Of a stretch of 64,000 bases of DNA, positions 1-64,000 are shown piece by piece. A program made the translations under genes and the position numbers. A model generated the notes under the pieces. It was not told where the DNA came from and ran no database searches. It saw nothing but the letters and a program-made list of their open reading frames with translations. Where the stretch lies: the NCBI RefSeq assembly GCF_013359725.1, contig NZ_JABFMW010000013.1:1-64000 (forward strand), read 5' to 3'. Each line of letters begins with the position of its first letter. The stretch's first letter is position 1. Source of the DNA: Pseudarthrobacter sp. C4D7. GTDB lineage: Bacteria; Actinomycetota; Actinomycetes; Actinomycetales; Micrococcaceae.

Positions 1-196
1 GCTCAAGGCACAACTCATACCGCCGCTGCAGCACATCCACACCAGCCCCGGCACCCAGGGCTTCGTCGTCGAGAACCAGCGCGCCCAGGGCAGCAGCAGA
101 GGCACGAACACCCTCCACCACCACCCCAACACCATCGCTGATTCCCATGAACACATCATCCAACGACCCACTGACATTCGGAGTTGGCACAGCCAA
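1..196 (-). CDS. N-terminus of DUF222/HNH-type protein (partial)
   Basis: The reverse strand stays open from the window edge to about position 196. It reads MGISDGVGVVVEGVRASAAA and continues LGALVLDDEALG, a start I associate with the large DUF222 (13E12-like) HNH-endonuclease proteins found in many copies in Arthrobacter. The start is uncertain. TTG at 196 has an AGGGA box (204-208) seven bases upstream; ATG at 148 is the alternative. Only about 65 residues are visible and neither the DUF222 core nor an HNH motif is in view, so the family call rests on N-terminal resemblance from memory. Confidence 0.5.
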   Translation of the reverse strand, partial: MAVPTPNVSGSLDDVFMGISDGVGVVVEGVRASAAALGALVLDDEALGAGAGVDVLQRRYELCLE

Positions 197-245
197 GGCG
201 AGGTCCCTGCCGGCCCTTCACAATGCCGCAAGAAGGGCGGGTTCT

Positions 246-305
246 TAAAAGAATTCGGCCGCCATGGGGTGGTGACGCCGTTGTCACCACCCCATGGCGG
301 CCGAA
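246..305 (-). terminator. Long perfect hairpin terminator
   Basis: Positions 254-276 and 283-305 form a perfect 23-bp inverted repeat around the loop GCCGTT. Read on the minus strand the stem is followed by TTCTTTTAAG, a T-rich tract. It lies downstream of the VOC gene on that strand, so it is a good intrinsic terminator for it and insulates the partial gene beyond. Confidence 0.75.
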
Positions 306-367
306 GCTTGCCTGGGCATAACCCAGGTACCTCCCGGACAGGGCCGGAAAGGAGGGAAAGCGGAACG

Positions 368-1006
368 TCAGATAGTGACGGCTCCGTTGGCGGTCTCAAA
401 GGTGACTGAGAGGATGCCCGGTGTTCCGTGCGGGGCGACCCACTCCACCGCAACGTCCTCCAGGGGCTTCTCCACCGGCTCGCCCAGCCACTCGGTCACG
501 CGCGAGGCGGAACCGGCGATGGTCAGGCAGCTCATCTTGAGGTTGCTCTCGTATGCGTTGGAGGGGTGGAGCGAGGGATCGCCCTCCCACTTCAGCATGT
601 ACGGCACCTGGGGGTCGGCGATCAGGCCAAGGATGCCAATCTGCTTCCAGACCAGCTCGCGGCCGTCAGGGAACTTGCGGTTGCCGTTGACCGCGGCGCG
701 GCCGAGGCGTTCCTCGAAGGGGGCGAGGTCGTCCACTTCGACGCACCAGCCCATCCAGCCGCCACCGGCAGCGGAGCGGGCACGTACTGCCTGTCCGAAC
801 GGGGCCTTGTCCGAAGCGGGGTGGTCCAGCACTTCGACAACCTCGAGGTACTTGTGGCCCGCCAGCGGGATGATCATATTCCGGGTTCCGAAACGGGGGT
901 GGACGCCACCCTTGACTGCCTCAACGCCGAGGGCAGTTGCAATACGTTCGGTGGTGGCCGCGAGGCCATCGTGTTCACAGGCGTAAGAGACGTGATCCAT
1001 GCGCAT
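368..1006 (-). CDS. VOC/glyoxalase-like family protein
   Basis: A 212-residue protein starting MRMDHVSYACEHDGL. The start MDHVSYA and a later beta-alpha-beta unit (HKYLEVVEVLDHP, then WMGWCVEVDDL) are typical of vicinal-oxygen-chelate proteins of the Glyoxalase_3 type, cytosolic metal-dependent isomerases or dioxygenases of varied substrate. The frame remains open to 1102, but the upstream part is basic and unlike the family, so ATG 1006 (or ATG 1000) is preferred; no strong ribosome-binding site is seen. It is monocistronic, divergent from metY, with a hairpin terminator after it. The substrate cannot be told from sequence. Confidence 0.75.
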   Translation of the reverse strand: MRMDHVSYACEHDGLAATTERIATALGVEAVKGGVHPRFGTRNMIIPLAGHKYLEVVEVLDHPASDKAPFGQAVRARSAAGGGWMGWCVEVDDLAPFEERLGRAAVNGNRKFPDGRELVWKQIGILGLIADPQVPYMLKWEGDPSLHPSNAYESNLKMSCLTIAGSASRVTEWLGEPVEKPLEDVAVEWVAPHGTPGILSVTFETANGAVTI

Positions 1007-1042
1007 GCGAACATCTTGGCACTTTGTGATCGGGCTCTCAGC

Positions 1043-1056
1043 TAAGGGTACCCTTA
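1043..1056. promoter_or_regulatory. 14-bp perfect palindrome upstream of VOC gene
   Basis: TAAGGGTACCCTTA is a perfect palindrome 37 bases upstream of the VOC start, in the region shared with the metY leader. It could be a regulator operator for the VOC gene. No regulator is encoded next to it and no family is assigned. Confidence 0.35.
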
Positions 1057-1156
1057 CTAGCTTTCGGGGGATCCGCTGCCTTGGGCGGCGGTACCGGAAC
1101 ACGGCCGCTGAAGACCATGTTCGTCACAATGCTGTCCCCGGCGGTCTTGTGCTTCC

Positions 1157-1275
1157 TAGACTGGGCCCAGGTCATGAGCGCCAGCGACAAGCCCCGGCTC
1201 GCTGGCCGGCAACCCTCCATCCGCGGTGGGGTGCCCCGGGTGAAGACCTGGCTCCCCGGCAACAGTCGGGAGCAA
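1157..1275 (+). promoter_or_regulatory. SAM-IV riboswitch (with -10 box) of metY
   Basis: The core from about 1168 to 1251 begins CAGGTCATGAGCGCCAGCGA and closes with GACCTGG. Inside are the conserved GCTGGCCGGCAACCCTCC segment and GGTGGGGTGCCCCGGGTGA, the pattern of actinobacterial SAM-IV aptamers. A hairpin after P1 (GCTCCC 1251-1256 with GGGAGC 1268-1273) matches the extra 3' stem of the class. A -10-like TAGACT (1157-1162) lies five bases upstream, so transcription probably starts at the aptamer. SAM binding is expected to reduce metY expression. The AAAGGAG ribosome site follows about 45 bases later, consistent with control of initiation. Confidence 0.9.
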
Positions 1276-1328
1276 GCGCGGCCCGCAGTGCTGGTGAGCA
1301 TGCCGGGCCCATGTCAAAGGAGATTTGG

Positions 1329-2651
1329 ATGTCCAACGGATGGTCCTTCGAAACCCGCCAGATCCATGCCGGGCAGGAGGTGGACAGTGCCACGGGGGCC
1401 CGGGCCCTGCCCATCTACCAGACCACGTCATTCGTGTTCCCCAGTGCCGAAAGCGCCGCCAACCGTTTCGCCCTGGCCGAACTCGCTCCCATCTATACCC
1501 GGATCGGCAACCCGACCCAGGATGCCGTCGAGCAGCGCATTGCCAGTCTCGAAGGAGGCCTTGCCGCGCTGCTGCTGAGTTCCGGGCAGGCCGCCGAGAC
1601 CTTCGCCGTCCTGAACATCGCCGAGGCGGGGGACCACATCGTGGCCAGCCCCAGCCTTTACGGCGGAACCTACAACCTGTTCGCCCACACCCTGAAGAAA
1701 TTCGGCATTTCGGTGACCTTCGTGGCTGACCCGGACAACCTGGAACAGTGGCGCGGGGCCGTGCAGCCCAACACCAAGCTGTTCTTCGGTGAAGTGGTGT
1801 CCAACCCGCGCCAGGACGTCCTGGACATCGAGGGCATCTCCGGGGTGGCCCATGAGGCGGGCGTGCCCCTGATCGTGGACAACACCCTGTCCACCCCGTA
1901 CCTGATCCGCCCCCTGGAGTGGGGCGCGGACATCGTGATCCACTCGGCCACCAAGTACCTGGGCGGCCACGGTTCGGCCATTGCCGGTGTCATTGTCGAC
2001 TCGGGCAAGTTCGACTTCAGCAAGGACCCGGAGCGGTTCCCCGGCTTCAACACCCCGGACCCCACCTACAACGGCCTGGTCTACGCACGCGACCTTGGCG
2101 AAGGCGGGGCCCTCGGGGCCAACCTTTCGTACATCCTCAAGGCCCGCGTCCAGCTGCTGCGCGACCTGGGCTCGGCCGTTTCGCCTTTCAACGCCTTCCT
2201 CATCGCCCAGGGCCTGGAGACGTTGAGCCTGCGGGTGGAGCGCCACGTTGCCAACGCCACGGAGGTGGCGCGCTGGCTGGAGGCAAGGGACGACGTCGAA
2301 TCCGTCGCCTATGCAGGGCTGCCGTCCAGCCCCTGGTACGAGCGTGGCCGCAAGTACGGGCCCAAGGGGACGGGCGCCGTCGTTGCCTTCAACCTTGCAG
2401 GTGGCGCGGAGGCCGGAAAGCGATTCGTCGACGCGTTGGAACTGCACTCCCACGTTGCCAATATCGGTGACGTGCGCTCCCTGGTCATCCACCCGGCGTC
2501 GACCACGCACAGCCAGCTCTCGCCGGAGCAGCAGGTGGTGGCCGGGGTGCACCCGGGCCTGGTGAGGCTTTCCGTGGGCCTGGAACATATCGACGACATC
2601 CTGGCCGACCTGGAGGCAGGCTTCCGGGCAGCCAAGGGCGCCGAAGCCTAG
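1329..2651 (+). CDS. metY: O-acetylhomoserine sulfhydrylase
   Basis: A 440-residue PLP enzyme of the Cys/Met-metabolism family, which makes homocysteine from O-acetylhomoserine and sulfide in the cytosol. Visible motifs are SFETRQIHAG at the start, YTRIGNPTQD, and SATKYLGGHG, whose lysine (about K209) should carry PLP. The C-terminal SLVIHPASTTHSQL is typical of the group, and the length fits MetY (about 430-440). ATG 1329 is chosen because AAAGGAG lies six bases before it; an in-frame ATG at 1314 lacks such a site. It follows a SAM-IV riboswitch and precedes metX, which supplies its substrate. Confidence 0.93.
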   Translation: MSNGWSFETRQIHAGQEVDSATGARALPIYQTTSFVFPSAESAANRFALAELAPIYTRIGNPTQDAVEQRIASLEGGLAALLLSSGQAAETFAVLNIAEAGDHIVASPSLYGGTYNLFAHTLKKFGISVTFVADPDNLEQWRGAVQPNTKLFFGEVVSNPRQDVLDIEGISGVAHEAGVPLIVDNTLSTPYLIRPLEWGADIVIHSATKYLGGHGSAIAGVIVDSGKFDFSKDPERFPGFNTPDPTYNGLVYARDLGEGGALGANLSYILKARVQLLRDLGSAVSPFNAFLIAQGLETLSLRVERHVANATEVARWLEARDDVESVAYAGLPSSPWYERGRKYGPKGTGAVVAFNLAGGAEAGKRFVDALELHSHVANIGDVRSLVIHPASTTHSQLSPEQQVVAGVHPGLVRLSVGLEHIDDILADLEAGFRAAKGAEA

Positions 2652-2738
2652 GCCGGACGCCGCGGGGCCGCAGCGCCTGCCGGCAGGCCGGGAAGTCACA
2701 ACCAGTCATACTCTTGGCCTGGGGCGGGGGGTGTTTCG

Positions 2739-2858
2739 TACACTCGAACCAGGTCATGAGTGCCAGTGACAGCCCCGGCTTGCTGGCCGGCAACCCTCCA
2801 TTCGCGGTGGGGTGCCCCGGGTGAAGACCTGGCCTGCCGGTCAGACGACGGCAGGCAA
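2739..2858 (+). promoter_or_regulatory. SAM-IV riboswitch (with -10 box) of metX
   Basis: This is a second aptamer, nearly the same as the one before metY: AGGTCATGAGTGCCAGTGAC, then GCTGGCCGGCAACCCTCC and GGTGGGGTGCCCCGGGTGA, closing at GACCTGG. The 3' hairpin is a different sequence with the same design (GCCTGCC 2832-2838 with GGCAGGC 2850-2856). TACACT at 2739-2744 is a likely -10 box seven bases upstream. metX therefore appears to have its own SAM-controlled promoter rather than relying on read-through from metY. Confidence 0.9.
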
Positions 2859-2879
2859 GCGCGTAGAAGAGGTCTTGCC

Positions 2880-3995
2880 ATGACGGTTACCGTCGCCCGA
2901 ACCACCATCCCTGAACACGGAATTGTCCGTTACGCCTCCGTGGGGGGACTGAAACTCGAAGCCGGGGGATACCTCCCGGACGTCACCCTGGCTTACGAAA
3001 CCTGGGGAACGCTCAACGCTGACGCCAGCAACGCCATCCTGATCGAGCACGCACTGACCGGCAGCACGCATGTGACTCGCGGTGACACCGATGAAGAAGG
3101 CTGGTGGGAACAGCTGGCCGGTCCCGGCGCCCCCGTGGACACAGACCGTTTCTTCGTGGTGTCCATCAACATCGTGGGCGGCTGCTACGGATCCACCGGG
3201 CCGTCGTCGCCCGCGCCGGACGGGAAGCCCTGGGGCTCCCGATTTCCCCTCGTCACGCTGCGCGACAGCACCGTTGCCGAAGCCAGGCTGGCGGACCAGC
3301 TGGGCATCAAGAGCTGGTTCGCCGTCCTTGGCGGATCCATGGGCGGCGCCCGGGCCCTGGAATGGGCCGTGACGTACCCGGAGAGGGTGCAGCGCTGCGC
3401 CGTGATCTCCGTGGGAGCCGCCAGCACTGCCGAACAGATTGCCTTCGCGCAGGCCCAGACCCTTGCCATCCGGCAGGACCCCAACTTCAACGGCGGGGAC
3501 TACTACGGCGGTCCGTGTCCGGAAGAGGGGCTGGCGCTCGCCCGCCGGATCGCCCACATCACCTACCGGTCCGCCGCGGAGCTGGAAGTCCGGTTTGGCC
3601 GCTCACCCCAGGCCCCTGAGTCACCCCTGAAGGGCGACGTGCTCGCCGCCCGCGGCCGCTACCAGGTGGAGAGCTACCTGGACCACCAGGGGAACAAGCT
3701 GGTGAAGCGGTTCGATGCCAACAGCTACATTGCCCTGACCGAGGCGCTGATGAGCCACGACGTCTGCCGGGGACGCGGCGCCCTTGCTGAGACCCTCGCA
3801 CGGTCCACGGCCCGGTTCTTCGTGGCGGCGGTGGACTCGGACCGGTTGTACTTTCCCTCGCAGTCCCATGAGCTGGCCCAGGCGCTCCCCGGTGACGTGG
3901 AAGTCAATGTCATCCAGGCGCCGATCGGGCACGACGGGTTCCTGACCGAGATCGGTCAGTTGGGCGCCCAGCTCCGGAGCAGCTTCCTGGTATAG
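2880..3995 (+). CDS. metX: Homoserine O-acetyltransferase
   Basis: A 371-residue alpha/beta-hydrolase-fold enzyme that acetylates L-homoserine with acetyl-CoA, the first committed step of methionine synthesis. The nucleophile elbow is GGSMGG (Ser about 153). IEHALTGSTHV near residue 60 is the oxyanion/substrate region, and APIGHDGFLTE near the C-terminus carries the catalytic His. Size matches MetX (about 370-380). ATG 2880 has GAAGAGG seven bases before it; the longer reading frame upstream runs through the riboswitch. Its product feeds MetY, encoded 228 bases upstream under the same type of riboswitch. Confidence 0.93.
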   Translation: MTVTVARTTIPEHGIVRYASVGGLKLEAGGYLPDVTLAYETWGTLNADASNAILIEHALTGSTHVTRGDTDEEGWWEQLAGPGAPVDTDRFFVVSINIVGGCYGSTGPSSPAPDGKPWGSRFPLVTLRDSTVAEARLADQLGIKSWFAVLGGSMGGARALEWAVTYPERVQRCAVISVGAASTAEQIAFAQAQTLAIRQDPNFNGGDYYGGPCPEEGLALARRIAHITYRSAAELEVRFGRSPQAPESPLKGDVLAARGRYQVESYLDHQGNKLVKRFDANSYIALTEALMSHDVCRGRGALAETLARSTARFFVAAVDSDRLYFPSQSHELAQALPGDVEVNVIQAPIGHDGFLTEIGQLGAQLRSSFLV

Positions 3996-4087
3996 CCGGC
4001 CACGGTTCAACGCATCGCGGTCCGGGCAGCGCCCGGGATGCCGCCAACAATGTGCATTCCTGCAGATGCGTTCTGCACTAATTTGTG

Positions 4088-4116
4088 TTGAGGTTGCACC
4101 GCCGGCAGACCATACT
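4088..4116 (+). promoter_or_regulatory. Candidate sigma-70-type promoter of MHS/ADH operon
   Basis: TTGAGG (4088-4093) and CATACT (4111-4116) are separated by 17 bases. An inverted repeat TGCAGA-N5-TCTGCA (4061-4077) lies just upstream and could be an operator. The first gene of the operon begins at 4205. Confidence 0.45.
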
Positions 4117-4132
4117 CATCGAATCCGGCTTT

Positions 4133-4148
4133 CGTGGTGTACATCACA
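4133..4148. promoter_or_regulatory. Weak CRP/GlxR-like site
   Basis: CGTGG-TGTACA-TCACA matches TGTGA-N6-TCACA at 8 of 10 positions. It lies just downstream of the proposed -10 box, where binding would repress. It is a weaker match than the sites at 7.7, 47.7, 52.4 and 57.0 kb. Confidence 0.25.
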
Positions 4149-4204
4149 CCCGCCTGCCATCGACTGGTCCCCATCGCGTCGACGACGACGCCGAAGGAGT
4201 TCGC

Positions 4205-5587
4205 ATGAGTACGGAAAGCACCGCCGCAAGGCGCACAGAGGAAACAGACGTCAAGGCTTCGGGCCTGAAAAAAGTGGTGACGGCGTCCATGGCCGGCACG
4301 GTCGTGGAGTGGTACGAGTTCTTCCTCTACGCATCGGCCGCCACCCTGGTGTTCGGGAAGGCCTTCTTTCCCAATGCCGGCACCGAACTGGACGGCATCA
4401 TCGCCGCCTTCCTCACCTATGCGGTCGGTTTCGTCGCCCGTCCCATCGGCGGCATCGTCTTTGGCCACTTCGGCGACAAGTTCGGCCGGAAGCAGCTGCT
4501 GCAGCTGAGCATCATCCTGGTGGGCGTCTCGACTTTCCTGATGGGCTGCCTGCCCACCTTCGGGCAGATCGGCTACTGGGCACCGGCGCTGCTGGTCTTC
4601 CTCCGCTTCGCCCAGGGCTTCGCGGTGGGAGGGGAATGGGGCGGCGCCGTCCTGCTTGTCGCAGAGCACAGCCCCAGCAAGTCCCGCGGCTTCTGGGCCA
4701 GCTGGCCGCAATCGGCAGTGCCGCTGGGCAACCTGCTCGCCACGGCCGTGCTGTTCGTCCTCTCCTCGACCCTCACCCAGGACGCCTTCCTGGGCTGGGG
4801 CTGGCGCGTGGCCTTCTGGCTCTCCGCCGTGATCGTCATCATCGGTTACTACATCCGCACCAAGGTCAACGACGCCCCCATCTTCCTGGAAGCCCGCAAA
4901 GAAGTGGACGCCGGGCACAAGGGCTACGGCGTGGCCGAGGTGTTCCGGCGCTACCCCCGCGGCGTCTTCACAGCCATGGGCCTGCGCTTCGCGGAAAACA
5001 TCCTGTACTACCTGGTGGTCACGTTCTCCATCACGTACCTGAAAACCGTGGTGCAGGCCGACACCACGCGGATCCTGCTCCTGCTGCTCCTGGCCCATGC
5101 GGTCCACTTCGCCGTGGTTCCCATGGTGGGCAAGTTGTCGGACCGGTTCGGCCGTAAGCCCGTCTACCTGGCCGGCGCCATCATGGGTGCCACCTGGGGC
5201 TTCTTCGCCTTCCCCATGATGGACACCAGGAACGATTTCACCATCCTGGCTGCCATCATGATCGGGCTGGTTTTCCACGCCTTCATGTACGCCGGGCAGC
5301 CGGCAATTATGGCGGAAATGTTCCCCACCCGGATGCGCTATTCCGGTGTCTCCCTTGGGTACCAGGTGACGTCCATCGTTGCCGGTTCGCTGGCACCGAT
5401 CATTGCTGCCTCGCTCCTGGGCACCTACAAATCCTCCGTTCCGGTAGCGGTGTACCTGCTCATCGCCTGCGTCATCACCGCCGTCGCGGTCTTGTTCCTG
5501 AAGGAAACCCGGGGCATCTCGCTGCACGATGTTGACGCTGCGGACGCCAAGGGCACGGCGGACCTGCTCGCTGCCAACAGGAAGTAG
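4205..5587 (+). CDS. MHS-family MFS transporter (metabolite:H+ symporter)
   Basis: A 460-residue inner-membrane protein with about 12 hydrophobic segments. The opening VVEWYEFFLYASAATLVFG and the loop GHFGDKFGRK are signatures of the metabolite:H+ symporter branch (shikimate, proline/betaine, alpha-ketoglutarate carriers). The second half repeats the pattern as KLSDRFGRK, and PTRMRYSGVSLGYQ is also typical. ATG 4205 is chosen for GAAGGAG six to eight bases upstream; the in-frame extension to 4085 overlaps the proposed promoter. The dehydrogenase gene starts four bases after the stop, so the two are co-transcribed and the substrate may be an alcohol or acid related to that enzyme. Substrate not predicted. 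Confidence 0.88.
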   Translation: MSTESTAARRTEETDVKASGLKKVVTASMAGTVVEWYEFFLYASAATLVFGKAFFPNAGTELDGIIAAFLTYAVGFVARPIGGIVFGHFGDKFGRKQLLQLSIILVGVSTFLMGCLPTFGQIGYWAPALLVFLRFAQGFAVGGEWGGAVLLVAEHSPSKSRGFWASWPQSAVPLGNLLATAVLFVLSSTLTQDAFLGWGWRVAFWLSAVIVIIGYYIRTKVNDAPIFLEARKEVDAGHKGYGVAEVFRRYPRGVFTAMGLRFAENILYYLVVTFSITYLKTVVQADTTRILLLLLLAHAVHFAVVPMVGKLSDRFGRKPVYLAGAIMGATWGFFAFPMMDTRNDFTILAAIMIGLVFHAFMYAGQPAIMAEMFPTRMRYSGVSLGYQVTSIVAGSLAPIIAASLLGTYKSSVPVAVYLLIACVITAVAVLFLKETRGISLHDVDAADAKGTADLLAANRK

Positions 5588-5591
5588 GCCC

Positions 5592-6728
5592 ATGAAAGCC
5601 GCCGTCCTCTATTCCACCGTTCCCGCCGCGGACTCTGCCGGGGGAAAGCAAAGCTACGCCGAATCCCGGCCGCTGCTGGTGCAGGAGCTGGAGCAGCCGG
5701 AGCCGCGCGCCGGGGAGCTGGGAGTATCCATCACGTATTCGAGCCTGTGCCATTCGGACCTGTCTGTGGTGGACGGGTCCCGCGTCCGGCCGCTTCCCAT
5801 GGCGTTGGGACACGAGGCCGTGGGCAGGGTGGTGTCCGTAGGCGACAGCGTGGCCGATGTTTCGGTGGGGGATCATGTGGTCCTGGTCTTCGTGCCCAGC
5901 TGCGGCATGTGCCGTGCCTGCCTGGCCGGCCGGCCGGCGCTGTGCCACCGGGCAGCTGAGGTCAACGGCTCCGGGGACCTGCTCCACGGCCCGGCACTGT
6001 TGCGCACGCCCACGGGGGAGCGGATCAACCACCACCTGGGCGTTTCCGCCTTCGCGGATTATGCGGTGGTTGCGCGGGAATCAGTGGTGGTGATTGACGA
6101 CGACGTCCCGGACACCGTCGCGGCGATGTTCGGTTGCGCCGTGCTCACCGGCATGGGAGCGGTCTTCAATACCGCCGGAGTAGGCCCTGGCCAATCCGTG
6201 ACAGTGTTCGGCCTGGGTGCAGTGGGCCTGTCCGCCGTGATGGCGGCCCGCCTCGCCGGGGCCTCCTCCGTCATCGCCATCGATCCGAACCGGGGGAAGC
6301 ACCACCTTGCCCGCGACGCCGGCGCCACCGCAGTGGGGAGGCCGGAGGACGCGGGGCGGCTGATCGGGGAAGCAGCCGGCGACGGCGTCGACGTCGCCAT
6401 TGAAGCGGTGGGCTCGGCCGGTGTCATCGCATCCTGCCTGGAGCAGGTCACCAGGGGTGGCGCGGTGGTCTCGGTGGGCCTGCCCCGCCCCTCCGCGGAA
6501 TTGAGCGTGCCGGCGCTGCAGTTCGCCGGGGCCGGGAAGCGGCTGCTCGGCTCCTACATGGGTGACGCCGTTCCTGCGCGGGACATCCCCAAGTACCTGG
6601 CGTACTGGCAGGAGGGCAGGCTTCCTGTTGAGCTGCTGCACACTGACACCCGGCCACTTGCCGGGATCAACGAGGGCCTTGACGCGCTCGCAGCGGGTCA
6701 GGTGGTGCGGCGGCTTTTCCAGGCCTGA
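5592..6728 (+). CDS. Zinc-dependent alcohol dehydrogenase (MDR family)
   Basis: A 378-residue cytosolic NAD(P)-linked medium-chain dehydrogenase. Catalytic zinc ligands are visible as C53 (SLCHSD), H74 (GHEAVG) and a Cys in FGCAVLTG. The structural zinc lobe is C104, C107, C110, C118 (CGMCRACLAGRPALC). The Rossmann turn is FGLGAVGL. All metal ligands are intact, so it should be active. It resembles class III-like enzymes in layout, but the substrate is not readable. It is the second gene of an operon with the MHS transporter and is convergent with a LysR gene. The frame is open further upstream, inside the transporter gene, and ATG 5592 is the natural start. Confidence 0.85.
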   Translation: MKAAVLYSTVPAADSAGGKQSYAESRPLLVQELEQPEPRAGELGVSITYSSLCHSDLSVVDGSRVRPLPMALGHEAVGRVVSVGDSVADVSVGDHVVLVFVPSCGMCRACLAGRPALCHRAAEVNGSGDLLHGPALLRTPTGERINHHLGVSAFADYAVVARESVVVIDDDVPDTVAAMFGCAVLTGMGAVFNTAGVGPGQSVTVFGLGAVGLSAVMAARLAGASSVIAIDPNRGKHHLARDAGATAVGRPEDAGRLIGEAAGDGVDVAIEAVGSAGVIASCLEQVTRGGAVVSVGLPRPSAELSVPALQFAGAGKRLLGSYMGDAVPARDIPKYLAYWQEGRLPVELLHTDTRPLAGINEGLDALAAGQVVRRLFQA

Positions 6729-6750
6729 CCCCCTGGACGCACCCGCCGTC

Positions 6751-6779
6751 GCTGCCGGCCGGCTCACCCGGCCAGCAGC
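6751..6779. terminator. Hairpin between convergent genes
   Basis: GCTG-CC-GGCCGG (6751-6762) pairs with CCGGCC-AG-CAGC (6768-6779) around CTCAC. It overlaps the last codons of the LysR gene and could end transcription of the dehydrogenase operon. No T-tract follows, so the call is tentative. Confidence 0.35.
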
Positions 6780-7672
6780 CCCGAGCGCTCCTTCACTTCG
6801 TCCTTCAGGGCCGCGATCACGGCCTGCACGCGGGCCGAGCGGAGCGACTCCGGGCGGGCGACGGCCCAGATGGGCAACTGCCGCTCAAAATCGGCGGCCA
6901 GGACGGGGACGAAGCCGTCACGCTCCGCCACCATGAAGTTGGGCAGCAGCCCGATGCCGGCGCCCTGGCGCACCGCTTCCAGCTGGGCGAACACACTGGT
7001 GGCCTGGAAGCTCGTCTTCGGCGTCGGCAGCTCCGATGCCCAGCGGGGCCCCAGCTCGGCAACCTGGAGTGCCGACTCCACGTAAGAGACGAACGCGTGG
7101 TGCCCCACGTCGTCGAGCGTTTCCGGCAGGCCATGCCGGGCGGCATAGCCGGGGCTGGCGTAGAGGCGCAGGTAGTAGTTGCTCAGGAAGATGGTCTGGG
7201 CGGTGTTGACGTCGGCCCGGCCCACCACGATTTCCAGATCCACCCCCGACCGGTTCTGGCTGACTTTCCGGGTGGCGCTCAGCATTTCAATGTTCAGTTG
7301 CGGGTTTTGCTGCTGGAGCCGCACCAGCGACGGGGTGACGAACACGGCTCCCACGCCGTCGGTGGTGGCGACGCGCACCAGGCCGGCCAACGCGCTCTGG
7401 TCCTGCCTGATCAGGCCCGAGAGGGAGCCAAGGGTGTTTTCGATCGCCTCGGCCGCCGCCACCGCGGCCGCTCCGAGTTGCGTCAACTCCCAGCCGTGCG
7501 GACTGCGTTCCAGGGTGCGGCCGCCCAGCTGTTTGTCCAGGGCCAGGATGCGGCGGGAGATGGTGGTGTGGGTGGTGCCCAGGGTTTCGGCCACCGCGTT
7601 GAACCGGCCCAGGCGGGCCACCGTCAGCAGGATGAGCAGGTCGTCGGGGCTTGGCAGCCGTCTCGAGTCCAC
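6764..7672 (-). CDS. LysR-family transcriptional regulator
   Basis: A 302-residue DNA-binding protein. An N-terminal winged helix-turn-helix spans about residues 10-65 (FNAVAETLGTTHTTISRRI), followed by a LysR substrate-binding domain from about residue 90. I choose GTG 7672: AAAGG lies six bases upstream and the resulting length is standard. Reading on to ATG 7696 or beyond would add residues translated from the ribosome site. It is divergent from mmsB-mmsA across 135 bp full of inverted repeats, so control of valine/3-hydroxyisobutyrate catabolism is the natural inference. The inducer is unknown. Confidence 0.85.
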   Translation of the reverse strand: MDSRRLPSPDDLLILLTVARLGRFNAVAETLGTTHTTISRRILALDKQLGGRTLERSPHGWELTQLGAAAVAAAEAIENTLGSLSGLIRQDQSALAGLVRVATTDGVGAVFVTPSLVRLQQQNPQLNIEMLSATRKVSQNRSGVDLEIVVGRADVNTAQTIFLSNYYLRLYASPGYAARHGLPETLDDVGHHAFVSYVESALQVAELGPRWASELPTPKTSFQATSVFAQLEAVRQGAGIGLLPNFMVAERDGFVPVLAADFERQLPIWAVARPESLRSARVQAVIAALKDEVKERSGLLAG

Positions 7673-7689
7673 GTGCGGCCTTTCTCCTG

Positions 7690-7705
7690 TGTGCATCAAT
7701 GCACA
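7690..7705. promoter_or_regulatory. Palindrome in LysR-mmsB intergenic region
   Basis: TGTGCAT-CA-ATGCACA is a perfect inverted repeat just upstream of the LysR start. It can be read as a LysR autoregulatory box or as a degenerate CRP-like site (TGTGC-N6-GCACA). Confidence 0.4.
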
Positions 7706-7733
7706 GAGCGTCTGTAATTTTTCCCCTTGAATG

Positions 7734-7748
7734 CACCCTAGCAGGGTG
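7734..7748. promoter_or_regulatory. Second palindrome in LysR-mmsB region
   Basis: CACCCT-AGC-AGGGTG is a perfect inverted repeat lying between the first palindrome and the CRP-like site. Its position midway between divergent starts suits a LysR activator box for mmsB. Confidence 0.4.
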
Positions 7749-7762
7749 TGATCGTAGACACA
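7747..7762. promoter_or_regulatory. CRP/GlxR-like site upstream of mmsB
   Basis: TGTGA-TCGTAG-ACACA matches TGTGA-N6-TCACA at 9 of 10 positions. It lies 46 bases before the mmsB start and touches the palindrome at 7734-7748. Confidence 0.45.
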
Positions 7763-7807
7763 GGCACGCCGGCAGTCATGCCGGGCCGGAAGCAAAGGAG
7801 CTTACGC

Positions 7808-8725
7808 ATGGCAGTTATCGGATGGATCGGGCTGGGCAACATGGGCGGCCACATGGCGGTGAACCTGGTGAAGGCCGGGCACGAGGTGCGCGGCTTCGAC
7901 CTCAATCCAACGGCACTCGCAGCCGCCGAGGCCGGCGGCGTCAAGCGCACAGACAGCATCGCTGAGGCGGTGGCCGGGGCGGACGCCGTCTTCACCATGC
8001 TGCCCAAGGGCGAACACGCCCGGGCCGTCTACCTCGGGGAGGACGGCGTGCTGGCGCACGCGGATACCCGGACGCTGCTCATCGATTCCTCCACCATCGA
8101 CATTGCCTCAGCGCAGGACCTGCACGACGCCGCTGATGCCGCCGGGTTCCGCTTCGTTGACGCCCCGGTGTCCGGCGGAATGAGCGGCGCGGAAGCAGCG
8201 ACCCTCACCTTCATGGTGGGCGGCGAGGAGGGCGCCGTCGCTGACGCTGCGGGCTACATCGGGCCCATGTCCGGAAACATCATTCCCACCGGCGGCCCCA
8301 CCACGGGTCAGGCGGCTAAGATCTGCAACAACCTGATGCTCTTCATCAACCTCGCCTCCACCGCGGAAGGTGCGGTCCTGGCCGACCGCCTGGGCCTGGA
8401 CAAGCAGGTCTTCTGGAATATCGCCTCGGTCTCCTCGGGGGACTCCTGGGCGCTGCGGACCTGGTACCCGGTCCCCGGCGTGGTTCCCACCGCGGCTTCC
8501 AACAACGACTTCGCCCCCACCTTCACCACCGAGCTTGCCAACAAGGACATCGGCCTGGCCATCAGCGCCGCGGAGGACACCGGTACTCCGCTGGAGATCG
8601 GCAAGCATGTCCAGCAGCTGTTCCAGCGGCTGATCGAGGCCGGTGACGCGGGGAAGGACTGCTCCATGATCATCAAGCTCGTGGACGGCTCGCTCCAGGC
8701 GGCCGACCAGGCCCCCTCCAGCTGA
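7808..8725 (+). CDS. mmsB: 3-hydroxyisobutyrate dehydrogenase
   Basis: A 305-residue NAD-dependent beta-hydroxyacid dehydrogenase that oxidises 3-hydroxyisobutyrate to methylmalonate semialdehyde in valine breakdown. The N-terminal Rossmann motif is IGWIGLGNMGGHMA. DAPVSGGMSGAEAATLTFMVGG (split about residues 118-139) is the substrate-binding signature, and the lysine in GQAAKICNNLM is catalytic. Length is normal (about 300). ATG 7808 has AAAGGAG seven bases upstream. It is followed 64 bases later by mmsA, which takes its product, and is divergent from a LysR gene. Confidence 0.92.
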   Translation: MAVIGWIGLGNMGGHMAVNLVKAGHEVRGFDLNPTALAAAEAGGVKRTDSIAEAVAGADAVFTMLPKGEHARAVYLGEDGVLAHADTRTLLIDSSTIDIASAQDLHDAADAAGFRFVDAPVSGGMSGAEAATLTFMVGGEEGAVADAAGYIGPMSGNIIPTGGPTTGQAAKICNNLMLFINLASTAEGAVLADRLGLDKQVFWNIASVSSGDSWALRTWYPVPGVVPTAASNNDFAPTFTTELANKDIGLAISAAEDTGTPLEIGKHVQQLFQRLIEAGDAGKDCSMIIKLVDGSLQAADQAPSS

Positions 8726-8789
8726 CGGCGTAAAGCCAAACCCGCCGCCCACACCGCAGGAAACCAGCACCGCAGGAAAAGAGACTCTT

Positions 8790-10274
8790 TTGGAAACCAT
8801 CCCGCACTACATCAATGGCGCCCGCGTCACCGATGCCGAGCGCTTCGGCCCGGTCTTCAACCCCGCCACCGGCCAGCAGGAGAAGCAGGTGGCCCTCGCC
8901 TCCGCCGCCCGGACAGAGGAGGCGATCGCGGCAGCCCGCGCCGCGCTGCCGGAATGGCGGGCCACCAGCCTGGCAAAACGAACCACTATCTTCTTCAAGG
9001 TCCGGGAAATCCTGACGCAGCGCAAATCCGACCTCGCTGCCATCCTCACCAGCGAGCACGGCAAGGTCCTCTCGGACGCTGAAGGTGAAATTGCCCGCGG
9101 CCTGGAAAACATCGACTTCGCCACTGGCCTGTCCCACATGCTCAAAGGCGAACGCTCCGAACAGGTCTCCAGCGGCATCGACGTCCACTCGGTACGCCAG
9201 CCTGTGGGTGTGGTGGCGTGCATCACCCCGTTCAACTTCCCCGCCATGGTGCCGCTGTGGATGATCGGCAGCGCTTTGGCGTGCGGCAACACCGTGCTGC
9301 TGAAGCCCAGCGAGAAGGATCCGTCCGCCGCCGTCTTCATCGCGGAAGCCTTCGCCGAGGCGGGGCTGCCGGCCGGGGTCCTGAACGTGGTCCAGGGTGA
9401 CAAGGAAGCCGTGGACGTTCTCCTGGAGCACCCGGACGTGAAGGCAGTCAGCTTCGTCGGCTCCACCCCCGTGGCCCAGTCCATCTACAAGCGGGCGGCA
9501 GAACACGGCAAGCGGGTGCAGGCCCTGGGCGGCGCCAAGAACCACATGGTGGTGCTTCCTGACGCCGACCTGGACATGGCCGCCGACGCCGCAGTTTCCG
9601 CCGCCTACGGTTCCGCCGGCGAACGCTGCATGGCTGTCAGTGTCCTGGTGGCCGTGGGCACCATTGCCGATGACCTGGTGAAGGCGATCTCCAGCCGCAT
9701 GGCAGACCTGAAAATCGGGGCCGGCACCGACCCCGCTTCCCAGATGGGGCCTCTGATCACCGCAGAGCACCGCGACCGCGTGGCGTCCTATGTTGCCGGC
9801 GCCGAAGACGAGGGCGCCACCGTGGTGGTGGACGGCCGCTCCCAGCAGTTCGACTCGGACGGGTTCTTCATCGGCGTCAGCCTGGTGGACCACGTCAAGC
9901 CGGGCATGAAGGTGTACGACGACGAGATCTTCGGCCCGGTCCTGTCCGTGGTCCGCGTGGACACCTACAGCGACGCCGTGCAGCTGGTCAATGACAACCA
10001 GTTCGGCAACGGAACGGCCATCTTTACCCGCGACGGCGGGGCGGCGCGGCAGTTCGAGTTCGACGTCGAGGCGGGCATGGTGGGCGTCAACGTCCCCATC
10101 CCGGTCCCTGTAGGGACGTTCTCGTTCGGCGGCTGGAAGAACTCACTCTTCGGCGACACCCATATGTATGGTCCCGACAGCATCCGGTTCTACACCCGCG
10201 GCAAAGTAGTCACCACCCGCTGGCCGGATCCGGCCACCTCCGTGATCGACCTGGGCTTCCCGCAAGTGGACTAG
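8790..10274 (+). CDS. mmsA: CoA-acylating methylmalonate-semialdehyde dehydrogenase
   Basis: A 494-residue aldehyde-dehydrogenase-superfamily enzyme that turns (methyl)malonate semialdehyde into propionyl- or acetyl-CoA. It begins IPHYINGARV, has CITPFNFPAMVPLWM (about 144-158) and FVGSTPVAQ, and the catalytic Cys is C280 in AGERCMAVS. These details, with the missing general-base Glu region of ordinary ALDHs, are those of MmsA. The start is a TTG with AGGAAAAGAG upstream; no better in-frame ATG exists nearby. It is downstream of mmsB in the same orientation, and a strong hairpin follows. Confidence 0.92.
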   Translation: METIPHYINGARVTDAERFGPVFNPATGQQEKQVALASAARTEEAIAAARAALPEWRATSLAKRTTIFFKVREILTQRKSDLAAILTSEHGKVLSDAEGEIARGLENIDFATGLSHMLKGERSEQVSSGIDVHSVRQPVGVVACITPFNFPAMVPLWMIGSALACGNTVLLKPSEKDPSAAVFIAEAFAEAGLPAGVLNVVQGDKEAVDVLLEHPDVKAVSFVGSTPVAQSIYKRAAEHGKRVQALGGAKNHMVVLPDADLDMAADAAVSAAYGSAGERCMAVSVLVAVGTIADDLVKAISSRMADLKIGAGTDPASQMGPLITAEHRDRVASYVAGAEDEGATVVVDGRSQQFDSDGFFIGVSLVDHVKPGMKVYDDEIFGPVLSVVRVDTYSDAVQLVNDNQFGNGTAIFTRDGGAARQFEFDVEAGMVGVNVPIPVPVGTFSFGGWKNSLFGDTHMYGPDSIRFYTRGKVVTTRWPDPATSVIDLGFPQVD

Positions 10275-10304
10275 GCACTATGGCCGGGGACGCGGGTTAA
10301 GCGA

Positions 10305-10343
10305 CAGCAGGCCGGGGACCGTCATTCGGTCCGCGGCCTGCTG
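10305..10343. terminator. Bidirectional hairpin between mmsA and SHOCT gene
   Basis: CAGCAGGCC (10305-10313) pairs with GGCCTGCTG (10335-10343), with an inner GGACC/GGTCC stem around GTCATTC. It sits between convergent genes. No T-run follows on either strand. Confidence 0.6.
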
Positions 10344-10356
10344 CGTGCACGGGTGG

Positions 10357-10917
10357 CTAGCCGTTCATGATATCGCCGCGGCGCTTCATGTATTCCTCCA
10401 TGGACAGCTCTCCATTGCTGTACTGCTGGTCCAGCTCCGCGAGCTTCCGTGCCCGGTACCCCTGCGGGCCAGAGGGCGGCGGGGGAGTGGCGGGGCCGGA
10501 CGGCTGCTCCGGTGCCTGCTGGTAAGGCGGTTGGTAGGGCTGCTGCTGGAACGGCGGCTCCTGCCCAAACTCCTGCGACCCAGCGCCGTAGCGGGGATCG
10601 GCCATGGGAGGCTGCCCGTACTGGTACGGGCTCTGTGGCTGGCCGGGCTGGCGGAAACCGCCGGAGAAATAGTCCTGCTGGGTGTAGCCGTCACGCGGCT
10701 GGTTGCTCTGCGGCCCGGCCGACCCAGGAAACTGGCCGTAGCCCGGGTACTGGTTGGAACCTGGAAACTGGTTCGGCCCGGGATATTGGTTGGGGCCGGG
10801 GAACGGGCCGGGCAAACCCTGGCCCCGGTCCCGCCGCGCCACGGAGCGCCGGTACGCCCGCATGGCCATGGGGACCACGAAGGACAGGATGATGATCCAG
10901 AAAAACAAGCTGCTCAC
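10357..10917 (-). CDS. Membrane-anchored Pro/Gln-rich SHOCT-domain protein
   Basis: A 186-residue protein in three parts. Residues 1-20 are a hydrophobic anchor (SSLFFWIIILSFVVPMAM). Residues about 35-150 are low-complexity, rich in P, G, Q and Y, with repeats of the type PGPNQ, PGSNQ and PGYGQ. The last 30 residues (ARKLAELDQQYSNGELSMEE) are a SHOCT-like helical segment. SHOCT motifs are short oligomerisation modules near protein ends. The most likely location is membrane-bound with the repeat region in the cytosol or outside; topology is not clear. Function unknown. Confidence 0.75.
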   Translation of the reverse strand: MSSLFFWIIILSFVVPMAMRAYRRSVARRDRGQGLPGPFPGPNQYPGPNQFPGSNQYPGYGQFPGSAGPQSNQPRDGYTQQDYFSGGFRQPGQPQSPYQYGQPPMADPRYGAGSQEFGQEPPFQQQPYQPPYQQAPEQPSGPATPPPPSGPQGYRARKLAELDQQYSNGELSMEEYMKRRGDIMNG

Positions 10918-10965
10918 GGTGCCGCGCCTCTCGAGTGTTGTCCTTCCAGCCTAACCCCGGTGGCC

Positions 10966-11835
10966 CTACCGTCGGCTGGGTTCCGACGTTCCCAACGGAC
11001 CTTCGCCCGAACCCAGCGGTACGCCCGGGCCGAAGACGGGACCCGGCGTCGGCCGTTTCGCGGTGACCCCGTCGCCGGAGGACTGGTGGCGCAGGCGGCG
11101 CAGCACCCACGGCACGAAGTACTCGCGCGCCCACACAAAGTCCCCGCTGCGTGCCTCGCGCCAGGTCCGGGGCGGCAGCGGTTTGGGCTGCAGCGGTTCC
11201 AGGGAGTGCTGCACGTTCAGCGAGTCCAGCACCATCGCCGCAATGGTGTGGTGTCCCAGGGGAGAAAAGTGCAGGCGGTCCTGGTCCCACATCTGCGGGT
11301 CGCTCAGTTGCCGCAGGGACCACATGTCAGCGATGACGGCGTCATGCCGGGCTGCCACGGTCCGCAGGTTTTCGTTGTAGATGGCCACCTTGCTGCGGAT
11401 CCTGCCCAGCACCGAGGACCCCGTGTCCGGTCCGTTGAACAGCACCACGGTGGCGCCGCCCATGGACAGGATCTGGACCACTGAATCGAGTTTCTCGGCC
11501 AGTGCGTCGGGGTCGCCGCCGGGGCGGATGAGATCGTTCCCGCCGGCGGAGAGGGTGACCAGGTCCGGCTTCAGTTCAAGGGCCGGGGCCAGCTGCTGGT
11601 CCACGATCTGCTGCAGCAGCCTGCCGCGGACGGCAAGGTTGGCGTAGGCGAAATCCGGCTGGGTGCGGCCGAGTTCTTCAGCCACGCGGTCGGCCCAGCC
11701 ACGGTGGCCGCCGGGGCTTGAGGGCTCGGGATCGCCGATTCCCTCAGTAAAAGAGTCACCCATCGCCACGTACCGGGCCCAGGGGTGGGAACCGGGGTGC
11801 GCGGACGGGGTCTGGATGGCGCTTGCGTCAGTCAC
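10966..11835 (-). CDS. SGNH/GDSL-family hydrolase
   Basis: A 289-residue esterase/lipase-type hydrolase. Block I is GDSFTEG with the nucleophile at about S28, block III is AGGNDL, and block V is DRLHFSPLGH with the catalytic Asp-His pair. No signal peptide is visible, so it is probably cytosolic. The last 50 residues are Pro/Gly-rich and not part of the fold. GTG 11835 is chosen over the longer frame (to 11901) because AGGATAGG lies four to ten bases upstream and the family normally begins just before the GDS block. It is divergent from a second hydrolase gene across a short palindromic region. Confidence 0.85.
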   Translation of the reverse strand: MTDASAIQTPSAHPGSHPWARYVAMGDSFTEGIGDPEPSSPGGHRGWADRVAEELGRTQPDFAYANLAVRGRLLQQIVDQQLAPALELKPDLVTLSAGGNDLIRPGGDPDALAEKLDSVVQILSMGGATVVLFNGPDTGSSVLGRIRSKVAIYNENLRTVAARHDAVIADMWSLRQLSDPQMWDQDRLHFSPLGHHTIAAMVLDSLNVQHSLEPLQPKPLPPRTWREARSGDFVWAREYFVPWVLRRLRHQSSGDGVTAKRPTPGPVFGPGVPLGSGEGPLGTSEPSRR

Positions 11836-11863
11836 GGTCCTATCCTGCCTTCCGCTTTGCTGC

Positions 11864-11885
11864 CTACGCGAACGTAGGTTCCTAC
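11864..11885. promoter_or_regulatory. Overlapping palindromes between two hydrolase genes
   Basis: CTACG-CGAA-CGTAG (11864-11877) overlaps GTAGG-TT-CCTAC (11874-11885), in the 77-bp space between divergent starts at 11835 and 11913. The nested symmetry suggests an operator controlling both genes. Confidence 0.35.
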
Positions 11886-11912
11886 TTTCCGGTAACTGCA
11901 AGAATGGAAACC

Positions 11913-12563
11913 ATGACTGACGCCGAAGTATTTCCTGCCCCCGTTGTCCTGTGGTCCCATCCGGAAGACCAGCGCGCCGGCAAGCCGCTCCTGGTGCTGC
12001 TCCACGGCTACGGCGCCAATGAGCAGGACCTGCTCAGCCTGGCCGACATGCTCCCCGGCGGCTTTGCGGTTGCCTCGCTCCGGGCGCCCATCGCCATGGG
12101 CCCCGGCTTCACCTGGTTCCCGCTGACGGGCTCGATCGAGTACTCGCTGGACCGGGTCAAGGAGGCGTCCGCGTACGTGCTGGAGTGGATCGACGGCGTC
12201 CGCCCCGGCCACCCTTCGGTGACCCTGCTTGGCTTCTCCATGGGCATGGCCATGGCCACCACGCTCCTGCGCCAGCGGCCCACGGACTTCGCCGCCGTCG
12301 TCGGACTCTCAGGGTTCGTGGTGGACGCCGCCGGGGACCCCAGCTTCAAGGACGACGAACTGGACGGCACCGTGCCCATGTTCTGGGGACGGGACCAGCA
12401 GGACCCGGTGATCACCCAGGACAAGATCGAGTTCACCATGGGGTGGGTGCGCAAACACGTCAAGCTCACCAAGGTCCTCTACACCGGCATGTGGCACGGC
12501 ATCAACCAGCAGGAAATCGGGCACGTGGGGGAGTTCCTCACGCACGAGGTGCTGAACAAATAG
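11913..12563 (+). CDS. Phospholipase/carboxylesterase-type alpha/beta hydrolase
   Basis: A 216-residue cytosolic hydrolase of the Abhydrolase_2 family. LLVLLHGYGANEQDL (about 26-40) supplies the oxyanion loop, the nucleophile is S109 in LLGFSMG, and GMWHGI near the C-terminus supplies the His. Length is typical for this family (200-230). Two ATGs are possible (11904 and 11913); neither has a strong ribosome site, and 11913 with GGAAA eight bases before it is preferred. The substrate is a carboxylic ester of unknown type. Confidence 0.85.
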   Translation: MTDAEVFPAPVVLWSHPEDQRAGKPLLVLLHGYGANEQDLLSLADMLPGGFAVASLRAPIAMGPGFTWFPLTGSIEYSLDRVKEASAYVLEWIDGVRPGHPSVTLLGFSMGMAMATTLLRQRPTDFAAVVGLSGFVVDAAGDPSFKDDELDGTVPMFWGRDQQDPVITQDKIEFTMGWVRKHVKLTKVLYTGMWHGINQQEIGHVGEFLTHEVLNK

Positions 12564-12571
12564 GACGGACG

Positions 12572-12606
12572 ACGGCGGCGCGGCAGCCGCGCAGCTAGTC
12601 CGCCGT
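12572..12606. terminator. Bidirectional GC hairpin
   Basis: GCGCGGC-A-GCCGCGC (12578-12592) forms a compact hairpin, and ACGGCGG (12572-12578) can pair with CCGCCGT (12600-12606) around it. It lies between the convergent hydrolase and S4-domain genes. Confidence 0.4.
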
Positions 12607-12828
12607 GGGTGCCACCACCCGCACGGTCTGGCCATTGACGGCGACAGTGTCCCCGTTGTGCAGCTGCCGGCCCCGGCGGTCGTCAATCTCGCCGTTGACC
12701 TTGACCAGCCCGTTCTTGATGAGCTCGGCCGCCTCCACGCCGTCCTCAACGAGGTTGGCGAGTTTCAGCAGCTGGCCCAGCCGGATCATGCTGTCGCGGA
12801 TGGTGACGTCCTCAATGGGGTTGCTCAT
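12595..12828 (-). CDS. S4-domain RNA-binding protein (YbcJ-like)
   Basis: A 77-residue protein that is almost entirely one S4 RNA-binding domain. IRLGQLLKLANLVEDG and AAELIKNGLVKVNGE are the two helical segments and turn that contact RNA, followed by the short beta strand GDTVAVNGQTVRV. Proteins of this size and layout (YbcJ/RlbA type) bind RNA, but their target is not established. No ribosome-binding site precedes the ATG. CATTAT ends six bases before the start, so the transcript is probably leaderless. It is divergent from a DMT transporter across 32 bp. Confidence 0.85.
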   Translation of the reverse strand: MSNPIEDVTIRDSMIRLGQLLKLANLVEDGVEAAELIKNGLVKVNGEIDDRRGRQLHNGDTVAVNGQTVRVVAPTAD

Positions 12829-12860
12829 AGAGCAATAATGCCTGAACTAAGGTGGATCCA

Positions 12861-13850
12861 ATGACCTCCCCTTCCCGCCTGCCGGCGCTCGCAGGCCTGC
12901 CCCTGGCCGTGGGCGCAGGCCTGGCCATCCCTGTCCAGGGCCGCATCAACGGTGCCCTGGGTGCCCGACTCGGCGACGGAATCGCCGCAGCGGCCGTGAG
13001 CTTCAGCACAGGCCTGCTGGTCATGATCGTCATCTCCCTGGTGCTTCCGCGGGGACGCGCCGGCCTGGCCGCCATCCTCCCGGCGGTCCGCAGCCGCGCC
13101 TTCCCCCGGATCTATGTGGTGGCCGGTGCCATCGGCGCGCTGTTCGTTTTTGCCCAGTCCTTCACCGTGGGCATCCTCGGCGTGGCGCTTTTCACCGTGG
13201 CCACCGTCACCGGACAAACCGTCAGCGGCCTGCTGGTGGACCGGCTGGGGATCGGCCCCGCGGGAAAGAAATCCGTCACCGGCATCCGCATCATCGGCTG
13301 CATCCTGACCATCGCCGCCGTGGCGTGGGCCGTGTCGCCCCGGTTCAGCGGCGGAGGCGCCGGAGACGGGGCCGCCGGCTTGCTGGTTCCCCTGCTACTG
13401 CCGGTGGCGGCCGGATTCCTCATGAGCTTCCAGCAGGCCATGAACGGAACCGCCACCCTGCATTACGGCACACCCATTGCCGCAACACTGGTCAACTTCG
13501 TGGCCGGCTGCACCGTGCTGTGGGCCGCGTTCGCCGTGAAGCTGGTGGTGGTTGGCCCCCCGAACCCCCTGCCCGGGGAGTGGTGGTACTACCTTGGCGG
13601 GCCCATGGGCTGCGTGTTCATTGGGCTGGGCGCCCTGCTGGTCCGCAGCCTGGGGGTACTGGTCACCGGGCTGGGCATGATCGCGGGCCAGTTGCTCGGC
13701 TCGCTGGCCCTGGACCTGGCGCTGCCCACCCCGGGTACCGTCGTCGCACCGGCCACCGTGCTGGGAACCCTGCTCACCCTCGGCGCCATCGTCCTGGCCA
13801 CTCTGCCCTGGCCCCGGGGCGCGCTGCGCAGGCAGCGGCCGGTACGCTAG
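12861..13850 (+). CDS. DMT-type transporter of the DUF606/YdcZ family
   Basis: A 329-residue integral membrane protein with about ten hydrophobic segments arranged as two similar halves. Each half opens with the same kind of segment: [20 protein letters not shown] in the first and [20 protein letters not shown] in the second. This repeat is the hallmark of the DUF606/YdcZ branch of the drug/metabolite transporter superfamily. Single-half proteins also exist; this is the fused form. ATG 12861 has AGGTGG seven bases upstream. No substrate is known. It stands alone, followed 128 bases later by glyS. Confidence 0.8.
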
Positions 13851-13978
13851 GACACAAGCTTTCCCACAACCTTCCTTCATCCGCCCTACCGTTGTCCCGT
13901 GCCGCAGGCGCAGGGCAGCAAGGGCCTGACAAACCCGCGGACCGCACCCAGCGGCCCTGTAGAAATTGGAGTTACCCC

Positions 13979-15364
13979 ATGGCAGCAAAATCCGTCCTCG
14001 ACCAGGTCATTTCCCTCTCCAAGCGGAGGGGCTTCGTGTTCCAGGCCGGTGAGATCTACGGCGGTTCCCGCTCTGCCTGGGACTACGGGCCCCTCGGCGC
14101 CGAGCTGAAGGAAAACATCAAGCGCCAGTGGTGGCAGTCCGTGGTCCGCGGCCGCGAAGACGTGGTGGGCCTGGACTCCTCCGTGATCCTGCCCCGCCAG
14201 GTGTGGGAAGCCTCCGGCCACGTGGACGTCTTCTCCGACCCCCTGGTGGAATGCCTCTCCTGCCACAAGCGCTACCGCGCCGACCACCTCGAGGAAGAAT
14301 ACGAGGAAAAGAAGGGCCGCCCCGCCGAGAACGGCCTGAAGGACATCGCCTGCGCCAACTGCGGCACCCGCGGCGAGTGGACTGAACCGCAGGAGTTCTC
14401 CGGTCTGCTCAAGACCTACCTGGGCCCCGTTGCCAGCGAGGAAGGCCTGCACTACCTGCGGCCCGAAACCGCGCAGGGCATCTTTGTGAACTTCAACAAC
14501 GTGCTCACCACTTCGCGGAAGAAGCCGCCCTTCGGCATCGGCCAGATCGGCAAGTCCTTCCGTAACGAGATCACGCCCGGAAACTTCATTTTCCGCACCC
14601 GCGAGTTCGAGCAGATGGAGATGGAATTCTTCGTCGAGCCCGGCACGGACGAAGAGTGGCACCAGTACTGGATGAAGGAGCGCATGGCCTGGTACACCGG
14701 CCTGGGCATCCGCGAGGAGAACCTGCGCTTCTTCGAACACCCCAAGGAAAAGCTCAGCCACTACTCCAAGGGCACCACGGACATCGAGTACCGGTTCGGC
14801 TTCCAGGGCTCGGAGTGGGGCGAGCTGGAAGGCATCGCCAACCGCACCGACTTCGACCTCTCCACGCACGCCAAGGCCTCCGGCACGGACCTGAGCTACT
14901 TCAACCAGGCCACCAACGAGCGCTACACCCCGTACGTCATTGAGCCCGCGGCCGGCCTGACCCGTTCCTTCATGGCGTTCCTGGTGGACGCCTACACCGA
15001 AGACGAGGCCCCCAACGCCAAGGGCGGCGTGGACGTACGCACCGTACTGAAGCTGGACCCGCGCCTGGCCCCGGTCAAGGCCGCCGTGCTGCCGCTGAGC
15101 CGCAACGAGGCCCTGTCCCCGAAGGCGAAGGACCTCGGCACGCAGCTGCGGAAGAACTGGAACATCGACTTCGACGACGCCGGTGCAATCGGCCGCCGCT
15201 ACCGTCGCCAGGACGAAATCGGCACCCCGTTCTGCATCACCGTGGACTTCGACACCCTCGAGGACCAGGCCGTCACCATCCGCGAGCGGGACACCATGAG
15301 CCAGGAACGCGTCTCCCTGGACAAGGTGGAAGGCTACCTGGCGGCACGGCTGATCGGCGCCTGA
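13979..15364 (+). CDS. glyS: Glycine--tRNA ligase (alpha2 type)
   Basis: A 461-residue class II aminoacyl-tRNA synthetase charging tRNA-Gly. The start [16 protein letters not shown], motif 2 [21 protein letters not shown] (positions about 181-201) and the C-terminal anticodon domain ([19 protein letters not shown]) are those of the dimeric glycyl enzyme. Two CxxC pairs (CLSCHK and CANCGTR, about residues 95-125) form a zinc insert. Length matches (about 460). ATG 13979 has GGAG seven bases upstream; the frame extends into the preceding gene but has no family resemblance there. A GNAT gene follows after two bases. Confidence 0.96.
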
Positions 15365-15366
15365 GC

Positions 15367-16404
15367 ATGGCCATCGAATACCGCGAATGGCGGGACGGGG
15401 ACGACCTGGCGCTGCTGGAAATCTGGGGCGGCCCGGAGACCGCCCAGGCGCGCCAGTTCCGCGGGGCCCTGGCCGTATCCTCCAACGGCGGAAACGGTGC
15501 CCCATGGCGCCGCTGCATCGTGGCCGAGGACGTCGTTGACGGCGTCGGGATTCCCGTCGCCGCCGGCGTGGTCTATGAAGCGTCCCTGCATCCCGAACGC
15601 CTCTGGACGTACATCGAGGTCGCCAAGGACCACCGCCGCAGCGGCATCGGCGCCACCCTCCTGGCCATGCTGCGCCGCGAGGCCGGACACGCGCCGTCGG
15701 GCGTCACCAAGCTGCGCGCCAAGGTGGAACCGGGCACTCCCGGGGCCGCCTTCGCCGATGCGGCGGGGCTGGCACCGATCCAGCGCTCACGCCTGGTCGT
15801 CGTGGAGCCCGGCGCGCTCAAGCTTCCGGTCTTCCCGGACAAGGACCACGGCGGCCGCCCCATCGACGGCGAAAATGCCGGGTCCGATGTCGTCATGGAC
15901 CTGGCCACCGGATCGGTGGAGCTGACGGACGTGGTGGGCCGGTACTACACCGCCATCCACGGCTGGGACTCACCCGGTGTCCTGTCCGTGGGACAGGTGC
16001 AGAAGCTGTTCCTGGACGAGCTCACCGGTGCCCACGGTGCCATCGTGCTCCGCGCCCAGCCGGAATCGGCGTTCGGACAGGGCGTGGCCCCCAGCAAAAA
16101 GGGCCGAATCCGGGCGTTCGCGGTCAGCTACGCGGCGCCGGCCGGCCCCGACGACGCGCCCGGCGCGGAGGCAAGCCCGGCGGGGGACACCCCCACGGAT
16201 GTCTTCGTGGGCCACGAGCCCACCCTTGACGCCGATGACGCGGCCGAAGCCGTCAGGGACATGCTCGCGCTGATCGCCTACCAGCACCCGGTCATGCTGG
16301 AACTTGACGATTCGATGACCGCCCTGCGCGCCGCCGTCGAGCCCCTCCTGGCCGGCGGCAAGGCCCGCCTGGCGGGCGCTGAAACCCTGGTGGTGTCCGA
16401 CTAG
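15367..16404 (+). CDS. GNAT-family N-acetyltransferase
   Basis: A 345-residue protein. The acetyl-CoA-binding signature is YIEVAKDHRRSGIGATLLAM (about residues 79-98) within an N-terminal GNAT fold. The remaining 200 residues form a second, GNAT-sized region without a clear motif, so it may be a tandem-GNAT protein with a degenerate second domain. It starts two bases after the glyS stop and is almost certainly co-transcribed and translationally coupled with it. The substrate is unknown. A hairpin terminator follows. Confidence 0.75.
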   Translation: MAIEYREWRDGDDLALLEIWGGPETAQARQFRGALAVSSNGGNGAPWRRCIVAEDVVDGVGIPVAAGVVYEASLHPERLWTYIEVAKDHRRSGIGATLLAMLRREAGHAPSGVTKLRAKVEPGTPGAAFADAAGLAPIQRSRLVVVEPGALKLPVFPDKDHGGRPIDGENAGSDVVMDLATGSVELTDVVGRYYTAIHGWDSPGVLSVGQVQKLFLDELTGAHGAIVLRAQPESAFGQGVAPSKKGRIRAFAVSYAAPAGPDDAPGAEASPAGDTPTDVFVGHEPTLDADDAAEAVRDMLALIAYQHPVMLELDDSMTALRAAVEPLLAGGKARLAGAETLVVSD

Positions 16405-16425
16405 GGCAACGCCCCGCAAGGCACC

Positions 16426-16459
16426 GCGCCGCGTGCCGTCTCCGGACGGAACGCGGCGC
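16426..16459. terminator. Strong hairpin between convergent genes
   Basis: GCGCCGCGT-G-CCGTC (16426-16440) pairs with GACGG-A-ACGCGGCGC (16445-16459) around TCCG, a 15-position stem with one mismatch. It sits between the GNAT gene and the convergent acyltransferase gene. Confidence 0.65.
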
Positions 16460-16474
16460 TGCCGTTTAAGCCTC

Positions 16475-17299
16475 CTACCGGGTCCGCGGACCACGACGGC
16501 GGCCCGCGGCCGCATCCGCGGCGTCCAGCAACTGCCGCTCGGCATCCGTCGGTGCGCCGCCGTCAAGGTGTGCGGGCACCCACCATGCCCCGGGTTCCGG
16601 GTTCAGCGGAAAGTCGGCGATGCAGCGGTCAATCCCCGCCTGCAGCGTGCCGCGCAGTTCCTCCGTGGCCGCCTCGACCTCAACATCGGTGGGGAACGTG
16701 ATGGGCGGGGCAACGTGCACCCCGATGGGCGCGCGCCAGCTGCGCCGCAGGGAGAAGCCGTGCCCCCGGGTGAGGATGCGGTGGGCTCCCCAGATGGAAA
16801 CCGGAATCACCGGAACGCCTGCCTCAGCCGCCATCCGGACAGCGCCGGTCCGGCATTCGCGGACGGTGAAGCTCCTGCTCACTCCCGCCTCCGGGAACAC
16901 GGCCAGGTACTCGCCCGCCTGCAGCCTGGCCACCGCAGCGGCATAGGCGTCCGAACGGTCTGTATAGCCCACCACCACGTGGCCGCTGGCGCTGATGGCG
17001 GGACCGGCAAGCCAGTGGTCCGCCGCGCCCTGGTGGACCAGGAACCGCAGCTGGGCACGGGCATGGCGCCACAGGAGCAGCTCCAGGACGGCGAAATCCA
17101 GGTACCCGAAATGGGTGGCCACAAAGACGGCACCGCGGCCGGGGGACACCTGCCGGGACGGTCCGTTGCGGGGACCGGCCGTGGGCAGGTGCTCCAGCCC
17201 GGTTGCGCGGATGTCCAGCCGCAGGGCCCGGGCCAGGAACTGTCCGGTTCGGACGATCAGGCGGTAGAAACGGTCATTGGACGCAGGACGCCAGGGCAT
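16475..17299 (-). CDS. PlsC-like 1-acyl-glycerol-3-phosphate acyltransferase family protein
   Basis: A 274-residue acyltransferase. H63 and D68 in THFGYLD are the HX4D catalytic pair; YLAVFPEAGVS (about residues 131-141) is the substrate motif and VPVIPVSIWG the last conserved block. It should move an acyl chain from acyl-CoA or acyl-ACP to a lipid acceptor at the inner membrane face. The Pro/Ala/Arg-rich C-terminus is variable. It is the second gene after an alpha/beta hydrolase (12-bp gap), so the two may act on related lipids. The acceptor is not predicted. Confidence 0.83.
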   Translation of the reverse strand: MPWRPASNDRFYRLIVRTGQFLARALRLDIRATGLEHLPTAGPRNGPSRQVSPGRGAVFVATHFGYLDFAVLELLLWRHARAQLRFLVHQGAADHWLAGPAISASGHVVVGYTDRSDAYAAAVARLQAGEYLAVFPEAGVSRSFTVRECRTGAVRMAAEAGVPVIPVSIWGAHRILTRGHGFSLRRSWRAPIGVHVAPPITFPTDVEVEAATEELRGTLQAGIDRCIADFPLNPEPGAWWVPAHLDGGAPTDAERQLLDAADAAAGRRRGPRTR

Positions 17300-17311
17300 G
17301 GAATGGGTGGC

Positions 17312-18100
17312 CTAGAGGGTGACGTGGACGGAGGAATCGGGAAGCAGGTCCAGGAAGGCGCGGGAGGGCTGGACGCCGGCGCCCGTGCTTTCGGCGAAGG
17401 ACTTGATGATGAACCCGGTGGAAAGGGTCTGCCACACGCGGACCTTCCGGAGCATGAAGTGCCCTACGCCCCTGAGCGAGACGTACTGGATGCTCGCCGC
17501 ATCCCCGGAAACCCGGCGGGCAAAGGCAAGGGACTGCGCCGGGCTGGTCATGTGGTCCGTGGTGCCATGGATGATCAGGACCTTCCTGCCGGCCACGCTT
17601 TCCGCAGGGGTTTCCGGACTCAGCCAGGGCGCCAGGGCAACCACGGCTTGAACCTGCGGGTGGTCCGCTGCACAGACAGCGGTCAGCCCGCCCATCGAGT
17701 GGCCCAGCAGGAAGACCGGAATATCGGGGTGGCGTTCTGCGATCTGCCGCAATGCCCACCGGGCGTCCTGCAGCGGGGACATGTCCGGGCCGTTCCAGCC
17801 GCGGACGCTGTTGCGCAGGGACCAGACGGCCAGACCGTGGTTCCGGCCGGCCCGGTGCAGGTGCCTGGCGAACGGGATCATCCTGGCCGGGCTCAGGTGC
17901 CGTGCCTCTACCGGTTCCCGGCTGTGGGCCCTGCCTCCGTGCAGCACCAGGACCACGCCGCGGGTGGTGCCGGATGCCTCAAGGATGCTCAGGGACGGCG
18001 CAGCACCGTCCGCGGGAGCAGGGGGCGCCTGCCCGGCCTGCACCGCCTCGTTCTGCCCTGTTCCGCCGCTTCCCGCGCCTTGCCCACCATGGTTGTCCAT
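17312..18100 (-). CDS. Alpha/beta hydrolase
   Basis: A 262-residue serine hydrolase. VVLVLHGGRAHS (about 49-60) is the oxyanion region, the nucleophile is S135 in LLGHSMGG, the acid is D182 in IIHGTTDHM, and the base is H214 in GVGHFML, so the triad is complete. The first 35 residues are Gly/Ala/Pro-rich and probably disordered. ATG 18100 is chosen for GGGGAGG eight bases upstream; the frame is open to 18163. It precedes the PlsC-like gene in an operon and is divergent from the YibE/F gene. Substrate unknown. Confidence 0.83.
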   Translation of the reverse strand: MDNHGGQGAGSGGTGQNEAVQAGQAPPAPADGAAPSLSILEASGTTRGVVLVLHGGRAHSREPVEARHLSPARMIPFARHLHRAGRNHGLAVWSLRNSVRGWNGPDMSPLQDARWALRQIAERHPDIPVFLLGHSMGGLTAVCAADHPQVQAVVALAPWLSPETPAESVAGRKVLIIHGTTDHMTSPAQSLAFARRVSGDAASIQYVSLRGVGHFMLRKVRVWQTLSTGFIIKSFAESTGAGVQPSRAFLDLLPDSSVHVTL

Positions 18101-18182
18101 GACTGGTTCCTCCCCATCCGATGGTCCATTTATAAACCCTAAGGCGCCCCACATAGAGTTCAACCATGAGGTTGTACTGCTG

Positions 18183-19664
18183 ATGGGCGCCGGGCACTCC
18201 CACGCTTCCCTGGATCATTCGGAGCCAACACCCCAAGCGATGGCTGCCAGGAGCAAGGCGAACCGCATCCTGGCTGCGGTGCTCATTCCGCTGGCGCTGC
18301 TGACCCTGGCCGGGATGGCCGCGCTGTGGCCTTCCGGCAGCAAGGACGGTGTTTCGCTCGCCAACCCCTATTCCACCGCGCCCGGCGTCACGTTCGATAC
18401 CGGCACCATCCAGAACGTGGTGACCGAAAACTGCATGCAGGGCACCGGCCAGCAGGGAAGCAGCCAGCAGCCGCCCGGCCAGGGGTCCAACTGCACCTTC
18501 GCCTTCACGGAGCCGGACAAGGGCGGCAGCCCGGTGAAGGTGGTCATCAACCCTGACGTCGCCGCCTCCCACGGGGTCAAACCCGGGGACCAGATCCGGT
18601 ACCTGAACCTTTCGAACGCCCAGGGAGCCACAGGATCACAGGGTTCGCCGGCCTACATCTTCGTGGATTTCGTCCGCACCGTGCCGATCGTCCTGCTGGC
18701 CGTCCTCTACGCGGCGGTGGTCATCGCCGTGGCCCGGTGGCGGGGATTCCGCGCCCTGGTGGGGCTGGTGGGCGCCTACTTCGTGCTGGCCAATTTCCTG
18801 CTCCCGGGCCTCGTGGAAGGCAAACCCCCGCTGCTGCTGGCCCTGGTGGGATCCACCGTGATCATGATCGGGGTGCTGTACTTCGCCCACGGATTCTCCG
18901 CGCGGACGTCCACCGCCCTCCTGGGAACAATTTTTGGGCTGGCCATCACCGCCCTGCTGGCGGCCTGGGCCACCGACGCCGCCAACCTCGCCGGCGTGGG
19001 CAGCCACGATGCCGCCACCCTCGTCAACACCTCGTCCAACATCTCCATCTCCGGCGTAATCCTCTGCGGGCTCATCATCTCCGGCCTGGGTGTCCTCAAC
19101 GACGTCACCATCACCCAGTCCTCGGCCGTGTGGGAACTCTATGAACTGGCCCCCGGCAGCAGCGCCCGGAAACTGTTCACCTCCGCCATGCGGATCGGCC
19201 GGGACCACATCGCCTCTACCGTCTACACCATCGCCTTCGCCTACGCGGGCGCCGCACTGCCCATCCTGATCATCGTCATGCTCTACGACCGGCCGCTGGT
19301 GGACACCCTCACCAGCGCCGAGCTCTCCGAGGAAGTGATCCGGACGCTCGTTGGGTCCATTGGACTGGTCCTCGCCATTCCGGTCACCACCCTGATCGCT
19401 GTGCTGGTGGTCAAAGCGACCGGCATCAAGGCAGCAGGGGCCGGACACGACATGACAGGACACCACGGGACAGGACACCAGGGCGCAGGGAACAACGGCG
19501 CAGGGCACGACGACGGGCACCGCCACGCGGACGACGTTGCGGACACCGGGGCGCTTGCCGCAGCCGCGGTTGAGGAACGCGGCCGGCGCGCCGCCGTCGA
19601 ACCCGGCGTCCTGCCCACGGAAGAGGCCGGCGCCCGGCGGGGCCGGCGGGCGGACCGCGGCTGA
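18183..19664 (+). CDS. YibE/F-family membrane protein with His-rich tails
   Basis: A 493-residue integral membrane protein. After a short N-terminus (GAGHSHASLDH) comes one transmembrane helix, an external domain of about 120 residues with two Cys, then about seven helices ending near residue 425. The core (GVLNDVTITQSSAVWELYEL) is that of the YibE/F family, whose function is not established. The C-terminal cytosolic tail is unusual: GHDMTGHHGTGHQGAG followed by GHDDGHRH, a run that could bind metal ions. The only ribosome-site-like sequence before ATG 18183 is GAGG. It is divergent from the hydrolase gene. Confidence 0.82.
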   Translation: MGAGHSHASLDHSEPTPQAMAARSKANRILAAVLIPLALLTLAGMAALWPSGSKDGVSLANPYSTAPGVTFDTGTIQNVVTENCMQGTGQQGSSQQPPGQGSNCTFAFTEPDKGGSPVKVVINPDVAASHGVKPGDQIRYLNLSNAQGATGSQGSPAYIFVDFVRTVPIVLLAVLYAAVVIAVARWRGFRALVGLVGAYFVLANFLLPGLVEGKPPLLLALVGSTVIMIGVLYFAHGFSARTSTALLGTIFGLAITALLAAWATDAANLAGVGSHDAATLVNTSSNISISGVILCGLIISGLGVLNDVTITQSSAVWELYELAPGSSARKLFTSAMRIGRDHIASTVYTIAFAYAGAALPILIIVMLYDRPLVDTLTSAELSEEVIRTLVGSIGLVLAIPVTTLIAVLVVKATGIKAAGAGHDMTGHHGTGHQGAGNNGAGHDDGHRHADDVADTGALAAAAVEERGRRAAVEPGVLPTEEAGARRGRRADRG

Positions 19665-19753
19665 CCTGCCTGTGACCGCGCCCGAACGCTGCAGCCGGAG
19701 TCCGCGCCTGCGTGCAAACCTAAAGCCGGGCCTGCCTTCATGACCCCCGCGGG

Positions 19754-20965
19754 TTACTGGTAATCGGCCAGCCAAAGGTCCGGACCGAAGACTTCGTATT
19801 GGATGTCCTTCGCGCCCACTCCTGCGCCAACCAGGGCGGTCCGCACCGCCTGCATGAAGGGCATGGGGCCGCAAAGGTAATACTCGGCGTCGGACGGCAA
19901 CTGGACGTCCTTGATGTTCATGAAACCTGAATGCACGCTGCCGTCCGCGGAAGAGCCTCCGCCGTCCGGGCTGAGGAACCAGGTATGGAGGGAAGCATCC
20001 GGGAGGGCGGCGAGGTCGGCCGTCACCTGGTTCCGCAATGCGAAGGAGTCCGGAGAGTCGTCCGCGTGCAGGAACAGGACTTTCCGCTGAGAACCGGACT
20101 TGACCAGGTGGGACAGCATGCCGGCCATGGGCGTGACTCCGATGCCCGCGCTTGCCAGCACCACGGGCCGGTCGGTGTATTCCAGCACAACATCGCCGAA
20201 GGGCGCCGAGAGGGTGACTTCGTCGCCCACGTTGATGTGGTCGTGCAGGAGGCTGGACATCTCACCGTCCGGCGCATCCGCGGTGCGCACGCGCTTAACG
20301 GCGAACCGCCGGTGCTGCCCGTCGTCGGCCTGGGTGAGGCTGTACTGGCGGGGCTGCAGGACGCCGTCGGGCATCTGCATGCGGATGGTGACGTACTGTC
20401 CCGGCAGCGACGGCTTGACCTCCCGCTCGTCGGTCCGCTCCACCACGAAGCTGACAACGTCATCGGTTTCCTGGATCTTTTCGGCCACCCGCCAGGTGCG
20501 CCAGACGGTTTCCGGACTCAGCCGGACCGCGTCATAGAGCCCGCGTTCCTTGTTGATGAGCATGTTGGCCATCAGCCAGTACACTTCGTCCCAGGCGGCA
20601 GCCACTTCAGGTGTCACTGCGTCGCCCAGGACATCCACAATGGCCCACATCAGGTTGTCGTGGACCACCTGGTACTGCCCAGGACTCAGGCCCAGGGAGA
20701 CGTGCTTGTGCGAAATGCGGGACAACAGATGGTCCGGCAGGTGGGTGGGGTCGTTGACCAGGAAGCCGGCGAACGCGGCAACCGAACCGGCCAGCGCCTG
20801 CTGCTGCCGGCCATCAGCCTGGTTGCCGCGGTTGAACAGGCCGTTGAGCAGTTCGGGGTGTTCGCCGAACATGTGCTTGTAGAAACGGGAAGCGATCTCC
20901 TGGATATGTTCGCCAACGACGGGAAGGGTCGCCTGGATCACGGGATATGCGGTGTCGGAAAGCAT
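19754..20965 (-). CDS. hmp: Flavohemoprotein (nitric oxide dioxygenase)
   Basis: A 403-residue cytosolic enzyme turning NO and O2 into nitrate with NAD(P)H. Residues 1-140 are a globin domain with Y29 (B10) and the proximal His in RISHKH (about H86), close to E. coli numbering. An FAD domain follows (QYVTIRMQMP, RQYSLTQ), then an NAD domain (VVLASAGIGVTPMAGML). The three parts and the length are normal for Hmp. ATG 20965 has GAAGGAGA eight bases upstream; the frame remains open much further but over the divergent gene's promoter. I see no clear NsrR-type operator in the 133-bp space. Confidence 0.94.
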   Translation of the reverse strand: MLSDTAYPVIQATLPVVGEHIQEIASRFYKHMFGEHPELLNGLFNRGNQADGRQQQALAGSVAAFAGFLVNDPTHLPDHLLSRISHKHVSLGLSPGQYQVVHDNLMWAIVDVLGDAVTPEVAAAWDEVYWLMANMLINKERGLYDAVRLSPETVWRTWRVAEKIQETDDVVSFVVERTDEREVKPSLPGQYVTIRMQMPDGVLQPRQYSLTQADDGQHRRFAVKRVRTADAPDGEMSSLLHDHINVGDEVTLSAPFGDVVLEYTDRPVVLASAGIGVTPMAGMLSHLVKSGSQRKVLFLHADDSPDSFALRNQVTADLAALPDASLHTWFLSPDGGGSSADGSVHSGFMNIKDVQLPSDAEYYLCGPMPFMQAVRTALVGAGVGAKDIQYEVFGPDLWLADYQ

Positions 20966-21098
20966 GGGCAGGTCTCCTTCAAACGTCCTGGCTGGGTGTT
21001 CATCCCCGCGCCACGCTAACAGCCGTCCGAAACCGGGGACAGGTACTTCGGCACTGTCCGCGCGCACTCGATTTGCCCGGCTTTGCAACAATGGACAG

Positions 21099-22277
21099 GT
21101 GACTGTTGCTGCAACCCCTCCCGCCCCCAAGCTGGAACTCCCGCCCCTGAAGCTGGGACCCATCACGGTGGACACCCCCGTGATCCTGGCTCCCATGGCC
21201 GGCATCACCAACTCCGCCTTCCGCAGGCTCTGCCGTGAATACGGCGGCGGCATGTACGTGGCGGAGATGGTCACGTCCCGTGCGCTGGTGGAGCGAACGC
21301 CCGAATCCCTCCGCATCATTTCGCACGACGACGACGAAAAGGTCCGCTCGGTCCAGCTCTACGGCGTGGATCCCGGAACCGTCGGTGCTGCCGTGCGGAT
21401 GCTGGTGGAGGAAGACCGCGCCGACCACATCGACCTCAACTTCGGCTGCCCCGTCCCCAAGGTGACCCGGCGCGGCGGCGGCTCGGCCCTGCCCTGGAAG
21501 ATCGACCTTTTCACCTCGATCGTGCAGACCGCCGTCAAGGAAGCATCCAAAGGCAACGTTCCGCTGACCATCAAAATGCGCAAGGGCATCGACGATGACC
21601 ACCTGACGTACCTCGACGCAGGGCGGATCGCCCGCGACTCCGGAGTCGCCGCCGTCGCACTCCACGGCCGGACAGCCGCCCAGTTCTACTCCGGCACGGC
21701 CGACTGGTCAGCCATTGCACGCCTCCGCGAAGCGCTCCCGGACATTCCGGTCCTGGGCAACGGCGACATCTGGTCCGCCGAAGACGCCGTCCGGATGGTG
21801 CGCGAAACCGGCGTTGACGGCGTAGTGGTGGGCCGCGGCTGCCAGGGGCGGCCCTGGCTCTTCGGCGACCTTCAGGCCGCATTCGAAGGCAGCGACGTCC
21901 GGCACCGCCCCAACCTCCGCCAGGTGGCCGAAGGCGTGTACCGGCACGCCGAACTCATGGTGGAAACCTTCGGCGACGAGGGCAAGGCCCTGCGCGAGAT
22001 CCGCAAGCACATCGCCTGGTACTTCAAGGGCTACGTTGTGGGCGGGGAACTGCGCACCAGGCTGGCCTTGGTGACCAGCCTGGAGGTGCTCCGGGACACC
22101 CTGGCCGAACTGGACCTTGACTCGCCCTACCCCGGCGTGGACGCCGAAGGTCCCCGCGGCCGTGCCGGCTCACCTAAGCGCCCCGCCCTGCCCAAGGACT
22201 GGCTGGATTCGCGGGCACTGAACGAGGACCAGTCCAGGGACATTGCGGCCGCGGAGCTGGATGTTTCCGGTGGCTGA
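21099..22277 (+). CDS. dusB: tRNA-dihydrouridine synthase
   Basis: A 392-residue FMN enzyme reducing uridines in the tRNA D-loop. VILAPMAGITNSAFRRLC (about 28-45) is the FMN-binding start, the catalytic Cys is C117 in NFGCPVPK, and VVVGRGCQGRPWLF is the phosphate-binding turn. Length and motifs fit the DusB/Nifr3 branch. The start is GTG 21099; no Shine-Dalgarno is present, and CAACAAT lies just upstream, so the gene may be leaderless. It overlaps dgt by 17 bases. Confidence 0.9.
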   Translation: MTVAATPPAPKLELPPLKLGPITVDTPVILAPMAGITNSAFRRLCREYGGGMYVAEMVTSRALVERTPESLRIISHDDDEKVRSVQLYGVDPGTVGAAVRMLVEEDRADHIDLNFGCPVPKVTRRGGGSALPWKIDLFTSIVQTAVKEASKGNVPLTIKMRKGIDDDHLTYLDAGRIARDSGVAAVALHGRTAAQFYSGTADWSAIARLREALPDIPVLGNGDIWSAEDAVRMVRETGVDGVVVGRGCQGRPWLFGDLQAAFEGSDVRHRPNLRQVAEGVYRHAELMVETFGDEGKALREIRKHIAWYFKGYVVGGELRTRLALVTSLEVLRDTLAELDLDSPYPGVDAEGPRGRAGSPKRPALPKDWLDSRALNEDQSRDIAAAELDVSGG

Positions 22278-23589
22278 CGCTTCAGTGGCCGGGCACGAGT
22301 CCGCCGGGACGCCCACGGCAGCGCTGGCGCTGCCGGGCTACGACACCCACGATTCCGCCCGCTGGGTGGAGGAGCCGCCCAAGACCACGTACCGCTCGGA
22401 CTTCGAGCGGGACCGCGCCCGGGTGCTGCACTCGTCGGCCCTGCGCCGGCTGGGCGCCAAAACCCAGGTGGTGGCCCCGGACACGGACGACTTCGTCCGG
22501 ACCCGGCTCACGCACAGCCTGGAAGTAGCACAGGTGGGCCGCGAACTGGGCCGTGCCCTGGGCTGCGACCCGGACGTGGTGGACACGGCCTGCCTCAGCC
22601 ACGACCTTGGCCATCCGCCTTTCGGCCACAACGGCGAGTCCGCCCTGAACGAGGTGGCCCACGGCATTGGCGGCTTCGAAGGCAATGCCCAGACGCTGCG
22701 CCTGCTCACCCGGCTCGAACCCAAGGTGCTCACGGCTGACGGCCAGCCCGCCGGACTGAACCTCACCCGCGCCAGCCTTGACGCGGCGTCGAAATATCCG
22801 TGGTCTGCCCTGGAAGCGCCGGTGATCCACGGGCAGCGGACCAGCAAGTTCGGCGCCTACGAAGACGATCTGCCCATCTTCACCTGGATCCGCGAGGGTG
22901 CTCCGGAACGCCGCACCTGCCTGGAGGCCCAGGTCATGGACCTGGCCGACGACATTTCCTACTCGGTCCACGACGTGGAAGACGCGATCGTGGCCGGCCA
23001 CTTCCAGCTGCGCTGGATGGACAACCCGGACCACCGGGCGCGCGTGGTGGGCTACGCCAAGCAGTGGTACCTGCCGCACAACGATCCCGCAGCCATCGAC
23101 GGCGCCCTGGCCCGGCTGGAGGCTACCGACGTCTGGGTGCGCGAGGCCGACGGCAGCCGCAAATCCATGGCGGCCTTGAAGAACATGACCAGCCAGCTGA
23201 TCGGCCGGTTCTGCCAGAGCGCCCTGGAAACCACCCGCGCCGTCTACGGGCCGGAAAACCTCACCCGGTACAGCGCCGAACTCATGGTGCCCGACGAAAC
23301 CGTCATGGAAATCGCCGTGATGAAGGGCCTGGCCACCACCTTCGTCATGACCACCGAACACCGGCAACCCATCTATGAGCGCCAGCGCGAGGTGCTCCAC
23401 GCCCTGGTGACCGCCCTGAGCGCCACCGGAGACCGTAATCTGGAGCCAATGTTCGCCGCGGACTGGCGGGCAGCAGACGACGACGGCGCGCGCCTCCGCG
23501 TGGTCATCGACCAGGTGGCGTCGCTCACCGACGGATCAGCCCTGGCCATGTACGAGCGCCTGGTGGGGAGCCTGCCCTCCCTCTGGTGA
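22261..23589 (+). CDS. dgt: dGTPase-like HD-domain triphosphohydrolase
   Basis: A 442-residue enzyme of the deoxyguanosinetriphosphate triphosphohydrolase-like family, which splits dNTPs to nucleoside and triphosphate. The HD metal site is visible: H85 in RTRLTHSLEV and H114-D115 in CLSHDLGHPPFGH, with a later conserved Asp in VMDLADDISYSVHD. ATG 22261 has GGAG four bases before it; GTG 22270 is the other option. Both lie inside the end of dusB, so translation is coupled. Pairing of dusB and dgt upstream of dnaG is common in actinobacteria. Confidence 0.9.
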   Translation: MFPVADASVAGHESAGTPTAALALPGYDTHDSARWVEEPPKTTYRSDFERDRARVLHSSALRRLGAKTQVVAPDTDDFVRTRLTHSLEVAQVGRELGRALGCDPDVVDTACLSHDLGHPPFGHNGESALNEVAHGIGGFEGNAQTLRLLTRLEPKVLTADGQPAGLNLTRASLDAASKYPWSALEAPVIHGQRTSKFGAYEDDLPIFTWIREGAPERRTCLEAQVMDLADDISYSVHDVEDAIVAGHFQLRWMDNPDHRARVVGYAKQWYLPHNDPAAIDGALARLEATDVWVREADGSRKSMAALKNMTSQLIGRFCQSALETTRAVYGPENLTRYSAELMVPDETVMEIAVMKGLATTFVMTTEHRQPIYERQREVLHALVTALSATGDRNLEPMFAADWRAADDDGARLRVVIDQVASLTDGSALAMYERLVGSLPSLW

Positions 23590-23654
23590 CCCGCCGCCGC
23601 TTCCCGCCCGATCAACAGCTTCCTCAAGGCAACTTCACAGGAAGGAGGGGCACC

Positions 23655-23696
23655 ATGGGAGAAAAGGCGGGCCGCAGGAACGGGAGCAGGTCATGA
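23655..23696 (+). CDS. 13-codon leader ORF
   Basis: ATG 23655 is preceded by AGGAAGGAGG, the best ribosome-binding site in this part of the window. It opens a 13-residue reading frame (MGEKAGRRNGSRS) whose TGA overlaps the ATG of the next gene in an ATGA junction. The peptide is basic, with no hydrophobic part. Its likely role is to load ribosomes for translational coupling; an attenuator role is possible, but I see no codon run that would sense an amino acid. Whether the peptide is made is unknown. Confidence 0.5.
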   Translation: MGEKAGRRNGSRS

Positions 23697-24019
23697 GTAC
23701 TCGCAGCAGGGGCAAGGGCCTGGCCGCAGGGATCACGGCGGCCGTTGGCGTGGGCAGCTTCGCCGCTGCCGGCGTTGCCGCAGCCGCCGTCTACGCGGCA
23801 ACCCCTTCCGTGATCGCCCGGACCAGCCCCGCTGCGGACACCAGCACCACAGAGCCCAGCACACCCAAATCCGGGTCCGCCCGCTCCGACGACGATGACC
23901 ACGGAACCACCAGGAACACTGCGCCACGCCGCTCCAAGAGTTACGGCAGTTCCGGGACCACCACCCCGGTGCAGCCGGGCAACGGCAGTACCGTCCACGG
24001 CCGGTCCTCGGGGTCCTGA
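23693..24019 (+). CDS. Small membrane-anchored Ser/Thr/Asp-rich protein
   Basis: A 108-residue protein with no family I recognise. Residues about 9-36 are one hydrophobic Ala/Gly/Val helix after a basic start (STRSRGKG), so it should be anchored with the C-terminus outside. The external tail is low-complexity: TSTTEPSTPKSGS, SDDDDHG, then SYGSSGTTTPVQPGNGS. It is the first full gene of an operon with ApbE, a heme membrane protein, a NuoF-like protein and a ferredoxin. The Gly-Thr-Thr segment is a conceivable flavin-attachment site, but it does not match the known SGAT pattern. It overlaps the leader ORF and has GGGAGCAGG upstream. Confidence 0.7.
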   Translation: MSTRSRGKGLAAGITAAVGVGSFAAAGVAAAAVYAATPSVIARTSPAADTSTTEPSTPKSGSARSDDDDHGTTRNTAPRRSKSYGSSGTTTPVQPGNGSTVHGRSSGS

Positions 24020-24020
24020 C

Positions 24021-25160
24021 ATGGCCCGTTCCGCACTGGCCGCACCCGGCGCATCAGGCACCAGGACCGCCACTACTCCGCCCGCGGAAAATGCCGCGCC
24101 GCCGGAAAATCCTGCCCCGTCCGAGAATCCTGCCCAGTCCGAAAATCCAGCTCAGTCCACGTGGACGGTATGGGGGCTTGAAGCGTCCGTCAGGGTGACG
24201 CAACCGGAGCTGCTTGCCGCCGCCGGCGATATCGTCCGCGATGTGGTGGCGGACGTGGACCTTGCCTGCAGCCGGTTCCGCGCGGACTCCGAGCTGACGC
24301 GGCTCCAGCCACTGATGGCGGCCGGCGTCGGCATCAGCCCGATGTTCCGACTGCTCCTCGAGCGTGCCCTGGACGCCGCCCGGCTGACCGGCGGCGACGT
24401 GGACCCCACCCTCGGCGCAGAGTTGGCCGCGTTGGGCCATGGCCCGAAGTGGCCGGCACCCGGACTCACCAGCGTCCCGCTGCCTCCGCAGCCGGCATCC
24501 TCCCGGCAACCGGCGTCGCCCCGGCAACCGGCATTGCCCCAACAGCCCCCTGCGCCGCGGGAGCCCGGCTGGAGCCGCCTGCACCTTGACGGCTCGACCC
24601 TTACCGTTCCAGCGGATCTCCGACTGGACCTGGGAGCATCGGCAAAAGCAGTCGCGGCGGACCTTGCCGCTGCACGTGTCTACCGGGAGCTGGGCTGCGG
24701 GGTGCTCGTGGGCCTGGGCGGTGACCTGGCAACAGCAGGGCCTGGGCCGCAGGAGGACGGCACGCCCGGCCACTGGCAGATCATGGTGCAGGACCTTGCT
24801 GCGGATCCCGCCCAGCAGATCTCCCTGGCTCCCGGATTTGCCCTTGCCACCTCCAGTACGCAGAAACGCCGCTGGGACCACCACGGAACCCAGGTCCACC
24901 ACATCCTTGACCCCCGCTTCGGCCTCCCCGCTGAACCGGTCTGGCGCTCGGTGACCGTGGCGGCCCCTGCCTGCCTGGAAGCGAACGCCTTCAGTACGGC
25001 TGCCATCGTGCGGGGCTTCGCGGCCCTCGAATGGCTTCGGAGCGAAGGAGTACCTGCCCGGTTCGTGGACAGCCGCGGAAGGGTAACTGCCACCGGGGAC
25101 TGGCCCGCCGAAAGCTGCAGCCCGGCGGGGGACAGCAGGGGAGGGGTGCGTCATGGATGA
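24021..25160 (+). CDS. apbE: ApbE-family FAD:protein FMN transferase
   Basis: A 379-residue enzyme of the ApbE family, which moves FMN from FAD onto Ser/Thr of a target protein. Family blocks are present though divergent: LDLGASAKAVAADLA (about residue 205), VGLGGDLATAG, ALATSSTQKRRW, HHILDPRFG, and VAAPACLEANAFSTAA. The first 48 residues are a Pro/Glu/Asn repeat (ENPAPSENPAQSENPAQS), and a QPAS-type repeat interrupts the domain near residue 160. No signal peptide or lipobox is seen, so unlike many ApbE proteins it seems cytosolic. It overlaps the next gene by eight bases. Confidence 0.85.
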   Translation: MARSALAAPGASGTRTATTPPAENAAPPENPAPSENPAQSENPAQSTWTVWGLEASVRVTQPELLAAAGDIVRDVVADVDLACSRFRADSELTRLQPLMAAGVGISPMFRLLLERALDAARLTGGDVDPTLGAELAALGHGPKWPAPGLTSVPLPPQPASSRQPASPRQPALPQQPPAPREPGWSRLHLDGSTLTVPADLRLDLGASAKAVAADLAAARVYRELGCGVLVGLGGDLATAGPGPQEDGTPGHWQIMVQDLAADPAQQISLAPGFALATSSTQKRRWDHHGTQVHHILDPRFGLPAEPVWRSVTVAAPACLEANAFSTAAIVRGFAALEWLRSEGVPARFVDSRGRVTATGDWPAESCSPAGDSRGGVRHG

Positions 25161-25710
25161 GGCAATGTGGGCGTTCGGCCGGGTCAGCGGATTTGTGTCG
25201 CTGGCACTCTTCACCGCATCCGTGCTGCTGGGCATCCTGAACCGGTCAGGCCGGCCCTTGCTGGTCCTGCCGCGGTTCTCCATCAGCCTCCTGCACCGGA
25301 ACATTGCACTGCTCGCCACGGTGTTCCTCGGACTGCACGTGGGCTCCCTGCTCCTGGACTCCTTCGCCAAGCTGAACCCGGTGGACATCGTGGTGCCGTT
25401 CCTGGGCTCCTTCCAGCCGTTCTGGCAGGGCCTGGGCACCGCGGCGCTGGACCTTGTCCTGGCCGTGGTGGTGACGGGCCTGCTGCGGCACCGGATCGGG
25501 CAGCGCAGCTTCAAGGCCGTGCACTGGCTCAGCTACGGCATCTGGCCGGTGGCGATGGCACACGCCCTGGGCAACGGCACCGACGTCTCCAGGGGCTGGT
25601 TCCTCCTGCTGGCCGCGGCGTCCGCGGTGGCCGTTGCGGCAGCCCTGCTGTGGCGGCTGAGCCCCTCCTTCCTCGAAACCTCCCATGCCCGGCAAGGAAA
25701 CCTCCCGTGA
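25153..25710 (+). CDS. Ferric-reductase-like di-heme transmembrane protein
   Basis: A 185-residue membrane protein with five or six helices. H48 (LLHRNIA), H62 (GLHVGSL), H124 (AVHWLSYG) and H137 (AMAHALG) form two pairs spaced 14 and 13 residues apart, the pattern that binds two b hemes across the membrane in the ferric reductase/cytochrome b superfamily. It lacks the FAD/NAD domain of full ferric reductases. In this operon the NuoF-like protein and ferredoxin could supply electrons from NADH, and the heme protein could pass them outward. It overlaps both neighbours. Confidence 0.85.
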   Translation: MDEAMWAFGRVSGFVSLALFTASVLLGILNRSGRPLLVLPRFSISLLHRNIALLATVFLGLHVGSLLLDSFAKLNPVDIVVPFLGSFQPFWQGLGTAALDLVLAVVVTGLLRHRIGQRSFKAVHWLSYGIWPVAMAHALGNGTDVSRGWFLLLAAASAVAVAAALLWRLSPSFLETSHARQGNLP

Positions 25711-26975
25711 GCTACGCCAACGACACCTACCCGCAGGTGCCCCTCCATGCCGCAAAGGAGGGCAAAGGCCAGGAACCCCGGCTCCTGGCAGCAGGCCCGG
25801 ACGCGGGCTGGGGGCAGCATCTTGACACCTTTGGGCCCTGGGATCCCCGTTCTGCCGAAACCGGCCTGCTGGAGCAGCTCACGGAGGCCGGCCTGACCGG
25901 ACGGGGCGGAGCCGCTTTCGAAACCTGGCGCAAGGCCACTGCCGCCGCCGGGTCCGGACGGAAAGGCATGTTTACGGCACGGCCGGTAGTGATCGCCAAC
26001 GGCGCAGAAGGCGAACCCCTGAGCTTTAAGGACCGCACCCTCCTCGCCCACGCACCCCACCTGGTCATCGACGGACTGGCGGCCCTGTCCGCGGCCCTGG
26101 GCGGCGCGAGCATGTACGTCTACGCACCGGCGGCCGGTCTTCCCCGCGTGGAACAGGCCGTCGGCGAACGCCCCCGCAGCAAGCGGATCCGCATGGTCCA
26201 GGCCCCCGAAACCTTCATCTCGGGCGAGTCGAGCGCCGTCGTCAACATGATTGCCAACGGCAACGCCGTTCCCACGGACCAGCGCCGCCGCCTCAGCGAA
26301 TCCGGCCTCAACGGCCGGCCCACACTGGTGGTCAACGTTGAAACCCTGGCCCAGGTTGCCCTGATCGCCCGGTTCGGGGCGCCATGGTTCCGCCAGGCCG
26401 GGACCGCAACGGATCCGGGCACACGCCTAGTGTCCGTTTCCGGGCCTGCCCCGGCGCGGGACGTGGTGCTGGAAGTTCCCGGCGGCGCCCAACTCCCGGC
26501 AGTCCTGCGGGAAGCGGGCATGGATCCCGCCGCCCTGTCTGCCGTCCTGGTGGGCGGCTACCATGGCCGCTGGGTTCGCCCCGCCGGGCATGCACTCTCG
26601 CCCGTGGGTCCGCCGGACCGGACTGCCCGGCCGGGCGCAGGCGTGATCCATGCATTGGACCTGCAGGCCTGCGGCATCCAGGCGACGGCGCGGATCGTCA
26701 GCTACCTCGCCGACCAGTCCGCCAGGCAGTGCGGTCCCTGCATGTTCGGCCTGCCGGCCATGGCCTCGGTCCTTAACCGGATTGCCGGCGGGGAAATCAA
26801 TCACCGGCTTGCCGCCGAGCTGGACCGGCTGGGGAAGCTGGTCTCCGGGCGCGGCGCATGCCGGCACCCGGAGGGGACCACCGGCCTGGTCAGCAGCGCC
26901 TTGGAGGTGTTCGCCGCGGACTTCCGCGCCCACCTTTTGGGCTACTGCACCGGACCGGGAGGGGCAGCGGCATGA
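25707..26975 (+). CDS. NuoF/SLBB-type NADH-binding oxidoreductase subunit
   Basis: A 422-residue protein resembling the 51-kDa (NuoF) subunit of complex I. LTGRGGAAFETWRKA (FMN loop), NGAEGEPLSFKDRTLL (NADH/FMN) and ETFISGESSAVVNM match NuoF blocks in order. The Fe-S region is altered: RQCGPCMFG (about residue 342) keeps two of the three clustered Cys, and GACRHPEG (about 385) supplies a later one. It probably oxidises NADH in the cytosol and passes electrons to the ferredoxin or heme protein encoded beside it. GTG 25707 overlaps the previous TGA. Confidence 0.83.
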   Translation: MSYANDTYPQVPLHAAKEGKGQEPRLLAAGPDAGWGQHLDTFGPWDPRSAETGLLEQLTEAGLTGRGGAAFETWRKATAAAGSGRKGMFTARPVVIANGAEGEPLSFKDRTLLAHAPHLVIDGLAALSAALGGASMYVYAPAAGLPRVEQAVGERPRSKRIRMVQAPETFISGESSAVVNMIANGNAVPTDQRRRLSESGLNGRPTLVVNVETLAQVALIARFGAPWFRQAGTATDPGTRLVSVSGPAPARDVVLEVPGGAQLPAVLREAGMDPAALSAVLVGGYHGRWVRPAGHALSPVGPPDRTARPGAGVIHALDLQACGIQATARIVSYLADQSARQCGPCMFGLPAMASVLNRIAGGEINHRLAAELDRLGKLVSGRGACRHPEGTTGLVSSALEVFAADFRAHLLGYCTGPGGAAA

Positions 26976-27232
26976 CAACCCACCTGCACATCGACTGGAC
27001 CAGCTGCGACGGCCGCGGCCTGTGCACCGAACTGCTGCCCGGTGTGCTGGACCGGGACGACTGGGGCTACCCGCTGGCGCGCGGAAAGTCGGGCCGGGAA
27101 CGGACCGATGTCCCGCTGCGCGATGCAGACCGGGAAGCCGCACACGAAGCCGTCCGCCTGTGCCCCAAGTTGGCCCTCAGCCTGTGGGACGGGGAGAAGC
27201 CGGAACCGGGCAGGCGCCGGCCCGGGCAATGA
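26972..27232 (+). CDS. Three-cysteine ferredoxin
   Basis: An 86-residue acidic protein. C12 and C18 (SCDGRGLC) and C64 (VRLCPKLAL) are the only cysteines, the arrangement of small [3Fe-4S] ferredoxins in actinobacteria (often paired with P450s). Here it is the last gene of the ApbE/heme/NuoF-like operon, overlapping the previous stop as ATGA, so it is more likely an electron carrier for that chain. The C-terminus is Pro/Arg-rich. Confidence 0.85.
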   Translation: MTTHLHIDWTSCDGRGLCTELLPGVLDRDDWGYPLARGKSGRERTDVPLRDADREAAHEAVRLCPKLALSLWDGEKPEPGRRRPGQ

Positions 27233-27249
27233 AGCCAAGCCGGGGACAC

Positions 27250-27255
27250 TAAGAT
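27250..27255 (+). promoter_or_regulatory. -10 box of leaderless dnaG transcript
   Basis: TAAGAT lies six bases before the GTG start of dnaG and there is no Shine-Dalgarno. This spacing places the transcription start at or next to the start codon, as expected for a leaderless mRNA. Confidence 0.6.
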
Positions 27256-27261
27256 TGCTGT

Positions 27262-29205
27262 GTGGCTGGGCTGATAAAACGTGAAGATATTGACGAAGTA
27301 CGCCAGCGCACGGACATCAAGGAAGTGGTTGACGGCTACGTCACGCTCAAGGGCGCCGGGCTGGGAACCTTCAAGGGCCTGTGCCCCTTCCATGACGAGC
27401 GCTCGCCGTCTTTCACCGTCCGCCCCCAGGTGGGCCGCTACCACTGCTTCGGCTGCGGCGAGGACGGCGATGTCATCGCCTTCGTCCAAAAACAGGACCA
27501 CAGCTCCTTCCAGGAAGCCGTGGAGAAACTCGCATCCCGGATCGGCTACGAGCTCCGCTACGAAGACGGCGGCACCGGCCCCAACCGTGAGGAAGTGGGC
27601 CGCCGCCAACGGCTGCTGGACGCACACAAGATCGCCGACGAATTCTTCCGGGCGCAGATGCTCACGCCCGGTGCCGCCACCGCCCGCAACTTCCTGTTTG
27701 GCCGCGGTTTCGACCGGGCCGCCGCGGAACACTTCGGCTGCGGCTACGCGCCCCAGGGGTGGGACAGCCTCCTGAAGCACCTCCGCGGCCGAGGCTTCAC
27801 CGATGCCGAACTCAAGCTCACCGGAATGTTCAGCGAAGGAAACCGGGGCATCTACGACCGCTTCCGCGGCCGCCTCATCTGGCCCATCAAGGACATGGCC
27901 GGCGACACCATCGGCTTCGGCGCGCGCAAGCTGTATGAGGATGACCAGGGCCCCAAGTACCTCAACACCCCCGAGACGACCCTCTACAAGAAGTCCCAAG
28001 TCCTGTACGGCATCGACCTCGCCAAGAAGAGCATCGCCAAGGACCGGCAGCTGGTGGTGGTGGAAGGCTACACGGACGTCATGGCCTGCCACCTTGCCGG
28101 AATTACGACGGCGGTAGCCACCTGCGGCACGGCGTTCGGCACCGAGCACATCAAGATCGCCCGCCGCCTGCTCTCCGACGACGGCACCGGGGGAGAAGTG
28201 GTGTTCACCTTCGACGGCGACGCCGCCGGCCAGAAGGCAGCCCTCCGGGCCTTCGAGGAGGACCAGCGCTTCACCGCCCAGACCTACGTGGCCGTGGAAC
28301 CGACGGGCGCCGACCCCTGCGACCTCCGCCTCAGCCGGGGGGACGAGGCCGTGCACGCCCTTATCCAGTCCCGGCGGCCGCTGTTCGAGTTCGCCATCCG
28401 CAGCACGCTGAAGCAGTTCAACCTGGACACCGTTGAGGGCCGCGTGCAGGGACTGAAGGCATCGGTGCCGGTGGTGGCCGCCATCCGTGACGCCTCCACC
28501 CGTACGGGCTACTGCCAGGCCCTGACCGGCTGGCTGGGCATGCCTGACCCCAACGAGGTCCTGCGCATGGTCACTGCAGAAGTAAAGAACGCCGGAAAAC
28601 GCGGCGACGCCGGACGCCCCCCTGCTCCGGGCCAGCCTCAGCCGGGCGGCCCCTCCAGTCAAGCCCCCGCCCAGGCCGGCGCACCCGGCGTGGCTGCCGG
28701 GCCGTCGTCGGGCGTTGTCCCCTCCTTCCACCGCCCGGACCCGCGTGACCCGGTGGCCTCCATGGAACGGCAGGCGCTGGAAGTGGCCCTGCAGCAGCCC
28801 GCCCTGTTGGCCGGCGGTGTCTGGGACCGTTTTGCCGCCGCCCGGTTCGCCATTCCCGCCTTCCAGGCCGTGCATGACGCCATGCGCGCTACGGGCCCCG
28901 GCCTTACCGTCGATCCGGTGCGCTGGGTGGAGCACGTCATGCATGAGGTTCCCGAGCCCCTCCGGCCGCTGGTGTCCGAGCTCGCCGTCGTGCCGCTGCC
29001 GGCCCACACGGAGGAAGCGGTGTTGAAGTATTGCCGCGACATCCTGTCCCGGCTGTTCGAACTCCAGATCACCCGGGTCAAGGCGGACAAGATGGGCCAG
29101 CTGCAGCGCCTTGACGCCGCGGCGGACCCGGAGACCTACCAGCGGCTTAACCGCGAGCTGATGATGCTGGAAATGGAACGCCGGGCCCTGCGGGCGGAGT
29201 CGTAG
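27262..29205 (+). CDS. dnaG: DNA primase
   Basis: A 647-residue primase that makes RNA primers at the replication fork. The zinc finger uses C41, H44, C62 and C65 (LCPFHDE, HCFGCGE). The TOPRIM catalytic core includes VVVEGYTDVMA (near residue 266) and FTFDGDAAGQKA. After a Pro/Gln-rich linker (about 450-480) the C-terminal helicase-binding domain follows (ERQALEVALQQPALL). The start is GTG 27262, preceded by a -10 box and no ribosome-binding site. Length is usual for actinobacteria. Confidence 0.95.
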   Translation: MAGLIKREDIDEVRQRTDIKEVVDGYVTLKGAGLGTFKGLCPFHDERSPSFTVRPQVGRYHCFGCGEDGDVIAFVQKQDHSSFQEAVEKLASRIGYELRYEDGGTGPNREEVGRRQRLLDAHKIADEFFRAQMLTPGAATARNFLFGRGFDRAAAEHFGCGYAPQGWDSLLKHLRGRGFTDAELKLTGMFSEGNRGIYDRFRGRLIWPIKDMAGDTIGFGARKLYEDDQGPKYLNTPETTLYKKSQVLYGIDLAKKSIAKDRQLVVVEGYTDVMACHLAGITTAVATCGTAFGTEHIKIARRLLSDDGTGGEVVFTFDGDAAGQKAALRAFEEDQRFTAQTYVAVEPTGADPCDLRLSRGDEAVHALIQSRRPLFEFAIRSTLKQFNLDTVEGRVQGLKASVPVVAAIRDASTRTGYCQALTGWLGMPDPNEVLRMVTAEVKNAGKRGDAGRPPAPGQPQPGGPSSQAPAQAGAPGVAAGPSSGVVPSFHRPDPRDPVASMERQALEVALQQPALLAGGVWDRFAAARFAIPAFQAVHDAMRATGPGLTVDPVRWVEHVMHEVPEPLRPLVSELAVVPLPAHTEEAVLKYCRDILSRLFELQITRVKADKMGQLQRLDAAADPETYQRLNRELMMLEMERRALRAES

Positions 29206-29300
29206 GCCCGGCCCGGTCCGCGGACCAGGGGGTGGGTCAGGTCACGGCCACCCGATTTCGTTTCCGCGCCAACTGTTTGCTAGGCTAATACCCGCTTCAT

Positions 29301-29373
29301 TCCTCCTTAGCTCAATTGGCAGAGCATTCGACTGTTAATCGAAGGGTTGCTGGTTCAAGTCCAGCAGGAGGAG
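29301..29373 (+). tRNA. tRNA-Asn (GTT), copy 1
   Basis: A 73-base cloverleaf. Acceptor TCCTCCT pairs with AGGAGGA with discriminator G; the D-arm is AGCTCAATTGGCAGAGC; the anticodon loop is CTGTTAA with anticodon GTT; the T-arm is GCTGG-TTCAAGT-CCAGC. No CCA is encoded. TAATAC (29286-29291) is a likely -10 box. An intrinsic terminator follows directly. Confidence 0.96.
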
Positions 29374-29380
29374 CTTCCAT

Positions 29381-29411
29381 CCCCGTTCCGGCCTCCGGAA
29401 CGGGGATTTTT
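29381..29411 (+). terminator. Intrinsic terminator of tRNA-Asn copy 1
   Basis: CCCCGTTCCGG (29381-29391) pairs perfectly with CCGGAACGGGG (29395-29405) around CCT and is followed by ATTTTT. Confidence 0.92.
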
Positions 29412-29495
29412 GTTTCCCGGCCGGGCCGTCAAGGCCCGGATAACCGCCGATTTCCCATGGGCCGGAATCCTTTGCTAATGTCATACCTGCTTCAT

Positions 29496-29568
29496 TCCTC
29501 CTTAGCTCAATTGGCAGAGCATTCGACTGTTAATCGAAGGGTTGCTGGTTCAAGTCCAGCAGGAGGAG
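29496..29568 (+). tRNA. tRNA-Asn (GTT), copy 2
   Basis: The 73 bases are identical to copy 1. Upstream, TCATAC (29481-29486) holds the same nine-base spacing to the tRNA as TAATAC in copy 1, and CTTCAT directly before the gene is shared. The copies are 195 bases apart and each has its own terminator. Confidence 0.96.
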
Positions 29569-29576
29569 CGCAACGA

Positions 29577-29615
29577 AAATCCCCGTTCCTCCAGCTGGAG
29601 GGACGGGGATTTTTT
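29577..29615. terminator. Bidirectional terminator after tRNA-Asn copy 2
   Basis: CCCCGTTCCTCCAG (29581-29594) pairs with CTGGAGGGACGGGG (29595-29608) with one mismatch, flanked by AAAAT on the left and ATTTTTT on the right. It can end the tRNA transcript and also that of the convergent gene at 29638-30045. Confidence 0.88.
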
Positions 29616-29637
29616 CTTTCCGCGGGTGGGAATCTGG

Positions 29638-30045
29638 TCAAACGAAATCCATTTCCACCTGCAGGAATCTTTCCGCTTCCGCGATGGCCGCCTCAAAGGC
29701 CTCCCGCTCCGTGGGGGACTTCCGGGGCTCGCGCGGGCTCCACTCGTGCGGCGCGGAGTGGATCCGGACGAAGCCGGAGTCCGGGGGAGCGTAGAAAATC
29801 CCGAAGCGCTGCACCGGCCATTCCGGCGACGTTTCCGGGGCTACCAGCAGGGCCGCGTTGAAGGCGGGATTGAACCACTGGGCGATGGGCCGGCGTCGGT
29901 CCTCCGTGAACAGGCCCGCCGCGTACAGCGCCGCCGACTGCTGTCCTGCCTGCGCGCACAGCCGCTCCCACCACAGTGGCAGGATCCGGGCGTCGCACCG
30001 TTGCCATGTGGCCGGAAGTGGCGGTTGGTTCTGCCAGCTGGGCAC
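29638..30045 (-). CDS. Conserved-looking hypothetical protein
   Basis: A 135-residue soluble protein that I do not recognise. It is Trp-rich at the start (PSWQNQPPLPATWQRCDARI), with a central ARG-rich helix and an acidic end (TEREAFEAAIAEAERFLQ) that looks helical. There is no signal peptide, membrane segment or metal motif. It has normal codon use for the window and a shared terminator downstream, which argue for a real gene. The start ATG 30045 has no strong ribosome site. Confidence 0.55.
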   Translation of the reverse strand: MPSWQNQPPLPATWQRCDARILPLWWERLCAQAGQQSAALYAAGLFTEDRRRPIAQWFNPAFNAALLVAPETSPEWPVQRFGIFYAPPDSGFVRIHSAPHEWSPREPRKSPTEREAFEAAIAEAERFLQVEMDFV

Positions 30046-30123
30046 GGCATTATTTTATCGCGCCGGTGTGCCTGGCGGCAGGGAATGCCGCAGCGGCCCG
30101 CCGCATGGACCGCGGCGGGGCGT

Positions 30124-30303
30124 TCAGCGGCGTCTGCGGGATCCTGGATTGACCCGGTACAGGATGGCGGCGCCTGCCAGCGTCCCCAGGATGATTCCCC
30201 AGGCGGGGTTGCCCACGGCGCGCCCGGCGAAATAGCCAACGACGCCGCCGAGCACCGCCCCGAGGAAGAGGCCCCGTCCATTCCGGTGCGGTGTGCGGGT
30301 CAC
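30124..30303 (-). CDS. Small glycine-zipper membrane protein
   Basis: A 59-residue protein, start GTG 30303 with AAAGG six bases upstream. After VTRTPHRNGR there are two short hydrophobic segments with small-residue spacing (LFLGAVLGGVVGYFAGRAVG and WGIILGTLAGAAILY) and a basic end (NPGSRRRR). This is a two-helix hairpin of the glycine-zipper kind. Function unknown. A longer frame through it to 30735 is a shadow of the efflux gene. Confidence 0.6.
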   Translation of the reverse strand: MTRTPHRNGRGLFLGAVLGGVVGYFAGRAVGNPAWGIILGTLAGAAILYRVNPGSRRRR

Positions 30304-30368
30304 GGGTTGCCTTTCGAAAGGGGCGGCAGGCGGGGGCGGAACGCCGGCGCCAGGTAGGGGAGTGTGGC

Positions 30369-31598
30369 TCAGTGGATCGAGGGTACCGTGCGTGGCCGGA
30401 CCACCAGCCACAACGCGGCGATCGCCAGCAGGATGCAGGCCGCCTGGACTGCTCCCATGGGTGCTGCGCTGGTGATGCCAAGCCAGCCCACCACGGGGGA
30501 GATGAGCCCGGCCATGAGGAATGTCGCGGCGCCAAGCAATGAGGCTGCGGTTCCCGCCTGGCCCGCGTGCCCGGCCAGGGCCAGCACCTGGACGCAGGGG
30601 AACATGAAGCCGGTTCCCAGGATGTAGAACCACAGTGGGACCATGACCCCCCACAGCCCCAGGCCCGCCCGGTCGAAGACGACGATCAACAGGGCCATCA
30701 GGAACATCCAGGCAGTGGCGCAGGCCAGGATCCACTGTGGTGGAACAATCCTGATCAGCCGTGAGCTGGTCTGGACGCCGGCCACGATGCCCAGGGAATT
30801 GATGCCGAAGAGCAGCCCGTACTGCTGGGCGGAGAACCCGAACACATCCTGGAAGAGGAATGGCGAGGCCGACAGGTAGGTGAAGAGGCCGCCGAAATTG
30901 AAGCCCGCCACCATCAGCAGCCCCACGAAGATCCGGTCGGTGAACAGCGTCCGGTAGCGTTGCCGCGCGGTCATGCCGCTCCGGCCCCGCTTCTCCGGCG
31001 GAAGCGTTTCACGCACCAGGAGCAGGGCGGCCACGATCACCAGGGATCCATAGGCGGCAAGAAACACGAAGATTCCCGGCCACGGCATCACCAACAGCAG
31101 CTGCGAGCCGATCACAGGGGCCAGGATGGGTGCCAGCCCGTTGACCAGAGCCATCCGGGAGAACATCCGCACCATGGCGTACCCGGAAAACAGGTCGCGG
31201 ACCATCGCCATGGCCACCACGCCGCCGCCTGCCGCGCCCACGCCCATCAGCACGCGGAAGATGCCCAGCGTGTTGATGTCCGTGGATAAGGCGGCCCCCA
31301 CTGATGCTGCGATATGCACCGCCGTGGCCAGGATCAGCGGAGTCCGCCGGCCGAACTTGTCGCTGAACGGTCCCACCACCAGCTGTCCGAACGCGAAACC
31401 AACCGTGGTGCCCGCCAACGTGAGCTGGACCTGCGCCTCGGTCACCCCCAAGCTTGCCTCCAGCGCCGGGAAGGCAGGCAGGTAAAGATCAATGGTGAAT
31501 GGGCCGAGCGCCGTCAGGGCGCCCAGGAGGAGGATGTACAGAAGCTTCCGGCGGCGGGTCAGCAGGTCGCCGGGATTGGGGGAAGTGGTCACGGACAC
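30369..31598 (-). CDS. Bcr/CflA-family MFS efflux transporter
   Basis: A 409-residue drug:H+ antiporter with 12 helices. LGPFTIDLYLPAFPALEASL in helix 1, QLVVGPFSDKFGRRTPLI (motif A) and a motif-C-like helix with GLAPILAPVIGSQLL are typical of Bcr/CflA pumps, which export compounds such as bicyclomycin, chloramphenicol or sulfonamides. The native substrate is not known. GTG 31598 is preferred (AGGA five bases before); the frame is open to 31751 but the extra part is basic and not membrane-like. TAGGAT just upstream could also serve as a -10 box for a leaderless start. Confidence 0.87.
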   Translation of the reverse strand: MSVTTSPNPGDLLTRRRKLLYILLLGALTALGPFTIDLYLPAFPALEASLGVTEAQVQLTLAGTTVGFAFGQLVVGPFSDKFGRRTPLILATAVHIAASVGAALSTDINTLGIFRVLMGVGAAGGGVVAMAMVRDLFSGYAMVRMFSRMALVNGLAPILAPVIGSQLLLVMPWPGIFVFLAAYGSLVIVAALLLVRETLPPEKRGRSGMTARQRYRTLFTDRIFVGLLMVAGFNFGGLFTYLSASPFLFQDVFGFSAQQYGLLFGINSLGIVAGVQTSSRLIRIVPPQWILACATAWMFLMALLIVVFDRAGLGLWGVMVPLWFYILGTGFMFPCVQVLALAGHAGQAGTAASLLGAATFLMAGLISPVVGWLGITSAAPMGAVQAACILLAIAALWLVVRPRTVPSIH

Positions 31599-31771
31599 CA
31601 ATCCTAGGCCTGGCCAGGGCTGTTTTTGCAGCGTTGTAGGCCGCGCCGTCCGGCAAGCCCCCAAGGCCGCCCTGAACCTCAATGGTAGTTTTGGTGGCGT
31701 GGACTGTGCGGCTGCACATTTCCGCAGCAAACGGATGCAGTATCGACTCATGAACCAGTAAGGCGGAACCG

Positions 31772-32623
31772 ATGAGCGGACGTCACAGCGGGCGTACCAG
31801 CCCGGGATTGCGCATCACCGCGCTGCCCGGAACGGCAAGACTCCTTTTCCGGTTGGCACCGCGCCAGCTCAACGACGAGATCGCCTTCGCCAAGATTGAA
31901 CTTAAGCGCAAGGGCATCCAGGTAGGGGTGGCAGCGGCCTTCTTCGCCGTGGCTCTGCTTTTCCTCGCCCTGCTGGTGGTCGGACTGATCGTCGCGGCCA
32001 TCATGGGTCTGGCCACCATCATGCCCGCCTGGCTGGCGGCACTGCTGGTCTCCGCTGCCTTCCTGCTGATAGCCCTCGTCGGGGGACTGGTGGGCCTGGC
32101 CAGGTTCAAGAAAGCCATGCCGCTCTTGCCGGAGGAAACCATCCGCGGCATCCGGCACGACATCGGCGTAGCCCGCGAAGGCTCCGCCTTCAACCCGGCT
32201 GTCCTGGATCCGGACAGCCCGGAGGCCAAGGCCGCGAAGGCCGCCAAGGCGGAAGCGGCAGCCAAGGCAAAAGCGGAAAAGGAAGCCAAGGCGGCCCAGC
32301 ACGACCAGGAGTTCCCGCACGCATCCGAACCCGAGCTGGCGCGCCGCCTGAGCCAGCGTCGCCACCACCTCACCGAGGCCCGCGACGAACTCGGCACTGA
32401 GCTCGACGTCAAGACCCAGGCCCGCTACGTGCTGGCGGCCGCCCAGGCCAAGGCGCGTGAGGGCCAGGTACTGGCGCAGCACGGTGTGGATGCGGCCGGG
32501 CAGCGGTTTGCTGCGTTGTCGGAATCCGCAGACCTGCCGCGGCGGTGGAAGCCGCTGGCCGCCTTCGTTGCCGCCGGTACGGTCCTGGTGGTCCTCCTGC
32601 GCAGGCTGCTGCGCGCCGGCTAG
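31772..32623 (+). CDS. Actinobacterial Holin-X / DUF3618-type membrane protein
   Basis: A 283-residue protein. Two adjacent hydrophobic helices (about residues 50-75 and 83-108) after an amphipathic segment (LNDEIAFAKIELKRKGIQVG) match the putative actinobacterial Holin-X family, which despite its name is not phage-linked. A Lys/Ala/Glu-rich coiled segment (about 150-180, AKAAKAEAAAKAKAEKEAK) leads to a DUF3618-like segment (RRHHLTEARDELGTELDVKT) and a final helix ending in RRLLRAG. Function unknown; probably envelope-associated. GGCGG before ATG 31772. Confidence 0.72.
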   Translation: MSGRHSGRTSPGLRITALPGTARLLFRLAPRQLNDEIAFAKIELKRKGIQVGVAAAFFAVALLFLALLVVGLIVAAIMGLATIMPAWLAALLVSAAFLLIALVGGLVGLARFKKAMPLLPEETIRGIRHDIGVAREGSAFNPAVLDPDSPEAKAAKAAKAEAAAKAKAEKEAKAAQHDQEFPHASEPELARRLSQRRHHLTEARDELGTELDVKTQARYVLAAAQAKAREGQVLAQHGVDAAGQRFAALSESADLPRRWKPLAAFVAAGTVLVVLLRRLLRAG

Positions 32624-32721
32624 GTCCCTGGTCCGCCCAACAGTCCGGCGGACACTGAATCCGCCTACGAAGTCATCACCGAGAGACCGCGCCGCGGCGC
32701 AGCAGGAAGGAGTGGGGACGG

Positions 32722-33345
32722 GTGAAGTTCATTGGTGCAGGCGCCCGCCCCGGCCGTCCCCAGGTGGACCACGACCGCTTGGCCACCATCCCCAACCTGC
32801 TCACCGTGGTGCGGTTCATGGGTGTTCCGCTCTTCATGTGGCTTGTCCTGGCGCAAAAGGAATACGGGGCCGGCGTCATTGTCCTGGCCGTCATGGCAGG
32901 AACCGACTGGATCGACGGCTATATCGCCCGTCGGTTCGACCAGGCCTCCAAGCTCGGCAGGGTCCTTGACCCGATCGCCGACCGCCTCGCCCTGCTCTCG
33001 GTAGCCTTCACACTGGTAATTGCCGGCGTCGTGCACTGGCTGTACCTGGCGGCGCTGGTAGTGCCCGATGCTGTCCTGCTGGTCCTCACGCTCTCCCTCT
33101 TCCGCGGCCATCCGGACCTCCCGGTCAGCGTGGTGGGGAAGGTAAGGACCGGGCTGCTGCTCCTGGGCACCCCGCTGCTGGTCCTCTCCCGTTTGGATAC
33201 CAACATCTCCGGCCAGCTCTTCGTTGCCGCCTGGGTGGTCCTGGGCCTTGGCATGGTGGGACACTGGATTGCCGCGTACAACTACTTCTGGGCCATGCTG
33301 CGCAAGGGCGGGGCCTTGAAACAGCACGACGGCGGGAACGGCTGA
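32722..33345 (+). CDS. CDP-alcohol phosphatidyltransferase family protein
   Basis: A 207-residue membrane enzyme. The family signature is complete: D62, D65, G66, A69, R70, G79, D83 and D87 within DWIDGYIARRF and KLGRVLDPIAD. These residues bind the CDP-diacylglycerol and metal ions. It should transfer a phosphatidyl group to an alcohol such as glycerol phosphate or inositol phosphate; the acceptor cannot be told. About six helices. GTG 32722 follows AAGGAG at a distance of about seven. Its stop overlaps the start of the next gene (TGATG). Confidence 0.85.
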   Translation: MKFIGAGARPGRPQVDHDRLATIPNLLTVVRFMGVPLFMWLVLAQKEYGAGVIVLAVMAGTDWIDGYIARRFDQASKLGRVLDPIADRLALLSVAFTLVIAGVVHWLYLAALVVPDAVLLVLTLSLFRGHPDLPVSVVGKVRTGLLLLGTPLLVLSRLDTNISGQLFVAAWVVLGLGMVGHWIAAYNYFWAMLRKGGALKQHDGGNG

Positions 33346-34253
33346 TGGTATGGCTTGCCGTCGGCCTGGCGGTGCTCGGTGCCTTCTGCCTCGCCTTGGG
33401 CGCGCAGCGCCAGGGCAGCGCCGTCAAGGCCGACACCGGAGGCCTGGCCCTGAGCTCAAACGGTTTCCTGCGCCTCCTGCGCAATCCCCGGTGGATGTTT
33501 GGGCTCCTGCTGCTGTGCGCGGGTATGGCCATGAACGCCGTGGCCCTGGTTTCCGCGCCGCTGACGGTCATCCAGCCCATCGGCGCCATTGCCCTGGTGA
33601 TCACCACGGTGGTGAACGCCCGGGACCAGGACCTGACCATCAACCGCGCCACGGCGGTGTCCATTGCCGCGTGCGTCACCGGCTCCGCGCTCTTCGTCCT
33701 CCTGGCCGTTAACGTCACGCAGGAGAACCACCATGTCAGCCCCGAGGATGAACTCACCATCGTCCTCCTGCTGGCCCTGGCGGTAGGACTGTTCGGCACG
33801 CTCGCCGTGACGTTCAGGCACCGGATGAACGCTTTCATTTACATCCTGGGCGCCGGCATCCTGTTCGGCTTCGTGGCCGTCCTTACCAGGATCATCGGCA
33901 AACACCTCCTGGATCCCAATGGACTCTTCCTGCTCAATGTCCAGTGGTACTCCGTGGTGGCCATCATCGCCGCCGGCGGCCTGGGATCCTGGTTCGTCCA
34001 GAGCGCCTACTCGTCCGGTCCGCCGGACCTGGTGATCGCCGGACTGACCGTGGTGGACCCCATGGTGGGCATTGCCATCGGCATCATCATCCTGGGCGAA
34101 CTCCGGCCCGACGTCCATGCCGTCATGGCCATCGCGATGGGAACGGCCGCCTGCCTTGCTATCGTTGGGGTTATCGCCCTTTCGCGGCACCACCCGGAGG
34201 TCACCAAGCGTAAGAAGGACGCTCGGAAGGCCGCCGGCAGGCCGTCGCACTAG
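33345..34253 (+). CDS. DMT-superfamily (EamA-like) membrane protein
   Basis: A 302-residue protein with about nine or ten helices. It starts directly with a helix (VWLAVGLAVLGAFCLALGAQ) and shows QPIGAIALVITTVVNAR and DPMVGIAIGIIILGELR, which fit DMT transporters related to the NIPA-like (magnesium) branch. The C-terminus is short and basic (KRKKDARKAAG). It is translationally coupled to the CDP-alcohol transferase gene. Substrate unknown. Confidence 0.72.
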   Translation: MVWLAVGLAVLGAFCLALGAQRQGSAVKADTGGLALSSNGFLRLLRNPRWMFGLLLLCAGMAMNAVALVSAPLTVIQPIGAIALVITTVVNARDQDLTINRATAVSIAACVTGSALFVLLAVNVTQENHHVSPEDELTIVLLLALAVGLFGTLAVTFRHRMNAFIYILGAGILFGFVAVLTRIIGKHLLDPNGLFLLNVQWYSVVAIIAAGGLGSWFVQSAYSSGPPDLVIAGLTVVDPMVGIAIGIIILGELRPDVHAVMAIAMGTAACLAIVGVIALSRHHPEVTKRKKDARKAAGRPSH

Positions 34254-34363
34254 TCCATTCCCGCCCGTAACCAGCAATCCCGTGAAGCCCGGCGCCCCGC
34301 GCCAGTGGCCAACCGTGCTGTCAGTTCCACGCTGTCCGCACCGTGACCATCAGGAGTACTCCC

Positions 34364-35560
34364 ATGACCACGCCCGCCGACCAGCGCCCCCTGACCATCC
34401 TCATCGCCGCAGACACCTACCCGCCGGACGTCAACGGCGCGGCCCAGTTCGGTTACCGGCTGGCCAAGGGCATGACGGCCCGCGGGCACAACGTCCATGT
34501 CCTGGCGTCCCGCGACAGCAAGGGAAAGAGCTTCACGGAGTTCCGCGACGAAGCAACCGTGCACCGGCTCCGCTCGCACAAGGCGTTCACCCACGAGAGC
34601 TTCCGCCTCTGCTTCCCCTGGGAGATCAAGAAGGAAATCAGCCTCCTCTTCGACCGCGTCAAGCCCGACGTCGTCCACATCCAGAGCCACTACATGATTG
34701 GCGAGCATGTCCTCTATGAGGCAGTGAAACGCGGCGTCAGGATCATCGCCACCAACCACTTCATGCCCGAGAACCTCAACCCCTTCCTGCCCTTCCCGCA
34801 ATGGTTCAAGGACATCGTCGGGCGGGTCTCCTGGAAGGACATGGGCAAGGTGATGGGCCAGGCCGACGTCGTGACAACACCCACGCCGCTTGCCGCCCGG
34901 GCCATGCACGACCACGCCTTCCTGCGCAAAGTCCTGCCGCTCTCCAACGGCATCGACGCCACCGCGTATGAACTGCAGCCCGGCGAGCACATTGAGCCGC
35001 ACTCCCACCCCACCGTCCTGTTCGCGGGGCGCCTCGCCGAGGAAAAACACGTGGACGTGCTCATCGAGGCCATCGGCAAGACGCCGCGCGAACTGAACGT
35101 GCACCTGGAGATCGTGGGCGGCGGCGAGGTGCGGCCGGCCCTGGAGGACCTGGTGCGGCGGCTTGGACTCACCAGCCGGGTGAAGTTCCTGGGCCTTGCC
35201 AGCGACGCCGAACTGCGCACGGCCTACATCCGGGCCGACCTGTTCTGCATGCCCGGCACCGCCGAGCTGCAGTCCCTGGTGACGCTGGAAGCGATGTCCG
35301 CCTCCACCCCTGTGATCCTGGCCGACGCCATGGCCCTGCCCCACCTGGTCCGCGACGGCGAGAACGGGTACCTCTTTACTCCCAACGACAGCGATGACCT
35401 TGCCAAGAAGATCACCCAGGTCCTCGAGCTGCCCAAGGAGGAACAGCGCGCCATGGGCCGGGCCAGCCGGCAGATGGTTGAGCCCCACAGCATCCAGGGG
35501 ACGCTGCAGACCTTTGAGGACCTGTACCGCGGCGCATCCTACGAGGACAAAGTGGTCTGA
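34364..35560 (+). CDS. GT4-family glycosyltransferase
   Basis: A 398-residue GT-B-fold enzyme. The N-terminal domain has DTYPPDVNGAAQFGYRLAKG (about residues 17-36), and the C-terminal nucleotide-sugar domain has LFAGRLAEEKHVDVLIEA and FCMPGTAELQSLVTLEAMS, where the Glu residues contact the donor. These are GT4 traits, as in PimA/MgtA-type mannosyl- or glucosyltransferases acting on lipids. Location after a CDP-alcohol phosphatidyltransferase hints at a glycolipid, but the acceptor is not shown. ATG 34364 has AGGAG seven bases upstream. Confidence 0.83.
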   Translation: MTTPADQRPLTILIAADTYPPDVNGAAQFGYRLAKGMTARGHNVHVLASRDSKGKSFTEFRDEATVHRLRSHKAFTHESFRLCFPWEIKKEISLLFDRVKPDVVHIQSHYMIGEHVLYEAVKRGVRIIATNHFMPENLNPFLPFPQWFKDIVGRVSWKDMGKVMGQADVVTTPTPLAARAMHDHAFLRKVLPLSNGIDATAYELQPGEHIEPHSHPTVLFAGRLAEEKHVDVLIEAIGKTPRELNVHLEIVGGGEVRPALEDLVRRLGLTSRVKFLGLASDAELRTAYIRADLFCMPGTAELQSLVTLEAMSASTPVILADAMALPHLVRDGENGYLFTPNDSDDLAKKITQVLELPKEEQRAMGRASRQMVEPHSIQGTLQTFEDLYRGASYEDKVV

Positions 35561-35636
35561 ACCCTTTCCCGGGTTTGCTAGAGTGTTTCTGCCCTGCCGG
35601 AGCGCGGTGATCAAGACACCAGCTCCCGGGGCTTGG

Positions 35637-35710
35637 GGGGCTATAGCTCAGCTGGTTAGAGCGCGGGACTCATAATCCTAAGGTCCTCGGTTCAAGTCCG
35701 AGTAGCCCTA
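35637..35710 (+). tRNA. tRNA with CAT anticodon (Met elongator or Ile2)
   Basis: A 74-base cloverleaf. Acceptor GGGGCTA pairs with TAGCCCT, leaving G1-U72; the anticodon loop is CTCATAA; the T-arm is CTCGG-TTCAAGT-CCGAG; the discriminator is A. The first pair is not the C1xA72 mismatch of initiator tRNA. The GGGGCTA acceptor resembles isoleucine tRNAs, so a lysidine-modified tRNA-Ile2 is possible, but sequence alone does not decide. C27 faces A43 in the anticodon stem. Confidence 0.88.
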
Positions 35711-35715
35711 CCCGC

Positions 35716-35756
35716 AACCGCGGCCGACGATTCTTCGTTGGCCGCGGTTTCTCTTG
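35716..35756 (+). terminator. Terminator of CAT-anticodon tRNA
   Basis: AACCGCGGCC (35716-35725) pairs perfectly with GGCCGCGGTT (35740-35749), followed by TCTCTT, a weak T-tract. Confidence 0.75.
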
Positions 35757-35773
35757 GTTAACCCCCTGCCCTG

Positions 35774-35801
35774 CGGTATGTTACTGATCAGTAACATACC
35801 G
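35774..35801. promoter_or_regulatory. 28-bp perfect palindrome (TetR-type operator)
   Basis: Arms CGGTATGTTACTGA and TCAGTAACATACCG form a perfect palindrome with no spacer, 48 bases before the acyl-CoA dehydrogenase start. It contains GTTA-N8-TAAC, also found twice before the leucine operon (57037-57081). TAACAT inside it could be the -10 box, in which case a bound regulator would block transcription. Confidence 0.75.
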
Positions 35802-35849
35802 TGCTCCGTTCCGCGGCATGGTCAGCGCTGATCATCGAAGAAGGTAACC

Positions 35850-37040
35850 ATGGCCACCTCCGCAGCCGATTTCCCCGAACTTCCCTACGCCGACGGCGAC
35901 TTCTTCGCCTTTGAGCAGCTCCTTTCCGGCAAGGAACAGGACCGGCTCGCAGAGGTTCGCGATTTCCTGGCGCGCGAGGTCAAGCCCATCGCCGTGGACT
36001 GCTGGAACCGCGGCGAGTTCCCCATGGAGCTGGTGCCCAAGCTCGCCGGCCTGGACCTGGTCAGTCCCGTCCGCCGGCAGGGGTTCTCCAACCTCTTCGC
36101 CGGCATGCTGCACGCCGAGGCCACCCGGGCCGACGCCTCGATCGCCACCTTCCTGGGCGTGCACGACGGCCTGTTCACCGGATCCATCGAGTTGCTGGCA
36201 TCCCAGGAGCAGAAGGACGAGTGGCTTCCCGACATCTACGCACTGAAGAAGATTGGCGCCTTCGGCCTGACCGAGCCGCTGGGCGGCAGCGATGTGGCCG
36301 GCGGGACGCGCACCACTGCGCGCAGGGATGGAGACACCTGGATCCTCAACGGCGCGAAGCGGTGGATCGGCAACGCCACCTTCTCCGACTGGGTGGTGGT
36401 GTACGCGCGCGACGTGGCGGACAACCAAGTAAAAGGCTTCCTGGTGGACACCTCGCTGGCCGGCTACAGCGCAACGAAGATCGAGAACAAGATCTCCCTG
36501 CGGACCGTCCAGAATGCCGACATCATCCTGCAGGACGTGGTGGTTCCCGATCACTTCAAGCTCGCCAACGCCAACAGCTTCCGCGACGTCAATAAGGTAC
36601 TCAAGGTCACCCGCCTGTCCGTTGCCTGGCAGGCTGTGGGCCTCCAGATGGCCGCCTTCGATGTTGCCCGCAGCTATGCAGTGGAGCGCCGGCAGTTTGG
36701 CCGGCCCCTGGCCTCCTTCCAGCTCATCCAGGACCAGCTGGTCAGGATCCTGGGCAATACTGTCAGCTCCATGGGCATGATGGTCAGGCTCTCCCAGCTG
36801 GAGGACGCCGGGGAATCCAAGGATGAGCAGTCGGCGCTTGCAAAGGCTTTCACCACCGACCGCATGCGGGAGAGCGTGGCCCTGGGCCGCAGCATCCTGG
36901 GTGGCAACGGCATCGTGACCGACTACGGAATGGCCAAGATCTTCGCCGATGCCGAGGCCATCTACTCCTACGAAGGCACGGCCGAGATCAACACCCTGGT
37001 GACGGGCCGCGCCATTACCGGGATCTCCGCCATCGTCTAG
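35850..37040 (+). CDS. Acyl-CoA dehydrogenase, glutaryl-CoA dehydrogenase type
   Basis: A 396-residue FAD enzyme. FGLTEPLGGSDVAGG (about 139-153) binds FAD and substrate, and SYEGTAEINTLVTGRAITG at the end carries the catalytic base E375. This end, the start AVDCWNRGEFP and the layout are closest to glutaryl-CoA dehydrogenases (lysine/tryptophan breakdown), which also decarboxylate; substrate remains a family-level inference. ATG 35850 has AGAAGG six bases upstream. It stands alone, behind a tRNA terminator and the 28-bp palindrome, so it is probably derepressed by an acyl-CoA-type ligand. Confidence 0.85.
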   Translation: MATSAADFPELPYADGDFFAFEQLLSGKEQDRLAEVRDFLAREVKPIAVDCWNRGEFPMELVPKLAGLDLVSPVRRQGFSNLFAGMLHAEATRADASIATFLGVHDGLFTGSIELLASQEQKDEWLPDIYALKKIGAFGLTEPLGGSDVAGGTRTTARRDGDTWILNGAKRWIGNATFSDWVVVYARDVADNQVKGFLVDTSLAGYSATKIENKISLRTVQNADIILQDVVVPDHFKLANANSFRDVNKVLKVTRLSVAWQAVGLQMAAFDVARSYAVERRQFGRPLASFQLIQDQLVRILGNTVSSMGMMVRLSQLEDAGESKDEQSALAKAFTTDRMRESVALGRSILGGNGIVTDYGMAKIFADAEAIYSYEGTAEINTLVTGRAITGISAIV

Positions 37041-37066
37041 CAGGCTCCCGCCGGGGCTGGTTCCGA

Positions 37067-37651
37067 TTATCGGCTGTCGCCCAGGGGCAAAAGGATGGAC
37101 GGGCGGAGGTCCAGGACAAACTGCAGGGGATTGACGTACTCCTCGCCTTCCCGCACGCCCCAGTGCAGGCAGGCCGCCGCCGGGCAATGCCCCGCCAGGA
37201 CAGTCCCAATTTCCTCACCCCTGGCCACGGCAGCGCCGACCGAAAGCGTGCTTTCCACTGGTTCGAAACTGCTGCGCAGCCCGCCGCCATGGTCGATGGT
37301 GATGACGGGACGGTCCACCACCATGCCCACGAAGGTCACCGTTCCTGCCTCCGGTGAGTGGACCCCGGCCCCCGCCCCGGCAGCGCCGAGATCCACGCCC
37401 CGGTGTCCGCTGAGCCACGGTTTTGGCGGCGGATCGAAACTGCGCAGCACCGGTGGGCGGGGCGCCAGCGGCCACTGCCAGGTGGTCCGGGCACCCGGCC
37501 GGCCCGCCGACGCCGGCAGATCTGCCTGCCCAGGTACGGGTGCCTTGACCGGGGTGCCGGTGGTGATTGACGCCAGCGGGATGCCTTGGCCGGCGGAGGC
37601 GATGGAGGCCGGGAGCAGCAGGAAAGCGGCCAGCAGGACTGATGACTTCAT
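37067..37651 (-). CDS. Secreted M23-family metallopeptidase
   Basis: A 194-residue exported protein. Residues 1-20 are a signal peptide (SSVLLAAFLLLPASIASAGQ). The LytM/M23 domain occupies about 75-185, with zinc ligands H and D in GHRGVDLGA and the His of CLHWGVREG. Such enzymes cut peptidoglycan cross-bridges or stem peptides. The HxH motif is reduced to a single visible His (LHW), as in some family members, so activity is likely but not certain. It is convergent with the dehydrogenase gene and divergent from rpsB. Confidence 0.82.
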   Translation of the reverse strand: MKSSVLLAAFLLLPASIASAGQGIPLASITTGTPVKAPVPGQADLPASAGRPGARTTWQWPLAPRPPVLRSFDPPPKPWLSGHRGVDLGAAGAGAGVHSPEAGTVTFVGMVVDRPVITIDHGGGLRSSFEPVESTLSVGAAVARGEEIGTVLAGHCPAAACLHWGVREGEEYVNPLQFVLDLRPSILLPLGDSR

Positions 37652-38097
37652 GGCACCAGCCTGCTCCGGCGTGCCGCGCGGTGGCAGGGACTCATCAGGC
37701 TATGTGGACAACGGCCGGGCAGGAGGGCGGTGTCCGGCAGGCTGGGGCGCCTGTAGTACACTTGACGGAGCAGTTTGCTGCGCCCTCTACGCGTTTCGTC
37801 CCAGTGGTCCACCCCTGCGGTGCATATCCTTGTCCGGACCGCGTCGGCACATCTCATTCAGGAGTGTGGGGGAGCAGCAGCTGACTACGCGCATCCAACC
37901 CTTCGGCTGCCGACGCCCCGGCGTCGTCCATGGAGGACCGGGCTTCCTGCGGTCAGGCTTTCGTCCTGATGGGAAGCCAGGGGGATGCCAGGAGCACGGC
38001 CCGTCCGGGCCACGCTGATCAACCGTCAACTATTGGCAGGGTAAGAAAACCCAGGGTTTTCTCATGAATGACCTGCCGGAAAATAAGGAGCGCCGGA
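37652..38097 (+). promoter_or_regulatory. Long intergenic region and leader of rpsB
   Basis: No convincing gene lies in these 446 bases. TAGTAC near 37754 is a possible -10 box, which would give a leader of some 300 bases. A perfect hairpin AGAAAACCC-A-GGGTTTTCT (38044-38062) lies 35 bases before the rpsB start, followed by the AAGGAG ribosome site. Such a structure could serve S2 autoregulation, but I cannot match it to a defined ribosomal leader. Confidence 0.4.
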
Positions 38098-38961
38098 ATG
38101 CCCGTCGTAACCATGCGCCAGCTGCTTGACAGCGGCGTCCACTTTGGACACCAGACCCGCCGTTGGAACCCGAAGATGAAGCGCTTCATCTTCACCGAGC
38201 GCAACGGCATCTACATCATCGACCTGCAGCAGTCGCTGTCCTACATCGACCGCGCCTACGAGTTCGTCAAGGCCACTGTTGCCCACGGCGGCACCGTGCT
38301 TTTCGTCGGCACCAAGAAGCAGGCCCAGGAAGCAATTGCCGAGCAGGCAACCCGCGTAGGCCAGCCCTACGTCAACCAGCGCTGGCTCGGCGGTATGCTG
38401 ACCAACTTCCAGACGGTTGCCAAGCGCATCCAGCGCATGAAGGAACTCGAAGAGATCGACTTCGACGACGTCGCCGGTTCCGCTTACACCAAGAAGGAAC
38501 TGCTGCTCCTCAAGCGCGAGCTCACCAAGCTGCAGTCCAACCTTGGCGGTATCCGTAACCTGACCAAGGCTCCGTCCCTGCTGTGGGTTGTTGACACCAA
38601 GAAGGAACACCTCGCCGTTGACGAGGCCAAGAAGCTCAACATCCCCGTTGTAGCCATCCTGGACACCAACTGCGATCCCGACGAAGTCGACTTCCCGATC
38701 CCGGGCAACGACGACGCCATCCGCTCCGTGAACCTCCTGACCCGCGTTGTTGCCGACGCCGTTGCAGAGGGCCTGATCGCCCGCAACAACCGCGGCACGG
38801 GCGCCACCGAAGCTCCGGAAGAGCCCCTGGCCGAGTGGGAGCGCGAGCTCCTCGAAGGCAGCAAGGCAGAAGCTGCTGCAGCTCCGGCCGAGAACGCCGA
38901 AGCTCCGGCCGCCGAGGAAGCTCCGGCTGCTGCCGAAGCTCCCGCCGAGGACGCCAAGTAA
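38098..38961 (+). CDS. rpsB: 30S ribosomal protein S2
   Basis: A 287-residue ribosomal protein. [20 protein letters not shown] at the start and [10 protein letters not shown] are S2 signatures. The last 40 residues are an Ala/Glu/Pro-rich tail ([19 protein letters not shown]), common in actinobacterial S2. ATG 38098 has AAGGAG seven bases upstream. tsf follows 128 bases later after a large hairpin. Confidence 0.97.
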
Positions 38962-39009
38962 CACACGCACATTTGCGAATTCTCCGTGCTGTCCGCAGCC
39001 GGAGCCGCT

Positions 39010-39048
39010 GACAGGATGGCAGCCCACCGCGTGGGCTGCCGTCCTGTC
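39010..39048 (+). terminator. 18-bp hairpin between rpsB and tsf
   Basis: GACAGGATGGCAGCCCAC (39010-39027) pairs with GTGGGCTGCCGTCCTGTC (39031-39048), with one T-G pair and the loop CGC. No T-tract follows, so it may attenuate transcription or mark a processing point between rpsB and tsf rather than end the transcript. Confidence 0.6.
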
Positions 39049-39089
39049 GGTCCGTACACCACCACACATTTCTAGACAGAGGGGTTCAC

Positions 39090-39926
39090 ATGGCGAACTA
39101 CACTGCCGCGGACATCAAGGCCCTGCGCGAGCGCACCGGCGCCGGCATGATGGACGTCAAGAAGGCTCTTGACGAAGCCAACGGTGACGCCGAGAAGGCC
39201 ATCGAGATCATCCGCATCAAGGGCCTGAAGGGCGCTACCAAGCGCGAAGGCCGCTCCACCGCTGAAGGCCTCGTGGCCGCCAAAGTCAGCAACGGCGTTG
39301 GCGTCATGATCGAGGTCAACTGCGAAACCGACTTCGTCGCCAAGGCTGACAAGTTCATCCAGCTGGCTGACAAGGTCCTGGCCGTGGCCGTCGAGTCCGG
39401 CGCTGCCGACCTCGAGACCCTCCTGGCCACCGACGTTGACGGCAAGCCGCTCTCCGAGGTCGTAGTCGAAGAAGGCGCCATCCTGGGCGAGAAGGTCGTT
39501 GTCCGCCGCATCTCCCGCATCGAGGGTGCAACGGTTGACGCCTACCTGCACAAGACCTCCAAGGACCTCCCGGCCCAGGTCGGCGTCCTGTTCGCTGTCG
39601 ACGGTGAAGGCGAAGCCGCCACCGCTGCTGCCCACGACGTTGCCGTGCACATCGCTGCCATGGCTCCGAACTACCTCACCCGTGAGGACGTTCCCGCCGA
39701 GCTCGTCGAGTCCGAGCGCCGCATCGCCGAGGAAACCGCCAAGGCTGAAGGCAAGCCCGAAGCTGCCCTCACCAAGATCGTTGAAGGCCGCGTGACGGGC
39801 TTCTACAAGGGCGAGGTCCTGGTTGACCAGGCATTCGCCAAGGACGCCAAGAAGTCCGTTGCACAGGTCCTCGAAGAGGCCGGTGTCAAGGGAACTGCCT
39901 TCACGCGTTTCCGCGTAGGCTCCTAG
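39090..39926 (+). CDS. tsf: Translation elongation factor Ts
   Basis: A 278-residue nucleotide-exchange factor for EF-Tu. [20 protein letters not shown] (about 5-24) is the N-terminal UBA-like signature, and [11 protein letters not shown] (about 76-86) the core signature. Length fits. ATG 39090 follows AGAGGGG. A strong terminator follows. Confidence 0.97.
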
Positions 39927-39935
39927 CCTGAACTG

Positions 39936-39969
39936 CAAGGGGGTGGCCACTTCGGTGGCCGCCCCTTTT
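39936..39969 (+). terminator. Intrinsic terminator after tsf
   Basis: AAGGGGGTGGCCAC (39937-39950) pairs with GTGGCCGCCCCTT around a short TTCG-type loop, ending in TTTT at 39965-39968. Confidence 0.88.
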
Positions 39970-40077
39970 GCATGCGCCCAAACGCCCTGCAACCCGGTCC
40001 AGCCGGACAGCAGCCGTTTCCGGGCACGGGATCCGGCAGGATACCCTTTTTTCGAACGTCACCAACGGGAAGGCATC

Positions 40078-40815
40078 ATGGAAGCCGACAACACTGTCAA
40101 GCATTCGGAGAAGAACCGGCGGCGCGTCCTCCTGAAGCTCTCCGGCGAGGTTTTCGGCGGCGGGAAGCTCGGTGTCGATCCCGAGACCGTCCGCGACGTC
40201 GCCAAGCAGATCGCGGCAGCCGTCCCCGAAGTGGAGGTGGCCATCGTGGTGGGCGGCGGAAACTTCTTCCGCGGCGCCGAGCTGTCCCAGAGCGGCATGG
40301 ACCGCTCCCGCGCCGACTACATGGGCATGCTGGGTACGGTCATGAACTGCCTCGCGCTGCAGGATTTCCTGGAGCAGGCGGGCGTTGAAACCCGTGTTCA
40401 GAGTGCCATCACCATGGGCCAGGTGGCTGAGGCCTACATTCCGCGCCGCGCCATCCGCCACATGGAAAAGGGCCGCGTGGTCATTTTCGGTGCCGGAGCG
40501 GGCCTGCCCTACTTCTCCACCGACACGGTGGCCGCCCAGCGCGCCCTGGAAGTCCACGCGGACGTGGTGCTCATGGCCAAGAGCGGGGTGGACGCCGTGT
40601 ACACCGCGGACCCCAAGAAGGACCCCACCGCGGAACGGCTGGAGACCCTCAGCTACGACGACGCCCTGCGCCGGGACATCCGCGTCATGGACCAGACGGC
40701 CATGACCATGTGCAAGGACAACGACCTCTCCATGGTTGTTTTCGGCATGGAAGGTGAAGGCAACGTCACGCGCGCCATCCTTGGCGAAAAGCTGGGCACA
40801 CTGGTCACCGCCTAG
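40078..40815 (+). CDS. pyrH: UMP kinase
   Basis: A 245-residue amino-acid-kinase-fold enzyme making UDP from [16 protein letters not shown] (about 19-31), [10 protein letters not shown] and the end [18 protein letters not shown] are typical. ATG 40078 has GGGAAGG about four bases upstream; an in-frame extension to 39943 runs over the tsf terminator and is rejected. It precedes frr, as in most bacteria, with a hairpin between them. Confidence 0.96.
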
Positions 40816-40841
40816 CTGCGGCTAGGATGATTTCAGGACAA

Positions 40842-40874
40842 TTCCGTCCCCGCCCCTTCCGGGCGGGGACGGAA
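40842..40874 (+). terminator. 14-bp hairpin between pyrH and frr
   Basis: TTCCGTCCCCGCCC (40842-40855) pairs perfectly with GGGCGGGGACGGAA (40861-40874) around CTTCC. No T-tract follows. It may reduce read-through from pyrH into frr. Confidence 0.55.
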
Positions 40875-40945
40875 ACAGCAACAAAGAACCACGTGAGTGC
40901 AGGGATCGGGCGCCCCGGACTGCACCAGAACCGTCAGGAGAGACC

Positions 40946-41503
40946 GTGATCGAAGAAACCTTGCTCGAAGCCGAAGAAAAGATGGACAAGGCGGTAGAGG
41001 TAGCCAAGGAAGACTTCGCCGCCGTCCGCACCGGCCGCGCCAACCCGGGCCTCTACAACAAGGTCCTGGTGGACTACTACGGCTCGCCCACGCCGCTGCA
41101 GCAGCTTGCCTCCTTCGCCATCCCGGACGCCCGGACCATACTGATCACCCCGTTCGACAAGACCGCCATGCGGGACATCGAACGCGCCCTCAGCGATTCC
41201 GAGGTCGGCGCCAACCCGTCCAACGACGGCAACGTCATCAGGATCACCATTCCTGAACTGACCAAGGAACGCCGCAAGGAATACGTGAAGATCGTCAAGA
41301 CCAAGGGCGAAGACGCCAAGATCTCCATCCGCAACATCCGCCGCAAGGCCAAGGAAACCCTTGACCGCCTGGTCAAGGACGGCGAAGCAGGCGAAGACGA
41401 AGGCAGCCGGGCCGAGAAGGAGCTGGACAGCCTGACCAAGGCCCACGTGGATGGCATCGACGAGCTGCTCAAGCGCAAGGAAGCAGAGCTGCTCGAAGTC
41501 TGA
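40946..41503 (+). CDS. frr: Ribosome recycling factor
   Basis: A 185-residue factor that splits ribosomes after termination with [23 protein letters not shown] (about 21-40) and the C-terminal helix ending [11 protein letters not shown] are diagnostic; length is exact for the family. GTG 40946 has AGGAG five bases upstream. Its TGA overlaps the cdsA start. Confidence 0.97.
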
Positions 41504-42423
41504 TGGGCCAGGCAGATCAGGCCCCCGCACCACGGGCGCGCACACGGGGGAAGCAGCCCAGGAGCAATCCGACGCCAAAGGCAGGGCGGAACCTGCCCGC
41601 CGCCGTCGTGGTGGGCCTGGCCATGCTCATCGCCGTCCTGGGTGGGCTGCTGTTCCTCCCGCTCGCGTTCGTAGCCATTGTTACTGCCTTTGCGGTCTTT
41701 GGCGTGTGGGAGATCTACCGGGCGCTGGAAGCCAACGGCACCAGGATGCCCATCGTGCCGGTCATGACGGGCACCCTGGCCATGCCTTTTGCAGCCTATT
41801 TTGGCGGCATCGAAAGCCAGCTGTTCGCGCTGCTGCTCAGCGCCGTGGCCGTCCTGCTGTGGCGCTCCATCGAAAGCGCAGCAGGCTCGGCCAACAGCAT
41901 CTTCGCCGGCGTCTTCACCCTGGGCTGGGTTCCTTTCTTCATCAGCTTCGCCGCGCTTCCGCTGCACGCCGCGGGTACCACGCCCCTGGGCCTGTGGCCC
42001 GACGGCATGGCGCCCATCGGGGCGTGGGAAATCGCCGTGATGCTCCTGCTGGTGGTCTCCAACGACACCTTCGGCTACCTGGTGGGCGCGTCGCTGGGCA
42101 AGCACCCCATGGCACCGAAGATCAGCCCCAAAAAGTCCTGGGAGGGCTTCGCGGGGTCGGTGGCCGGTGCCATGCTGATCGGTGTCCTGGCAGCCCTGTT
42201 CGTGCTGGACAAACCGTGGTGGGTTGGCGCCGTGCTGGCTGTGGGGACAGTCGCAGCGTCCACCGCCGGCGACCTCGCCGAGTCCATGGTCAAGCGCGAA
42301 CTGGGCGTCAAGGACATGAGCAGCATCCTGCCCGGGCATGGGGGAGTGATGGACCGGCTGGACTCCATCGTCTTCGCCTCGCCTGTGGCGTTCATCCTTT
42401 ATGGCCTGGTTGCCGGCGCCTGA
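41503..42423 (+). CDS. cdsA: Phosphatidate cytidylyltransferase
   Basis: A 306-residue membrane enzyme making CDP-diacylglycerol from phosphatidate and CTP. The signature near residues 261-287 is intact: KR, then KD, then LPGHGGVMDRLD. SNDTFGYLVGASLGKHPMAP is the other conserved block. Eight or so helices follow a basic, Pro-rich N-terminus of about 33 residues. It overlaps frr by one base and its product is the donor for CDP-alcohol transferases such as the one at 32722. Confidence 0.95.
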   Translation: MGQADQAPAPRARTRGKQPRSNPTPKAGRNLPAAVVVGLAMLIAVLGGLLFLPLAFVAIVTAFAVFGVWEIYRALEANGTRMPIVPVMTGTLAMPFAAYFGGIESQLFALLLSAVAVLLWRSIESAAGSANSIFAGVFTLGWVPFFISFAALPLHAAGTTPLGLWPDGMAPIGAWEIAVMLLLVVSNDTFGYLVGASLGKHPMAPKISPKKSWEGFAGSVAGAMLIGVLAALFVLDKPWWVGAVLAVGTVAASTAGDLAESMVKRELGVKDMSSILPGHGGVMDRLDSIVFASPVAFILYGLVAGA

Positions 42424-42531
42424 CCCCTCCGACCCGGCCCGCCGGGCACCCCGCCCCTGCTGCTGCACCCAGTGCGGCACCCTAAACTGGTGCGGAAAGC
42501 ACTACCGCCGAAGAACATTGAAGGAATCGAA

Positions 42532-43116
42532 GTGGCATTGGACATTCATCGGCAGATCCCTGCGTCCTTTGAGCGCGTGCAGCGCAGCGAGTACGGCTAC
42601 AACGCCAGGCAGGTGGACCAGTTCCTGCAGCGGGCACGGATCTCCCTTGAAACCCCCGAATCCGCCACTGACCCCGTCAACAGCTCTGACGTGAGGGCAG
42701 TTTCCTTCGATCCCGTCAAGGGCGGCTATTCCGCCACGGTGGTGGATGCTGCCCTGGACCGGCTCGAGGACGCGTTTGCCCGCCGGGAGCGCGATGAGCT
42801 CATCGCGGCCCAGGGCGAGGAGGCCTGGCTGCGCGAGATTGGAAGCCTGTCCGGCATCCTGCGCGGGCGCCTGCACCGGCCCGATGGCGAACGGTTCCGC
42901 CGGCCCACCAAGAAGAAGGTCCGCAGCTACAACACCGACGATGTCGACCGGCTGTGCCGCGAGCTCGTGGCCTACCTCGAGCAGGACAAGCCCCTGAGCG
43001 TAGACAGCGTGCGGCGTGCCGTGTTCCGTCCGGCGGTGGGCCGCGAGGGCTACGAGGAGTCCCAGGTGGACGCCTTCCTGGACCGCGTCGTCGAGCTGAT
43101 GGCAGCAATCGACTGA
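42532..43116 (+). CDS. DivIVA-domain protein
   Basis: A 194-residue protein with four related segments of the form GY-x-x-x-x-VD-x-(F/L)L: YGYNARQVDQFLQRA, GGYSATVVDAALDRLEDA, RSYNTDDVDRLCRELV and EGYEESQVDAFLDRVVEL. This is the repeated DivIVA-like helix module that bends membranes or scaffolds polar growth. It is shorter than Wag31 and lacks a long coiled coil, so it is a different member. GTG 42532 has AAGGA six bases upstream and is preferred over an in-frame start at 42472. A -10-like TAAACT lies near 42483. Confidence 0.82.
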   Translation: MALDIHRQIPASFERVQRSEYGYNARQVDQFLQRARISLETPESATDPVNSSDVRAVSFDPVKGGYSATVVDAALDRLEDAFARRERDELIAAQGEEAWLREIGSLSGILRGRLHRPDGERFRRPTKKKVRSYNTDDVDRLCRELVAYLEQDKPLSVDSVRRAVFRPAVGREGYEESQVDAFLDRVVELMAAID

Positions 43117-43138
43117 GGGGCGGCGCCGCCGGAGGCTG

Positions 43139-43828
43139 TCAGTCCCCGGCCGGCGGGGTGGGGGAGAGCGGTTTGAAGCCGAGCCACACGTTCCGGTAGC
43201 TCCGGTATCCGTGTACCGCGGACACCGACAGGAAGGCCACGCCGCACAGGGCACCCGCAAGGAACCCGCCAGCTGTCCCTGCCCCGGCCAGCGTTGCCAG
43301 CAGACCCGCAACAATGGCAATCAGGGCCGCGTTCGCCGTCGTCATGAAAATCATGCTGCTGCCCGCCACATGGCTGAATGAACCGCGGTTGCCGAAGAAA
43401 TAGTAGGTCTGCACCGAACCGGCCTCGTCGTCGTGGTGCGCGGACATCAGGTACGGCGCCACCCCCGGGTCCAGGTCCACATACGCTGCGCGCAACCGGT
43501 TCATGGCCGTGACGTACATCAGGTCCTCGTGGGCCACGTTCATCACCCGGATCTGGGTCAGCAGGCCGATTGCCATGTCGATGACTAGGACAACCACTGC
43601 CAGCAGGACGAAAGTATCCGAAAAGCCCGTGGCCTGGCCCACCAGTGCCACGCTGACAATGCTGGCGGAGGTAAAAGTCAGGAACATGCTGATGCGGGTC
43701 AGCACCTCGCCTTGGGCAGTACTGCGTGATGCAAGCAGGCCCCAGTGTTCCGTGGCGAGCAGTTGGGCCCGTACGGAGGCAGGGACCCCGCCGTGTTCGT
43801 GGGACATACCGCCGTCCTCAGTGGACAT
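43139..43828 (-). CDS. Four-helix membrane protein of unknown function
   Basis: A 229-residue protein that I do not recognise. Two N-terminal helices (about 48-95, including FVLLAVVVLVIDMAIGLLTQ) are followed by a soluble part containing YVDLDPGVAPYLMSAHHDDE, then two more helices (about 155-205). It starts four bases after the symporter stop, with its ribosome site GGAGG inside the symporter gene, so it is the fifth gene of the LytS-LytTR-symporter operon and may assist transport or sensing. Alternative start ATG 43807. Confidence 0.68.
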   Translation of the reverse strand: MSTEDGGMSHEHGGVPASVRAQLLATEHWGLLASRSTAQGEVLTRISMFLTFTSASIVSVALVGQATGFSDTFVLLAVVVLVIDMAIGLLTQIRVMNVAHEDLMYVTAMNRLRAAYVDLDPGVAPYLMSAHHDDEAGSVQTYYFFGNRGSFSHVAGSSMIFMTTANAALIAIVAGLLATLAGAGTAGGFLAGALCGVAFLSVSAVHGYRSYRNVWLGFKPLSPTPPAGD

Positions 43829-43832
43829 GGCG

Positions 43833-45314
43833 CTATTGTCCTCCCGATGACCGTTCGGTTGCCAGCGGCCGTTCCGGGGTATGCAGCCGGGTCATGGTGC
43901 GGGCCATGGTGCCCGGGATCCGGTGCGGCGTGGCCCGGGACACGATGACCATCACGGCGAACGCGGCCGGCACGCTCCACGCGGCAGGCTGCGCGAGCCA
44001 CGCCGGCGTCTGGCCCGAGCCCGATACTGCCCCCGCAATCATGGCCCCGCCGCACAGCATTCCCCCGGTCACCATGCCCGCGATGGCGCCTGCATCGGTC
44101 AAGCCGCGCCACCAGATCCCCAGCAGCAGGACGGGGCAGACGGTGGATGCGGTGAACGCGAAGACCAGGCCCACGCTGCCGGCAAGGGCAAAGGACCCGG
44201 TCATCAGCGCGAAGCCCAGGGGGACCAAAGCGGAGACGACGGCGGCCAGGCGGAACCCGCGCACGCTCCCACCCAGGACATCCTGGCTGATGACGCCCGC
44301 CAACGAGACCACCAGGCCGGAGGTGGTGGACAGGAACGCCGCAAACGCCCCGGCCACCACCAGGGCGGAGAGCAGGTCGCCGGGAACCCCGCCCACGAGT
44401 TCCCCGGGCAGCCGCAGGACCATGGCGTCCGGCTGCCCCGAGCGGGCCAGGTCGGGGGCATACATCCGGGCCACCAGCCCGTACGCCGTGGGAAACAGGT
44501 AGAACACGGAGAGCAGGCCCAGGACGATCAGGGTGGTCCGCCGGGCCGAATGGCCGTCCGGGTTGGTGTAGAAACGCACCAGCACGTGGGGCAGTCCCAA
44601 GGTGCCGAACAGCAGCGCCACCAGGAGGGACACGTTCTGGTACAGCCCGGCAGGAGGCGCGCCGGTGGGGTTGACCGCCGGCAGGGACCGGGGCTCCGCA
44701 CCCTCTCCTGCCAGGACAAAGACAATGAACAGGATGGGCACCGCCAGGGCCGTCAGCTTCAGCCAGTACTGGAACGCCTGGACAAACGTGATGGACCGCA
44801 TCCCGCCTGCCACCACCGTGAGGCATACCACCACCACGACGGCTACCGAGCCCACCCAGGACGGCAATCCCGTGGCGATCTGGATGGTCAGCGCGGCCCC
44901 GTGCAGCTGCGGCACGATGTAGAGCCACCCCACCATCACCACCACCAGGCTGGTGACCCGCCGGACTGTCCGTGAACCGAGCCGTGACTCGGTGAAGTCT
45001 GGAATCGTATACGCGCCGGAGCGCCGGAGCGGGGCAGCGACGAAGAGCAACAGCATCAGGTAGCCGGCGGTGTACCCCACCGGGAACCAGAGAGCATCCG
45101 TCCCGGACAGCAGGATGAGTCCGGCCACCCCCAGGAAACTGGCTGCCGACAGGTACTCCCCGCCGATCGCCGATGCATTCCACCAGGGCCGGACCGTCCG
45201 GGACGCCACGTAGAAGTCTCCGGTGGTGCGCGAAATCCGCAGGCCGTAGAACCCAATGATGGCCGTGGCCAGGGACACCACAGTGACCGCCGTGATGGCG
45301 ACGCCGGCATTCAC
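43833..45314 (-). CDS. Sodium:solute symporter (acetate-type), second copy
   Basis: A 493-residue member of the SSS family with about 13 helices. SRTVRPWWNASAIGGEYLSAASFLGVAGLI (blocks at about 38-68), GTLGLPHVLVRFYTNPD and SLAGVISQDVL parallel the ActP-like protein at 48215-49831, so a monocarboxylate such as acetate, propionate or pyruvate is a fair guess. GTG 45314 is chosen for GAGG five or six bases upstream; the longer frame overlaps the previous gene. It lies seven bases after a small two-helix protein gene and is presumably induced by the LytS/LytTR pair. Confidence 0.85.
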   Translation of the reverse strand: MNAGVAITAVTVVSLATAIIGFYGLRISRTTGDFYVASRTVRPWWNASAIGGEYLSAASFLGVAGLILLSGTDALWFPVGYTAGYLMLLLFVAAPLRRSGAYTIPDFTESRLGSRTVRRVTSLVVVMVGWLYIVPQLHGAALTIQIATGLPSWVGSVAVVVVVCLTVVAGGMRSITFVQAFQYWLKLTALAVPILFIVFVLAGEGAEPRSLPAVNPTGAPPAGLYQNVSLLVALLFGTLGLPHVLVRFYTNPDGHSARRTTLIVLGLLSVFYLFPTAYGLVARMYAPDLARSGQPDAMVLRLPGELVGGVPGDLLSALVVAGAFAAFLSTTSGLVVSLAGVISQDVLGGSVRGFRLAAVVSALVPLGFALMTGSFALAGSVGLVFAFTASTVCPVLLLGIWWRGLTDAGAIAGMVTGGMLCGGAMIAGAVSGSGQTPAWLAQPAAWSVPAAFAVMVIVSRATPHRIPGTMARTMTRLHTPERPLATERSSGGQ

Positions 45315-45321
45315 CCGTGCC

Positions 45322-45693
45322 TCACTGCTCCCCGGCCAGGTCCCGGTAGCGCGCCTCATTGCGGGCCGCCGTCCTGACATACAGCCAGGCGCTCAGCCCG
45401 ATCACCGGATAGATTCCCGCGCCCAGCAGCAGCCAGCCGAACGGGATGCCGGCGATCCGGGTATCCGCCAGGCCGGGAACCACCACCAGGGTCAGCGGGA
45501 ATGCGGCCAGGATCAACAGGAAACCGCCCGCCACCACCAGGGCCAGCCGCAGCTGGGACCTGATCAGCGAGCGGACAAACACCTGTCCCACCTCGGAATC
45601 CTGTGCGGCTTCCCGCGACTCCAGCGGCCGGGGCGCACCGCCCCCTGCGGGGCGGGCGGACCCGGGCGGCGCAGTCACCCGGACCCGGGTCAT
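45322..45693 (-). CDS. Small two-helix symporter accessory protein (DUF485-like)
   Basis: A 123-residue protein with two hydrophobic helices (about residues 47-72 and 82-103). The segment FVRSLIRSQLRLALVVAGGF and the end YVRTAARNEARYRDL resemble the DUF485 proteins that go with ActP, though weakly. Its position directly before a symporter gene copies the DUF485-actP order at 47838-49831. ATG 45693 overlaps the LytTR stop (ATGA), so the two are translated together. Confidence 0.7.
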   Translation of the reverse strand: MTRVRVTAPPGSARPAGGGAPRPLESREAAQDSEVGQVFVRSLIRSQLRLALVVAGGFLLILAAFPLTLVVVPGLADTRIAGIPFGWLLLGAGIYPVIGLSAWLYVRTAARNEARYRDLAGEQ

Positions 45694-46406
45694 GCGTGCG
45701 GCCTGATCCGGGTTGCCTCCAGCTTCTCCCGCACGATGGGCAGGTGACGGCGGCTGATGGGCAGCCCGGCACCGGCCACCGTCACGCGCGGACCGTCGGC
45801 CGCCAGCTTCATGGAGGAGACATGCTTCAGCGCCACCAGATAGGAGCGGTGCGTGCGGATGAAACCTGCATCCGCCCACTGCTGTTCGAGGTCCGCCAGC
45901 GGCACCCGGATAAGGTAGCTCGCATCGGCCGTGTGCAGCCGCGCATAGTCGCCCTGCGCCTGCACGTAGGTCACGTCGTCGCGGCGGATCATCCTGGTGG
46001 TCCCACCCTGGTCCACCGTGATCATCTCCGGCGCCGCGCCGCCGTCGCGCAGCTCGCAGATCCGCCCAACGGAACGCGCAAGACGCTCAGTACGCACTGG
46101 TTTGAGCAGGTAGTCCACGGCAGCGAGTTCAAAGGCCGCTAGGGCGTGGTCCTCGTCGGCAGTGACAAAGACAACCGACGGCGGATTGCTGCTGCGGGCA
46201 ATGGCAGCAGCGATCTCCAGTCCTGACACCGCGGGCATGTGGATGTCCAGGAAAACCGCGTCGATGCCGCCGGCGGACAGGGCCGTGAGGGCCTCGGCGC
46301 CGGACGTGGCACGCAGGACTTTCCCGATGCGCTCGTCCCTGCCCAGCAGGAAAGCCAGTTCCTCAACGGCGGGCAGCTCATCATCAACGACGAGGACGTT
46401 AATCAT
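45690..46406 (-). CDS. LytTR-family response regulator
   Basis: A 238-residue regulator. The receiver domain (1-120) has D8, D9 and the phosphorylation site D54 in FLDIHMP, with K in LLKPV. The LytTR DNA-binding domain (about 135-235) shows IRRDDVTYVQAQGDYARLHT and FIRTHRSYLVAL. It forms a pair with the LytS-type kinase encoded 33 bases upstream. Its likely targets are the symporter genes of the same operon and possibly the divergent actP module. Confidence 0.9.
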   Translation of the reverse strand: MINVLVVDDELPAVEELAFLLGRDERIGKVLRATSGAEALTALSAGGIDAVFLDIHMPAVSGLEIAAAIARSSNPPSVVFVTADEDHALAAFELAAVDYLLKPVRTERLARSVGRICELRDGGAAPEMITVDQGGTTRMIRRDDVTYVQAQGDYARLHTADASYLIRVPLADLEQQWADAGFIRTHRSYLVALKHVSSMKLAADGPRVTVAGAGLPISRRHLPIVREKLEATRIRPHA

Positions 46407-46439
46407 CTTCCTAGGGTACTTCCAGCGGCGGGGCGATCC

Positions 46440-47621
46440 TCACGCATCGTGCCCGGGCTGGGACTTCGGCACCCGCATGGTGATCAGCGTGCCTTCGCCC
46501 GGCGCCGTTTCCACCACCAGGCCGTGATCGTTGCCGTACACCTGGCGGAGGCGTGCATCCACGTTCCGCAGCCCCACGTGGTCCCCGTCAGTGTGGCCCG
46601 CAAGTACCGACCTGAGCTGCTCCGGGTCCATTCCCACGCCGTCGTCCTCGATGGTGACCTCAGCGAAGGCCCCGGCGTCCTCGGCAGTGATGCTGATATG
46701 CCCGGGGCCCGCCTTGGCTTCAAGCCCGTGCCGGACGGCGTTCTCCACCAGCGGCTGCAGGCTGAGGAAGGGGATGACGGTGCCCAGCACTTCCGGGGCC
46801 ACCCGCAGGCTCACCTGCACGCGGTCGCCGAACCGGGCACGCTCCAGCAGCAGGTAGCGGTCGATGCAGCGGAGCTCTTCGGCGAGGGTGGTGAAGTCAC
46901 CGTGCCGCCGGAACGAGTAGCGGGTGAAGTCCGCGAATTCCACTACCAGCTCCCTGGCCCGCTCCGGATCGGTATTGATGAACGATGCGATGGCGTTGAG
47001 TGAGTTGTAGATGAAGTGCGGGCTGATCTGGGCCCGCAGCGCCCGGACCTCCGCCTCCATGAGCAGCGTCCGGGAGGCGTCCAGCTCGGCAAGTTCCACC
47101 TGGACAGCAACCCAGTCGGCCACTTCCCCCGTGGCCCTGACCAGGCCTGCCCCCGCGGAAGGGGCGAAGGCGGCCACCGCGCCCACCACCCGCGTGCCCG
47201 CCCGCACGGGGGCGATGACGGCGGCGAGGTGGCTGCCGGTTCCCTCCGTGCCGGCGGCGAGCACTGCTGTCCGGCCGGACGCCAGGACATCGGCCGCAAG
47301 GTCCATGAGCCGCGGCCTGATGTCTTCCGCACCGCCGTCCCAGGCCAGGACGCCGGAGGTATCAGTGATGGCCAGGGCATCGCAGGCCAGCAGGGAACGC
47401 AGTTGGCGGCTGGCCTTGGCTGCCCCTGCCGGGTTCAGTCCGCGGCGCAGGTGCTGCCCGGCCTGGGATGCGGCGTGGAGCGTGTGGTACGTGGCGCGTT
47501 CGGCATCGGTACCCAGCTCACGGAAGGAACGGAGCACCTTCAGGCCAACGCCGACGACGACGGCAATGGCCATGGCGATCACCGCGACGGCCGCGGCGGT
47601 GAGGAGGGGCGAGTCCGGCAT
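46440..47621 (-). CDS. LytS-type sensor histidine kinase
   Basis: A 393-residue kinase. One N-terminal helix (about residues 7-30) is followed by a GAF-like domain (about 65-180) and a His_kinase domain; H202 in AQISPHFIYNSLNAI is the phosphorylated His, with FLSLQPLVENAVRHG the N box and DDGVGMD the G1 box. Only one helix means the signal is probably sensed in the cytosol by the GAF-like region. ATG 47621 has no ribosome site but TACGCT seven bases upstream, so it is probably leaderless. A longer frame to 47933 is rejected. Confidence 0.88.
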   Translation of the reverse strand: MPDSPLLTAAAVAVIAMAIAVVVGVGLKVLRSFRELGTDAERATYHTLHAASQAGQHLRRGLNPAGAAKASRQLRSLLACDALAITDTSGVLAWDGGAEDIRPRLMDLAADVLASGRTAVLAAGTEGTGSHLAAVIAPVRAGTRVVGAVAAFAPSAGAGLVRATGEVADWVAVQVELAELDASRTLLMEAEVRALRAQISPHFIYNSLNAIASFINTDPERARELVVEFADFTRYSFRRHGDFTTLAEELRCIDRYLLLERARFGDRVQVSLRVAPEVLGTVIPFLSLQPLVENAVRHGLEAKAGPGHISITAEDAGAFAEVTIEDDGVGMDPEQLRSVLAGHTDGDHVGLRNVDARLRQVYGNDHGLVVETAPGEGTLITMRVPKSQPGHDA

Positions 47622-47720
47622 GGTGCCCAGCGTAGCGGCGGGTGCCGCTTGCCGCAGCATCGCAGCCGTTGAGCGACGGTGGGCGGGTAAGTGTGGAACA
47701 CGGCGGTGCACGGGCGGCAA

Positions 47721-47736
47721 AGTGATTGGTGTCACA
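47721..47736. promoter_or_regulatory. CRP/GlxR-like site between LytS and actP modules
   Basis: AGTGA-TTGGTG-TCACA matches TGTGA-N6-TCACA at 9 of 10 positions. It lies 100 bases from each divergent start (47621 and 47838), so it could serve both operons. Confidence 0.5.
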
Positions 47737-47837
47737 TCTGCGGTGCCCCTGCGCAATGCTGCCGGCCAGTCCCACTGTCCGGCGCCGGCCCAGGTCCTGC
47801 CGCCCGGTGTGTTCCGGCAACTCAATGAGGAGGAACG

Positions 47838-48214
47838 ATGGGTAATGATGCCCATACTCCGGACGCAGCGGCGTCCGTGGACTTTGAACAAGTCCAGTCG
47901 ACCGGGCAGTTCCAGGAATTGCGCAAGCGTCACCGCAGCTTTGTCTTCCCCATGGCAGTGGCCTTCCTGCTGTGGTACTTCGCCTACGTCCTGCTCGCCG
48001 ACTACGCGGTGGGATTCATGTCCACCAAGGTCTGGGGCAACATCAACATCGGCCTGATCCTGGGCCTGCTCCAGTTCGTTTCAACCTTCGCCATCACCGG
48101 CTGGTACGTGCACTACTCCAACAAACGGCTTGATCCCATCGCCACGGAGATCAGGCACGAAATCGAGGGGCACGAATTCGACAGGAACGGAAACCGAGTG
48201 GGCGGAGCCAACAA

Positions 48215-48218
<4 letters not shown>
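47838..48218 (+). CDS. DUF485-family membrane protein
   Basis: A 126-residue protein of the DUF485 family. FQELRKRHRSFVFPMAVAFL leads into helix 1 (about 35-60), then WGNINIGLILGLLQFVSTFA and helix 2, ending YVHYSNKRLDPIA. These proteins are nearly always encoded directly before ActP-type symporters and probably help it assemble or work; the role is not proven. It has GAGGAACG before ATG 47838 and overlaps actP by four bases. Confidence 0.9.
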
Positions 48219-49831
<1,613 letters not shown>

Positions 49832-49891
49832 ACCATGCACCACTAAAACACGGACTACTGAACGGGGCCACGCCCCATCTGTATTAACGTG

Positions 49892-49947
49892 AAGAGCCTC
49901 CTGCCGCTTGCTGTGACCAGTTCAGCTGCGGCACGGAGGCTCTTTTC
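49892..49947 (+). terminator. Intrinsic terminator after actP
   Basis: AAGAGCCTCC (49892-49901) pairs with GGAGGCTCTT (49935-49944), with TGCCGC/GCGGCA inside, and is followed by TTCGTT. Confidence 0.8.
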
Positions 49948-49986
49948 GTTGTGCCGGCATCCGGGCCGGCGTGGTCCTGCTGCCGG

Positions 49987-50643
49987 TCAGCGCTGGTGGT
50001 GGCCGCCCGGCGCCAGGTTTCCGTGCTGGCCGTGCGGCACGGCGTACTGGCCGGCCGTCGATGCGGCCAGGCCCGGCGTCGTGATTCCTGCCACCAGGAC
50101 GGCGCCGGCAAAGGCCGCCACCAGCAGTCTCCCCGGCCGCGGGCCGGCCTCTGCGGGCTGCTGCGCACTGGCCTGCTCTGCGCTGGCCTGCTGTGCACTG
50201 TCCTGCTGGAGACTGCGCCGCCGAAGCCAGCCCAGGGCAGCCATGATCATCAGTGTCAACAGGAGTGCGGAGAGTTGCGTGAGGCGAAGCCCGGAGGTGG
50301 TGGACGCCGGGAACACAATCAAGGCCAGATGGGCGGCGGCTGCGCCGGCGAGCGCATACCGCGCCCACCGGTTTCCGCCCAGCCGGTCCTTTGCCAGGAA
50401 TGCCACGGCACCGGCCAGCAGCGCCGTGCCCCACAGACCCGCCACGACGCCCGCAACGATAGATCCGGGGCCGGGGGAGCCGGCTGCGAAGAAGGTCGAC
50501 GAAATGGCCAGGTTGACGATGCCCGCACCGAAGGCGGCGAACCCCGTGACCAGCCGGACCGAGGGGTTTGCCGCGGATCCCGCAGGCTGGAGGGTCGCTG
50601 CCGGGGGCGACGGCCGGAGGGGGAGCGTGCCGGGGGCGGCCAT
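49987..50643 (-). CDS. Hypothetical five-helix membrane protein
   Basis: A 218-residue protein with about five helices, which I assign to no defined family. Helix 1 begins near residue 32 (LVTGFAAFGAGIVNLAISST). A cytosolic Gln/Ala/Ser repeat (SAQQASAEQASAQQ) precedes the last helix, and the end is polar with His (GNLAPGGHHQR). The start ATG 50643 is one base after the stop of the DUF4383 gene, so the two form an operon. Confidence 0.62.
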   Translation of the reverse strand: MAAPGTLPLRPSPPAATLQPAGSAANPSVRLVTGFAAFGAGIVNLAISSTFFAAGSPGPGSIVAGVVAGLWGTALLAGAVAFLAKDRLGGNRWARYALAGAAAAHLALIVFPASTTSGLRLTQLSALLLTLMIMAALGWLRRRSLQQDSAQQASAEQASAQQPAEAGPRPGRLLVAAFAGAVLVAGITTPGLAASTAGQYAVPHGQHGNLAPGGHHQR

Positions 50644-50644
50644 G

Positions 50645-51049
50645 CTACGCGCGGGCAGCGGCCGGGGACTTGTCCAGGGACAAGCCCACACCCAGGAGCA
50701 GCACGGCGCTGGCGAGGTGCAGGACGTTGTCGGCACCGTTCAGGGCAATGATGTTCAGGGCCGAATCCAGCAGGAAAAGCCCCACGATGCCCACCAGCAG
50801 GTAGACGGCGCCCACCACGGCGTTCACGGTGCGGGCGGTATCGGTACCGCGGAGGCCGGCGAAGAGCAGTGCGGCACCGATGGCCAGGTGGATGACGTTA
50901 TGCAGCGGGTTGACCTCGAAGATGATGAGGTTGGCGCCCTCCGTGTCGACAAAACCGACCCCGGACGTGACGGCAAAGCCCAGGAGTCCCACCAGCAGGT
51001 AGACGGCTCCGAAGATGGTGGCGACAAGGCGGTTGGGTGAGTTTCGCAT
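50645..51049 (-). CDS. DUF4383-family membrane protein
   Basis: A 134-residue protein with four helices in two similar pairs. FGAVYLLVGLLGFAVTSG and VGAVYLLVGIVGLFLLD begin each pair, and NPLHNVIHLAIGAALLFAG and GADNVLHLASAVLLLGVG close them; this His-containing internal repeat is typical of DUF4383. Function unknown. ATG 51049 has GGAAGGA eight bases upstream. It leads a two-gene operon. Confidence 0.8.
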   Translation of the reverse strand: MRNSPNRLVATIFGAVYLLVGLLGFAVTSGVGFVDTEGANLIIFEVNPLHNVIHLAIGAALLFAGLRGTDTARTVNAVVGAVYLLVGIVGLFLLDSALNIIALNGADNVLHLASAVLLLGVGLSLDKSPAAARA

Positions 51050-51195
51050 GGACCGGATCCTTCCGTTGGGGCGGAGGAATGGTCCGCCGGGGTGGGGCCC
51101 TGGACGGGACCCTCGGAAGCGATTCGGATCGTTGGCGGGGACGGATGGGTAAAAAGATCAGTACCCTTTCCAGTTTCCGCCGCTTCCGCCCTTGG

Positions 51196-51744
51196 CTACG
51201 CCGCGGGCCGCAGTTTGATGTTGGTCATCAGCAACTTGTCGGACCCCTCGAACCGGTAGGCAAGGTCCACCTTCTTGCCGCTGCAGCTGATCTGGCCCAC
51301 CACCTCGGCTGACTTGACGCCGTTATCGGTGGCAACCTTGAGGTTGTTGTAGGCCGGCTGGCACGAACTGTCCATGTCCAGGCTCTTCACGCCGGAGATG
51401 AAGGCCTCCTTGGACAGCTGCTTCTGCAGGGCGGGGTCAAGGTACTCGTCGTAGGCGCCGGACGAGTCGCCGGCGATCACCTTCCTGGTGAAATCATCCG
51501 CAAGGCCCCGGGCCTCGTTGGTGGCGCTGCCCACCACGTTCACCAGGATCACGACGCCGATGACCACCAGCAGCAACACCCCACCTATGCTGCCAAGGAT
51601 GATCCACAGCGTCCGCCGGTTCCGCCGGCGCGGCGGTTCGCCGGGGAGGCCGAACGGGGCGGGCTGTTCCGGCGGCAACCCGGGATACTGTTGCGGGGTG
51701 AAACCTGCCTGGCCCTGCCGGTATGGATCCTGGGGACTGCTCAA
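51196..51744 (-). CDS. Membrane-anchored DUF4878-like protein
   Basis: A 182-residue protein. A Pro/Gln-rich cytosolic N-terminus of about 45 residues (PQDPYRQGQAGFTPQQYPG) is followed by a basic stop (RRRNRR), one helix (LWIILGSIGGVLLLVVIGVV) and an external alpha+beta domain with two Cys (SSCQPAYNN, GQISCSGKK) that probably form a disulfide. The external domain resembles DUF4878/NTF2-like folds. The start is TTG 51744 with GAAAGG seven bases before it. Function unknown. Confidence 0.7.
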   Translation of the reverse strand: MSSPQDPYRQGQAGFTPQQYPGLPPEQPAPFGLPGEPPRRRNRRTLWIILGSIGGVLLLVVIGVVILVNVVGSATNEARGLADDFTRKVIAGDSSGAYDEYLDPALQKQLSKEAFISGVKSLDMDSSCQPAYNNLKVATDNGVKSAEVVGQISCSGKKVDLAYRFEGSDKLLMTNIKLRPAA

Positions 51745-51884
51745 GGGTGGGCCTTTCGTGGGACAGGCGCTCCAGCGCCCGGTGGAGTGGCCCGGGCCTT
51801 CCCGGCCCGGCATATGACTGGCACCAGCCTATAACCCTGCCCGCCGCCGTCGTGCGTTCTTGCGGAACCGGGCCGGCGCTGTTG

Positions 51885-52358
51885 CTAGCTGCCCTCGGAC
51901 TCCCGGTCCAGCAGGGGCTGCACGCGGAAAGGGATCAACTCGCCCATGGCCAGCGCCGTGTCTGCCCGCTCCACGCCGTCGCAGGCCAAGATCTTGCCGT
52001 TGATGCGGAACAGATCCTCGGCATCCCTGGCCACCACGCGCAGCAGCAGGTCTGCTGACCCTGTCAGCCCGTAACCCTCCAGGACCTCCGGGATCGCGGC
52101 GATTTCCCCTGCCAGCCGCCCGAGCTTCTGCTGCTGGACGTGGACGGAGATGAAGGCCATGAGCGGGTATCCCAGCGCCGCCGGATTGAGGCGCCGCTCG
52201 AAGGACAGGAAGACGTGCTTCTTTTCCAGCTGTGCCATCCGCGCCTGGACGGTATTCCGGGACAGGCCCAGTTTCTGCGCGAGGGCCACCACGGTACGCC
52301 GCGGATCCTGTGCCAATGCCGACAGCAGGCGGGTATCAGTGCCATCCAAAGCTCGCAT
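51885..52358 (-). CDS. Lrp/AsnC-family transcriptional regulator
   Basis: A 157-residue regulator. The N-terminal helix-turn-helix (about 5-50) is DTRLLSALAQDPRRTVVALA then KLGLSRNTVQARMAQLEK; the C-terminal RAM domain (about 65-150) binds the effector, probably an amino acid. ATG 52358 has TAGCGT eight bases upstream and no ribosome site, so it is likely leaderless. It is divergent from the branched-chain oxoacid dehydrogenase genes, whose products act on leucine, isoleucine and valine, so control of them is the natural inference (BkdR-like). Confidence 0.88.
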   Translation of the reverse strand: MRALDGTDTRLLSALAQDPRRTVVALAQKLGLSRNTVQARMAQLEKKHVFLSFERRLNPAALGYPLMAFISVHVQQQKLGRLAGEIAAIPEVLEGYGLTGSADLLLRVVARDAEDLFRINGKILACDGVERADTALAMGELIPFRVQPLLDRESEGS

Positions 52359-52442
52359 AATGCGCAACGCTAGCACGGTGCCGGGGTGGCAGACAGTGCA
52401 CTTTGCTCAGGAACAGCGCCAGTGGTTGTACCCCCTGGCCAT

Positions 52443-52458
52443 TGTGAGTAGGGTCACA
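52443..52458. promoter_or_regulatory. Perfect CRP/GlxR consensus site
   Basis: TGTGA-GTAGGG-TCACA matches TGTGA-N6-TCACA at all 10 positions. It lies between the Lrp gene and the oxoacid dehydrogenase operon, 92 bases before the latter's start. Confidence 0.6.
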
Positions 52459-52550
52459 GTATCTGGGGCAATGACGCCCGGAAGGCCGGTGGCGGCAGGG
52501 GCCAAAAGCCCCAAACCACGGGTCCACGACGTTCGAAGGTTGCGGCAATC

Positions 52551-53720
52551 GTGTCTACAGACCAAACGGGCCATGGCGGCGCAAACACCCCCCACAACGC
52601 AGGAAATCCCGGCGAAACCGGGCCGGAATTCCTCCAGCTGATCACCCCGGCCGGTGAGCGGATCAGCCACCCCGAATTCGATTTCTGGGTCAGGGACATC
52701 ACCGAGGACCACTTGTGCTCGCTCTTCGAGGACATGACCGTCATCCGGCGGATCGATGTGGAGGCCACCGCCCTGCAGCGCCAGGGTGAGCTTGCCCTGT
52801 GGCCCCCGCTCCTTGGCCAGGAGGCGGCCCAGATCGGTTCCGGACGGTCGCTGCGCACCGACGACTTCGTGTTTTCCAGCTACCGCGAGAACGGTGTGGC
52901 CTATTGCCGCGGCGTGGACCTGACGGACCTCCTCCGGGTCTGGCGCGGCAACGCGTCCGGCGGCTGGGACCCGTACAGCATCAACATGGCCACCCCGCAG
53001 ATCATCATCGGCGCCCAGACCCTGCACGCCACGGGCTACGCCATGGGAATCCAGAATGACGGAGCCGATGCCGTGGCAGTCACCTACTTCGGTGACGGCG
53101 CCACCAGCGAGGGCGACGTCAACGAGGCCATGGTGTTCGCCGCCAGCTTCCAGGTCCCGGTGGTGTTCTTCTGCACCAACAACCACTGGGCCATCTCCGA
53201 ACCCGTCCGCCTGCAGTCCCACATCCAGCTCGCAGACCGGGCCGCAGGGTTCGGGATCCCCAGCCTCCGGGTGGACGGCAACGACGTCCTGGCGGTCATG
53301 GCCGCCACCAGGCTGGCCCTTGACCGCGCCCGGCGCGGCGGCGGTCCCACCTTCATCGAGGCCGTCACCTACCGCATGGGGCCGCACACCACCGCCGATG
53401 ACCCCACCCGCTACCGGGACGCCAACGAGCTGGAGGACTGGGCCGCAAAAGACCCCATCACCCGTCTGGCCGGCCTGCTGGAGCGCAAGGGGCTGCTCAC
53501 CGCGGAACTGCAGCAGCGGGTCAAGGACAAGGCCGACACTGTGGCGGCACAGATGCGCCGGGGCTGCACCACCATGCCGGAGCCCCAGCCACTGGACGTC
53601 TTCAAGCACGTCTACAGCACCCCCAATTCCTGGCTGGAACGCCAGCAGGACCACTACGCAAGGTATCTGGCTTCCTTTGGTGAACCCGCAGGAGCCGTTT
53701 CAGAAGAAGGTGCACGCTGA
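52551..53720 (+). CDS. bkdA: Branched-chain 2-oxoacid dehydrogenase E1 alpha
   Basis: A 389-residue thiamine-diphosphate enzyme subunit. The cofactor motif runs from GDG (181-183, YFGDGATSEG) to NN (210-211, FCTNNHW). PLLGQEAAQIGSG and MGPHTTADDPTRYR are E1 alpha blocks. With E1 beta and E2 next to it, and leucine genes downstream, a branched-chain rather than pyruvate substrate is most likely. It decarboxylates the oxoacids and passes the acyl group to E2. The start is GTG 52551, with GAAGGT some 11 bases upstream. Stop and next start overlap. Confidence 0.88.
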   Translation: MSTDQTGHGGANTPHNAGNPGETGPEFLQLITPAGERISHPEFDFWVRDITEDHLCSLFEDMTVIRRIDVEATALQRQGELALWPPLLGQEAAQIGSGRSLRTDDFVFSSYRENGVAYCRGVDLTDLLRVWRGNASGGWDPYSINMATPQIIIGAQTLHATGYAMGIQNDGADAVAVTYFGDGATSEGDVNEAMVFAASFQVPVVFFCTNNHWAISEPVRLQSHIQLADRAAGFGIPSLRVDGNDVLAVMAATRLALDRARRGGGPTFIEAVTYRMGPHTTADDPTRYRDANELEDWAAKDPITRLAGLLERKGLLTAELQQRVKDKADTVAAQMRRGCTTMPEPQPLDVFKHVYSTPNSWLERQQDHYARYLASFGEPAGAVSEEGAR

Positions 53721-54730
53721 TGACCCAGTTGACCTTTGCCCGTGCCATCAACGCCGGGCTCCGGAAGTCCCTGGAGAACGACCCCAAGGTGGTTCTCCTC
53801 GGCGAGGACATCGGCACCCTGGGCGGCGTCTTCCGGGTGACGGATGGCCTGCAAAAGGATTTCGGCACCCACCGGGTGGTGGACACCCCACTGGCGGAGT
53901 CCGCCATCGTGGGAACCGCCGTCGGCCTGGCCTACCGCGGCTACCGGCCCGTGGTGGAAATCCAGTTCGACGGGTTCATCTATCCGGCGTTCGACCAAAT
54001 CGTCAGCCAGGTAGCCAAACTGCATTACCGAACCAGCGGGGCCGTCAAGATGCCCATCACCATCAGGGTTCCGTTCGGCGGCGGCATCGGCTCACCGGAG
54101 CACCACTCAGAGTCTCCGGAAGCCTATTTCACCCATACTTCCGGCCTGCGCGTGGTCACTGTTGCCAACCCGCAGGACGCCTACACCGTCATCCAGCAGG
54201 CCATTGCCTGCGACGACCCCGTACTGTACTTCGAGCCCAAGCGCCGCTACCACGACAAAGGCGAGGTGGACGAGTCGCTGGCTCCTGCCTCGGCCCTGCC
54301 CATGGACAAGGCCCGCGTGCTGACCGACGGCAGCGACGTCACCCTGGTGGCCTACGGGCCCCTGGTCAAGACCGCCCTGGACGCTGCCTCCGCAGCGGCG
54401 GACGAGGGCATTTCGATCGAAGTCATCGACCTGCGCTCGCTGGCGCCCGTGGACTACGAACCGGTGGTGGCGTCCGTGCGGAAGACCGGGCGCCTGGTCA
54501 TCACCCATGAGGCGGCCCAGTCCGGCGGCCTGGGCGCGGAAGTGGCTGCCAGCATCACCGAGCGGTGCTTCTATCACCTGGAGGCCGCGCCGGTCCGGGT
54601 TACGGGGTTCGACATCCCCTACCCCTACTCCAAGCTGGAAATGCACCACCTGCCTGGCCTGGACCGCATCCTGGACGGCGTGGACCGTGCCCTGGGCCGC
54701 CCGAACTCCCTGAGCGGACTGGAAGGATGA
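53720..54730 (+). CDS. bkdB: Branched-chain 2-oxoacid dehydrogenase E1 beta
   Basis: A 336-residue partner of E1 alpha. LLGEDIGTLGGVFRVTDGL (about 31-49), HRVVDTPLAESAIVGTAVG, and IDLRSLAPVD with VITHEAAQSGGLGAEV near the C-terminus are standard for E1 beta. It forms the alpha2beta2 heterotetramer with the previous product. It overlaps both neighbours (TGATG upstream, ATGA downstream), so the three subunits are coupled. Confidence 0.92.
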   Translation: MTQLTFARAINAGLRKSLENDPKVVLLGEDIGTLGGVFRVTDGLQKDFGTHRVVDTPLAESAIVGTAVGLAYRGYRPVVEIQFDGFIYPAFDQIVSQVAKLHYRTSGAVKMPITIRVPFGGGIGSPEHHSESPEAYFTHTSGLRVVTVANPQDAYTVIQQAIACDDPVLYFEPKRRYHDKGEVDESLAPASALPMDKARVLTDGSDVTLVAYGPLVKTALDAASAAADEGISIEVIDLRSLAPVDYEPVVASVRKTGRLVITHEAAQSGGLGAEVAASITERCFYHLEAAPVRVTGFDIPYPYSKLEMHHLPGLDRILDGVDRALGRPNSLSGLEG

Positions 54731-56148
54731 GCGCCACCATGATCAAGGAATTCCGGCTCCCAGACCTGGGGGAGGGGCTCACCGAGTCCGAAATCCTCAG
54801 CTGGAAAGTGGCCGTTGGCGATACCGTCAGCCTGAACCAGGTCATCGCCGAAGTGGAGACTGCCAAGGCCGTGGTGGAGCTTCCGTCCCCTTTCGCAGGG
54901 GTCATCAAAGAGCTTCACGAGCAGCCCGGGTCAGTGGTGGAAGTGGGCAAGCCGATCGTGTCCTTCGAGGTAGCGGACGACGACGGGCACTCACCCGCAG
55001 CGCCGTCCGGCGCCGCGGGCGCGGGGTCCCGTGAGGCTGAGGTGGACACACCGAAACGGCAACCGAACCTGGTGGGGTACGGCGCCGTCGTCGAAAGCTC
55101 CGGGCGCCCGGCGCGGCGGCCCAGGAACGTTGCCCCGGTGGTTGCGGCGGGGGGAACCAAGGCCCCGGAGGCCGGCCGGGTGGAGCCTGCAGCCGTTCAG
55201 CCTGCGCCGGTCCAATCTGTTTCGGTCCGATCCGCCACCGTGGAGGGCCAAACCGCCGAACGTCCCCGGTCCACGCCTCCGGTCCGCAAGCTGGCCAAGG
55301 ATTTGGGGCTGGACCTCGCACGAGTTGCGGGCACTGGAGCCGGCGGCCTGATCACGCGGGAGGACGTCCTGGCCTTCGCAGGACACGAGGCCGTGCCCGG
55401 GATGCCGGAGCAGGGGTCTGCGCCACCGGCTGGAGCCGGTGCGGGGGAGCGGGAGACGCGGACCCCGATCAAGGGCGTCCGCAAGCACACCGCGGCCGCC
55501 ATGGTGCAGAGCGCCTTTACCGCGCCGCATGCCACCGAGTTCCTGACCGTGGACGTTACGCCGAGCCTGGAACTGCTGGCCAGGCTCAAGGACAGCAGGG
55601 CCTTCGCCGGCGTGAAGCTCACCCCGTTGACGCTCGCCGCCAAAGCCCTCCTTATCGCCCTGCGCCGGAACCCGGCGCTGAACTCCCGCTGGGACGAGGG
55701 CAACCAGGAGATCGTCACCTTCCACTACGTGAACCTGGGCATCGCCGCCGCCACGCCGCGGGGACTCACGGTTCCCAACATCAAGGACGCCGACACCCTG
55801 CCACTGCCGCAGCTGGCCCGGGAACTCACCTCACTCGCCGAGACTGCCCGGGCGGGCAAGACAACACCGGCCGACCTCTCCGGCGGCACCATCTCCATCA
55901 CCAACATCGGCGTCTTCGGCATCGACGCCGGTACCCCCATCCTCAACCCGGGGGAAGCGGCGATCCTTGGCCTGGGAGCGGTCCGGACCATGCCCTGGGA
56001 ATACCGGGGGGAGGTGGCGCTGCGCCAGGTCCTCACGCTGAGCCTGTCCTTCGACCATCGCCTGGTGGACGGCGAGCAGGGATCCCGGTTCCTGGCGGAT
56101 GTGGGTGCCATCCTGGCCGATCCCGGCATGGTGCTGACCATGGTCTAG
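54727..56148 (+). CDS. bkdC: Dihydrolipoamide acyltransferase (E2)
   Basis: A 473-residue core of the complex. A single lipoyl domain (1-80) carries K47 in VETAKAVVELP. A peripheral-subunit-binding domain follows (about 180-215, VRKLAKDLGLDLARVAGTG), then the catalytic domain with SFDHRLVDGEQG (His and Asp active site) near the C-terminus. The linkers are long and Ala/Pro-rich. It moves the branched acyl group to CoA. No E3 gene lies nearby; a shared dihydrolipoamide dehydrogenase must be elsewhere. ATG 54727 follows AAGG closely. Confidence 0.92.
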   Translation: MSATMIKEFRLPDLGEGLTESEILSWKVAVGDTVSLNQVIAEVETAKAVVELPSPFAGVIKELHEQPGSVVEVGKPIVSFEVADDDGHSPAAPSGAAGAGSREAEVDTPKRQPNLVGYGAVVESSGRPARRPRNVAPVVAAGGTKAPEAGRVEPAAVQPAPVQSVSVRSATVEGQTAERPRSTPPVRKLAKDLGLDLARVAGTGAGGLITREDVLAFAGHEAVPGMPEQGSAPPAGAGAGERETRTPIKGVRKHTAAAMVQSAFTAPHATEFLTVDVTPSLELLARLKDSRAFAGVKLTPLTLAAKALLIALRRNPALNSRWDEGNQEIVTFHYVNLGIAAATPRGLTVPNIKDADTLPLPQLARELTSLAETARAGKTTPADLSGGTISITNIGVFGIDAGTPILNPGEAAILGLGAVRTMPWEYRGEVALRQVLTLSLSFDHRLVDGEQGSRFLADVGAILADPGMVLTMV

Positions 56149-56168
56149 CTGCTGTCACTCCCGTGCAC

Positions 56169-56211
56169 GACCGGCCCGGGCCCGCGTAGGCGGTGCTGCT
56201 AGGGGCCGGTC
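56169..56211. terminator. Hairpin between E2 and TetR genes
   Basis: GACCGGCCC (56169-56177) pairs with GGGCCGGTC (56203-56211) around a 25-base GC-rich loop. The genes are convergent here. No T-tract follows. Confidence 0.4.
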
Positions 56212-56267
56212 ATGCGGGGACGGGCCGGTTGTGGTGCCCGTCGCCGGCGGGCCCGGTGCGTTGGGCC

Positions 56268-56981
56268 TCAGGCCGGGGGCACAGTCAGGGCAGCCAATGC
56301 CATCCGTTCCAGCAGGGGGCGGGCGACGCCGGCCGCCAGGCGCCGGCCGTGGCTGCGGACCGAATGCGGGGTGGAGTTGATGAGGCCGAAGGTGGCGTGC
56401 GCCCGCATCCGCAGCTCGGCCAGGTCTGTGGCTGGGTGGATCTTGGCAAGGACGTCCACCCACAGCTCCACGTAGTTGCGCTGGAGTGTCCGCACGGCCA
56501 ACTGGTCCTGCTCGGACAGGTTGGTGAAGTCCCGGTCCTGCACCCGGATCACGTCCGGCTTGCCAAGCGCGAAATCCACCTGGAACTCCACCAGCTGCCG
56601 CAGTGCGGCCTGGGGGTCCGCGGCGCGCTCCACCACCTGGCGCCCGCCATCCAGCAGTTCCTGGCTCACCGTGACCAGAAGGTCAGCCAGGACCGCCTGC
56701 TTGCCGGGAAAGTGGCGGTACACCGCAGGTCCGCTGACGCCTGCCGCTGCGCCCAGGTCCTCCAGCGAAACCCGGTTGAAGCCGTTGGCAGCAAACAGGG
56801 ACGCAGCGGCGGAGAGCAGCGCCTGCCGCCGGTTCTCCTTGGCCTTGCCGCGCTGGGTTGTCGGGGCCTGTGCCGTTGGGGCCTGATGTGTTGGGCCCTG
56901 GGTTGCGGCACCGTGGGTCGCGGAGCCCTGGTCTTCGGAGTGTGGGGCAGCAGGGGCCGGCTGCGTTGTATTGCTGGACAC
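56268..56981 (-). CDS. TetR-family regulator of leucine pathway
   Basis: A 237-residue repressor-type protein. The helix-turn-helix is at about residues 50-95 (LLSAAASLFAANGFNRVSLE, then GVSGPAVYRHFPGK), about 45 residues later than usual. The N-terminal extension is a degenerate Thr/Gln/Pro/His repeat (THGAATQGPTHQAPTAQAPT) of unknown use. The ligand domain follows. GTG 56981 is chosen for AAGGAGG five or so bases upstream. It is divergent from the leucine operon across 146 bp that hold two operator-like repeats, so it probably represses that operon until an acyl-CoA or acid binds. Confidence 0.88.
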   Translation of the reverse strand: MSSNTTQPAPAAPHSEDQGSATHGAATQGPTHQAPTAQAPTTQRGKAKENRRQALLSAAASLFAANGFNRVSLEDLGAAAGVSGPAVYRHFPGKQAVLADLLVTVSQELLDGGRQVVERAADPQAALRQLVEFQVDFALGKPDVIRVQDRDFTNLSEQDQLAVRTLQRNYVELWVDVLAKIHPATDLAELRMRAHATFGLINSTPHSVRSHGRRLAAGVARPLLERMALAALTVPPA

Positions 56982-57022
56982 TTTTCCTCCTTGGGCCAGC
57001 CCAGAGTCTAGCAACGCGTCGA

Positions 57023-57038
57023 TGTGTTGGACATCACA
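57023..57038. promoter_or_regulatory. CRP/GlxR-like site at leucine operon
   Basis: TGTGT-TGGACA-TCACA matches TGTGA-N6-TCACA at 9 of 10 positions. It overlaps the first TetR operator-like repeat by two bases. Confidence 0.5.
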
Positions 57039-57081
57039 GTTAATCGAGACTAACCTGAATTTCAGTTATTAGTCACTAACC
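57037..57081. promoter_or_regulatory. Two repeated TetR-type operators
   Basis: CAGTTAATCGAGACTAACC (57037-57055) and CAGTTATTAGTCACTAACC (57063-57081) are 15 of 19 identical, 26 bases apart, and each is an imperfect palindrome GTTA-N8-TAAC. The second contains the perfect TTAGT-C-ACTAA. TAACCT at 57051 is a possible -10 box, so binding would block the leucine operon. Confidence 0.65.
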
Positions 57082-57127
57082 GAGTTGGCCTTGGCGCCGC
57101 GCGGACCCTTAAGAGAACGGAACGTCG

Positions 57128-58735
57128 ATGGAGACCCTGGCCACCCGGCTCGACCCAGCAAGCGAGTCCTTCCGCGCCACCCGGGAAGAGCAGCTGTCGC
57201 TCGCCGGCGAGCTGCGGAAGAAGCTGGCGGATGCCGCCCTCGGCGGGCCCCAAAAGTCGCGGGACCGGCACGTGGCCCGGGGCAAGCTGCTGCCGCGGGA
57301 CCGGATCGACCAGCTGTTGGATGATGGCAGCCCCTTCCTGGAGATCGCGCCGCTTGCGGCCAACGGGATGTACGGAGATGACGCACCCGGCGCCGGGGTG
57401 ATCGCAGGAATCGGCCTGGTGCACGGCCGGCAGGTCCTGGTCATCTCCAACGACGCCACCGTCAAGGGCGGAACCTATTACCCCATGACAGTGAAGAAGC
57501 ACCTCCGCGCCCAGGAGATCGCGCTGGAAAACCGGCTGCCCTGCATCTACCTGGTGGACTCAGGCGGCGCCTTCCTGCCCAAGCAGGACGAAGTCTTCCC
57601 TGACAAGGAGCATTTCGGCCGGATCTTCTACAACCAGGCACGCCTTTCCGCAGCCAAGATTCCGCAGCTCGCCGCCGTCATGGGGTCCTGCACGGCGGGT
57701 GGAGCTTACGTCCCCGCCATGAGCGATGAAACCGTCATCGTCCGCAACCAGGGCACCATCTTCCTGGGCGGCCCGCCGCTGGTGAAGGCAGCCATCGGGG
57801 AGATCGTCACCGCCGAGGAACTGGGTGGCGGCGAGGTGCACTCGAAGATTTCAGGCGTCACGGACCACCTGGCCGAGAACGACGAACACGCCCTCCAGAT
57901 CATCCGGGACATCGTCGCCACCCTCCCGCCTCCCGCCGCGCCGGCCTGGCAGGTGGAACCCGTTGTCGAGCCCGCCGCGGACCCGGACGGCCTCTATGGT
58001 GCCGTGCCCACGGACGTCAACGCCCCCTACGACGTCCACGAGGTCATCGCCCGCCTGGTGGACGGCAGCAGGTTCCACGAGTTCAAAAAGGACTACGGCA
58101 CCACCTTGGTCACCGGATTCGCCCGGATCGATGGTCATCCCGTAGGCATCGTGGCCAACAACGGCGTGCTGTTCAGCGAGTCATCGCTCAAGGGTGCGCA
58201 TTTCATCGAACTGTGCGACCAGCGCGGCATCCCGCTGCTGTTCCTGCAGAACATCTCCGGTTTCATGGTGGGGAAGGACGCCGAACAGGGCGGCATCGCC
58301 AAAAACGGAGCCAAGATGGTGACGGCCGTCGCCACGGCCCGCGTCCCCAAGCTGACAGTGGTGATCGGCGGCTCCTTCGGCGCCGGAAACTACTCCATGT
58401 GCGGCCGGGCTTATTCGCCGCGGTTCCTGTGGATGTGGCCCGCCGCCCGGATTTCGGTGATGGGCGGCAACCAGGCAGCCAGCGTGCTGGCCACCGTCAA
58501 ACGGGACCAGTACGAGGCCGCAGGGGAGGAATGGGCCGCCGACGACGAGGAAGCCTTCAAAGCGCCCATCCGCCGGCAGTACGAGGACCAGGGAAGCCCC
58601 TACTACTCAACGGCCCGCCTCTGGGACGACGGCGTCATCGACCCCGCCGATACCCGCACCGTCCTGGGCCTGGCGCTCGACGTCGTTTCCCGCACCCCCT
58701 TGCCGGAGACTTCCTTCGGCCTCTTCCGGATGTGA
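57128..58735 (+). CDS. Acyl-CoA carboxyltransferase (methylcrotonyl-CoA carboxylase beta type)
   Basis: A 535-residue carboxyltransferase. [20 protein letters not shown] (about 59-78), [17 protein letters not shown] and the C-terminal half [20 protein letters not shown] are closest to the beta subunit of 3-methylcrotonyl-CoA carboxylase (LiuB/AccD1), which carboxylates 3-methylcrotonyl-CoA in leucine breakdown. The biotinylated partner is encoded eight bases downstream and an isovaleryl-CoA-type dehydrogenase follows, which supports this substrate over propionyl-CoA. No strong ribosome site before ATG 57128. Confidence 0.88.
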
Positions 58736-58742
58736 GCCAGCA

Positions 58743-60938
58743 ATGACCACGCAGACCAACACCGCCACGCCAGGGGACAGCGCAATGACCCGCAGCGGCT
58801 CCCTCTTCAACACCGTCCTGGTGGCCAACCGCGGTGAGATCGCGTGCCGCGTCATCCGCACGCTGCGCCTCCTGGGGATCCGGTCCGTCGCCGTCTACAG
58901 CGACGCCGACGCCGGTGCCCGGCACGTGCGCGAGGCTGACACCTCGGTACGGATAGGCCCCGCCGCGGCAAGCGAAAGCTACCTGAGCATCGACGCCATC
59001 CTGGACGCCTGCCGGCTGTCCGGGGCTGAGGCAGTCCACCCCGGCTACGGCTTCCTGAGCGAAAACGCGGACTTCGCCCGTGCCCTCGAAAAAGCCGGCA
59101 TCGCCTTTATCGGGCCCGGCGTTGAAGCACTGGACGTCATGGGCGACAAGATCCGAGCCAAGAACCACGTGGCAGGGTACGGCGTGCCGGTGGTCCCCGG
59201 CATTGCCCGGCCCGGGATGACGGACAGCGAACTGGTGGAGGCTGCTGCCGCCGTCGGCTATCCCCTCCTGATCAAGCCCTCCGCCGGAGGTGGCGGCAAG
59301 GGCATGCACGTTGTCGAAGGACCGGCGGACCTGCCCGCTGCCCTGGCCACGGCACGGCGCGTGGCTGCAGCCGCTTTCGGGGATGACACCTTGTTCCTGG
59401 AGCGCCTGGTAACCACCCCGCGGCATATCGAGGTGCAGGTGCTGGCGGACAGCCACGGCAACGTCATCCACCTCGGCGAGCGCGAGTGCTCCCTGCAGCG
59501 CCGCCACCAGAAAGTCATTGAGGAAGCTCCGTCGCCCCTGCTGGAGGGCCTGCCCAACGGTGCGGAAGTCCGGGCCCGCATCGGCGAGGCCGCCTGCAAC
59601 GCCGCCCGCAGCGTGGACTATACCGGGGCCGGAACGGTGGAGTTCCTGGTCTCAGATGACGCGCCGGACGAGTTCTTCTTCATGGAGATGAACACCCGGC
59701 TGCAGGTGGAGCACCCCGTCACTGAGATGGTGACGGGCGTCGACCTGGTGGAATGGCAGGTGCGGATCGCCGCCGGTGACCCGCTCACCGTCCGCCAGGC
59801 CGACGTCGGCCTTGCCGGCCACGCCGTGGAGGCGAGGGTCTACGCCGAGGTGCCGGAGAAGAACTTCCTTCCCTCCACCGGGACGGTGCTCCGGCTGGAC
59901 GAACTGCCGGCAGTGTCCGGCAGCCCGGTCCGGGTGGATTCCTCCCTGGTGGAAGGCCTGGAGCTCTCCGCGAATTACGATCCCATGATTTCCAAGGTCA
60001 TCGCCTGGGGTGCGGACCGCGCGGCGGCGCTGGATTCCCTGGACACGACCCTGTCCGGCTACACCGCCCTGGGGATCGAGACCAACGTGGAGTACCTGCG
60101 GCTCCTGCTCAGCGATCCCGACGTCCAGCGCGGGCACCTGGACACGGGACTGATCGAACGGAAGCTGCCGGGGCTCGAATTCCGGCACGTTGGCGATCCC
60201 GAACTGGTGGCGGCTGCGCTGTACGCCCTCTCACTGGAGGAAACGAACCGTCCCACCGCCGCCGTCGGACCGTGGCAGGCCAGGAGCGGCTGGCGGCTGG
60301 GGGCACCGGCGCCCCGCCGGATCAGCCTGGGAACGGCCGACGGCGGCGTGGCAACCGTTGCGGTGACGGACTGCCCCGCCGGGGGAGGCCCGGCAGTGGT
60401 CTCCGTCAACGGCGGTGCACGGCAGGAAGCGTCGCTGAGGGTGGCGGAGGACGGGAGCGCCGTCCTCACCCTTGCCGGGGAGGAACGGACCTACATGGTT
60501 GCCGCAGAGTCCGGGCCCACCGCCCGGCTGTACCTCGGCAGTGGCGGCTGGTCCTGCCGGCTGGAACTCCTCACCCGGGAGGCAAGGCTGGAACGGGTGC
60601 TGGCAGCCGTCCAGCGCCAGGAAGGTGCCGCCGACCCCGAGGTGCGCTCGCCCATGCCGGGAACCGTGGTGGCCGTCCCGGTCAACGACGGCGACGCGGT
60701 GGAGGCAGGGGAAGTCCTGGTGTCCGTCGAGGCCATGAAGATGGAACACCACCTGGTGGCACCCCTGGCGGGGACCGTCCACCTGACGGCCCGTACCGGA
60801 GACCTGGTGAAGGCCGACCAGGTCCTGGCCACCATCCACCCCCATCCCACCGGTGCGGTCCCCGCTCCCACGGGCACTGGCCCGGAGACAACCGACCCAG
60901 AGACAGACGCAGCTGCAGACCAAGGCGAAGGAGCCTGA
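58743..60938 (+). CDS. Biotin carboxylase/carrier subunit (methylcrotonyl-CoA carboxylase alpha type)
   Basis: A 731-residue protein. Residues about 18-465 are biotin carboxylase: [36 protein letters not shown] (ATP loop) and [21 protein letters not shown] middle linker domain follows, and the C-terminal carrier domain has biotin Lys about K665 in [12 protein letters not shown] Pro/Thr-rich tail ends it. It charges biotin for the carboxyltransferase encoded just upstream. The start is ATG 58743, or ATG 58785 after 14 codons. Function is that of LiuD/AccA1. Confidence 0.9.
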
Positions 60939-60940
60939 CC

Positions 60941-62104
60941 ATGACCGGTTTTGAACTCAACGAGGAATACCAGGACCTCAGCGACACCGTCCGCGACTTT
61001 GCGGACAATGTGGTGGCCCCGGTCTCCGCCAAGCATGACGAAGAGCACAGCTTCCCCTATGACGTGGTGAAGCAGATGGGGGAAATGGGCCTGTTCGGGC
61101 TGCCCTTCCCCGAGGAATACGGCGGCATGGGCGGGGACTACTTCGCCCTGGCGCTCGCCCTGGAACAACTGGGCCGCGTGGACCAGTCGGTCGCCATCAC
61201 CCTGGAGGCCGGGGTGTCCCTGGGCGCCATGCCGGTGTACCGCTTCGGCACGGACGCCCAGAAGCAGGAATGGCTGCCCATGCTGGCATCCGGCCAGGCG
61301 CTCGCCGGGTTCGGGCTCACCGAACCGGAGGCCGGCTCGGACGCCGGCGGCACCAAGACCCACGCCCGGCGCGAGGACGGCAACTGGGTGATCAACGGCA
61401 ACAAGGAGTTCATCACCAACTCTGGAACGGGCATCACCCGCCTGGTCACCGTCACGGCCGTCACCGGCCAGCAGGAACGCCCCGACGGCAGCATCAAGAA
61501 GGACATCTCCACCATCCTGGTGCCCACCGACACCCCGGGTTTCAAGGCGGAAAAGGCCTACAACAAGGTGGGATGGAATGCCTCCGACACCCACCCGCTG
61601 ACCCTCAAGGATGTCCGGGTGCCGGAGGAAAACCTGTTGGGAACCGAAGGGCGCGGCTACGCCAACTTCCTGTCCATCCTGGATGAGGGCCGGATTGCCA
61701 TCGCCGCCCTGGCCACCGGTGCCGCGCAGGGCTGCGTGGACCAATCGGTGAAGTACGCCAAGGAACGCAGCGCGTTCGGCCAGAACATCGGCAAGTACCA
61801 GGCCATTGCGTTCAAGATCGCCCGGATGGAAGCGCGGGCCCACACCGCCCGGCTGGCCTACTACGACGCGGCCGCCCGGATGCTCGCCGGCAAGCCGTTC
61901 AAGACGCAGGCGGCCATCGCTAAGATGGTCGCAGGCGAGGCGGCCATGGACAATGCGCGGGATGCCACCCAGGTATTCGGCGGCTATGGCTTCATCAACG
62001 AGTTCACCGTGGCACGCCACTACCGCGACTCCAAGATCCTTGAAGTGGGGGAGGGCACCACGGAGGTCCAGCTGATGCTGATCGCCCGCGAACTGGGACT
62101 TTAG
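60941..62104 (+). CDS. Acyl-CoA dehydrogenase (isovaleryl-CoA type)
   Basis: A 387-residue FAD enzyme. GFGLTEPEAGSDAGGTKTHA (about 123-142) and the C-terminal ATQVFGGYGFINEFTVARHYRD block are standard. The Glu in GEGTTEVQL (E371) is at the usual catalytic position. Human isovaleryl-CoA dehydrogenase uses a different internal Glu, so the assignment to isovaleryl-CoA rests on its place next to methylcrotonyl-CoA carboxylase genes rather than on the active site; a short-chain or 2-methyl substrate is possible. GAAGGAG precedes ATG 60941, two bases after the carboxylase stop. Confidence 0.85.
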   Translation: MTGFELNEEYQDLSDTVRDFADNVVAPVSAKHDEEHSFPYDVVKQMGEMGLFGLPFPEEYGGMGGDYFALALALEQLGRVDQSVAITLEAGVSLGAMPVYRFGTDAQKQEWLPMLASGQALAGFGLTEPEAGSDAGGTKTHARREDGNWVINGNKEFITNSGTGITRLVTVTAVTGQQERPDGSIKKDISTILVPTDTPGFKAEKAYNKVGWNASDTHPLTLKDVRVPEENLLGTEGRGYANFLSILDEGRIAIAALATGAAQGCVDQSVKYAKERSAFGQNIGKYQAIAFKIARMEARAHTARLAYYDAAARMLAGKPFKTQAAIAKMVAGEAAMDNARDATQVFGGYGFINEFTVARHYRDSKILEVGEGTTEVQLMLIARELGL

Positions 62105-62121
62105 CCGGCCCGAAAGGATCA

Positions 62122-62889
62122 ATGATGATTGACAAGGTTGTTGCCAGTGCGGACCAGGCCGTCGCGGACATCCCCGACGGCGCGTCGCTGGCCGTTGGCG
62201 GATTCGGGCTCTGCGGAATTCCGGTGGCCCTGATCGATGCCCTCCACCGGGCCGGAACAACGGACCTGGAAACCGTCAGCAACAACTGCGGCGTGGACGA
62301 CTGGGGGCTCGGCATCCTCCTCCGCGACGGCCGCATCCGCCGCACCATCAGCTCCTACGTTGGCGAGAACAAGGAATTTGCCCGCCAGTACCTGGCCGGC
62401 GAGCTGGAGGTGGTGCTCACCCCGCAGGGCACGCTGGCCGAAAAGCTGCGCGCCGGCGGGGCCGGGATCCCTGCGTTCTACACCAAAGCGGGGGTCGGCA
62501 CCCAGGTGTCCGACGGCGGCCTGCCGCAGAAGTACGACGCCAACGGCGGAATCGCTGTGGCCTCAGCCGCCAAGGAAGTCCGCTCCTTCGGGGGAGTGGA
62601 CTACGTCCTGGAAGAGTCGCTCACCCCGGACTTCGGACTGGTGCACGCGTGGAAAGGCGACCGGCACGGCAACCTGGTCTTCCACGCCACCGCCATGAAC
62701 TTTAACCCGCTGTGCGCCATGGCAGGGCGCATCACCATCGCCGAGGTGGAGGAACTCGTGGAGCCCGGCGAACTGGACCCCGAACACATTCACACTCCCG
62801 GCATTTTCGTCCAGCGGGTGGTCCTGGCGCAGGACGGCGAGAAGCGCATCGAAAAGCGGACGGTGGCACTCAACCAGGCAGGAGCATGA
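62122..62889 (+). CDS. scoA: 3-oxoacid CoA-transferase subunit A
   Basis: A 255-residue subunit. [20 protein letters not shown] (about 16-35) and GGGxP-type loop [15 protein letters not shown] mark the SCOT/AtoD family. With subunit B it moves CoA between succinyl-CoA and a 3-oxoacid such as acetoacetate, the end product of leucine breakdown. AAAGGATCA precedes ATG 62122. It overlaps subunit B as ATGA. Confidence 0.9.
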
Positions 62890-63668
62890 CCATGGATCCC
62901 AACAGTGCCGAGGCCCCGCGCCCCGAAGCCGTACGGCCGGAATACCGCAGGGCGGGTTCCCGGCCGCCGGCTTCATCCGGCGATTCGACGCCTGCTGCCG
63001 AAACCAAGGGCTGGACCCGCAACGAACTCGCCGCCCGCGTAGCCAGGGAGCTGCGCAACGGCCAGTACGTGAACCTGGGCATCGGGATGCCCACGCTGAT
63101 CCCCAACTACATCCCGGCCGGGGTGGAAGTGGTGCTGCACTCCGAGAACGGGATCCTCGGCGTCGGCCCCTACCCGGCGGAGGACGCGATCGACCCCGAC
63201 CTGATCAACGCCGGCAAGGAGACCGTCACCGTCAACAGGGGCGCTGCGTTTTTCGATTCGGCCACGTCCTTCGGCATGATCCGCGGCGGCCACGTGGACC
63301 TCGCCGTCCTGGGCGCCATGGAGGTGGCCGCCAACGGAGACCTGGCCAACTGGATGATTCCGGGAAAGATGGTCAAGGGCATGGGCGGCGCCATGGACCT
63401 GGTGTTCGGCGCCAAACGGGTGATCGTGATGATGGAGCACGTTGACCGCAACGGCAACCCCAAGATCGTAAAGGAATGCTCCCTTCCCCTGACCGGAAAG
63501 GGCTGCGTGGACCGGATCATCACCGACCTGGCCGTCATCGACGTCGTGAAGGAGGGCGGCACTTCACGGTTGGTCCTGAGCGAACTGGCTCCCAACGTCT
63601 CGGTGGAGGACGTGGTGGCGGCCACCGGCGCGGACCTCTTCGAGGAAGACCGGGAGCTCACCGTATGA
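62886..63668 (+). CDS. scoB: 3-oxoacid CoA-transferase subunit B
   Basis: A 260-residue subunit. The catalytic Glu is E87 in [13 protein letters not shown], and [18 protein letters not shown] and [20 protein letters not shown] are SCOT B blocks. The first 40 residues are an extra Pro/Ala/Arg-rich segment not needed for the fold, so a later start is possible, but none has a better context. It overlaps both neighbours in ATGA junctions. Confidence 0.9.
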
Positions 63669-64000
63669 CCGGCGGCAACCGCACGCAGGACGGCGAACCG
63701 GCTGCGGGGCGGCAGGTCATAGAGCAGCGCGGGCTGTATTTCGACGAGCTGCAGGAGGGCGCGGTGTACGCGCACCGTCCGGGCAGGACGGTGACGGAGG
63801 CGGACAACGTCCTGTTCAGTACGATGACCATGAATACCCAGGCGCTGCACCTGGACGCGGCCTGGAGTGCCGGCCAGCCCTTCGGGCAGCGGCTGATGAA
63901 TTCCATGTTCACCCTGGCCACCATGGTGGGCCAGTCCGTCACCCAGCTGACCCAGGGGACCATCATCGCCCAGCTGGGCCTGACCGACGTATCCTTCCCG
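63665..64000 (+). CDS. MaoC-family dehydratase (partial)
   Basis: The first 112 residues are present and the gene runs off the window. [20 protein letters not shown] (about 24-43) and [19 protein letters not shown] with a hot-dog-fold pattern fit MaoC-like (R)-hydratases; the HLD is close to the family's catalytic Asp/His region. It overlaps the CoA-transferase gene as ATGA, so it is part of the leucine operon and could hydrate an enoyl-CoA intermediate there. The C-terminus is not visible. Confidence 0.85.

Follow-up and report, generated by a model that had tools for sequence, protein, structure and literature searches.

The published minimal target of ApbE, an FAD:protein FMN transferase, is a stretch of seven residues, D-x-x-[ST]-G-A-[ST], with FMN attached to the last of them; the heptamer works best at the N or C terminus of a protein, and the effect of changing its Asp to Ala is minor (PMC12052999). 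In the engineered Flavin-tag (Tong et al., reviewed in PMC12052999), such a terminal heptapeptide is sufficient for ApbE. The FMN_bind, DUF2271, DUF3570 and NqrB/RnfD substrates, each with an [ST]GA[ST] site and a partner ApbE, are all folded domains. In Lactococcus FMN_red (Huang et al. 2024, PMC11334425), the target motif is carried on an unstructured C-terminal extension, and a folded flavin-binding domain is there to accept the flavin. The MsrQ-like flavinylation systems surveyed by Meheust et al. (2021, eLife, PMC8238504) include a NuoF-containing subset of 31 clusters, in which a gene for an FMN-binding domain is typically present.

The locus described here lies in Pseudarthrobacter sp. 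C4D7, whose 4.3 Mb genome is assembled in 65 contigs; the window, the 64,000-nucleotide stretch that was analysed, is part of one of them (C4). The earlier note had described an operon of five tightly packed genes, and this is borne out by the ORF listing and by Pfam: the five genes, all on the forward strand, overlap or are separated by 1-base gaps. The first (23693..24019) encodes a 108-residue protein with one helix and without a Pfam or credible NCBIfam match. Its coding sequence begins at the ATG at 23693; a start at 23655 was rejected, as it belongs to a 13-codon upstream ORF of non-conserved length. It is followed by genes for an ApbE (24021..25160; PF02424, E 3.8e-44), a Ferric_reduct/MsrQ-like membrane cytochrome with four invariant His (25153..25710; PF01794, 4.1e-8), a NuoF-like NADH-binding FMN/Fe-S protein (25707..26975; PF01512, 8.6e-27; PF10589, 6.5e-16) and a single-cluster ferredoxin with three Cys (26972..27232; Fer4_15, 8.1e-12). 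A dGTPase-like HD protein flanks the operon on one side and DnaG on the other.

The operon resembles the NuoF-containing MsrQ-like subset in its predicted two-heme Ferric_reduct/MsrQ-like protein, its ApbE, its NuoF-like PF10589 protein as the NADH entry and its actinobacterial host (PMC8238504). A PF01794 protein with conserved heme His adjoins the ApbE, as expected of an MsrQ-like system, whereas the gene for an FMN-binding domain is absent from the cluster and a domain-less tail takes its place. The published survey retained ApbE and FMN_bind genes only if a signal or lipidation site was predicted (PMC8238504), and the operon ApbE has neither. While MsrQ-like clusters with NuoF are known, the domain-less C-terminal flavin tail proposed here is apparently new: no published precedent was found in the open-licence literature. 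Judged from sequence, the operon is likely to be an electron-export module in which a flavin carrier without a folded domain would receive FMN on its terminal Ser from the co-encoded ApbE.

The 108-residue protein consists of a basic N-terminus, a helix at about residues 17–33, a disordered linker and a conserved C-terminal tail, VHGRSSGS. No FMN_bind match was obtained with Pfam for this protein or five relatives, and DUF2271, DUF3570 and NqrB/RnfD domains are likewise absent from the small protein. The operon lacks an FMN_bind domain, as the earlier note had put forward, and [ST]GA[ST] does not occur in the 108-residue protein. Small proteins from different families cannot be aligned with one another, and what remains constant is the plan of a basic N-terminus, one helix, a linker and a fixed C-terminus. 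An origin by decay of a former FMN_bind protein was considered and rejected in view of how widely the tail protein occurs in the absence of that domain. The linker measures 40–159 residues and is composed of 26% Ser, 16% Gly, 13% Thr and 11% Pro; one outlier (L051) was a mis-picked histidine kinase. Fully extended, such a string could span tens of nanometres by our estimate, enough for a Gram-positive wall. Next to the helix, Lys and Arg number 3.76 on average on its N side versus 0.73 on its C side, and the N side is richer in 63 of 67 proteins; on this basis the small protein is predicted to be N-in/C-out with its tail outside, although the tail may alternatively be cytoplasmic.

The C-terminus was compared across 15 relatives and 80 further loci. 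Candidates were ORFs that terminate immediately before ApbE; the one with the highest third-position GC (GC3) was picked at each locus, blind to its tail, which gave 82 picks; the 67 with a helix were used for the tail counts. The pattern [ST]-x-[GA]-S-COOH occurs in 53 of these 67, against 1.9 on average and never more than 9 when the last 40 residues of each protein were shuffled over 2000 rounds, and in 18 of 22 families at least half of the loci match it. Counts across these related loci are not phylogenetically independent. By position, His is found at -7 in 29/67, Ser or Thr at -4 in 58/67, Gly at -2 in 52/67 and Ser at -1 in 57/67. The resulting consensus, H-[AG]-x-[ST]-[GS]-[GA]-S, lines up position by position with the ApbE heptamer. 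It shares its terminal placement with the Flavin-tag, which is an engineered D-x-x-[ST]-G-A-[ST], whereas the motif here is natural and ends exactly at the Ser proposed to be modified. The target-like motif on an unstructured C-terminal extension recalls Lactococcus FMN_red (PMC11334425), from which the small protein differs in having no folded domain.

A second, named set of loci agreed with the blind picks: the tail was present at all eight loci with upstream sequence, seven times in the top GC3 pick and once in the second. These tails are GKSAGS in Arthrobacter sp. HY1533, QATTGGS in Symbioplanes lichenis, STSGAS in Streptomyces griseorubiginosus, HGRSGGS in Amycolatopsis rhizosphaerae (the second GC3 pick), QASSGGS in Pseudonocardia sp. 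73-21, QTTTGGS in Streptacidiphilus fuscans, VATTSGS in a Nocardioides sp. and TTTKGS in an actinomycete MAG. The typical tail is missing at a few loci (L051, L078, L080, L111, L114), a point against the flavin-tail reading. In the window, the terminal heptapeptide H-G-R-S-S-G-S is encoded at 23996..24016 of the forward strand, and its last Ser is the proposed flavinylation site. It departs from the exact published heptamer: Ser at -4 and -1 is kept, Asp is replaced by His and G-A by S-G. The [GS]-G-S ending of the main clade, in place of G-A-[ST], counts against reading the tail as a flavin acceptor. TGAS or SGAS tails occur in relatives (L079, L089, L090, L092–L096, L099, L107, L120); in divergent lineages a literal TGAS stands at the very end (L079, L099, L107) or is followed by 2–4 further residues (L089, L090, L092–L096).

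The last four residues and the Gly at -6 do not vary among eleven sequences from the genus, and all five columns show synonymous codon changes, a pattern that points to purifying selection on the tail within the genus. The earlier note had placed the flavin on GSSGTTTPV, a choice that must be abandoned, as this segment varies and is partly deleted even in same-genus copies, in contrast to the invariant C-terminal SSGS. A tail that is modified otherwise, by glycosylation or processing, or that serves as a docking tag, could also be envisaged, Ser/Gly-rich linkers simply ending in this way. The 26% Ser and 16% Gly of the linkers fit such an origin, as does the frequent O-glycosylation of Ser-rich linkers in actinobacterial surface proteins. 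It is nevertheless extremely improbable in our judgement, given that the motif appears in no more than 9 of 67 linkers after shuffling, compared with the 53 observed, and that it occupies one fixed place in a gene adjoining ApbE. The small protein is instead well supported, by inference, as a putative minimal flavinylation substrate with its site in the C-terminal SSGS. The constant partnership with ApbE, the target-like tail and the 22 genomes without the searched acceptor domains, described below, make the 108-residue protein a likely acceptor, and the domain-less acceptor suggested earlier therefore stands, with a different site.

Additional target-like sequences were noticed near some operons. 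At L092–L097 (and L107), a second single-helix protein is encoded about 500 bases further upstream of ApbE; its TGAS precedes a short acidic tail, as in STGASGSTGGDDSKNDSKEPGDD, and it probably serves the operon as another flavin acceptor. Upstream of ApbE at L074 lies a Ser-rich ORF ending in HATSGATS, a near-canonical target motif, and the region adjoining ApbE is partly masked (N). When more tail proteins were sought in the Pseudarthrobacter genome with a degenerate DNA pattern, about 2000 matches were obtained, no more than with its reversed control.

The arrangement is not confined to the window, as the search for the same gene order proposed in the earlier note makes clear. Across the 15 relatives and 80 further loci, the order small protein–ApbE–cytochrome–NuoF–ferredoxin is seen again in dozens of Actinomycete loci, and at some loci ApbE or NuoF is not nearby (e.g. 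L041, L042, L047, L091). The cytochrome is present in 10 other genomes of the genus and, within a sample of 395 genomes from the class, in 146 at an E-value of 1e-6 or below. Among the matches listed, no FMN_bind gene lies within 5 kb of any operon, and no recurrent acceptor gene adjoining the operon was seen in the loci read. A response regulator and a histidine kinase are encoded directly upstream of the operon at L033, L034, L036 and L123, in several distant families, so the operon is likely regulated; the two-component system is absent in the window.

The operon ApbE could conceivably flavinylate an FMN_bind protein from another locus, in which case the small protein would be unrelated to flavinylation and might anchor the cytochrome complex or assist its assembly. 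Two FMN_bind proteins are indeed encoded elsewhere in the window's genome, on contigs C31 and C22, and at least one is found in 44 of 71 operon genomes, in calls that rest on Pfam, an HMM built from two FMN_bind sequences having proved too weak. Both genes form ordinary FMN_bind and ApbE pairs (C31:31.7–34 kb, L001; C22:203–204.4 kb, L002), one of them with an FNR-type ferric reductase. Each thus has its own ApbE, so an FMN_bind partner is not needed for the operon ApbE. Moreover, 22 of the 71 operon genomes, from 12 families, encode exactly one ApbE, that of the operon, and no FMN_bind protein, and an FMN_bind protein elsewhere was on this ground rejected as the general target. In these 22 genomes neither NqrB/RnfD nor DUF3570 was found, and DUF2271 gave no match over the cut-off, only three weak partial ones. 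The tail is not typical in all of these genomes: at L051 (G267) none adjoins ApbE, and the ends are atypical at L112–L115 (G157, G114, G403, G304). An FMN_bind target elsewhere also leaves the conserved ApbE-like C-terminal motif unexplained, and we regard it as very unlikely.

The operon ApbE belongs to its family by sequence (PF02424) and by fold: its AlphaFold model (pLDDT 85.8) has P. stutzeri ApbE 5mgy as its best PDB match (E 1e-19), with 4xdt and 1vrm also matched. In our alignment reading, S257, R262, H273 and D301 of Listeria FmnB correspond, with identical spacing, to S278, R283, H294 and N322, and FmnB D184 corresponds to D203. The catalytic and FAD-binding residues S278, H294, R283 and D203 show little or no variation across 84 operon ApbEs. 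The metal-binding Asp is not retained: the D301 position holds Asn in 61 and Glu in 22 of the 83 scorable operon ApbEs and never Asp, which is kept in the genome's other two ApbEs. Asp301 of FmnB holds both Mg ions, and Ala replacement of these FmnB residues, Asp301 among them, greatly reduces or abolishes activity. The loss of this catalytic residue counts against flavinylation and, occurring in 83 of 83 enzymes, would suit an ApbE that supplies NuoF with FMN by binding or hydrolysing FAD, with a tail that signals contact or maturation; an FAD pyrophosphatase activity is documented in the family for Treponema Ftp (PMC4767422). This role appears quite improbable, as the equivalents of FmnB S257, H273, R262 and D184 are all kept and the tail mimics a transferase target, down to a literal TGAS in divergent members. 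Because the rest of the site is conserved and the tail is target-like, we favour a putative transferase with an altered metal site over another activity.

The residue at the D301 position may bear on the shape of the substrate. Tails end exactly at Ser at 55 of 59 Asn loci versus 8 of 21 Glu loci (Fisher p 1e-6, ignoring relatedness), a contrast that rests on very few evolutionary changes and for which eleven tails mis-picked by GC3 were replaced by tails read directly at the loci; several Glu-locus tails run 2–4 residues past TGAS. The contrast suggested to us a new ApbE subfamily with substrate-assisted metal binding, in which the free carboxylate of the terminal Ser would replace the metal Asp lost to Asn, so that only chain ends would be modified, an idea that is speculative and on balance unlikely.

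No signal peptide or hydrophobic N-terminus was detected in the operon ApbE. The earlier note was correct on this point, yet the feature is general rather than peculiar, as a hydrophobic N-terminus is absent in 83 of 84 operon ApbEs and in the genome's other two, the partners of which look exported. A signal-less ApbE and a tail predicted outside do not fit easily together, which counts against the flavin-tail reading. Cytosolic ApbE is known from Klebsiella, where the target is cytosolic as well (PMC12052999). Modification before export is the simplest reading.

Of the redox proteins, the cytochrome has H48, H62, H124 and H137 invariant in an alignment with ten relatives down to 27% identity and is predicted to carry two b hemes. 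The NuoF-like protein scores 140.9 bits against TIGR01959, below the equivalog cut-off of 558.65, and is a NuoF-like paralogue. In its family C-G-P-C is present and the third Cys of the NuoF cluster motif is absent, yet C320, C383 and C412 are conserved, so Fe-S ligation is likely altered in the protein encoded at 25707–26975. The three Cys of the ferredoxin suggest a 3Fe-4S type.

In the proposed mechanism, electrons taken from NADH by NuoF would pass via the ferredoxin to the two-heme cytochrome, and from there across the membrane to an FMN covalently bound at the terminal Ser of the small protein. The tail would be a chain-end version of the ApbE heptamer, flavinylated by the co-encoded ApbE, and the disordered linker of 40–159 residues would give the flavin the freedom to move between the cytochrome and acceptors located within the wall or past it. 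We infer both the flavinylation and the route and direction of electron flow, with order and direction taken from known families (MsrQ-like systems, PMC8238504). The putative NADH-to-outside chain of the earlier note fits the parts and the predicted N-in/C-out topology. If the mechanism is correct, a covalent redox flavin would work without a surrounding protein fold, on the end of a wall-length string, along an electron-export route spread across many actinobacterial families. Signal-less ‘orphan’ actinobacterial ApbEs would gain a substrate invisible to domain searches, and a natural C-terminal flavin tag would be available together with its matching enzyme.

Outside the operon, the window carries tandem tRNA-Asn(gtt) genes at 29301–29374 and 29496–29569, and the ORFs called across both are spurious.
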